Source: Oscillospiraceae bacterium
Lineage (GTDB): Bacteria > Bacillota_A > Clostridia > Oscillospirales > Oscillospiraceae
NCBI GenBank assembly: GCA_017505505.1
Contig: JAFVPA010000024.1
Coordinates: 1-29,268 of the forward strand
Length of the DNA stretch: 29,268 bases
Direction: 5' to 3'
Each line of letters opens with the position of its first letter. The first letter of the stretch is position 1. The translations under genes and the position numbers were made by a program. A model generated the notes under the pieces. The model had not been told where the DNA came from. It saw nothing but the letters and a program-made list of their open reading frames with translations, and searched no databases. Below, piece after piece: positions 1 to 29,268 of the stretch.

Positions 1-638
1 CGCAGGGACTGAGCGCAGAAGTCGATGATCCAGCCCATCTCCACGCGCTTGGGGTCGATGTCCAGACGGCGCAGGCCCTTCTTGGCCAGCCACTCGTCGT
101 TGTTGTTGCGCTCGTGCTGCATACGGGCGGTCAGAGCCACCATAGCCAGGTTGTGAGCGTTCATAATATCGTTAATATCGCCGGTCAGACCCAGGGAGAA
201 CTCGGTCATGGGCATCAGCAGAGCGTTGCCGCCGCCTGCTGCGGTACCCTTAACGTTCATGGTGGGGCCGCCGGAGGGCTGACGCAGAGCGCCGCCGGCA
301 TTCTTGCCGATGTAGCCCAGGCCTTCGATCAGACCCAGGGAAACGGTGGACTTACCTTCGCCGAAGGGGGTGGGGGTAACAGCGGTGACCTCGATGAACT
401 TGCCATCGGGCTTGTCCTTCAGACGCTCCATGACCTTGATGAAGTCGATCTTGGGGGTCTTGCCGTAGGGGATGATCTCCTCGGGCAGCAAGCCCAGCTT
501 CTCACGGAAGAAATCGACGGGGGGCAGGGTCTTCTCTGCTTCCTCAGCGATCTGCCAGTCCTTGTACATGGTGGGGTCCAGAGTAACGCGACCATTTTCA
601 GGGTTTACGTACTTGCCATCAACAAAATTGATTGCCAT
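1..638 (-). CDS. fhs: Formate--tetrahydrofolate ligase, 5' part (cut by window edge)
   Basis: Encodes the first 212 residues of formyl-THF synthetase, the cytosolic enzyme that joins formate to tetrahydrofolate using ATP and feeds one-carbon metabolism (Wood-Ljungdahl methyl branch, purine synthesis). The translation begins [13 protein letters not shown] and carries the family P-loop [11 protein letters not shown] near residue 95, followed by the diagnostic [17 protein letters not shown] and [12 protein letters not shown] segments. The family is usually about 555 aa, so well over half the gene lies outside the window. The ATG at 638 is preceded by AAGGAGGAAACTAT, an excellent ribosome site. 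Codon use is strongly biased to C/T-ending favourites, as in pta, which suggests high expression. A consensus promoter lies 130 bp upstream, leaving a long leader. Confidence 0.97.
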
Positions 639-644
639 ATAGTT

Positions 645-757
645 TCCTCCTTAAGGAATCCTCCGGAGTCTTAACTATCTCCGAAAGGTATGTTTTTTCA
701 GCGCCGCACTTTAGACATAAGTGACGCCCAGCGCCTATATCGATAATTGTTTATCGG
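645..757 (-). other. Long structured 5' leader of fhs, no recognised riboswitch
   Basis: The transcribed leader holds a small hairpin at 741-756 (CGATAA/TTATCG) and a GC-rich segment at 700-735 with a CACTT/AAGTG stem, then an A-rich run. ZTP and THF riboswitches are known upstream of fhs in Firmicutes, but I do not find the conserved blocks of either class here. Any regulatory role is only a possibility. Confidence 0.3.
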
Positions 758-766
758 TACTTTAGA

Positions 767-795
767 ATTGTACCATCCTTAAGCGATTAAGTCAA
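767..795 (-). promoter_or_regulatory. Sigma-A promoter of fhs
   Basis: On the minus strand TTGACT (790-795) and TACAAT (767-772) are separated by 17 bp. Transcription would start near 760 and give a leader of roughly 120 nt before fhs. Confidence 0.8.
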
Positions 796-853
796 CAGCA
801 ATTGGTAAAAAATGGGAATTAAAATATTTTTTGTTGATTTCCCATAAAATACG

Positions 854-887
854 CAGGCCACAGTGCAAAAAAGTACACTGTGGCCTG
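854..887 (-). terminator. Terminator after the trigger-factor-like gene
   Basis: A perfect 12-bp stem (854-865 with 876-887) follows the stop codon at 906 on the minus strand, with an AT-rich tail. It separates this gene from fhs. Confidence 0.75.
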
Positions 888-905
888 TATATATTTATCG
901 ATTGC

Positions 906-1862
906 TTACTTTTCGTCTGTGGTTTCGGTAATCTCCGCGTTGTCGCGAACCAGCTTCATGGCCTTGGTGGTCAGTACGCTGCGGACAACGGCAGCCTGGA
1001 ATTCGGCATCCACGTAAGGCTTCAGCTGCTCCACGGTCATGTTGTTCTGACGGGCAATGACAGCCAGTGCCTCGCCCATCTCCTGCTCCGTGGCTTCCAG
1101 ATTTTCCAGATACACGATCTGCTCAATGGCGGCCTGGATCCTGACGGAGGCCTCGGCATTGCCCCGGGCATCCTCTCTCAGCTTTTCCTCGGTTGTGCTC
1201 ATGAACTGGCAGTACATCTCCAGAGTCAGGCCCTGCTGGGCAAGCTGGGCCTTCAGGTTGTTCAACTGCTCATCCACCTCGGCATCGATCTGCTTTTCGC
1301 TGGGGGTGAAGTCCATGGTCTCGGCGGCCTGGCGCAGCAGGCGGTCCTGCAGGTCCATCTCGCCCCGGTCATCGGTGTAGGCCTGAAGGCTCTGGCCCAG
1401 CTTGACGCGCATTTCCCCGAAGGTCTCGCAGCCACCCACTTCCTTGGCGAAGGTGTCGTCCAGCTGATACTCGGTCTTGACCCGGATCTGGTGGATCTTG
1501 CAGCGGAACTCGGCAGCCTTGCCGGCCAGCTCGGCGGCATGGTACTGGCTGGGGAACATGACCTTCACCACCACCTCTTCACCGGGGACCTTGTCCAACA
1601 GCTGCTCCTCGAAGCCGGGGATGAAGCTGCCGCTGCCCAAAACCAGCGTCTGCATCTCGGCAGTGCCGCCGGGGAACTGGACACCGTCGCAGAAGCCTGC
1701 GTAATCCAGAACGATCTCGTCACCATTCTCAGTGGGCCGGTTATCGATCACAGCGATGCGGGGCGTCTGCTGGCGCAGCCGTTCCATCTGGCGGTCAATT
1801 TCCTCGCCGGTGACAATGTGTTTTTCCAAAGTGGCCTTCAGGCCGCGGTAAGTAAAGCTCAT
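906..1862 (-). CDS. Trigger-factor-like PPIase lacking the ribosome-binding domain
   Basis: A 318-aa protein colinear with the middle and C-terminal part of trigger factor. Residues 1-40 match the linker after the trigger-factor N-domain. Residues about 45-130 are an FKBP-type peptidyl-prolyl isomerase domain, with GDEIVLDYAGF, FIPGFEEQL and the FP-x-x-YHA-x-x-L-x-GK-x-A segment typical of trigger factor. Residues about 135-318 form the helical C-terminal chaperone domain. Full-length trigger factor is about 430 aa; the first ~110 residues, with the G-F-R-x-G-K ribosome-docking loop, are absent, and the clean promoter, ribosome site and ATG show this is the real start, not a truncated call. 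It is likely cytosolic and would act off the ribosome as a folding helper or isomerase. It stands as a single gene with its own promoter and terminator. Confidence 0.9.
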   Translation of the reverse strand: MSFTYRGLKATLEKHIVTGEEIDRQMERLRQQTPRIAVIDNRPTENGDEIVLDYAGFCDGVQFPGGTAEMQTLVLGSGSFIPGFEEQLLDKVPGEEVVVKVMFPSQYHAAELAGKAAEFRCKIHQIRVKTEYQLDDTFAKEVGGCETFGEMRVKLGQSLQAYTDDRGEMDLQDRLLRQAAETMDFTPSEKQIDAEVDEQLNNLKAQLAQQGLTLEMYCQFMSTTEEKLREDARGNAEASVRIQAAIEQIVYLENLEATEQEMGEALAVIARQNNMTVEQLKPYVDAEFQAAVVRSVLTTKAMKLVRDNAEITETTDEK

Positions 1863-1897
1863 GGGAATAACCTCGTTTTCTTTATTTTGTATCGAAA

Positions 1898-1926
1898 ATC
1901 ATATCATGTAAGCCGGATGAAGTCAA
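1898..1926 (-). promoter_or_regulatory. Promoter of the trigger-factor-like gene
   Basis: Minus-strand TTGACT (1921-1926), 17-bp spacer, TATGAT (1898-1903), about 35 bp before the ATG at 1862. Confidence 0.75.
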
Positions 1927-2002
1927 GTAGGGCGACTTGCCCTCAAGCCGCCGCATAAGTTTTCCCTGGAAAACGGCGGGCTGAGGGCAGCCCGCCCTAC
2001 AG
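1927..2002 (+). repeat. GTAGGGC palindromic repeat, copy 1
   Basis: Starts GTAGGGCGACTTGCCCTCAA and ends TGAGGGCAGCCCGCCCTACAG, an imperfect inverted repeat with each arm itself foldable. The same termini recur at 28546-28642 with swapped arm variants, and related forms occur at 2036-2148 and 27031-27170. It is REP- or MITE-like and non-coding. Confidence 0.8.
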
Positions 2003-2035
2003 TTTCCTTATTGATTTACGCTCACTTTAAACAGG

Positions 2036-2148
2036 ATAGGGGCGGATTTGTAATCCGCCCTAACCCCATCGACAAAGGATCTGTTGAAACCATCTTACTT
2101 GAAAAACATTGTTATGTTAAGGGCGGATTGAAAATCCGCCCCTACAGG
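2036..2148 (+). repeat. GTAGGGC-type palindromic repeat, copy 2
   Basis: Two hairpin arms (AGGGGCGGAT.. ATCCGCCCT at the left, AGGGCGGAT.. ATCCGCCCCT at the right, ending CTACAG) flank about 60 bp of unrelated AT-rich DNA. It lies directly downstream of the beta-galactosidase stop codon, and the near arm may double as that gene's terminator. Confidence 0.75.
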
Positions 2149-2152
2149 TTCT

Positions 2153-4498
2153 TTATTCCGACGCTGTCACCTTGAACAGCAGCGTCACCGGCTCGGTCTG
2201 GGCTGTGGTGATGGTGAGTTTGGCTTCACCGGACTGTCCGGTGGTTTTGACGTAGGTGCCCGTCATACCTCCCTCGGCTGTAGCGACAGCGGGACCCACC
2301 AGTTCCGCCGCCCCTTCCAGTGCGAACTGAACAGGCAGCTGGGCATAGGGGGCAATGTTGCCGTTTTCGTCCAGAATGCGGATGCGGACCGCCGCCATGT
2401 CGTAGGTATCCCCTTCCGTCAGATGGACGTGGCTGGGGGTCACTTCCAGATGGAGCTTCGCGCTGGGCTTGCAGGTGTACGTTGCCACCACTTCCCCGTC
2501 CTTCACGGCGATGAGCCGCCAGACGGTGGCTTCCCCGCCCCAGTTGCCGATGTACTTTCCGTAAAGGGCTACGGCATCCTCGTATTTCAGGTTATACTTC
2601 ATCATGGCGTAGCCCATTTTGGCCATATCCGCCGGGGACATTCCCGCCAGGCCCTTGCGCTGAATGGTCAGCAGGCACTGCCGCAGCAGATCCGCCTTCT
2701 TCTTATCAAAACCCTCCTGGGTTTCCAGCAGGCAGCCTACCGTATCGTCCAGCACCATGGGGCCATGGGGCAGACCATTCCAGTCCCCTTCTGTCAGGGT
2801 GGTGACAAAACAGCCGTTTTTATACAGGGACACGGCATCCGCGTTGGTAAAGACCTGGATGGCCCCGATGATACCGCCGGGATAGTCGCCGATGTCCATG
2901 GAAGAGCCTACCGCCAGCACCGGACGGCTGTCTCCCTGGCTGGCATAGGCATAGGCCGCCAGCTTGGGGTTCCGGAACGCATCCATAACGCCGTGGTAGC
3001 AAACCCGGTCACCGGAACCGAAGTCCTTGTGGGTGGCGTAGTCGAACATACACCAGCCGAAGCAGCCCGCATGTTCTCCGTCAGCGGCAGCATCGTTCTG
3101 GACCCGCATATGCCGCAGGGCGTGCTCCTGCCGGCGCTGCCAGGTATCGAAAGCCTTGGTAGGGAACATATGGCCGTTGTGCTCGGAAATGATCAGCGCT
3201 TTCTTCTCGTCGGACGTTACCGCCTTTTTCGGCTTGCAGCCGGGATTGTTTCCCGTATGGGAGAAGTCATTGTAGGCATACACATCCTCCAGCAGGCTGC
3301 TTTTCTCAATATAGCGGACACCGGAGGTGGGACGGCTGGGGTCAAACTCGTGGGCTACCGCATTGGTGATACGGTACAGGGTATCATCATCCTGGCTTTC
3401 ATTGATGCGCACGCCCCAGAGGATGATACTGGGATGGTTGCGGTACTGCAGCACCATCTCCCGGGTGTTCTCCACCGCCTGCTTCTTCCATTCGGTGCCG
3501 CCGATGTGCTGCCAGCCAGGGATCTCCGTGAAGACCAGCAGGCCCAGCTTATCGCATTCGTCAATAAAATGGTGGCTCTGGGGATAGTGGGAAGTCCGCA
3601 CCGCCACGCAGCTCAGCTCCTCCTTCAGAATCCGGGCATCCTCCCGCTGCAGGCTTTCCGGGGCGGCGTAGCCCACATAAGGATAGCACTGGTGCCGGTT
3701 CAGGCCCCGGAGGAAGGTCTTTTTGCCGTTGAGATAGAAGCCGTCAGCCTTAAATTCTATGGTGCGGAAGCCCACCTTCACCTCCTGCACATCCATCACC
3801 CGGCCGATCTTCAAAAGGCTTACCCGGCAGGTATACAGGATGGGATGCTCCGTATCCCAGGGCTTGACACTGGGACAGTCGATGGTGATGGTGCCGCAGC
3901 TGGTGAAGGCCTTGCGCAGAAGCTGATGCTCCCCCTTTTGCAGCTCCACCATCAGGATACAGCCGTCGCCGTTATGGACGGTGGGCCGGATCTTCAGGGT
4001 GGTCAGGGTAGGTGTGGTGATATACAGGTCTTCGATGTAGCTCTTTTTCCGCACATCCAGCCAGACCTCCCGGTACAGTCCGCCGTAGGTCAGATAGTCG
4101 ATAACAAAGCCGAAGGGAGGCACTTCGGGATTTTCTGTGGTGTCCAGCTTCACCGCCAGAAGATTCTCCTCGCCCAGTGTCACGGCCTCGGTGATCTCCA
4201 CCCGGAAGCCGGTATAGCCGGTGCGGTGCTGGGCCACCTCTTTGCCGTTTATGTAAACCGTAGCGATATGGGCCGCACCGTCAAATTGGAGGAACAGGTG
4301 CTTTCCCGCCAGCTCTTTTCCCAGTTCCAGCTTCCGGCGGTAGCCGCAGACCATCTGGTAGGAACCATGGTCCGTATAATGCTGGGGGCACTCCTGCACC
4401 GTATGGGGCAGGCGGACAGGGGTTCCTTCCCATTCCCCCGTGGCGAAGTCATCGAACCAGTTGGGGATAAACTCCCAGTTGTTGCAAAGACTCAGCAT
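2153..4498 (-). CDS. GH2 beta-galactosidase / beta-glucuronidase family glycosidase
   Basis: A 781-aa cytoplasmic glycoside hydrolase of family 2; no signal peptide is visible. Domain order is typical: N-terminal sugar-binding jelly roll (about 1-170; contains the GYRRKLEL and YGGLYREVWL segments), immunoglobulin-like domain (about 170-270), then the TIM barrel starting with RGLNRHQ. The acid/base is Glu367 in WGVRINES and the probable nucleophile is Glu439 in IISEHNG. The C-terminal 250 residues form additional Ig-like domains, including a bacterial-invasin-like fold segment. Exact substrate (beta-galactoside versus glucuronide or other) cannot be read safely. The ATG at 4498 has AAGGAGG seven bases upstream. 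It is transcribed alone from a strong promoter, with no adjacent transporter. Confidence 0.92.
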   Translation of the reverse strand: MLSLCNNWEFIPNWFDDFATGEWEGTPVRLPHTVQECPQHYTDHGSYQMVCGYRRKLELGKELAGKHLFLQFDGAAHIATVYINGKEVAQHRTGYTGFRVEITEAVTLGEENLLAVKLDTTENPEVPPFGFVIDYLTYGGLYREVWLDVRKKSYIEDLYITTPTLTTLKIRPTVHNGDGCILMVELQKGEHQLLRKAFTSCGTITIDCPSVKPWDTEHPILYTCRVSLLKIGRVMDVQEVKVGFRTIEFKADGFYLNGKKTFLRGLNRHQCYPYVGYAAPESLQREDARILKEELSCVAVRTSHYPQSHHFIDECDKLGLLVFTEIPGWQHIGGTEWKKQAVENTREMVLQYRNHPSIILWGVRINESQDDDTLYRITNAVAHEFDPSRPTSGVRYIEKSSLLEDVYAYNDFSHTGNNPGCKPKKAVTSDEKKALIISEHNGHMFPTKAFDTWQRRQEHALRHMRVQNDAAADGEHAGCFGWCMFDYATHKDFGSGDRVCYHGVMDAFRNPKLAAYAYASQGDSRPVLAVGSSMDIGDYPGGIIGAIQVFTNADAVSLYKNGCFVTTLTEGDWNGLPHGPMVLDDTVGCLLETQEGFDKKKADLLRQCLLTIQRKGLAGMSPADMAKMGYAMMKYNLKYEDAVALYGKYIGNWGGEATVWRLIAVKDGEVVATYTCKPSAKLHLEVTPSHVHLTEGDTYDMAAVRIRILDENGNIAPYAQLPVQFALEGAAELVGPAVATAEGGMTGTYVKTTGQSGEAKLTITTAQTEPVTLLFKVTASE

Positions 4499-4527
4499 AG
4501 CGAAGCCTCCTTGTGTCAGTTTTTCTT

Positions 4528-4556
4528 ATTATAGAGCATCTTTCCCGGAACTGCAA
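4528..4556 (-). promoter_or_regulatory. Promoter of the GH2 gene
   Basis: Minus-strand TTGCAG (4551-4556), 17-bp spacer, TATAAT (4528-4533). The palindromic repeat at 4567-4785 begins only about 10 bp upstream of the -35 box. Confidence 0.75.
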
Positions 4557-4566
4557 GGGTGGTGGA

Positions 4567-4785
4567 AAATTATCGTTTAGCGGCGAGTCGCCGCTGACAA
4601 TGGCGTGACTGGCGGCTGTCTTAAAATCCACCACCAATGGGTGGGCGGCCCGATACGATACCATTTTATATTGAACTTCAATATAAAAGTGTCTCGAATC
4701 GGGTCTCCCACCCGAAGGGGATGGATGTGGAACCAGGTTACAGTCCCGCCATTATCCGCGGGCATTGCCCGCTAAACTACAATTT
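4567..4785 (+). repeat. AAATTATCGTTTA-ended palindromic element, copy 1
   Basis: A 219-bp element with inverted ends (AAATTATCGTTTAGCGG at the left, CCGCTAAACTACAATTT at the right). The interior folds into one long nested stem: AATGGCG with CGCCATT, GGGTGGG with CCCACCC, CCCGAT with ATCGGG, and TTTTATATTGAA with TTCAATATAAAA at the tip. A second copy (24691-24910) keeps the layout with many base changes, several paired. It has no ORF and is probably a non-autonomous mobile element or structured repeat. Confidence 0.85.
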
Positions 4786-4795
4786 ACCATAAAAA

Positions 4796-4825
4796 ACTCC
4801 CATGGGGTGCAAACCTCATGGGAGT
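4796..4825 (-). terminator. Terminator after the methyltransferase gene
   Basis: On the minus strand the hairpin ACTCCCATG/CATGGGAGT is followed by a run of six T. It lies just after the stop codon at 4831. Confidence 0.9.
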
Positions 4826-4830
4826 CAGGC

Positions 4831-5712
4831 TTATTCTTCTTCCAGCGACAGTTCCTTCACCACAGCGTCCAGCTGGGCGTTGACCATGTCGAAATTGGCT
4901 ACCGCGTCCATGATCTGGTAATAGGCCCGGGACTTGCCCGCGCCCATCAGCTGTCCGGCCAGTTCCGCCAGTTCCTGGGCATGGGCATCGTTATGATTCA
5001 CCATAAACTTCATCAGAGCCAGCAGTTCCTCCATGGGGGTACTGGTTTCCATAACCCCATGGTGGTGATGGTCATGACCCTGGGCGTGGGAATGGGTATG
5101 GCCGCCGTGGCTGTGGACGTTTCCATCCCGCTTCACGCCGGAGACCTGATACATCCGGGAATTGGAGATCACGACCTCCACATCAAAGTAAGGATCAAAG
5201 ATGGCTTTCAGGCTGTCAGCAGACATAAGACCGTTGGAGATCTTGCTGACGGGGCCTTTGTGGTGGTCATCGATCTTCTCCCGGCTGGCACCGTGGGCAA
5301 TGGTCAGGCGGCAGCCGTCTTTCAGCAGGCTGGACAGGGTCTTGATCAGCCGCCGGGGATCCGGGAAGTGGGGGAATGCATTATACACCACGATGCGGTC
5401 AAATTTCCGGTCAAAGGCCGTCTCCTCCACATCGCCGCAGATGATCCGCACGTTGGATACATCCGCAAACTTCCCCTCTGCGATCTTCGCCATCTCCGGG
5501 GAAATGTCAATACCGGTGACGGAAGCCACCTCCCGCTCCAGATAATAGGGGAACATAACACCGGTGCCGCAGGCCACGTCCAGGACATCCTGTCCGGCTC
5601 CGATCTCGGCGTTGTCCAGAATCTTACCGATGATGGCATCACTTTTTATCAATTCCGCGTCCCAGGTGGGGGCGCAGCGGTCGAAAAATTCTACGATGTC
5701 TTTCTTATTCAA
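4831..5712 (-). CDS. Class I SAM methyltransferase with His-rich metal-binding tract
   Basis: A 293-aa protein. Residues about 1-150 are a Rossmann-type methyltransferase with motif I VLDVACGTG, the acidic VTGIDISPEM and the ICGDVEE segment. A histidine tract follows at about residues 200-220 (HSHGGHTHSHAQGHDHHHHG), then a helical C-terminal domain (about 225-293) resembling small domains found with metal-handling proteins. The start is TTG at 5712: it overlaps the upstream stop codon as TTGA and has AGGAG about ten bases before it. A longer upstream reading frame exists but runs antiparallel to nothing conserved and overlaps the ECF gene. Coupling to an ECF S component plus the His tract suggests a role with a metal or metal-containing cofactor such as nickel, cobalt or cobalamin. 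That is inference; the methyl acceptor is unknown. Confidence 0.85.
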   Translation of the reverse strand: MNKKDIVEFFDRCAPTWDAELIKSDAIIGKILDNAEIGAGQDVLDVACGTGVMFPYYLEREVASVTGIDISPEMAKIAEGKFADVSNVRIICGDVEETAFDRKFDRIVVYNAFPHFPDPRRLIKTLSSLLKDGCRLTIAHGASREKIDDHHKGPVSKISNGLMSADSLKAIFDPYFDVEVVISNSRMYQVSGVKRDGNVHSHGGHTHSHAQGHDHHHHGVMETSTPMEELLALMKFMVNHNDAHAQELAELAGQLMGAGKSRAYYQIMDAVANFDMVNAQLDAVVKELSLEEE

Positions 5713-6260
5713 GCAACAACTTCTCCTTTTGCATAGCGCTTGGGGATGATCCGGGCCTTCATCAGGGTGAAGACAACGCTGGGAAGGAACACCAGCTGGA
5801 TCAGGATGCCGGGCAGGGCGGTGACGAAGCTGGCAGTGATCCAGGCGGACATGGCCAGGCCGGGCGTAAAGATCAGGGCCTTGGCAATGCCGGAAACCAC
5901 ACGGCCCGCCAGCATGGCGGTGACCAGAGCGATATACAGGTCGCCATAGGTGCTCCTGGTATGGACAAATTTCAGCATCAGGCCGGATACCAGGCCGTAG
6001 AAGCCGCACTCCACCATCATGGCAGGCAGCATGGCGATGGGGGGCATACCGGTGAGGGCGCTGCTGAGCAGAGGACCTGCCAGGCCGCAGAGGAAGCCAT
6101 AGGGCCAGCCGCAGATCATACCGCAGATCAGCACAGGGATGTGCATGGGCAGGAACACGGATCCCGCATTGGGGATGGAATGGAAGGCAATGGGCAGCAC
6201 CACACACAGGGCGATGCATACGGCGGTGAGGGTCATGTTCTTAATGGAGTTTCTTCTCAT
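5709..6260 (-). CDS. ECF transporter S component (substrate-binding membrane protein)
   Basis: A 183-aa protein with about five to six membrane segments, beginning MRRNSIKNMTLTAVCIALCVVLP as in many energy-coupling-factor S components, where the N-terminal helix carries small residues for docking to the T component. It would capture a vitamin or metal-related substrate and use a shared EcfAAT module encoded elsewhere. The substrate cannot be read from the sequence; its partner gene (overlap of 4 bp) encodes a His-rich methyltransferase, which hints at a metal or corrinoid. The ATG at 6260 has AAGGAGG upstream, and a TATAAT -10 box lies at 6291-6296 without a good -35. No riboswitch was recognised in the short leader. 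Confidence 0.85.
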   Translation of the reverse strand: MRRNSIKNMTLTAVCIALCVVLPIAFHSIPNAGSVFLPMHIPVLICGMICGWPYGFLCGLAGPLLSSALTGMPPIAMLPAMMVECGFYGLVSGLMLKFVHTRSTYGDLYIALVTAMLAGRVVSGIAKALIFTPGLAMSAWITASFVTALPGILIQLVFLPSVVFTLMKARIIPKRYAKGEVVA

Positions 6261-6356
6261 GAGGGTTGCCTCCTTCTTATGTTTGACCCTATTATATCAA
6301 TAAAAACCCACCGATTGAAGCCCCCCGGGGGGATGAAATTTTACGGATGGAAGGAA

Positions 6357-6570
6357 AAATAGTCGTTTAGCTGAGCACCCCACTGCCCTCCCCTTTGGGG
6401 AGGGTGCCCCCGAAGGGGGCGGGAGAGGTGTGGAAAGATGTTTGAACAATTACTGGCTTTCGGCGAAAACGCACCACGGAAATACCTCTTCCGTCAGCCC
6501 TTTGGGCTGCCACCTTCCCCAAAGGGGAAGGCATTGGGCGCTTCTGCGCCAGTGCGATAAACGATAATTT
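6357..6570 (+). repeat. AAATTATCGTTTA-ended element, copy 3 with different interior
   Basis: The ends AAATAGTCGTTTAGC and GATAAACGATAATTT match the inverted termini of the elements at 4567 and 24691. The interior is unrelated: it carries the hairpins CTCCCCTTTGGGGAG, GCCCCCGAAGGGGGC, CAGCCCTTTGGGCTG and CTTCCCCAAAGGGGAAG. It occupies most of the gap between the ECF and sortase genes. Confidence 0.75.
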
Positions 6571-6583
6571 ATTTCTCCACCCA

Positions 6584-6614
6584 GAAAAACATCCCCGGAG
6601 ATTCCTCCGGGGAC
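6584..6614 (-). terminator. Terminator after the sortase gene
   Basis: Minus-strand stem TCCCCGGAG/CTCCGGGGA followed by TGTTTTT. Confidence 0.9.
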
Positions 6615-6623
6615 ATTCTTGAA

Positions 6624-7439
6624 TCAGGTGATCCGCACCGCGGCAACGACCAAACGGCCATTGTCCAGAGTGTATTCACAGGTGGACAGGCAGATCAGCT
6701 TGTCGCCGTAGACAGGGGTGATGCCGGTGTCATAGAAGGCCAGATCTTTACAGGTGGCTACAAAATCGTTGAACTCCTGCTCATCAGCCGCATCCACAAA
6801 CTTGTGGTAAGGGAAGTTATTGGCACCCAGATTGGCGCTGGTCTTGAAAACAGCAAAGATCTTATACGTATGGTACTCGTTCAGTGTATCGAAGAAAATC
6901 AGGCTGTTGCGCTCCCAGGCATTCTTGTTGGTATAGGAGTTCAGAGCCGCGAACATACTGCCATCCGCCATGTTGTGGCCAAAGATGGTGATATTGTCAC
7001 TGGGCTCGTTCACATCCGCATCTCCCCAGGCATAGACACTGCCACGCTTACTGCTCTTGCGGTCAAAGTTACGGTACAGATAATAGTTAGGATCATCCGG
7101 GGTCTGCATGACAGGATAGTCCAGCTTGGTGCCTTCCATCTTGATCCAGCCAACGGTATGGTCGTTCATATTATAGATCTCTTCATAACCGGGGATCATG
7201 GTAGGTTCGGTGGGCTCGGTGGTCTCTTCCGTGGTCTCCTCGGTAGTAGCTTCCGTCGTCACTTCCTCGGTAGTCTCAGCAGTCGTGGTGGTCTGGTTGG
7301 CGATCTGGGCCAGCTCGTTATAGCGGTCCTCCTGCTCCTTGCCCTCCAGCAGATAGCTGCCTACCATAAAGGCGCTGATGCCGAAGGCCGCCACAAGCAG
7401 GACAACCGTAACGGTAAACAATACTTTTTTCACATTCAT
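6624..7439 (-). CDS. Class B sortase
   Basis: A 271-aa membrane-anchored transpeptidase that joins sorting-signal proteins to the cell wall or to pilin. An N-terminal signal anchor (about residues 5-28) is followed by a low-complexity Thr/Glu linker (about 45-82) and the catalytic domain. Catalytic residues are visible as His155 in TIFGHNM, Cys254 in LSTCEYT and Arg262 in NGRLVV. The HNMxDGSMF pattern is typical of class B. The ATG at 7439 was chosen over an upstream ATG because CGGAGGT sits seven bases before it. No protein with an obvious LPxTG- or NPxTG-type signal is encoded in the window; the two adjacent membrane-anchored leucine-rich proteins lack one, so substrates must lie elsewhere. 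Confidence 0.93.
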   Translation of the reverse strand: MNVKKVLFTVTVVLLVAAFGISAFMVGSYLLEGKEQEDRYNELAQIANQTTTTAETTEEVTTEATTEETTEETTEPTEPTMIPGYEEIYNMNDHTVGWIKMEGTKLDYPVMQTPDDPNYYLYRNFDRKSSKRGSVYAWGDADVNEPSDNITIFGHNMADGSMFAALNSYTNKNAWERNSLIFFDTLNEYHTYKIFAVFKTSANLGANNFPYHKFVDAADEQEFNDFVATCKDLAFYDTGITPVYGDKLICLSTCEYTLDNGRLVVAAVRIT

Positions 7440-7460
7440 ACGCGATACCTCCGTTTCTCT

Positions 7461-7490
7461 ATTATAGTACAATCCGCTTTGGGCTGTCAA
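7461..7490 (-). promoter_or_regulatory. Promoter of the sortase gene
   Basis: Minus-strand TTGACA (7485-7490), 18-bp spacer, TATAAT (7461-7466). Confidence 0.85.
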
Positions 7491-7521
7491 CGGGCCAAAG
7501 TTTAAGAAAATATTACGTTTT

Positions 7522-9120
7522 TTAATTCATGTAGGGAACGCCCAGGCAGTCCCGCATATCATAGTAGTTGGGGAGCCGACGCCAGCCGCTGCCTACGGTA
7601 GCATCACCGGAGGCAATGACCCGGGTATCGGGCAGGGCCTGAGAAGCCTTGTAAGCGGAAGCGCCGCTGCCAAAGATCATGTACAGGTTCTTCAGCCAGG
7701 TCATCTCCAGAATCGGCGTGATATCGCAGAAGGTCTTACCGATGTTCAGGTCCTCCAGAGCGGTGCAGTCCACCAGAGGAGAGTAGTCCCGAATGCAGCT
7801 GTTATCCAGCTCCAGGAATACCAGATTCTTGCAGGTACGGATGGGCTCGATATACTTGACCTCGGTCCAGGCCAGGATCAGATATTTCAGCTTGGGCATA
7901 TATTCCACGAAGCTGATGTCCGTCAGGGTCATATGGCCCACATCCAGACAGACCATATCCTCACAGTAGCGCAGGTTGTAGGCATAGCTGTCCGGAAGCT
8001 GGCCCACACCGTAATGGTTGGGCATGAAGTTGTCCGCATCTGTCCGCAGGGCGATGCTGGGGCCAAGGCGGACGGTCCAGACTACCTTATAATTCTCCCG
8101 GACCCGTTCCCGGTAGTCCGCCAGGAGCTCATTTTCGATCGTGCTCACTGCCAGGTTTTTGGTGCGGCTGTTGCCCCACTTGGGCTCGTCGATGCCGCAC
8201 AGGCCCAGGATCAGTTTCTCCGCCTTGGGAAGATAGGCCATCCGCTGCTCGACCTCTTCCAGATCCTCGATGACCACCTGGGACAGGTCCACCTCCCTGG
8301 TCTCCGGGCCGTAGGTTTCACCGCCCAGTTCCACCTCCCAGGTGATATCCGCACCGGGATAGGTCTCAGGCAGGGCAAAAACTGCTTCCGGGTCTGCCGC
8401 CGGGTTTACGAGATGCAGCTTTTTCAGCTCATGCAGATAGGGAAGCAGCTCCAGCTCCCCATCGGTGACGTCTTCCAGCTCCAGCTTCGCCGCCGTGTCC
8501 GGATACCGCTTGCCTCCCAGCACCAGACCGAACTCCAGACCCATGTTGTGAACCGTCCCCCGGAGGGCTTCCACCGTCTTGGGATCGAAAGTACCGGCAC
8601 CAAGGGCCACAGTCTCCAGATTCGGGAAATGCTCCAGCAAATGGATGTCGTCCTCCGTCACCGCGCGCAGGACGATCTCCTTCATGTCCCAGGCGTAGCT
8701 GTCGCCGCTGAAATGGATGCTGTATTGCACATCCACATCCGGGCGGAGCAAATGCAGGCTGTACAGCTGGGAATAGTCCCGGCAGGTCTCTGCCTTTACC
8801 GTTTTCAGATCCTTCAGCAGGCACAACGTCTTCACATCCTGTTCCCTGAGGGTCTCCACGGTGACCTCTTCCGTATCATAGGCCAGCAGGCTGCCCTGGA
8901 AGGGCACGTCCCAGCGGATCTCTGTGGCCGGCATTTTCTCCGCGATCTTCTCATATTGAGAAACACTGATCTCCTGCTTGCGCAGATCCAGCACCGCCGC
9001 GTCCTTGGGATACAGGCGGAAGCCGATAATGTGGAAATTGCTCAGGATAAACAGCATCCCCGCCACCACAAGGGTCAGCAGGATCGCCAGTACAGTCAAG
9101 ATTTTTCTGAATGCTTTCAC
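7522..9120 (-). CDS. Membrane-anchored leucine-rich-repeat protein, paralogue 1
   Basis: A 532-aa protein with one N-terminal membrane anchor (about residues 7-30) and the rest predicted outside the cell. The ectodomain has two modules. About 35-330 is built from repeated units with patterns such as LDLRKQEIS, LKTVKAETC and LKKLHLVNP. About 350-532 has clearer leucine-rich repeats (CLDVGHMTLTDISFVEYMP, LKYLILAWTEVKYIEPI, LVFLELDNSCIRDYSPL, LEDLNIGKTFCDITPI). It has no C-terminal sorting signal, pore or enzyme motif. It is a clear paralogue of the upstream gene, most similar over the last 190 residues, and has an extra stretch of about 20 residues before YKVVWTVRLG. Role unknown; surface binding or cell-envelope interaction is plausible. 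Confidence 0.85.
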   Translation of the reverse strand: MKAFRKILTVLAILLTLVVAGMLFILSNFHIIGFRLYPKDAAVLDLRKQEISVSQYEKIAEKMPATEIRWDVPFQGSLLAYDTEEVTVETLREQDVKTLCLLKDLKTVKAETCRDYSQLYSLHLLRPDVDVQYSIHFSGDSYAWDMKEIVLRAVTEDDIHLLEHFPNLETVALGAGTFDPKTVEALRGTVHNMGLEFGLVLGGKRYPDTAAKLELEDVTDGELELLPYLHELKKLHLVNPAADPEAVFALPETYPGADITWEVELGGETYGPETREVDLSQVVIEDLEEVEQRMAYLPKAEKLILGLCGIDEPKWGNSRTKNLAVSTIENELLADYRERVRENYKVVWTVRLGPSIALRTDADNFMPNHYGVGQLPDSYAYNLRYCEDMVCLDVGHMTLTDISFVEYMPKLKYLILAWTEVKYIEPIRTCKNLVFLELDNSCIRDYSPLVDCTALEDLNIGKTFCDITPILEMTWLKNLYMIFGSGASAYKASQALPDTRVIASGDATVGSGWRRLPNYYDMRDCLGVPYMN

Positions 9121-9182
9121 TTATGTTCCTCCCCAGGCCCGGGGTATCCGGTCCCCTGCCTGTTATATTCGCATACATTTTT

Positions 9183-9211
9183 ATTATCGTGTTTATTGCA
9201 CGATAAGTCAA
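9183..9211 (-). promoter_or_regulatory. Promoter of leucine-rich paralogue 1
   Basis: Minus-strand TTGACT (9206-9211), 17-bp spacer, GATAAT (9183-9188). The TTGACTTAT start of this promoter is shared with the promoter of the upstream paralogue. Confidence 0.8.
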
Positions 9212-9230
9212 GGGGAAATCTGACAGGAAT

Positions 9231-9259
9231 GCCCTGAACATGACGTCCAGGGCGTTTTT
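9231..9259. terminator. Hairpin between the two leucine-rich genes
   Basis: GCCCTG/CAGGGC stem with a T-run on the plus-strand side. It lies immediately after the stop codon of the upstream minus-strand gene, so it probably ends that transcript, though the T-run is on the wrong side for strong minus-strand termination. Confidence 0.45.
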
Positions 9260-9265
9260 CCATAT

Positions 9266-10813
9266 TTACCAGCTCATATAATGCATCCCCAGAAGGTCCC
9301 GCATCTCATAGTAATTCTCCAGATTCCGCCAGCCGTTGGCTACTGTGGCGGAACCCGTGACCATCACCTTCGTATCTGCCAGGGCCTGGGTCATCCGGTA
9401 GGCCGGACCCCGGCTGCAGCCGATCATCCACAGGTTTTTCAGCCAAGTCATCTTCCCCACCGGTTCAAAATCCGCGTAGGTGTTGCCCAGATTCAAATCC
9501 TCCAGAGCCGTGCAGTCCAGCAGCGGAGAATAGTCCTTGATAGGACTCCAGTCCAGCTCCAGGAATTTCAGCTTCTTACAGCTGCGGATAGGTTCGATGT
9601 ACTGCACCTGGGTGTGGGCCAGGATCAGAAATTCCAAATCAGGCATATTCTCCACAAAGCTGATGTCCGTGATGCTCATATGTCCAATATCGATACAGAC
9701 CATTTCCTCGCAGTAACGCAGATCATAGGCCTCTTCATCATTGAAATAATACACATGCTCCCGGACAGGCATGAAGGTAGTGTCATCGGTACGGGCCGTC
9801 AGCTTTTTCCCCAGCTGTACCGTCCAGACTACCTTGTACTGCTCCCGCATCTCCGCCCGGAAAGCGGCCAGCTTCTCATTGTCGATGCCGCATTTTCCAA
9901 GGAAGAGAGTCTCGGCTTCGGGGAAATAGGCCATCTCCCGTCTGACCTTGTCCAGGCTATGGATCTTCGCCCCAGACAGGTCTACCTCTTTGTCCTCCGA
10001 GGAACAGCTTACGCCGCAGACGGTCTTTTCCCAGGTAATGTCCACATTGGGAAGACTTCTTCGCAGCTGCAGCAGTGTTTCGGCAGACGCCTCTGGGTCT
10101 TCCAAATGCAGCGTTTTCAAATCCGGCAGGAATTGCAGCATGGCAAGCTCCGCCTCCGTTACTGCCTCCGCCGTCACCTTCCTGGCTGATCCGGAAATAA
10201 CCGTCTCCCCCAGGCCCACACAGAAGTCCGCGCCTATCTCTCCGCAGTGGGTCCGCAGCGCATCCACAGCTTCCGCTTCGCCGCCCCAAACTACCGCTTT
10301 TTCCAGCCCGGTGAAGCACTTCAGCCGGGGGATTTCCTCCGCCCGGACCTGCATCAGCTCCACCGTTTCGGCATCCCGTGGAAAGCTCTGCTCTCCCAGC
10401 ATAACATTGTAGCGGATGTCCAGCTCCGGCAGCCGTTCTTCCGCCAGGAGCAGCATTTCATAGTCCCGGCAGTCCTCCGCCTCCAGAGACGTCAGCTCCG
10501 GGAAGTAGGCCAGCACTTCCACATCCTGCCGGGACAGGGCCGTGACCGTCAGCGACTTCGTGTCCTGGCTACACCGCACCCCCTGAAAGGGAATATCCCA
10601 CAGGACTTCACACTCCGGCAGCGCTTTGCGGAGCCGCGCATAGTGGGCCGCAGAGATGTCCTCCCCCCGCAAATCCAGGAGCTTGGCATCTCTGGGATAA
10701 AAGCGCATATCCACAAAGGTATAGTAGGTCACGTTCCAGATAACGCCGCCACCCACCGCCCCGAACAGCAGCAGGATCAGCAGGGCCATCAGCAGTTTTT
10801 TCAGTCTGCTCAA
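9266..10813 (-). CDS. Membrane-anchored leucine-rich-repeat protein, paralogue 2
   Basis: A 515-aa paralogue of the downstream protein with the same plan: N-terminal membrane anchor (about residues 5-27), a repeat-rich first module, and a C-terminal leucine-rich module with near-identical blocks (TDISFVE, YIEPIRSCKKL, DYSPLLDCTALEDLN, MTWLKNL). The chosen start is TTG at 10813, with AGGAGG eight bases upstream. The reading frame is open further upstream to an ATG at 10924, but that extension would be highly charged, would overlap the promoter and would put 37 residues before the anchor. The pair looks like a tandem duplication that has since diverged. It has no sorting signal. Function unknown. 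Confidence 0.83.
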   Translation of the reverse strand: MSRLKKLLMALLILLLFGAVGGGVIWNVTYYTFVDMRFYPRDAKLLDLRGEDISAAHYARLRKALPECEVLWDIPFQGVRCSQDTKSLTVTALSRQDVEVLAYFPELTSLEAEDCRDYEMLLLAEERLPELDIRYNVMLGEQSFPRDAETVELMQVRAEEIPRLKCFTGLEKAVVWGGEAEAVDALRTHCGEIGADFCVGLGETVISGSARKVTAEAVTEAELAMLQFLPDLKTLHLEDPEASAETLLQLRRSLPNVDITWEKTVCGVSCSSEDKEVDLSGAKIHSLDKVRREMAYFPEAETLFLGKCGIDNEKLAAFRAEMREQYKVVWTVQLGKKLTARTDDTTFMPVREHVYYFNDEEAYDLRYCEEMVCIDIGHMSITDISFVENMPDLEFLILAHTQVQYIEPIRSCKKLKFLELDWSPIKDYSPLLDCTALEDLNLGNTYADFEPVGKMTWLKNLWMIGCSRGPAYRMTQALADTKVMVTGSATVANGWRNLENYYEMRDLLGMHYMSW

Positions 10814-10858
10814 TGTGCCATCCTCCTGAATCTTCCTCTTTTTCTCGGTATTGGTCCT

Positions 10859-10887
10859 ATTATGTGCCTTTTTCCGGGATAAGTCAA
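10859..10887 (-). promoter_or_regulatory. Promoter of leucine-rich paralogue 2
   Basis: Minus-strand TTGACT (10882-10887), 17-bp spacer, CATAAT (10859-10864). This supports the TTG start at 10813, since the longer ORF would begin upstream of the promoter. Confidence 0.78.
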
Positions 10888-10963
10888 TAGGGTTTGCAGG
10901 ATACACCTTCCGATCCCGGCACACAAACGGTCACGGATACTATAATGGAACAGGAGGTGCAAT

Positions 10964-11764
10964 ATGGAAAATTTTGTTATGATGGCGCTGGCCGCAACGC
11001 TGGGGACCTGGTTTGTAACAGCCCTGGGTGCCGCCACCGTCGTCTTTTTTACATCCCCAAAGCCGAAGATCCTGAACCTCATGCTGGGCTTTGCTTCCGG
11101 TGTCATGATCGCAGCCAGCTTCTGGTCACTGCTGCAGCCGGCCATCGAACGGGCAGAGGCCACATCCGACCTGCCCGCGTATCTTGTGGCCACGGCAGGC
11201 TTTTTGCTCGGCGCGCTGTTTCTATGGGCATCCGATAAAGTGGTCTCCTTCGCAAGAAGGAAGGCTGACAGCACCCAGGGAATGCCCAATGAACGGCTGC
11301 ACCGAATCATCATGCTGATTCTCTCCATCACCCTCCATAATATCCCGGAAGGATTGGCGGTAGGCGTTGCCTTCGGCGCATTACAGGGCGGCCATACAGT
11401 GGAAGACCTGATGGCTGCAGTCTCCGTAGCTGTGGGCATCGGCCTACAAAATTTCCCGGAGGGGGCGGCTGTCTCTGTTCCCTTGAGAAGAGAGGGATAT
11501 TCCCGGAAAAAGAGCTTTTTGCTTGGCCAGGCCTCCGGCCTGGTGGAGCCGGTGGCCGGTGTGATCGGCGCATTGCTGGTGGTTTCCGTGGAAGCAGTCC
11601 TGCCCTACGCCCTTTCCTTCGCCGCCGGAGCCATGATCCTGGTGGCTGTCCACGAACTGATCCCGGAATGCCAGAAAAATCAGCAGGACCAGCCATATTT
11701 TGCCACTATGGGGATCGTTCTCGGCTTTGCGGCCATGATGCTGCTGGATGTCATGCTGGGGTGA
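10964..11764 (+). CDS. ZIP family divalent-metal transporter
   Basis: A 266-aa inner-membrane protein of the ZIP family (ZupT/GufA-like), which takes up zinc and often iron or manganese. About eight membrane segments are visible. The binuclear metal site is present: HNIPEG around residues 125-130 and NFPEG around 166-170. A cytoplasmic loop (about 88-108) precedes transmembrane segment 4. The ATG has AGGAGGTGCAAT before it, and a TATAAT box lies at 10941-10946 with no good -35, so activation or metal control is possible but unproven. It is divergent from the leucine-rich genes and is the last chromosomal gene before the island. Confidence 0.93.
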   Translation: MENFVMMALAATLGTWFVTALGAATVVFFTSPKPKILNLMLGFASGVMIAASFWSLLQPAIERAEATSDLPAYLVATAGFLLGALFLWASDKVVSFARRKADSTQGMPNERLHRIIMLILSITLHNIPEGLAVGVAFGALQGGHTVEDLMAAVSVAVGIGLQNFPEGAAVSVPLRREGYSRKKSFLLGQASGLVEPVAGVIGALLVVSVEAVLPYALSFAAGAMILVAVHELIPECQKNQQDQPYFATMGIVLGFAAMMLLDVMLG

Positions 11765-11841
11765 TCCGGCCAGCGAAACAGAGCTGTTTCTTCCCATCCA
11801 GCGCAATGCAGCCCCCATCGGTCAACAGAAAAACCGTTGAT

Positions 11842-11922
11842 AATTGCTTCCAGCAAAAGAAAAAGTCCAAAACCCCTAGAGCCTCTAAGGATTTTGGACT
11901 TGGTGCCGGTGACCGGACTCGA
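11842..11922 (-). repeat. Left attachment-site copy (att, distal)
   Basis: Matches 22092-22172 over 81 bp with a single difference (C at 11882, A at 22132). It includes the tRNA-Leu terminator hairpin and the last 22 nt of the tRNA, then diverges in the T-arm. About 130 bp of unassigned DNA follow before the second tRNA fragment at 12056. Confidence 0.85.
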
Positions 11923-12017
11923 TTACATTATGGTGTCGATCCCGGCTGGGCGGAATCGAACGGATGTCCACCGGACATCCGCATTGAAACGGGTTCGAGT
12001 TCACTTCCCTTCATAAA

Positions 12018-12054
12018 CGAAGAATGGGCACCCCAATAGGGTGCCCATTCTTCG
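12018..12054 (-). terminator. Second tRNA-type terminator hairpin
   Basis: A perfect 16-bp stem (12018-12033 with 12039-12054) abutting the tRNA-Leu fragment at 12056, in the position a tRNA terminator would take. It differs in sequence from the terminator of the intact tRNA. Confidence 0.65.
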
Positions 12055-12055
12055 C

Positions 12056-12111
12056 TGGTGCCGGTGACCGGACTCGAACCGGTACGTCATCGCTGGCGGC
12101 GGATTTTGAGC
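12056..12111 (-). pseudogene. tRNA-Leu 3'-half fragment (second att remnant)
   Basis: 56 nt identical, but for one base (T for C in the variable arm), to the 3' end of the intact tRNA-Leu at 22151-22236, from CCA back to the anticodon loop. Similarity stops just past the anticodon, a common crossover point for tRNA-targeting tyrosine integrases. No 5' half is present. Together with the copy at 11842 it indicates two insertion events at the same tRNA. From 12112 to 12409 I see no gene, only AT-rich DNA with possible promoter boxes. Confidence 0.85.
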
Positions 12112-12409
12112 GCAGAGGCTTTTCGGGAATCTGGGGGTGTTCAGAGGCACTGAAAGGTACCATCCACTTGGCGAAGCACATCAAAAGCCATGCAATTCCA
12201 CCGCAAAAACTTATATTTTCCCCAATTTTCAAGATTATCACATTCTTTTCAAACACTATAAATTCAAGGCAATTTGCAGAGATTTTTTGCACGTTGGAGG
12301 GATGCAGGAGGGATCCCCCTTCTTTCCTGCGTACTGTCCCTTAAATCCACCACACAAAAGATACATCCCTCCCGTCATTGACAATATGATTTTTGAGAGG
12401 ATTGATCAT

Positions 12410-12655
12410 ATGAAAAACCGAAAATACTACCGCAACCGTTTCGCGGATTGTCCCGATGTTCTGACTGTCTCACAGTTCTGTACAATGATGGGCGGTACCT
12501 GTGACAAGGCTGCCCGGAAGCTGATCCATGAAAACCGTGTGAAGCATCTCCATGTTCGCAATGCATATCTGATCCCAAAGGAATGGGCCATCGACTATAT
12601 CCTCAGCATCCATTACGCCAAGCACCGTCCCGTGCTCACGGGGAAGGTATCATAG
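12410..12655 (+). CDS. Small helix-turn-helix, excisionase-like protein
   Basis: An 81-aa protein (MKNRKYYRNRFADCPDVLTV...) with a central segment, LTVSQFCTMMGGTCDKAARKLI, that looks like the helix-turn-helix of MerR/excisionase-type proteins, followed by HENRVKHLHVRNAYLIPK, the usual beta-wing plus recognition pattern. It resembles the DUF6462 family, commonly found next to TnpV and DUF6809 genes in clostridial accessory elements. The ATG at 12410 has GAGAGG nearby; an in-frame ATG at 12386 lacks a ribosome site. It probably binds DNA. It is followed after 10 bp by the TnpV gene. Confidence 0.65.
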   Translation: MKNRKYYRNRFADCPDVLTVSQFCTMMGGTCDKAARKLIHENRVKHLHVRNAYLIPKEWAIDYILSIHYAKHRPVLTGKVS

Positions 12656-12665
12656 GGAGGTGCTA

Positions 12666-13028
12666 ATGATGGAACTGAACTATATTCGCTGCGGTGATTA
12701 TTATATTCCCGATCTGAAATTATCCGAGGAGAAACGTCCCATCGGAAAATGGGGACGGTTGCACCGGGATTACCTGAAAGAGCATCATCCTGTACAGTTC
12801 AATCTGCTGGCCCTGTCCGGGAATTTTCATACTTATCTTGCTGAGTTGAATGATCAGGCGCAAGATCGGTTGGAGAGGATTCTTGAACAAATGATAGCTG
12901 CCGAAGGCGTTACAGAAGAACTGAAAGCAGCAAACCCTATGCTTTGGGTACAGCGTATGAATAATATCCGGAACCGGGCAGAGGAGATGATTCTCCGGGA
13001 ACTGGTCTACGGGGAGGCGATGGCATGA
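12666..13028 (+). CDS. TnpV family transposon-associated protein
   Basis: A 120-aa soluble protein with the TnpV pattern: a short N-terminal strand region (GDYYIPDL), then PIGKWGRLHRDYLKEH, a helical core and the ending MNNIRNRAEEMILRELVY. TnpV proteins are carried by clostridial mobile elements; their biochemical role is not established. The start at ATG 12666 follows AGGGAGG closely; ATG 12669 is equally possible. It overlaps the next gene by an ATGA junction, so the two are translated together. Confidence 0.8.
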   Translation: MMELNYIRCGDYYIPDLKLSEEKRPIGKWGRLHRDYLKEHHPVQFNLLALSGNFHTYLAELNDQAQDRLERILEQMIAAEGVTEELKAANPMLWVQRMNNIRNRAEEMILRELVYGEAMA

Positions 13029-13312
13029 GTATTCTGGAAGAATTTTGGTATGGTAATCTTGACCCAGCAGAATATGATGCCAGTTCAAAAAATGAATACA
13101 AGGAACTGCTCCAGCTGATCAGCCGGAATGAAGAAAAGCTGCTTGCAACCATGACGGCTGAGCAGAAAGACCTGTTCTCCAGATATCAAGACTGTGTTCG
13201 TGAATTTCAAGCTATGGCGGAGTACTTGCTGTTTCAGAACAGTTTCCGGTTGGGAGCAAGGATGATGTTGGAGATCATGGAAGCCGATCCTATGAATCAC
13301 AGCTACAAATAA
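13025..13312 (+). CDS. DUF6809-type small helical protein
   Basis: A 95-aa, predicted all-helical protein (MSILEEFWYGNLDPAEY...) of the kind usually found downstream of TnpV. The N-terminal FWYGNLDP box and the C-terminal FQNSFRLGARMMLE helix are the recognisable parts. Function unknown. It overlaps the TnpV stop codon (ATGA) and ends just before a strong terminator, closing a three-gene operon. Confidence 0.75.
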   Translation: MSILEEFWYGNLDPAEYDASSKNEYKELLQLISRNEEKLLATMTAEQKDLFSRYQDCVREFQAMAEYLLFQNSFRLGARMMLEIMEADPMNHSYK

Positions 13313-13330
13313 CATCCGTTACATGCAAAA

Positions 13331-13372
13331 ACAAGATAGCAGCGGTATCAAAGCCGCTGCTATCTTGTTTTT
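13331..13372 (+). terminator. Strong terminator between convergent genes
   Basis: A perfect 15-bp stem (13331-13345 with 13354-13368) followed by TTTTT. It can serve both the plus-strand DUF6809 operon and the minus-strand permease operon. Confidence 0.9.
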
Positions 13373-13407
13373 GTGGAATAACGCGTTTAAGGAGGCTGTA
13401 TCTTACA

Positions 13408-14181
13408 TTACTTACTTAAAATCCAGGATACCACGCTGACCAGAATCAGCACGGTACCTGCAGTGAGGTTCAGCTTGCGCTCGCTGACCTTATTGGCAAA
13501 GCGGGCAGAACCGACTGCACCGATGGTGCACGTGACAGTGACCACGATACTGGGGATCAGATCAACAGCAGCACCCATGGCAACATGGCTGACTGCACCG
13601 GTCAGCGCAACCAGGGTCATGATCATACTGCTGGTGCCAACGGCCAGCTTGGTGTCCATACCCATGATCATGGTCAGAACCATCAGCATCAGTGCGCCGC
13701 CTGCAGATCCCATGAAGCCGCATTCGACACCGATGAGGAAGCCCAGAATCAGAGCAATCACGGTTTTCCGCTGTGCCTTCCGCTCCTCGGCGGCAGTAAG
13801 GTTCTCCTTCTTGGGTTTAGTGGGCATAAAGAACTTCACAGCCATAAACAGGTTGCTGATGATGACAAAATAGCTGATGCCGTTTTCGCTCACCATACTG
13901 AACAGATAGCCCAAGTAGCTGCCCACCACAGCACCGGCAAAAGCCACCACTGCCATGGGCATGCCCTTCTTCATCTGGATGTTGCCATTCTTGTAGAAGG
14001 TCCAGCAGGTGACCATGGCGGAGGGCACATTGGCGATCAGAGACAGGGTCACGGCATCATAGCCGCTCCAGCCGCAGACGCTGCACAGGATGGGAGTCAA
14101 AACCATAGCGGCAGTCAGACCAGCCATGCCCGTCAGGACACCACCGGCAAGGCCTGCCAGAATATACACAATGTAAAGCAT
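13408..14181 (-). CDS. TauE/SafE family permease
   Basis: A 257-aa membrane protein of about eight segments with the family's two-fold internal repeat: GLAGGVLTGMAGLTAAMV near the N-terminus and GFLIGVECGFMGSAGGALM at about residue 155. TauE/SafE proteins export small organic or sulfur anions such as sulfite and sulfoacetate; the substrate here is unknown. It is the last gene of an operon, 12 bp after the SGNH hydrolase, so it may export the product or a by-product of the acyltransferase/hydrolase pair. The ATG has AAGGAGAG upstream. Confidence 0.88.
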   Translation of the reverse strand: MLYIVYILAGLAGGVLTGMAGLTAAMVLTPILCSVCGWSGYDAVTLSLIANVPSAMVTCWTFYKNGNIQMKKGMPMAVVAFAGAVVGSYLGYLFSMVSENGISYFVIISNLFMAVKFFMPTKPKKENLTAAEERKAQRKTVIALILGFLIGVECGFMGSAGGALMLMVLTMIMGMDTKLAVGTSSMIMTLVALTGAVSHVAMGAAVDLIPSIVVTVTCTIGAVGSARFANKVSERKLNLTAGTVLILVSVVSWILSK

Positions 14182-14193
14182 CTTTTTCTCTCC

Positions 14194-14913
14194 TTATTTG
14201 CTGCGGATCACAGCGTAAACTTCCTGGGCAATAGCAGCTGCGCCCTCGTTGCTGGGATGAACACCGTCTTTTGCAAACCATTCGGGATGCTGGGAAGTCA
14301 GTGCATGGATGTCGATAAGGGTATAGCCACGCTCTGCGGCAACTCCCCGGGTGATTTCCGCGATCTCGTTCACTATCAGGGGCTGGATGTCATGGTTGGT
14401 GGTTCCTTCTGTCTGGCCTTCCAAGAAGAAAGCGGAAGGCAGGGTACACAGGATGATCTCACTGTCGCCGTAAGTATCCAGCAGGCTCAGCAGGTCTGTC
14501 TTAAAAGCATCCGCACCCTTCCAGTTCTCAGGCTTACTGTCATTGCTGCCCATCATGAACACAACATAGTCCGCCGCGTAATCCAGACTCTCCTGATAAT
14601 GAGGCAGGGTACGGTAGGAGCGGTCTGCGCTCTCCTGCACAGCAAAGCTGCTGACACCATAGTTGTTTACATGGTAGTTTTCGCCAAGCAGATTCTGCAG
14701 AACGGTGGGATAGTTATTCTTGGGCCAACCGGAAATACCGTGACCGTAGGTGGTGCTGTCACCGGCGCAGGCGATTTTGATCTGGCCTTCTTTGGGCTCG
14801 GAAGTATTGCTCATGCCGGACATACCGTTAAAGTACAGGTAAGCAAATCCACCGGCAACGATCAGAATGATGATCAGCAGAATGATCAGTAACACTTTCA
14901 ACACTTTTTTCAT
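14194..14913 (-). CDS. Membrane-anchored SGNH/GDSL hydrolase
   Basis: A 239-aa protein with an N-terminal signal anchor (about residues 4-29), probably facing outside the cell. The SGNH catalytic set is complete: Ser53 in GDSTTYG, Gly/Asn in MGSNDS (Asn124), and Asp216/His219 in KDGVHPS. Such enzymes are esterases, acyltransferases or deacylases of lipids and cell-wall sugars. It lies 18 bp after the HxxxD acyltransferase and 12 bp before the permease, which suggests that it edits or releases an acyl group on the same molecule. The family is too broad to fix the substrate. Confidence 0.9.
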   Translation of the reverse strand: MKKVLKVLLIILLIIILIVAGGFAYLYFNGMSGMSNTSEPKEGQIKIACAGDSTTYGHGISGWPKNNYPTVLQNLLGENYHVNNYGVSSFAVQESADRSYRTLPHYQESLDYAADYVVFMMGSNDSKPENWKGADAFKTDLLSLLDTYGDSEIILCTLPSAFFLEGQTEGTTNHDIQPLIVNEIAEITRGVAAERGYTLIDIHALTSQHPEWFAKDGVHPSNEGAAAIAQEVYAVIRSK

Positions 14914-14931
14914 CTCTCTATATTCCTTCTT

Positions 14932-16221
14932 TTATTCCGACGCGTAAGCGGTAATTTCGGCCACCATATCATCCAGGGTCTTCTGCAGGACGACAACATC
15001 CTCATCCGTACACTGAACGGCCACTGCCAGAACGCACTCACCGTCGAAGCTGATGATGGAGATCTGCATACCGGGCTTCTTCTTCAGAGGACCGCCAAAG
15101 ATACCGCCGTTGGGCACAATACCGCCCAGTGCGAAATCAACGCACTTCAGATTACCCAGATTGGTAACACCCACGGGGGCAGTACCATAGACCTTGCCCA
15201 TAATCTCCAGCAGCAGACCGATAGGAACCTTCCGGGCCAAGGCATGAACAATGGGCATGCCCTCCAGACCAGCCAGCGGATTTTCCTTGACCTTCGTGGT
15301 CTGTTCGGCAATCATGGCCAGCGTTTCAGAGAAGGATTGAGAAACTCCGTTTTCCAGAAGGGTCATAAAGGAGCCGGACATATTGCACAGGCCCTCACTC
15401 TCGCCATCGACACAGTGCCGCCGCAGATCCATGGTGGAGTTCATGCACATGGCAGCCGCGGGGTCAATACCCTCCATCTTTGCATAGGCGTGGTAGGTAG
15501 CAGCGATCATCATATCATTGACGGAAGCGCCAACGCCCTTTGCCTTTTTCCGGGCAGCGTTCATGACATCAGCGGGAATCTTCTTCAGCACCAGCCGGTT
15601 CCGTCCCGGTTTCTCATTGGGATAGGGATAGAAGGAGCGAACATCGGAAGAGGAGGGAGAAGACTTCTGCAGCTTCTTCATATCCTCCTTGCTGACTGTG
15701 TCATAGACCTTTTCCGGGGCACGGCTGCCGTTCTTAATCTCCAGCGCATCCGCATTACCGGTCTGAGCGATCATATTATAGGCTTCCATCAGCTTGGCAA
15801 GCAGATACTTGCCGTCGCCGCCGTCCACCACCAGATGGCTCATGCGGACAACCACGCAGCTCTTTTCCTTGCTCTGCACCAGGGTACAGTGGATCTGTAC
15901 CTTGTCCTCAGAGTAAACAGGCAGCAAAGACAGGGAGTTGGCAGTCACCACAGGATCACCGTCGGTTTCCACATGGAGAAAATAGTTGCTCTCATCCATG
16001 TTCTCGTTCAGCTTCCAGTGGGCACTGATGCCCTCGGTGAAGAAGGTGCCGTGGAGCACATCCACGCTTTCCACCACCGCCTTGATGGCCTTGCGGAGAA
16101 TGTCCACATCCACGATGCCGGGGTAATTCAGTACGAAGCGAACTGTATTGTCGTTAAATTCCCGGAGAATAAACTGACCGCGCTCACCGCCGCCTGCTTT
16201 GATGATCTTGGGTCTTGCCAT
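14932..16221 (-). CDS. Condensation-type (HxxxD) acyltransferase
   Basis: A 429-aa protein of the CoA-dependent acyltransferase superfamily (condensation domains, PapA, alcohol acetyltransferase). The catalytic HxxxDG motif is His129-LVV-Asp133-GG. A second lobe includes MNSTMDLRR and the NLGNLK segment, which corresponds to the conserved region near the solvent channel. It has no carrier-protein or adenylation domain, so it is a stand-alone transferase moving an acyl group from a CoA or carrier thioester to an alcohol or amine. First gene of a three-gene operon, with AAAGGAG before the ATG and a good promoter upstream. With the neighbouring SDR it could build an esterified lipid or small molecule; the product is unknown. 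Confidence 0.85.
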   Translation of the reverse strand: MARPKIIKAGGGERGQFILREFNDNTVRFVLNYPGIVDVDILRKAIKAVVESVDVLHGTFFTEGISAHWKLNENMDESNYFLHVETDGDPVVTANSLSLLPVYSEDKVQIHCTLVQSKEKSCVVVRMSHLVVDGGDGKYLLAKLMEAYNMIAQTGNADALEIKNGSRAPEKVYDTVSKEDMKKLQKSSPSSSDVRSFYPYPNEKPGRNRLVLKKIPADVMNAARKKAKGVGASVNDMMIAATYHAYAKMEGIDPAAAMCMNSTMDLRRHCVDGESEGLCNMSGSFMTLLENGVSQSFSETLAMIAEQTTKVKENPLAGLEGMPIVHALARKVPIGLLLEIMGKVYGTAPVGVTNLGNLKCVDFALGGIVPNGGIFGGPLKKKPGMQISIISFDGECVLAVAVQCTDEDVVVLQKTLDDMVAEITAYASE

Positions 16222-16276
16222 AATGATAAACTCCTTTCAATTCGGGGATATTGCTGCATTTTATGATGTCATTTTT

Positions 16277-16305
16277 ATTATAACTATACCATTTTGCACA
16301 ATCAA
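16277..16305 (-). promoter_or_regulatory. Promoter of the acyltransferase-SGNH-TauE operon
   Basis: Minus-strand TTGATT (16300-16305), 17-bp spacer, TATAAT (16277-16282). A possible TetR operator was not identified with confidence. Confidence 0.75.
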
Positions 16306-16328
16306 CAAACAATGCGGGTACAATGTGG

Positions 16329-16365
16329 AAACTCCGACAACCCGGAAAGATTGTCGGAGTTTTTC
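16329..16365. terminator. Hairpin upstream of the acyltransferase promoter
   Basis: A perfect 10-bp stem ACTCCGACAA/TTGTCGGAGT, followed by a T-run on the plus strand. It could block readthrough from the tetR side or from the plus strand. Confidence 0.55.
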
Positions 16366-16379
16366 TTATACGAGTTTTT

Positions 16380-16522
16380 AATAAAACAGCCAAAGCTGTT
16401 TTATTCGGCTGCTTCAAAAGCAGCCTGCGGCGCAGCCGAAATAACGAAGTCAATACGTTTTTTGCCGCCAAGGCGGCGTGCCATACCTATGGCACGATAA
16501 AATGGCAGCAGGCCATTTTATC
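16380..16522. repeat. Array of contiguous perfect hairpins
   Basis: Stems in order: 16380-16405 (11-bp arms), 16406-16438 (GGCTGCT/AGCAGCC plus CTGCG/CGCAG), 16464-16477 (GCCGCC/GGCGGC), 16478-16495 (GTGCCATA/TATGGCAC) and 16496-16522 (10-bp arms). The last three abut with no spacer. It fills the gap downstream of tetR and has no ORF. The last hairpin, on the minus strand, follows the tetR stop codon and may contribute to termination. Confidence 0.8.
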
Positions 16523-16534
16523 AAAAAATAAGTA

Positions 16535-17131
16535 TTATTCCCGCATCCAGTCAGTCTCCAGGAATGCTCTTGCTGACTGGCAAATGATATCTCCAATTTG
16601 CGAAGAAACCTGATCCAGCGTACAGTTCAGTGTTCCCTCTGCCCAGCGCTGATAGGTATTGATGATGCCTCCCAGGAAGAAATGGACCCGGATGCCAAAC
16701 AATACGGATTCCCGTACCGTTTCCGGAATATCGGAATTGTGCATGATGTCGTATTCCATCATTTCCTGAAGCCGTTCGCTTTTGCGCTGGATGTTTTCCG
16801 ATAAACCTAAACGCTGCATCAGTTCCAGATTTTGCTCCATGGTTGTGGCAATGCAGTGAAGATATGGCTTCGGGTCTTTCAGAATATTCCGGAACAGGAT
16901 CTGCTGAAACAGCTCCATATTGCGCTGAATGATCTCTTCCTGCATTTCATCCACGATTCCGTAGATGTCCGGATAGTGGGCATAGAAAGTAGAGCGGTTC
17001 AGGTCTGCCCGGGCAACAATATCGGTTACGGTAATTTTATGGAAGCCCTTCTCTTTCAGCAGTGCTTCAAAAGCCTCCCGGATCATCTGTCGGGAGCGGC
17101 GTGCATTTCGGTTTTCTTTTCGTTCTGTCAT
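16535..17131 (-). CDS. TetR family transcriptional regulator
   Basis: A 198-aa repressor-type regulator. The N-terminal helix-turn-helix is clear (MIREAFEALLKEKGF, then ITVTDIVARADLNRSTFYAHY at about residues 30-52), and the C-terminal ligand-binding and dimer domain is helical. It is placed downstream of the SDR gene with a terminator between, and upstream of the acyltransferase operon, so it is the likely controller of the cassette, perhaps sensing a lipid or acyl ligand. The ATG at 17131 has a weak AGAGGT site; a longer frame to 17161 has no better site. Confidence 0.9.
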   Translation of the reverse strand: MTERKENRNARRSRQMIREAFEALLKEKGFHKITVTDIVARADLNRSTFYAHYPDIYGIVDEMQEEIIQRNMELFQQILFRNILKDPKPYLHCIATTMEQNLELMQRLGLSENIQRKSERLQEMMEYDIMHNSDIPETVRESVLFGIRVHFFLGGIINTYQRWAEGTLNCTLDQVSSQIGDIICQSARAFLETDWMRE

Positions 17132-17152
17132 TGTGGTAAACCTCTGGGCCTG

Positions 17153-17180
17153 CAAAAGCACCGGCTTGATGGGCCGGTGC
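17153..17180 (-). terminator. Terminator after the SDR gene
   Basis: Minus-strand stem GCACCGGC/GCCGGTGC followed by TTTTGC, between the SDR gene and tetR. Some readthrough into tetR is likely because no separate tetR promoter is evident. Confidence 0.75.
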
Positions 17181-17202
17181 CTTCGCGGAAAGAAAAAGGT
17201 GA

Positions 17203-18543
17203 TTATTTTCTGCTCAGGCGTTCCTTGGCTTCCTCGGTGGTCTCACCCTCCCGGGCCAGGAATTTCTGAACGAACTTATCTTCGATCTTTTTATAGCCGG
17301 AAACAAAGGTGTTTTCCACTTTCTTGTAGCCGCCAACGACACCATCTTCGATCTTTTCGTAGGTCTCCACAACGGTTTCTTCGATGGCATTGTAGGCTTC
17401 CACAGGGTCGATCGCTTCCGTATAGCCGCCTTCGCTGACCTGACCGTCAGTCATCTCAGCATGTTTTTCGGTAACGCCGCTGCCATCGATCAGGCCCTCG
17501 GCGATCATCCACTGGACTTCATCATGGATGGTCTCCTGGTAGGAACGGGTGGTGTAGCCCAGCTCCTGCTCTGCCTTGGAATAGTCAAATTCGTTGTTTC
17601 TGGCCAGGTTGTAGACGGAGAAGGTGGTCATCAGGGGCATCTTTCCGGTCTTTTCTGCCTGTTTTTCCAGACCGGCGGCGATCTTGTCTGCCAGATCCAG
17701 GGGCAGGTAGAACTTGATCTGCTTGGCGTTGCACTCTTCGTGGAGCATATCGCACATATCCTTCAGCGTAACGGTCTTGTTGGCCAGAATGTAGCATTCA
17801 CCGATGCGGCCCTTGTCGATGGCGGCAATGGTACCGGCAGCCAGGTCACGGACATCGCAGAGGTTGAAGCTGCCCTGCATACCCATAGGCATCTCGCCCT
17901 TGATGATCTGCAGCAGGGTACCGGTGGTTTCACCGATGGCGTGGTCATTGGGGCCCAGGATACCGGAGGGATGGACAACGCAGGCCTTCAGACCCATGAC
18001 GGCAACCGCATCCAGTACCATCTGGGTGGCAGTAGCCTTGCTCTGGGAATAGGCACCCACCACCTTCTTGGGATCGCAGGGAGTGAACTTATTGACCTCC
18101 CGGATCTTCACGCCGTGGGGCTCCTCGGGGATGGCACCGGTGGAGGAAACATAGACCATCTTCTCACACTCAGGGTGGTTCAGAACCTTGGTGATGATGT
18201 TTCGGGTACCGCCCACGTTGACCGCCATCAGCTTTTCAGAGTAGTTGGGATTCACGGTGACCATGGAAGCGCAGTGGATGATCACAGAGGTACAGCCCTC
18301 GGGCACGGTGAAGAAGGGCTCCAGGGAGGCAGCGTCGGTCAGGTCTCCCAGAACGACCTCCACTTCCTTGGGGATGTACTTCACAGACTTATCATTGGGC
18401 AGCACCAGGGCCCGGACCTTGCAGCCCTGTTCCAGCAGCTGCATGCAGATATTGGTACCCAGAAAACCGGCAGCACCGGTCAGCAGATAATAGCGTTCGT
18501 TATTCATAAAAGCATGCGTTATTTGCATATTTTCGTTGATCAC
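17203..18543 (-). CDS. Extended SDR: NAD-dependent epimerase/reductase with repeat tail
   Basis: A 446-aa protein. Residues about 16-330 are an extended short-chain dehydrogenase/epimerase fold: nucleotide-binding TGAAGFLG (22-29), GDLTD (66-70), VYVSSTGA with Ser133/134, and catalytic Tyr165/Lys169 in YSQSK. The family includes dihydroflavonol-4-reductase-like aldehyde reductases and sugar epimerases; HPSGILGPND resembles the former. The last 90 residues are a charged tail with repeated units of the form Y-K-K-I/V-E-(D/N)-x-F/V-V-x-G, probably a helical or surface-binding tail. The GTG at 18543 was chosen because AGGAGG lies seven bases before it; TTG at 18546 is too close. It has its own promoter and is the presumed first step of the island's metabolic cassette. 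Confidence 0.87.
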   Translation of the reverse strand: MINENMQITHAFMNNERYYLLTGAAGFLGTNICMQLLEQGCKVRALVLPNDKSVKYIPKEVEVVLGDLTDAASLEPFFTVPEGCTSVIIHCASMVTVNPNYSEKLMAVNVGGTRNIITKVLNHPECEKMVYVSSTGAIPEEPHGVKIREVNKFTPCDPKKVVGAYSQSKATATQMVLDAVAVMGLKACVVHPSGILGPNDHAIGETTGTLLQIIKGEMPMGMQGSFNLCDVRDLAAGTIAAIDKGRIGECYILANKTVTLKDMCDMLHEECNAKQIKFYLPLDLADKIAAGLEKQAEKTGKMPLMTTFSVYNLARNNEFDYSKAEQELGYTTRSYQETIHDEVQWMIAEGLIDGSGVTEKHAEMTDGQVSEGGYTEAIDPVEAYNAIEETVVETYEKIEDGVVGGYKKVENTFVSGYKKIEDKFVQKFLAREGETTEEAKERLSRK

Positions 18544-18594
18544 CAAATTACCTCCTTAATTGTGACTCCCCGCTCACCCTAACGGTTATGTTTG

Positions 18595-18623
18595 ATTATA
18601 CCCTAATAGTTCCGCAAAATCAA
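18595..18623 (-). promoter_or_regulatory. Promoter of the SDR gene
   Basis: Minus-strand TTGATT (18618-18623), 17-bp spacer, TATAAT (18595-18600). TTAGGGT occurs twice nearby (around the spacer and just after the -10), a candidate operator. Confidence 0.75.
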
Positions 18624-18696
18624 CCCTGAAAGTTTATTTATAATAGCAACTCTCAGTGATAAACTATCTGCAACAGCTGAAACAGGAGGGCTCATT

Positions 18697-19023
18697 ATGG
18701 ACTGGGGTGAAATCGGCAGCAGAATCAGAACACAGCGGGAATATATGGGTCTTACGCGGGAACAGCTGGCCGAAAAGATCGAGATCACGCCAAAATTCTG
18801 TTCCGATATCGAACTCGGTGTAAAAGGTATGTCTGTTCCAACACTTTGCAGACTCTCCCAGATTCTGGGACTCTCTACCGACTATATTTTATTTGGGGAG
18901 ATTGAAAAAGCTTCATCCGCCCAAATCGAGCGAACACTGGCACAGTGTACGGCATCAGAATATGATCATGCGGAAAAGCTTCTGAAAGTATTTTTCTCAG
19001 CCATGCGTGACCGCGATTCCTGA
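18697..19023 (+). CDS. XRE family DNA-binding regulator
   Basis: A 108-aa protein whose first 65 residues form a Cro/C1-type helix-turn-helix (IGSRIRTQREYMGLTREQLAEKI...TLCRLSQILGLSTDYILFG). The C-terminal 40 residues are helical and may dimerise. The ATG has CAGGAGGG upstream, and TATAAT lies near 18640. It is divergent from the SDR gene, so it may control the cassette boundary or the element. It ends at a strong terminator. Confidence 0.88.
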   Translation: MDWGEIGSRIRTQREYMGLTREQLAEKIEITPKFCSDIELGVKGMSVPTLCRLSQILGLSTDYILFGEIEKASSAQIERTLAQCTASEYDHAEKLLKVFFSAMRDRDS

Positions 19024-19033
19024 CAAAAATGTA

Positions 19034-19071
19034 ACGACCTTACGGTGAAAAAATACCGTAAGGTCGTTTTT
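19034..19071 (+). terminator. Terminator between convergent XRE and RHH genes
   Basis: A perfect 13-bp stem (19034-19046 with 19055-19067) followed by TTTTTG. Confidence 0.9.
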
Positions 19072-19072
19072 G

Positions 19073-19264
19073 TTATTCATCATTATCCCGTTCGATCGTT
19101 TCCCGAACAGCGCGGTTTAGGAATGCTGAAATGGACTCCCCTCTTTTGTCGGCATGCTCCTGGATCTGTTCTTTCACACCCTTGGGGACCCGGAAAATTA
19201 CACGGTCCACCTTTTCCTGTTCATATTTTTTGATGGCCCGGTCCATCGCTTCAGATCGTGGCAT
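19073..19264 (-). CDS. Ribbon-helix-helix (Arc-type) small regulator
   Basis: A 63-aa protein (MPRSEAMDRAIKKYEQ...) with a beta strand VDRVIFRVPKG, then helices KEQIQEHADKRGE and SISAFLNRAVRETIERD, the ribbon-helix-helix layout of Arc and antitoxin-like repressors. AGGAGGAG lies before the ATG at 19264; a longer frame to 19345 would run through the operator region. Two palindromes of the form ATACGNCATCGTAT lie just upstream, so autoregulation is likely. No toxin partner is adjacent. Confidence 0.82.
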   Translation of the reverse strand: MPRSEAMDRAIKKYEQEKVDRVIFRVPKGVKEQIQEHADKRGESISAFLNRAVRETIERDNDE

Positions 19265-19281
19265 ATTTTCTCCTCCTGTGC

Positions 19282-19309
19282 GCAAAATATACGTCATCGT
19301 ATATTTTGC
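19282..19309. promoter_or_regulatory. 12-bp-arm palindromic operator upstream of the RHH gene
   Basis: A perfect inverted repeat, GCAAAATATACG (19282-19293) and CGTATATTTTGC (19298-19309), around TCAT. It lies 17 bp before the RHH start codon and shares the ATACGNCATCGTAT core with a second site at 19349. Confidence 0.7.
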
Positions 19310-19345
19310 AATAAAATACCGATAAAAAGCTGTATGCTTTGCCAA

Positions 19346-19374
19346 TTGATATACGGCATCGTATATGCTATCAT
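19346..19374 (+). promoter_or_regulatory. Plus-strand promoter overlapping a second RHH-type operator
   Basis: TTGATA (19346-19351), 17-bp spacer and TATCAT (19369-19374). The palindrome ATATACG-GCAT-CGTATAT (19349-19366) fills the spacer, so a bound repressor would block this promoter. An outer inverted repeat AGCTGTATG/CATACAGCT (19329-19337, 19372-19380) encloses it. The promoter points at the XRE-DUF3883 gene start at 19465. Confidence 0.6.
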
Positions 19375-19464
19375 ACAGCTAAGAACCAAAGTTACTTTAT
19401 AAGTATAGCCTGTTATCGCTGTATTTGCAAGTTTCTTTGTTTTAAAACAGACAGGAGGCAATCT

Positions 19465-19641
19465 ATGCATATCATTCAAGTTGTTCGAAGTTATCTCGGC
19501 CTTAGCCAGCAGGAACTGGCTATTAAAGCAGGTATTACGCAAGCAGACCTCTGCGAAATGGAAATCAAAGAACCATACGGACGAATTGATAAGTATCAAA
19601 GACTGTCCAATTACCTGGGCATTCCGGTCCATGCTTGGTTG
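19465..19641 (+). pseudogene. XRE-DUF3883 gene, N-terminal part (cut by inversion)
   Basis: The first 59 codons of a gene split by the inverted segment. They encode a complete XRE helix-turn-helix (VVRSYLGLSQQELAIKAGI...KYQRLSNYLGIPVHAWL) with AGGAGG before the ATG. As the sequence stands the frame runs on through antisense integrase DNA for seven more codons and stops at 19665. Flipping 19642-21187 joins Leu59 in frame to VTDDCTQIPVSFF of the minus-strand part at 20510-21190, giving a 284-aa protein: XRE domain, DUF3883 domain, second XRE domain. Confidence 0.8.
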
Positions 19642-20067
19642 CCTGCGATTACGTTCCCAAGTTAAATACGTTTCTACCTGCGTGGTGGTCAAATCGGCAG
19701 TGCGGACAGGGGTAATCGTGTCGAAATAAAGGACGATATCCCTGACAATATAGGAGTAACTGGATATTGTTCCTGGCGCCTTAGAACCACGTTGGTGCTC
19801 CAACCATGCTTGTGCCGTGTCCTTAAACAGTTGTTCTCTAATATTCGGTTCAGAGTTTGATCCAGGTACTGCAAATTTGGTAAGTAATTCATGCATGATT
19901 TGCAGCGCAGCTCGCTCTTGCTTGTTTGACTTTCTTTTTGAACTTTTATCTACGGCTACTCCGGTTGCCTTGTCTTTTGTTTTTCTCTTCCCGTCCACAT
20001 AATAACTGATTCTGGCATAGTAATACCCATTTTTTGCATAGATATTACCGCGGGGGTTCTTTTCCAT
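19639..20067 (-). pseudogene. Tyrosine integrase, N-terminal part (cut by inversion)
   Basis: 143 codons encoding the arm-binding and core-binding domains of a Tn916/phage-type integrase: MEKNPRGNIYAKNGYYYARI at the start (AP2-like three-strand domain), then the SAM-like helical domain (TAQAWLEHQRG..., TISSYSYIVRDIVLYF). AAAGGATCACC precedes the ATG, which overlaps the excisionase gene by 23 bp. After codon 143 (CAA) the frame passes into antisense XRE sequence. The catalytic part lies on the other strand at 21188-22048. The joined protein would be 428 aa. Confidence 0.85.
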
Positions 20068-20239
20068 GTGGTGATCCTTTCTTTAGGTATGTTTGTAGTG
20101 CTGTTTGTGTGATGCGAATCTGTCCGCGCACCCAAATGGCGTCTAATTCACCTGACCTAACTATCTGATAGACTGTTTTTGTTGAAATATGTAGTAGATT
20201 TGCTATATCTCTAACTGAGTACACACATTGGTTGCTCAA
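20045..20239 (-). CDS. Excisionase-like helix-turn-helix protein
   Basis: A 64-aa protein with the MerR/excisionase helix-turn-helix: YSVRDIANLLHISTKTVYQIVRSGEL followed by the strand-rich VRGQIRITQTALQTYL. It would bend DNA at the attachment site and steer the integrase toward excision. The start is TTG at 20239 with GGGGCGG upstream; GTG six codons in is an alternative. It overlaps the integrase N-terminal fragment by 23 bp, a typical xis-int arrangement, and has a near-consensus promoter. It lies wholly inside the inverted segment, so it is intact. Confidence 0.8.
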   Translation of the reverse strand: MSNQCVYSVRDIANLLHISTKTVYQIVRSGELDAIWVRGQIRITQTALQTYLKKGSPHGKEPPR

Positions 20240-20264
20240 ATTGACCGCCCCTTTTCATAACTAT

Positions 20265-20293
20265 ATTTTACGAATAGTGGCGTATTTTGTCAA
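20265..20293 (-). promoter_or_regulatory. Promoter of xis-int
   Basis: Minus-strand TTGACA (20288-20293), 17-bp spacer, TAAAAT (20265-20270). The gap 20240-20509 is very AT-rich with many A-runs and repeated GTTATAAAAA-like motifs; it could bind integrase or excisionase, but no gene is seen. Confidence 0.75.
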
Positions 20294-20509
20294 ATTTTAT
20301 TTGTGAAAATGAACTTTTTGAAGATTTCTGGGATATGAAAATTAAACAAAAGCAAAAGTGACGAAAAAGTTCATACTTCTGGTAAAAAATATTGAAGAAT
20401 ATAACTTTTTAAAAATAGGATTATATTCTGAGTGAAATATTATAATATGGTTATAAAAAGCAGAAAAAAGTTATAAAAAAGTTTGTAGATTTGCATATGA
20501 GTGAATCAC

Positions 20510-21190
20510 TTACGTTATGTACTGTTGCAACAGTTGGTCAATACTTACTCCTAGAATGTTGGAAATCTTTTGGTATATGCCAACTGGACATCCCCGCTTA
20601 CCATTCTCATAACGCCAAAGATCCGGTGTTTTGATTCCGAGGCAATCTGCTAAATCGCCTTTACTCATGCCGCAAGCCTCTCTGTGGTAAGTGATTCCGG
20701 AGATTAGCGGGTCTTTGGGTTTCGTATTACACAAATAGGTGGCGGGGGAAATTTCACAGAGTTCCTTCAGATCCTGGAAATCGTAAATAACCAATTCCTG
20801 GTTGGCCTTCCCCCAATTGCTGAAACGATAGATTTGATATGTTTCACCTTTTGCTGTCAGTTTATTGGCAGCTTGATATTCCTGCTTGGTCAATGTGAAA
20901 TCAGGATTGTCCTCGGTGGTGGTTTTTACTTCGATAAAAATGGGTTTTCCTGTGTTACTGAATGAGAGAATATCGTATCCGGGACGATATCGAAGTTTGT
21001 AATAAGGGAGGATGAGATTTGCGAGATTGGGAAAGTACTTTTCTATCCGTTCTTTTTCCAATGCAAATGCGGTATCTTCTCCACCTCTACCAAGTTTCTG
21101 ATTCTGTCCTGAAATGCTTTCTTTGTAAATTGGAGATGGATGCATACTGAAAAAGGAAACGGGGATCTGAGTACAGTCATCGGTTACCAA
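20510..21190 (-). pseudogene. XRE-DUF3883 gene, C-terminal part (cut by inversion)
   Basis: 225 codons after the junction. Residues about 85-190 of the restored protein form a DUF3883 domain, a nuclease-like fold: LGRGGEDTAFALEKERI, PGYDILSF with Asp131, and FIEVKTTT with Glu145/Lys147, a PD-(D/E)XK-type pattern. Residues about 230-280 are a second XRE helix-turn-helix (CGMSKGDLADCLGIKTPDLWRYENGKRG...). The open frame continues upstream to 21511 only as antisense of the integrase, which explains the odd cysteine-rich N-terminus of the raw ORF. The protein may regulate the element or act as a restriction-like defence nuclease; neither is shown. Confidence 0.8.
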
Positions 21191-22048
21191 AACTATACTG
21201 GTGAATATAAGGTATCCTCTCAGTACATTGACGGATCTGGCATCGAAAACACAGTTCATCACCGATATACCGTATTGCGCAGTATCTTGCAGTATGCAAA
21301 GCGTGAAGGCATTGTTAACCGCAATGTAGCATCCAAACGAGACTGCCAGATTGATGTGCCCAGACCGCAACGGCAGGAATTTCCTGTATTGAACGCAAAC
21401 GAAGCAAAAAATCTGATTGATGCACTTGATACAGAACCACTTTGGTTCAAAACCGCTGTTATTCTCGGCCTGTTTCTGGGCCTTAGAAGATCCGAAATTA
21501 TAGGCCTTCATTTTTCTGATATAGACTGGGAAAGAAACACTTTGACTGTTAGGCGCACAGCCACTCAGCAGACAATCAACAAAAAGAATACCGTAATAGT
21601 TAAACCCTACACAAAAAATAAGAAGCCCAAAGTGTTTACATTATCCACTCAGCTTCATGAACTACTGTGGACACTGTACGAGGAACAACAAAACAATAAA
21701 ACACAGTTTGGAAAATCGTACGATACCACATGGAATAACCATTTGATTCGCTATGCAGACGGCAAACTCATATCTCCCAACACACTTACCCGCATCTTTG
21801 GAAGATTTATCGATAAACATGGTTACAAAGATATCCGATTCCATGATTTGCGGCATAGTTGTGCCAGTATTCTTTACGAAAATGGCACAGACCTGAAAAC
21901 TATCCAGGAAATCCTCGGCCATGCACAGCTTTCAACAACGGAGATGTATACACATAAAATTAGCGACAAAAAGGCTGCCGCCCTCGCCAAAATAAATGAT
22001 CAATTCCTGGCTCCGATACCAACGAAGATGGGGGAAGCAAAAAATTGA
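21188..22048 (+). pseudogene. Tyrosine integrase, catalytic part (cut by inversion)
   Basis: Encodes residues 143-428 of the restored integrase. All catalytic residues are present: Arg242 in GLRRSE, His361 and Arg364 in HDLRH, His387 in LGHAQ and nucleophile Tyr396 in TEMYTH. The raw ORF begins at an ATG at 21140, but those first 16 residues are antisense DUF3883 sequence. Without the N-terminal domains on the other strand it should not bind arm sites, so the island is probably immobile in this state. It lies 100 bp from the tRNA-Leu 3' end and points toward it. Confidence 0.87.
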
Positions 22049-22091
22049 TAGATTTTTTGATAGAATTCGATACAGCATGTAACGGACTGAC

Positions 22092-22172
22092 AATTGCTTC
22101 CAGCAAAAGAAAAAGTCCAAAACCCCTAGAGACTCTAAGGATTTTGGACTTGGTGCCGGTGACCGGACTCGA
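22092..22172 (-). repeat. Right attachment-site copy (att, tRNA-proximal)
   Basis: 81 bp matching 11842-11922 with one difference. It covers the tRNA terminator and the last 22 nt of tRNA-Leu. Confidence 0.85.
22109..22150 (-). terminator. Terminator of tRNA-Leu
   Basis: Minus-strand hairpin AGTCCAAAATCC/GGGGTTTTGGACT followed by TTTTTC, starting right after the encoded CCA. Confidence 0.9.
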
Positions 22173-22236
22173 ACCGGTACGCCATCGCTGGCGGCGGATT
22201 TTGAGCCCGCTACGTCTACCATTTCATCACACCGGC
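22151..22236 (-). tRNA. tRNA-Leu (anticodon CAA)
   Basis: An 86-nt gene with encoded CCA. The acceptor stem GCCGGTG/CACCGGC pairs fully. The anticodon stem GCGGG/TCCGC encloses the loop CTCAAAA, giving anticodon CAA, which reads UUG. A long variable arm typical of leucine tRNAs follows, then the T-arm CCGGTTCGAGTCCGG. It is the integration target of the island. Confidence 0.95.
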
Positions 22237-22249
22237 GTTGTGCCTGTAT

Positions 22250-22278
22250 AGTATAGTACACTTTACAGAAAATTGCAA
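22250..22278 (-). promoter_or_regulatory. Promoter of tRNA-Leu
   Basis: Minus-strand TTGCAA (22273-22278), 17-bp spacer, TATACT (22250-22255), 14 bp from the tRNA 5' end. Confidence 0.8.
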
Positions 22279-22294
22279 GAAAAAGTTTTGTCAT

Positions 22295-22316
22295 AAGGGG
22301 CGGAAAACCGCCCCTT
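22295..22316 (-). terminator. Terminator after the GH36 gene
   Basis: A perfect AAGGGGCGG/CCGCCCCTT stem with an AT-rich minus-strand tail, directly after the stop codon at 22322. Confidence 0.75.
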
Positions 22317-22321
22317 TCTGT

Positions 22322-24568
22322 TTACATTTCCTCCACGATATACACATCAGAGCCAAAATCCCCCTGGGTGCGCTGGTTCTGATCGTAGCCGGTACCCCGG
22401 AACAGGGGGCGCAGGAGGATGCCGCTCATCAGGGCCCCGCCGGAGACGGTCAAGTCTTCTATGCCGCCGGGGAGGGTGAAATGACGGTCAGCCATGCGCA
22501 GCAGCTGGCCGTTGGGGTCAATGTTCACGGGGGCCACGTGCTTCAGGAGGTTGCCGAACTGGCCCACCCGGATAGCCTGAGACAGGGAGGTGACCCGGTA
22601 AGTCTTGTCCTTATCCAGTCCTGTCAGCCGCAGCTGCTCATAGCCGGGGGCTGCGTGGACCAGCTCATGGAACACGCCGGCCAGAGTGGTTTTTCCGTCG
22701 CTGACCTGCCAGCCCAGGTTGGTGCGGGTAAAACGACCGTACTGGAACACCTCCCGGTAGCGCTTATAGAAGGCAGTCTGGGCCTTGATCTCTTTGATCT
22801 CCACATCTAGCAGATGCTTTAGATCCAGTTCATAGCCCAGGCAGCCGAAGAAGGCCACGTTGCCCCGGGTGGACAGGGGTGTTGTCCGCAGGGTCTGGGC
22901 ATGAGGGGCAGCGGAAACATGGGCACCCCAGGTGGACTGAGGATAGAGGTAGGAATAGCCCGTCTGGATGGTCAGACGCTCGATGGGGTCCGTATCATCG
23001 GAAGCCCAGACCTGGGGCGAGAAGCACAGCATTCCCAGATCATAGCGGTTTCCGCCGGAGGAGCAGCTTTCCAGCAGGATGCCGGGGCGGGGACCAAAGA
23101 TACGGCGCAGCACATCGTACAAGCCCAAAACAAAATCATGGGCCTTGGCGCCCAGAGCGATGGAATGGCGGTTCATGTCCCATTTCACATAGGAGATCCT
23201 GGCGCTGTCCAGAATTCCGGACACGTTCTGAACAATATAATCCCGGACTTCTTTCTTTGTCAGATCCAGCAGCAGCTGGTTGCGGCCATAGACCGGTTCA
23301 AATTCGTCCGTCAGCGCCCAGTCGGGGTGGGCACGGTACAGGTCGGAATCCGGGTTTACGGACTCCGGTTCAAACCACAGGCCGAACTGAAGACCCTTAT
23401 CCCGGATCTTTTGGGCCAGGCCTTCCATGCCGTTTGGCAGTTTTTTCTTGTTTACTGTGTAATCGCCCAGGCCAGCCCTGTCATTGTTTCTCGCGCCAAA
23501 CCAGCCGTCGTCCAGCACGAACAGCTCACAGCCCAGGTCCCTGGCCCGGTTCGCCAGATCCAGCAGCCGGTGCTGGTTGAAATCGAACATACAGCCTTCC
23601 CAGCTGTTATATTTTACAGGACGGGGACGGTTTCGCCAGAAGGCGGGGATGATGTGGTCATTCACAAAGGTGTGCATATTGCTCGACAGTCCGCCAAAGC
23701 CCTCATCACTGTGGCACAGCACGGCCTCCGGGGTCTCAAATCGTTCCCCGGGAAGGAGCTCCCGGTGAAAATTGCTCATGTTAATCCCCTGCATCACCCG
23801 GGTCAGGCCCTGCAGGGACTGCTGGGCGGCGGCATAATGGTTGCCGGAGTACACCAGATTGAAGCCGTAGACCCGGCCCGCAGCTTCCGTGGCACCGGGT
23901 TCGAAGAGCAGGAATCCCGGATTATGCCGGTTGGAGGATGCGCCGGTAAGGCTTTCATTCACCACTTTACTGAGGCCAACTGGGGTATCCGTGCGGCGCA
24001 TCTCCGCGATCCAGCCGCCGTTGAAGGTTGCCATGGTATAATTTCCGGGCAGGTCTACGCAGAAACTCATAAGTTTGTTCAGTGCAAGAGGCTTATCCCC
24101 GGTATTTTCCAGCACGCTGCGGCGGACGATGGCAGTGGGGTAAGCAGTATAGTACAGATACAGCTTTGCACCCTTCTGCTCCAAAGTCACTTCCAGCGTT
24201 TCACAATCGCCGTGGGCCTGGGGCAGGCCGCTTTCCATGGGGACGCTGCCCTCCAGAATCCGGAAAGCAGTATAGCGGAAATCCGTGGACCGGCCCGCCA
24301 GTTCCAGCGGGCTTTCCCGGTAATCCCCCCGTCCGCTGCCGCTCCATTCCAACGCCAGCGCGTCCATGCAGCTGGCGGTATCGCCCTCTTTCAACAGAAC
24401 ATTGCTCCCCCAGCCCAGGCCCGGGCGGCAGGACAGGGCAAGGGCATCCTCCGTTTTCACAGGCAGGCCGAAGTGGAGGTGCTCCGGAACACCGTAATCG
24501 TCGATTTTAAACAGATAGGAATAGGTTCCCGTTTGGATGTGGAATACGCCGTTTGATTCGGTAATCAT
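22322..24568 (-). CDS. GH36 alpha-galactosidase
   Basis: A 748-aa cytoplasmic enzyme that releases terminal alpha-1,6-galactose from raffinose-family sugars and melibiose. It has an N-terminal beta-sandwich (about 1-320), a TIM barrel (about 330-660; LFVLDDGWFGARNND, GLWFEPESVN) and a C-terminal beta domain. The nucleophile is Asp464 in YVKWDMNR, the probable acid/base is Asp524 in WASDDTD, and the family ESCSSGGNRYD loop is present. The length of about 730-750 aa matches the family. The ATG at 24568 has AAAGGTGG upstream; an ATG seven codons earlier has no site. No sugar transporter is adjacent; a divergent GH13 gene next door has been lost. Confidence 0.95.
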   Translation of the reverse strand: MITESNGVFHIQTGTYSYLFKIDDYGVPEHLHFGLPVKTEDALALSCRPGLGWGSNVLLKEGDTASCMDALALEWSGSGRGDYRESPLELAGRSTDFRYTAFRILEGSVPMESGLPQAHGDCETLEVTLEQKGAKLYLYYTAYPTAIVRRSVLENTGDKPLALNKLMSFCVDLPGNYTMATFNGGWIAEMRRTDTPVGLSKVVNESLTGASSNRHNPGFLLFEPGATEAAGRVYGFNLVYSGNHYAAAQQSLQGLTRVMQGINMSNFHRELLPGERFETPEAVLCHSDEGFGGLSSNMHTFVNDHIIPAFWRNRPRPVKYNSWEGCMFDFNQHRLLDLANRARDLGCELFVLDDGWFGARNNDRAGLGDYTVNKKKLPNGMEGLAQKIRDKGLQFGLWFEPESVNPDSDLYRAHPDWALTDEFEPVYGRNQLLLDLTKKEVRDYIVQNVSGILDSARISYVKWDMNRHSIALGAKAHDFVLGLYDVLRRIFGPRPGILLESCSSGGNRYDLGMLCFSPQVWASDDTDPIERLTIQTGYSYLYPQSTWGAHVSAAPHAQTLRTTPLSTRGNVAFFGCLGYELDLKHLLDVEIKEIKAQTAFYKRYREVFQYGRFTRTNLGWQVSDGKTTLAGVFHELVHAAPGYEQLRLTGLDKDKTYRVTSLSQAIRVGQFGNLLKHVAPVNIDPNGQLLRMADRHFTLPGGIEDLTVSGGALMSGILLRPLFRGTGYDQNQRTQGDFGSDVYIVEEM

Positions 24569-24597
24569 AGAAAATCCACCTTTCCGCATTTTCTTTC

Positions 24598-24626
24598 ATT
24601 TTATATAGGAAAATTTGGTGTGTCAA
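24598..24626 (-). promoter_or_regulatory. Promoter of the GH36 gene
   Basis: Minus-strand TTGACA (24621-24626), 17-bp spacer, TAAAAT (24598-24603). Confidence 0.8.
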
Positions 24627-24690
24627 TGAGATTTTCAGATGACAGGCCCCGGTGAACATGATACAATGGGTATACGATCCTTCGTGCTGT

Positions 24691-24910
24691 AAATTGTAGT
24701 TTATGCGGCCAGTGGCCGCTGACAATGGCGTGCCTGATGGCTGGTTGAAAACCAACACCTTTGGGTGGGTAGCCCGATTCGATGCCATTTTATAATGATT
24801 TCGATAACAAAACGGGTATCGAACCGGGCTGACCACCCATTGGTCGTGGATGACTGCCCAGGTTACAGTCACGCCTTTAGCCGCGGGCCTTGCCCGCTAA
24901 ACGATAATTT
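24691..24910 (+). repeat. AAATTATCGTTTA-ended palindromic element, copy 2
   Basis: 220 bp, a homologue of 4567-4785 with ends AAATTGTAGTTTA and TAAACGATAATTT. Conserved blocks include GCTGACAATGGCGTG near the left and CAGGTTACAGTC near the right. The pairing GGCGTG/CACGCC is kept by changes on both arms. It lies between the GH36 promoter and the GH13 remnant. Confidence 0.85.
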
Positions 24911-24942
24911 TCACCCCCAATAACAAAAAGGAGTGTATATCT

Positions 24943-25200
24943 ATGGAACGCAACCGCTGGTACAAAGACAAGGTATTCTATCAGGTCTGGCCCCGGTCCT
25001 TTAAGGACGGCGAGTGTGTGCTTATGAAAAAGAGATTGCCTGTGATTTGTGCCGGAATTGGTGGCGCAATGATGGGCCATTGGGCTTGGTATTTGGATAC
25101 CATTATTGGATGCTTGTTTTTCACACTCGGTATCATTTTAATGGTAGGTTCGTGGGTTGCAGATGCCAGAAATAAGAAAAAAGAGAAAGAAGAAACGTAA
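24943..25200 (+). pseudogene. GH13 glucosidase stump fused to a small membrane protein
   Basis: The first 23 codons (MERNRWYKDKVFYQVWPRSF...) are the unmistakable N-terminus of a GH13 alpha-glucosidase/oligo-1,6-glucosidase, with AAGGAG before the ATG. After FKDG the family sequence stops, and the frame continues into a 60-residue segment with two membrane helices (LPVICAGIGGAMMG, IIGCLFFTLGIILMVGS) and a Lys/Glu-rich end. The second part has its own ATG at 25024 but no ribosome site. A deletion of some 1.6 kb of GH13 sequence is the simplest cause. Whether the 85-aa fusion is translated is unknown. Confidence 0.75.
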
Positions 25201-25276
25201 ATTCAATTTGTTGAACAAATTCAACTTCCCTATACTACAGCCGTCTGGCACTCACATCAACAGAGGTGCGGGAATA

Positions 25277-25575
25277 TTCTTTTCTTGGCTGGCAAGAAAA
25301 GAATCAAAAGAAGCCAGCCAAAGGGGCGCTTCGAAAAGGCGCCCCCTTTGGAAACCCCCGCCGCAACGCCGACCAGCGTCCAAAAATGTCCCGATTTTTG
25401 GACGCTTATAACTCAAAATGTTGCAAGTTTTTTCACGGTAGACTCTCGAAAATCGGAACATTTTCGGGAGTCGGATGGCGAGGCGGCGCAGGGGATTCTT
25501 AAGGGGACATGCCTTTTCGGAATGTCCCCTTAAGTCGCCTTCTTTTGGTACTTTTCTTGGCGACCAAGAAAAGTA
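25277..25575 (+). repeat. 299-bp element with 37-bp terminal inverted repeats
   Basis: The ends 25277-25313 and 25539-25575 are inverted copies sharing CTTTTCTTGG and CAAAAGAAG, and each end is itself a hairpin. Inside are further strong hairpins: GGGGCGC/GCGCCCC around 25323-25346, CGTCCAAAAA/TTTTTGGACG (25377-25406), ACTCTCGAAAAT/ATTTTCGGGAGT, and CTTAAGGGGACAT/ATGTCCCCTTAAG (25498-25534). There is no meaningful ORF. It looks like a non-autonomous mobile element downstream of hisS. Confidence 0.8.
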
Positions 25576-25623
25576 CTATACTGCACCTTATAAATATAAA
25601 AAGGTATACTTTTTGATACGATG

Positions 25624-25648
25624 AGAGCCGCCCAATTTGGGCGGCTCT
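25624..25648 (-). terminator. Terminator after hisS
   Basis: A perfect 12-bp stem AGAGCCGCCCAA/TTGGGCGGCTCT immediately after the stop codon at 25654 on the minus strand. Confidence 0.8.
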
Positions 25649-25653
25649 ATGCT

Positions 25654-27006
25654 TTACTTTTCCAGAATGACGGCGCAGTCGCCTGCTTCCAGGGAGGCCT
25701 TAATGTGCTCTGCTGCCTCAGCGGGGGTCAGCTTGACCTGTTCGCCGGTGCGCATGTTCTTGACGGAGCACTTGCCCTCGTTGATCTCGTCTTCACCCAG
25801 CAGAACAGCGAAGGGGACCTCCAGCTTGTTGGCGTAGGCCATCTTCTGCTTGAACTTCTTCTGCTCGCCATAGAGCTGGATGCGAAGACCGGCGGAGCGC
25901 AGCTCCTCAGCCAGAGCGATGGCGGGGGCGATCTCACCCATGGGCAGCACCAGAGCGTCCGCGGGAGCGCTGGGCAGCTCGGGGTTCAGCAGACCCTGCT
26001 CGTCCAGAACATAGAACAGACGGGTCAGACCGATGGAAATGCCCACACCGGGCAGTTGCTTTTCGATGTAGTAGCCCGCCAGGTTGTCGTAACGGCCGCC
26101 GGAGCAGACGGAGCCGATCTCGGGATGATCCAGCAGGGTGGTCTCGTAGACGGTGCCGGTGTAGTAGTCCAGACCTCTTGCAATGGTCAGATCCACGGCG
26201 AAGTTGGCCTCGGGCACACCGAAGGCAGCCAGGTTGCTGCACACAGCCTTCAGCTCGCTCAGACCCATGTCGAACATCTCATTGCGGCCTGCGTAGCCCT
26301 CCAGAGCGGCGATGACCTGAGCGTTGGTACCGGTGATGGCAATGAACTTCAGAATTTCATCGGCCTGCTCCTCATTCAGACCGCAGTCACTCAGCAGGAT
26401 GGCCTTGACCTTTTCCGCGCCGATCTTGTCCAGCTTGTCCACGGTGCGCATGATCTCTCCGGATTTTTCGCTGAGGCCCAGCATGGCGTAGAAGCCGTTG
26501 AGGATCTTACGGTTGTTGACCCGGATCTGGAACCGGGACAGGCCGAAGCCCTTGAAGACCTTGTAGATGATGGCGGGGATCTCTGCCTCATTCAGAATAT
26601 CCAGCTTGCCATCACCGATGATGTCGATGTCGGCCTGGTAGAATTCCCGGAAGCGGCCACGCTGGGCACGCTCGCCCCGATAGACCTTGCTGATCTGGAA
26701 GCGGCGGAAGGGGAAGGCCAGGTCGTTATAGTGCAGGGCAACGTATTTTGCCAGAGGAACGGTCAGGTCAAAGCGCAGGGCCAGGTCGCTGTCGCCCTTC
26801 TGGAAGCGGTAGATCTGCTTCTCGGTCTCGCCGCCGCCTTTGGCCAGCAGGATCTGGGCATCCTCGATGACGGGGGTATCCAGAGGGGCGAAGCCGTAGG
26901 AAGCGTAGGTGCGGCGCAGAATTTCGGTCATTTTCTCGAAACGGATCTGCTTGGCAGGCAGCAGTTCCATAAAGCCGGACAGCGTCCGGGGCTTGATGAT
27001 TTCCAT
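25654..27006 (-). CDS. hisS: Histidine--tRNA ligase
   Basis: A 450-aa class II aminoacyl-tRNA synthetase that charges tRNA-His. Motif 2 is seen as ISKVYRGERAQRGRFREFYQADIDIIG, the histidine-specific loop as ARGLDYYTGTVYE, and motif 3 as GVGISIGLTRL. The C-terminal 90 residues form the anticodon-binding domain (LVLPMGE...GEDEINEGKCSVKNM). AAGGAG lies before the ATG at 27006. It is the only aminoacyl-tRNA synthetase in the window; aspS, its frequent partner, is not adjacent. No T-box is seen in the 220-bp upstream gap, which holds a palindromic repeat; transcription may continue from minD-mgsA or start within the gap. Confidence 0.97.
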   Translation of the reverse strand: MEIIKPRTLSGFMELLPAKQIRFEKMTEILRRTYASYGFAPLDTPVIEDAQILLAKGGGETEKQIYRFQKGDSDLALRFDLTVPLAKYVALHYNDLAFPFRRFQISKVYRGERAQRGRFREFYQADIDIIGDGKLDILNEAEIPAIIYKVFKGFGLSRFQIRVNNRKILNGFYAMLGLSEKSGEIMRTVDKLDKIGAEKVKAILLSDCGLNEEQADEILKFIAITGTNAQVIAALEGYAGRNEMFDMGLSELKAVCSNLAAFGVPEANFAVDLTIARGLDYYTGTVYETTLLDHPEIGSVCSGGRYDNLAGYYIEKQLPGVGISIGLTRLFYVLDEQGLLNPELPSAPADALVLPMGEIAPAIALAEELRSAGLRIQLYGEQKKFKQKMAYANKLEVPFAVLLGEDEINEGKCSVKNMRTGEQVKLTPAEAAEHIKASLEAGDCAVILEK

Positions 27007-27030
27007 TGTCGTGTCTCCTTATATGCAAAT

Positions 27031-27170
27031 GTAGGGCGGGGTCATGACCCCGCCGATCAGGTTGGTCGATTGCCCTGTTGAAGCCCATGGCGAAATGCGG
27101 GTCTTCCGCATCACGTGCTGCCTCTCAATTTTTGAAAGGGGGCCGGCGGGGTCATGACCCCGACCTACAG
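27031..27170 (+). repeat. GTAGGGC-type palindromic repeat, copy 3
   Basis: Starts GTAGGGCGGGGTCATGACCCCGCC and ends GGCGGGGTCATGACCCCGACCTACAG, with about 90 bp of unrelated DNA between. Flanking ATGCAAAT and ATGCAATA may be a short target duplication. It lies between the mgsA homologue and hisS, within 25 bp of the hisS start codon. Confidence 0.75.
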
Positions 27171-27185
27171 GGCATGCAATATATT

Positions 27186-27213
27186 AGCCGCCCCGCCAAT
27201 TGGCCGGACGGCT
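27186..27213. terminator. Hairpin after the MgsA-like gene
   Basis: AGCCG-C-CC-GCCAATTGGC-CGGACGGCT imperfect stem just after the stop codon at 27226. It has no strong T-run on the minus strand, so termination is probably partial. Confidence 0.4.
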
Positions 27214-27225
27214 AAAAAGCGTAGG

Positions 27226-27639
27226 TTAGAACCGGGGCTTGCTCCGCAGCATCTCTCTCCAATCCAGGTCGCCCCGCTGCAGGCCCATGATGAGCATTTC
27301 GGCGGAGGCCAGGTTGGTGGCGATGGGCACATTGTGCTTGTCGCAATGGCGGATGGTCTCGATCATCTGGGAATCGTCCCAGGGCTCGGTGGTATTGGGA
27401 TCGGTGAACAGCAGCACCAGATCGATCTCGTTATAGGCGATGCGGGCGTTGATCTGCTGGTGGCCGCCCTGCTTATGGGACAGCAGCAGCGTAATGGGCA
27501 GACCGGTATTGTCCGCGATTAGGCGGCCGGTGGTGGCCGTTGCGAAGAGGCTGTGCTTGAGCAGGACGCTCTTGTAGGCAGTGCAGAACTGGACCATCAG
27601 TTCCTTTTTCTTGTCATGAGCCAAAAATGCGATATTCAC
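27226..27639 (-). CDS. Methylglyoxal synthase homologue with altered active site
   Basis: A 137-aa protein of the MGS-like fold, colinear with MgsA, which converts dihydroxyacetone phosphate to methylglyoxal. MNIAFLAHDKKKELMVQF and VPIATNLASAEMLI are typical. Key residues differ from the E. coli enzyme: catalytic Asp71 (GGDQQ) is His60 (GGHQQ), His98 is Trp87 and Asp101 is Ser90. The equivalents of His19, Asp20 and Asp91 remain (His8, Asp9, Asp80). It may therefore be inactive or have a different activity. The start is GTG at 27639, with AAGGAG eight bases before it; the longer frame starts inside that ribosome site. It follows minD by 27 bp, probably in one operon. Confidence 0.85.
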   Translation of the reverse strand: MNIAFLAHDKKKELMVQFCTAYKSVLLKHSLFATATTGRLIADNTGLPITLLLSHKQGGHQQINARIAYNEIDLVLLFTDPNTTEPWDDSQMIETIRHCDKHNVPIATNLASAEMLIMGLQRGDLDWREMLRSKPRF

Positions 27640-27666
27640 AGCAGTCACTCCTTAAACATTCTGTTT

Positions 27667-28407
27667 TTATCGTAACGTTATGGGTTCGTGGTAGCCTTGC
27701 ACACGTTTTGCGATTTTTTGGTAGGCCTTGGCAGCGGGGCACCGGGGAGCGTATTGCAGCACCGGCTTTCCGAAGGAAGCGGCCAGGGTCACATAGGGAT
27801 CCTCCAGCACGATGCCCATGAGAGGTAGTCCCGCGGAGTCCATCACATCATCAATGGTGAGCCGTACGGTGCTGAGGACGCTGCGGTCCACCCGGTTCAC
27901 TACCAGGCGCACATCCCGCTTGCCCATCAGCTCCAGCAGGTCTCCTACCCGGGAAGCATCCCGGATGGCAGCAGGCCCGGAGCCCGTCACCAGCAGGAAG
28001 CGGTCCGCCACCCCCGCCACAAGACGGAAGCCTGCGTCCACCCCGGCGGGAGCATCCAGAAAAATATAGTCATATTCCTTTCTCGCCTGGCGCAGCATGG
28101 CGGCGAAGGAATTGGGGTCGATTTTCTCCACCGGACGGTTCATGGGAGCCGTCAGAAAGTGAAGGCTGGGATAGCTGGGATGCTTGGCCGCCCGGTCCAG
28201 GGGATAATGGCCCTCTGCCACATCCAGGAAGGACAGGGCACCGCTGTCGGAAAGGCCCAGAGAGATATCCAGGTTCCGCAGTCCCACATCGCAGTCGATG
28301 CACAGAACACGCTTGCCCTCTTCCGCCAGAGCGGTGGCGATGCCGGCACAGACAGAGGTTTTTCCCGTTCCGCCCTTACCGGACAGGACCGCAAAAAGCT
28401 CGCCCAA
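27667..28407 (-). CDS. minD: MinD-type septum-site ATPase, short C-terminus
   Basis: A 246-aa ParA/MinD ATPase that would help place the division septum. The deviant Walker A SGKGGTGKTS spans residues 9-18, the MinD signature DCDVGLRNLDISLG follows, and Walker B/switch II reads IFLDAPAGVDAGF. Homology continues to AYQKIAKRVQG, where MinD proteins normally add about 20-25 residues ending in an amphipathic membrane-targeting helix. Here the protein stops after YHEPITLR, so that helix is missing. The start is TTG at 28407 with TTGGAGG nine bases upstream. No minC or minE is seen. It is co-directional with the MgsA-like gene. Confidence 0.85.
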   Translation of the reverse strand: MGELFAVLSGKGGTGKTSVCAGIATALAEEGKRVLCIDCDVGLRNLDISLGLSDSGALSFLDVAEGHYPLDRAAKHPSYPSLHFLTAPMNRPVEKIDPNSFAAMLRQARKEYDYIFLDAPAGVDAGFRLVAGVADRFLLVTGSGPAAIRDASRVGDLLELMGKRDVRLVVNRVDRSVLSTVRLTIDDVMDSAGLPLMGIVLEDPYVTLAASFGKPVLQYAPRCPAAKAYQKIAKRVQGYHEPITLR

Positions 28408-28441
28408 GCATCATCGCCTCCAATAACCAAAGTTTGGTATC

Positions 28442-28470
28442 ATTATAAAGCCAATTCGCACAAAAATCAA
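28442..28470 (-). promoter_or_regulatory. Promoter of minD
   Basis: Minus-strand TTGATT (28465-28470), 17-bp spacer, TATAAT (28442-28447). A perfect palindrome ACCAAAGTTTGGT (28427-28439, with central G) lies between the -10 box and the ribosome site and could be an operator. Confidence 0.75.
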
Positions 28471-28545
28471 GAGGAATCAAGGGCGATTTCAAAGATTTTT
28501 CATCACAATGAACAAAAATATTCTCACACGCTTCTGTTGCCTGTT

Positions 28546-28642
28546 GTAGGGCGGGCTGCCCTCAGCCCGCCGTCGTTCATCAAACAGTTCCCCCTTTCTT
28601 GTCCCCTGCAGAGCGGCGGCTTGAGGGCAAGCCGCCCTACAG
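28546..28642 (+). repeat. GTAGGGC palindromic repeat, copy 4
   Basis: Starts GTAGGGCGGGCTGCCCTCAG and ends TTGAGGGCAAGCCGCCCTAC. Its two arms are the same two variants found at 1927-2002 but in the opposite order, so one copy is inverted relative to the other. It lies between the divergent minD and pta promoters. Confidence 0.8.
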
Positions 28643-28699
28643 AAACATGATTCCATTCGCAAAGACGGTAAATTTTGCTAAAGCAATCGAAAAAAGGTA

Positions 28700-28728
28700 T
28701 TGCGCCTTTGGACAAAGTGATATATAAT
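28700..28728 (+). promoter_or_regulatory. Promoter of pta
   Basis: TTGCGC (28700-28705), 17-bp spacer, TATAAT (28723-28728), about 50 bp before the start codon. Confidence 0.7.
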
Positions 28729-28779
28729 TAACCTGTAAAAATACGGGCGCAGACCCGATAATTGGAGGACTGATATCCT

Positions 28780-29268
28780 ATGTTCAATGCAATGATCGAA
28801 ACTCTGAAGGCCAATCCCCGCTCCATCGTTTTCACCGAGGGTCATGATGCCCGTATTCTGGAAGCTACCGCCCGTCTGAAGGCTGACGGTTTCCTGAAGG
28901 TCATCCTGGTTGGCAATGTGGAAGAAGTTAAGGCCAACGCAGCTAAGGGCGGCTTCGACATCGAAGGTGTCGAGATCCTGGATCCCGCTACCTACGAAGG
29001 CATGGACGCCATGGTCGACAAGATGGTCGAACTGCGTAAGGGCAAGATGTCCGCTGAGGACTGCCGCAAGGCTCTGTCCAAGGGCAACTACTTCGGCACC
29101 ATGCTGGTGAAGATGGGCTACGCTGATTCCCTGCTGGGCGGCGCTACCTACTCCACCGCTGACACCGTCCGTCCCGCTCTGCAGATCGTCAAGACCAAGA
29201 AGGGCTCCCACCTGGTTTCCTCCTGCTTCATCATGGTCCGCGGCGAAGAGAAGCTGGCCATGGGCGAC
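28780..29268 (+). CDS. pta: Phosphate acetyltransferase, 5' part (cut by window edge)
   Basis: The first 163 codons of phosphotransacetylase, which interconverts acetyl-CoA and acetyl phosphate in acetate formation; acetate kinase often follows. The translation begins MFNAMIETLKANPRSIVFTEGHDARILEA and shows the family pattern GYADSLLGGATYSTADTVRPALQIVKT and SSCFIM. The family is about 330 aa, so about half is present. The ATG at 28780 has TTGGAGGA eleven bases upstream. Codon use is highly biased, as in fhs, which implies strong expression and a central fermentative role. Confidence 0.95.
   Translation, partial: MFNAMIETLKANPRSIVFTEGHDARILEATARLKADGFLKVILVGNVEEVKANAAKGGFDIEGVEILDPATYEGMDAMVDKMVELRKGKMSAEDCRKALSKGNYFGTMLVKMGYADSLLGGATYSTADTVRPALQIVKTKKGSHLVSSCFIMVRGEEKLAMGD

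Follow-up and report, generated by a model that had tools for sequence, protein, structure and literature searches.

A single inversion of ∼1.55 kb splits both a tyrosine integrase gene and an XRE–NOV_C(DUF3883)–XRE gene in the 29,268-nucleotide stretch of DNA analyzed here (the window). The original prediction had proposed this mirror-fashion split, and it is confirmed by two unsplit proteins, P0001 for the XRE–NOV_C–XRE protein (the partner of the integrase) and P0119 for the integrase, which are tiled exactly by the four halves (Table 1). P0001 (283 aa) is covered as 57 + 226 residues by positions 19465–19635 on the plus strand and 21190–20513 on the minus strand, with one difference in 283 residues. 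P0119 (429 aa) is covered as 144 + 285 residues by positions 20067–19636 on the minus strand and 21191–22045 on the plus strand, with two differences in 429. Neither tiling has any gap or overlap. The uninverted and inverted alleles differ at 3 of 712 residues (∼99.6% protein identity), and none of the four halves contains a stop or a frameshift.

The unsplit proteins came from protein searches with the two C-terminal halves. The NOV_C half gave 118 matches, with P0001 the best (99% over the entire query), and the catalytic half gave 666, with P0119 the best (429 aa, 100% over 94%). The full-length uninverted proteins that the original prediction had suggested looking for were thus found, at 429 rather than 428 residues for the integrase and 283 rather than 284 for the partner. 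Ordinary full-length partner proteins make up 84 of the 118 NOV_C matches, or 84 of 100 when distant proteins of other architecture are set aside. The integrase tallies rest on the best 120 of the 666 matches together with P0243–P0245, and 89 of these 123 proteins are ordinary full-length integrases. The other 34 partner matches comprise 18 distant proteins that share the NOV_C part (P0101–P0118) and 16 with a truncation, an internal deletion or a fusion. Most of the 34 remaining integrases are truncated.

Two other explanations can be set against these data. The halves do lie in open frames with start codons, but relatives at 99% identity and below have one gene for each protein (about 284 and 429 aa), rather than the separately encoded halves that the original prediction had named as the case against a split. 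Because the relatives encode single unsplit proteins (P0001 and P0119), the idea that the halves are naturally separate genes in their present layout is ruled out, and the chance that it is correct is negligible. An artefact of assembly or amplification would suit the short homology at the junctions, but both junctions are clean and reciprocal, with zero bases lost, and the inverted arrangement is present in five contigs. At the left junction the XRE–NOV_C–XRE N-part reads onward as a 66-aa ORF ending at 19665, and the integrase N-part continues antisense through the XRE start to 19294, giving a 257-aa ORF that only the inversion can produce. This ORF is P0243 (100% over 100%), found in five contigs, the longest of 35,254 bp, which may share one sample. 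Because five contigs carry the inversion-specific ORF, even if perhaps from one sample, the assembly error that the original prediction had allowed for is unlikely, and we regard an artefact of either kind as very improbable.

Table 1. Coordinates of the junctions, split genes, neighboring genes and island ends in the window
Feature	Position	Strand	Details
Extra copy of tRNA 3′ end and terminator region	11838..11922		85 nt, 98%; copy of 22088–22172
att repeat, far end of island	12056..12111		56 nt, 98% to 22151..22206
RHH (CopG-like) regulator	19073..19264	−	Divergent from XRE gene; PF01402 E 9e-07
XRE–NOV_C–XRE N-part	19465..19635	+	57 codons, first XRE HTH; 57/57 residues identical to P0001 1–57
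Left inversion junction	19634..19637		Exchange within T-run
Integrase N-part	19636..20067	−	144 codons; 143/144 residues as P0119
Excisionase-like HTH protein (xis)	20045..20239	−	Intact; PF12728 E 4.9e-12; TIGR01764 40.8 bits, cut-off 28.8
Promoter-like site before xis and integrase N-part	20265..20293	−	11/12; consensus match only
XRE–NOV_C–XRE C-part	20510..21190	−	226 codons + stop, nuclease-like domain and second HTH; 225/226 residues as P0001
Right inversion junction	21189..21192		Exchange within T-run
Integrase C-part	21191..22048	+	285 codons + stop; PF00589 E 1.8e-30; 284/285 residues as P0119
tRNA-Leu (caa)	22151..22236	−	Island insertion site
att repeat, integrase-side island end	22151..22206		tRNA 3′ part; 56 nt, 98%

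The exchange points

The breaks fall between VHA and LVT in P0001 and between RRQP and NYT in P0119. Because both junctions lie within T-runs, three exchange positions are equivalent and the flipped segment therefore measures 1,553–1,557 bp. The original prediction had placed the flip at 19642–21187, with the exchange at a TTG/CAA triplet. That flip does keep the reading frames, but it yields an XRE protein with one codon too many (284) and an integrase with one too few (428). The TTG/CAA exchange point is ruled out because it fails to reproduce the natural 283- and 429-residue proteins.

The intact alleles are known from proteins alone, and the DNA letters of their exchange sites are those inferred from the window. 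On this basis the uninverted sites have 6 bp in common, TTTGGT, in inverted orientation, in place of the 3-bp end match given in the original prediction. The present junctions carry TTGGT and TTTTGGT: one T has switched sides and the exchange lay one base out of register. If these letters are right, the exchange would have been conservative, with zero bases lost. Runs of at least 6 near the chosen points, with one-base slips allowed, occurred in only ∼0.7% of 200,000 random point pairs, for which stretches of the window served as gene proxies, and the short homology therefore probably mattered for the exchange.

No inverted-repeat pair of 14 nt or more with one arm at each junction occurs in the window, and the similarity between the two junctions as they now stand does not exceed that of random stretches (fraction 0.84). 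Inspection of the junctions by eye gave nothing convincing as a dyad or a serine-recombinase-like site. A 26-nt direct repeat (77%; 20215–20240 and 21167–21192) has one copy that ends at the right junction. Nothing at the left junction pairs with this repeat, which is perhaps due to chance.

The tRNA-Leu island and the broken proteins

The split genes form part of a module at the tRNA end of a ∼10-kb integrative island that lies inside the 3′ end of a tRNA-Leu gene. Islands that target tRNA genes share a general anatomy, and two of its traits are present: the integrase C-part ends at 22048 with the tRNA-Leu 3′ end at 22151, and the 3′ part of the tRNA is directly repeated at the far end of the island (Table 1). 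The region at 11838–12111 contains two partial tRNA-Leu 3′ ends in tandem with a hairpin beside each, one of them with the 85-nt copy of the integrase-side terminator region, and is a trace of more than one insertion at tRNA-Leu. The module itself comprises an RHH regulator, the XRE–NOV_C(DUF3883)–XRE gene, an excisionase-like gene and the tyrosine integrase. The RHH ORF as listed begins with TTG at 19345, and by reading, the ATG at 19264 is the likelier start. Between the RHH and XRE genes, ATATACGKCATCGTATAT is present in two copies (17/18; 19287–19304 and 19349–19366) that are likely to be operators, and a perfect 14-bp hairpin with a terminator score on both strands lies at 19033–19068, between an upstream XRE gene and the RHH gene. 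The cargo at 12660–18546 encodes TnpV and DUF6809 proteins, a TauE-type permease, a GDSL lipase, a TetR regulator, an NAD epimerase and a condensation-like protein that scores below the Pfam cut-off. No resistance gene was recognized among the proteins scanned.

In a structural model of P0119 (mean pLDDT 84.8), the cut falls after residue 144, in the loop between helices 128–141 and 162–182. Under what we take to be the usual integrase domain layout, the arm-binding part and most of the core-binding helices lie on one side of the cut, and the last core-binding helix and the catalytic domain lie on the other. The integrase C-part accordingly contains the last core-binding helix and the entire catalytic domain. 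In the model of P0001 (mean pLDDT 87.9), the cut falls inside helix 55–60, with which the first HTH ends. The promoter-like site that precedes xis and the integrase N-part is one of 16 such sites observed in the region, compared with 9.0 expected from shuffles; after the flip it points antisense, first at the XRE start and further on along the RHH gene.

A broken integrase gene is a trait of grounded elements, and the split integrase is the one site-specific recombinase recognized among the 16 window proteins scanned. Because its integrase is split, the island has probably lost excision by its own means and been grounded, as judged from sequence.

The partner protein has the architecture HTH, nuclease-like domain, HTH. 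A model from the P0001 family gave weak Foldseek matches to SPARDA nuclease chains and archaeal Hjc Holliday-junction resolvases, with E-values of 8.9e-4 to about 1e-2. Residues D130, E144 and K146 (P0001 numbering) are invariant in 24 relatives; PD-(D/E)XK is a nuclease signature. A resolvase-like protein linked to a tyrosine integrase is worth separate study.

The module in relatives

The intact module has the order XRE–NOV_C–XRE, xis, int, with all three genes reading toward the tRNA. Two fusion proteins, P0203 and P0099, have the partner gene reading into int on the same strand, and so show int downstream of the partner in relatives. The linkage of the two genes is also spoken for by 17 equal-sized contig pairs among the first 100 partner and 122 integrase matches, with 0–4 pairs in 12 shifted controls. 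The strand, tRNA and gene-order statements of the original prediction stand with these fusions, the 17 linked pairs and the tRNA-Leu(caa) gene.

Other relatives have lost the module in other ways. In P0203 (430 aa; four contigs, the longest of 47,249 bp), the first ∼98 XRE–NOV_C residues are fused in frame to integrase residues 65–394. P0099 and P0073 are also of the deletion type: in P0099 the NOV_C part is followed by integrase sequence read out of frame, and P0073 begins in the antisense RHH region, which is joined to the NOV_C part. The deletions that join partner and int lie at different points from the inversion junctions. Two partner proteins have internal deletions, of about 85 residues in P0086 and about 33 in P0087. 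P0086 and a truncated integrase, P0245, are both on 17,103-bp contigs, and together they are another decaying module.

Recurrence of the inversion was checked in proteins only, where truncated proteins with no tail cannot reveal it. Tails of at least 12 residues on non-ordinary proteins, with the distant P0101–P0118 left out, were compared with the window (n = 16). Four tails match it (P0073, P0099, P0203 and the window-identical P0243), and the other 12 have no match at E 0.01. Three relatives with long tails that do not match the window, P0100, P0120 and P0236, were compared for antisense overlap with family proteins; none was seen, their longest compatible runs being 4–8 codons, as in shuffles (4–8), while the positive control P0243 gave 56. 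Apart from P0243, no inverted junction was recognized in another relative among the best 120 of the 666 integrase matches and the proteins with tails. The module is thus lost by several routes, with the inversion seen in one lineage only among the matches listed.

Searches for the DNA of the intact alleles gave distant loci at most. In genome contigs, none of 49 candidate stretches for the NOV_C half carried it, and an alignment query found two distant loci, in a Dehalococcoidia MAG and an Opitutae MAG. Viral contigs likewise yielded no intact-allele DNA: one query gave four distant loci and another gave 146 distant integrase loci, of which 80 were kept, and there was no match to P0119 or to the left junction string. 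Plasmid records matched neither P0001 nor the DNA; P0119 matches at least 5,000 plasmid records, with the best among the matches listed below 60% identity. Among phages, 14 records match the DNA, all within the tRNA-Leu stretch; seven match P0001, in the second HTH only, and 885 match P0119, all below 60%.

Origin of the inversion and known systems

We consider it fairly probable that the two genes were inactivated, and the tRNA-Leu island grounded, by a recent inversion at short homology that happened only once. A ∼1,555-bp segment would have been turned when a site in the XRE–NOV_C–XRE gene and an inverted site in int underwent one conservative exchange. These sites would have had only TTTGGT in common, with a one-base slip in the T-run, and the process would be a single short-homology (illegitimate) recombination. 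The flip would leave the integrase with its arm-binding region and most core-binding helices severed from the catalytic domain, and the partner with its first HTH severed from the nuclease-like domain. The inversion looks recent because the halves are free of stops and frameshifts and the intact alleles are only 3 of 712 residues away, although near-identical intact and inverted alleles fit a recent event and a switch alike. A comparable loss has come about differently in relatives, as in the deletion-type fusions P0203, P0099 and P0073. In an excerpt of PMC3411829, spontaneous inversions at short inverted repeats are reported to be frequent in Salmonella cultures; five of seven tested inversions were verified, with 12–18 bp at the junction, and the 7- and 9-bp cases were not. 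Because the verified inversions in that excerpt had 12–18 bp, the 5–6 bp found here is short for this route. Two further points weigh against a one-off event at short homology: a recombinase would also leave a loss-free two-sided exchange, and both sites resemble the att core.

The main rival is that the integrase, before being cut, recombined a secondary att-like site in the partner gene with another, inverted one in its own gene, and so destroyed itself. We regard this as possible but doubtful. It too would have happened once, with practically no way back unless a related integrase acted in trans, and the conservative nature of the exchange is what an integrase would leave. The two exchange sites can be aligned to one and the same position in the att core at the tRNA 3′ end (TTGGTGCCGGTGAC...), and their orientation there is the one that produces inversion. 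Their joint att score is 16; of 278 other inverted 6-mer pairs between the genes, 3 score as high, as do 6.25% of 400 other 77-nt windows put in place of att. However, the likeness to att rests mainly on TTGGT and requires a gap, about 10% of random stretches are as good a match to att as either junction taken singly, and the junctions are no closer to each other than chance would make them. The one-base misregister is awkward for an integrase that checks homology, and the deletions between the two genes in relatives sit at other points. The profile of the integrase matches 15 solved sequences, including chains of 6en0, 6emy and 6emz (“Int protein”), which are not the best matches and which we take to be Tn1549 Int. 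For Tn1549 Int, an excerpt of PMC5871717 describes strand exchange with minimal homology and variable crossover length. There are precedents for inversion by an integrase as well: according to excerpts of PMC5495485 and PMC6379469, HK022 integrase inverts DNA between attP and a secondary site within the prophage, and an archaeal tRNA-Leu integrase (pTN3) inverts DNA between non-att sites. If the integrase was responsible, the island would have grounded itself via sites in its own gene.

The original prediction had also suggested a reversible lock on mobility. Such a lock would be a (semi-)programmed invertible segment that toggles excision and the regulator with a recombinase acting in trans. 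We think this improbable. Inverted and near-identical uninverted alleles both exist, the four halves are undamaged, and with the flip the promoter-like site that precedes xis comes to oppose the XRE start, all of which would suit a switch. The inverted repeat at the ends is nevertheless not beyond 5–6 bp, no separate invertase was found among the 16 window proteins scanned, the sole recognized site-specific recombinase is itself cut by the inversion, and no inverted junction was seen among the relatives listed save the window-identical P0243. Although both orientations exist as proteins (P0001/P0119 and P0243), they are 3 residues apart and may thus belong to different strains. A variant, in which the island's own module or a sister integrase flips the 1.55-kb segment between att-like sites buried in the two coding regions, deserves equally little credence. 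If the lock were true, the integrase and the HTH–nuclease–HTH partner would be intact in one orientation and disabled together in the opposite one, where the xis promoter runs against the partner start. The lack of junction inverted repeats of at least 14 nt, the lack of recurrence among the relatives listed and the cut recombinase all speak against reversibility. With near-identical uninverted alleles available, a one-off event and a switch can be told apart from public reads.

Under the preferred reading of a one-off event, the window would offer a clean and recent snapshot of a mobile island becoming fixed, with one exchange, two genes lost and zero deletion. No published account of the present inversion was found among the open-licence PMC papers listed. 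The kind of event is already known, namely the grounding of an island through rearranged recombination genes, and the present case is a new instance. It is like the grounded prophages and islands with a broken integrase that are described in an excerpt of PMC6379469, where an element becomes fixed through loss of its recombinase and DNA inversion is named as one route to grounding. Compared with the elements in that excerpt, the inversion here lies wholly within the recombination module and also splits a neighboring regulator-like gene.

The HK022 prophage inversion (Dorgai et al. 1993, as cited in excerpts of PMC6379469 and PMC5495485) is alike in taking place inside an integrated element, possibly at att-like sites. 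One of its ends is attP itself, whereas the present inversion has two internal ends and cuts the integrase gene. Invertons and other phase-variable segments, as presented in an excerpt of PMC11892184, also consist of a short segment in two orientations. Unlike the invertons of that excerpt, the segment has no substantial inverted repeats at its ends, the stretch in common being 5–6 bp, and no recurrence was seen among the relatives listed. The spontaneous short-homology inversions in the excerpt of PMC3411829 are similar in that exchange occurs between short inverted matches, but the verified cases have 12–18 bp and the present sites have 6 bp with a one-base slip. Finally, residues 212–411 of the integrase have a detectable sequence relationship to the Tn916/Tn1549-type tyrosine recombinases (PMC5871717, in excerpt); unlike the elements of that type, the present element occupies a tRNA-Leu 3′ end and has long att identity.
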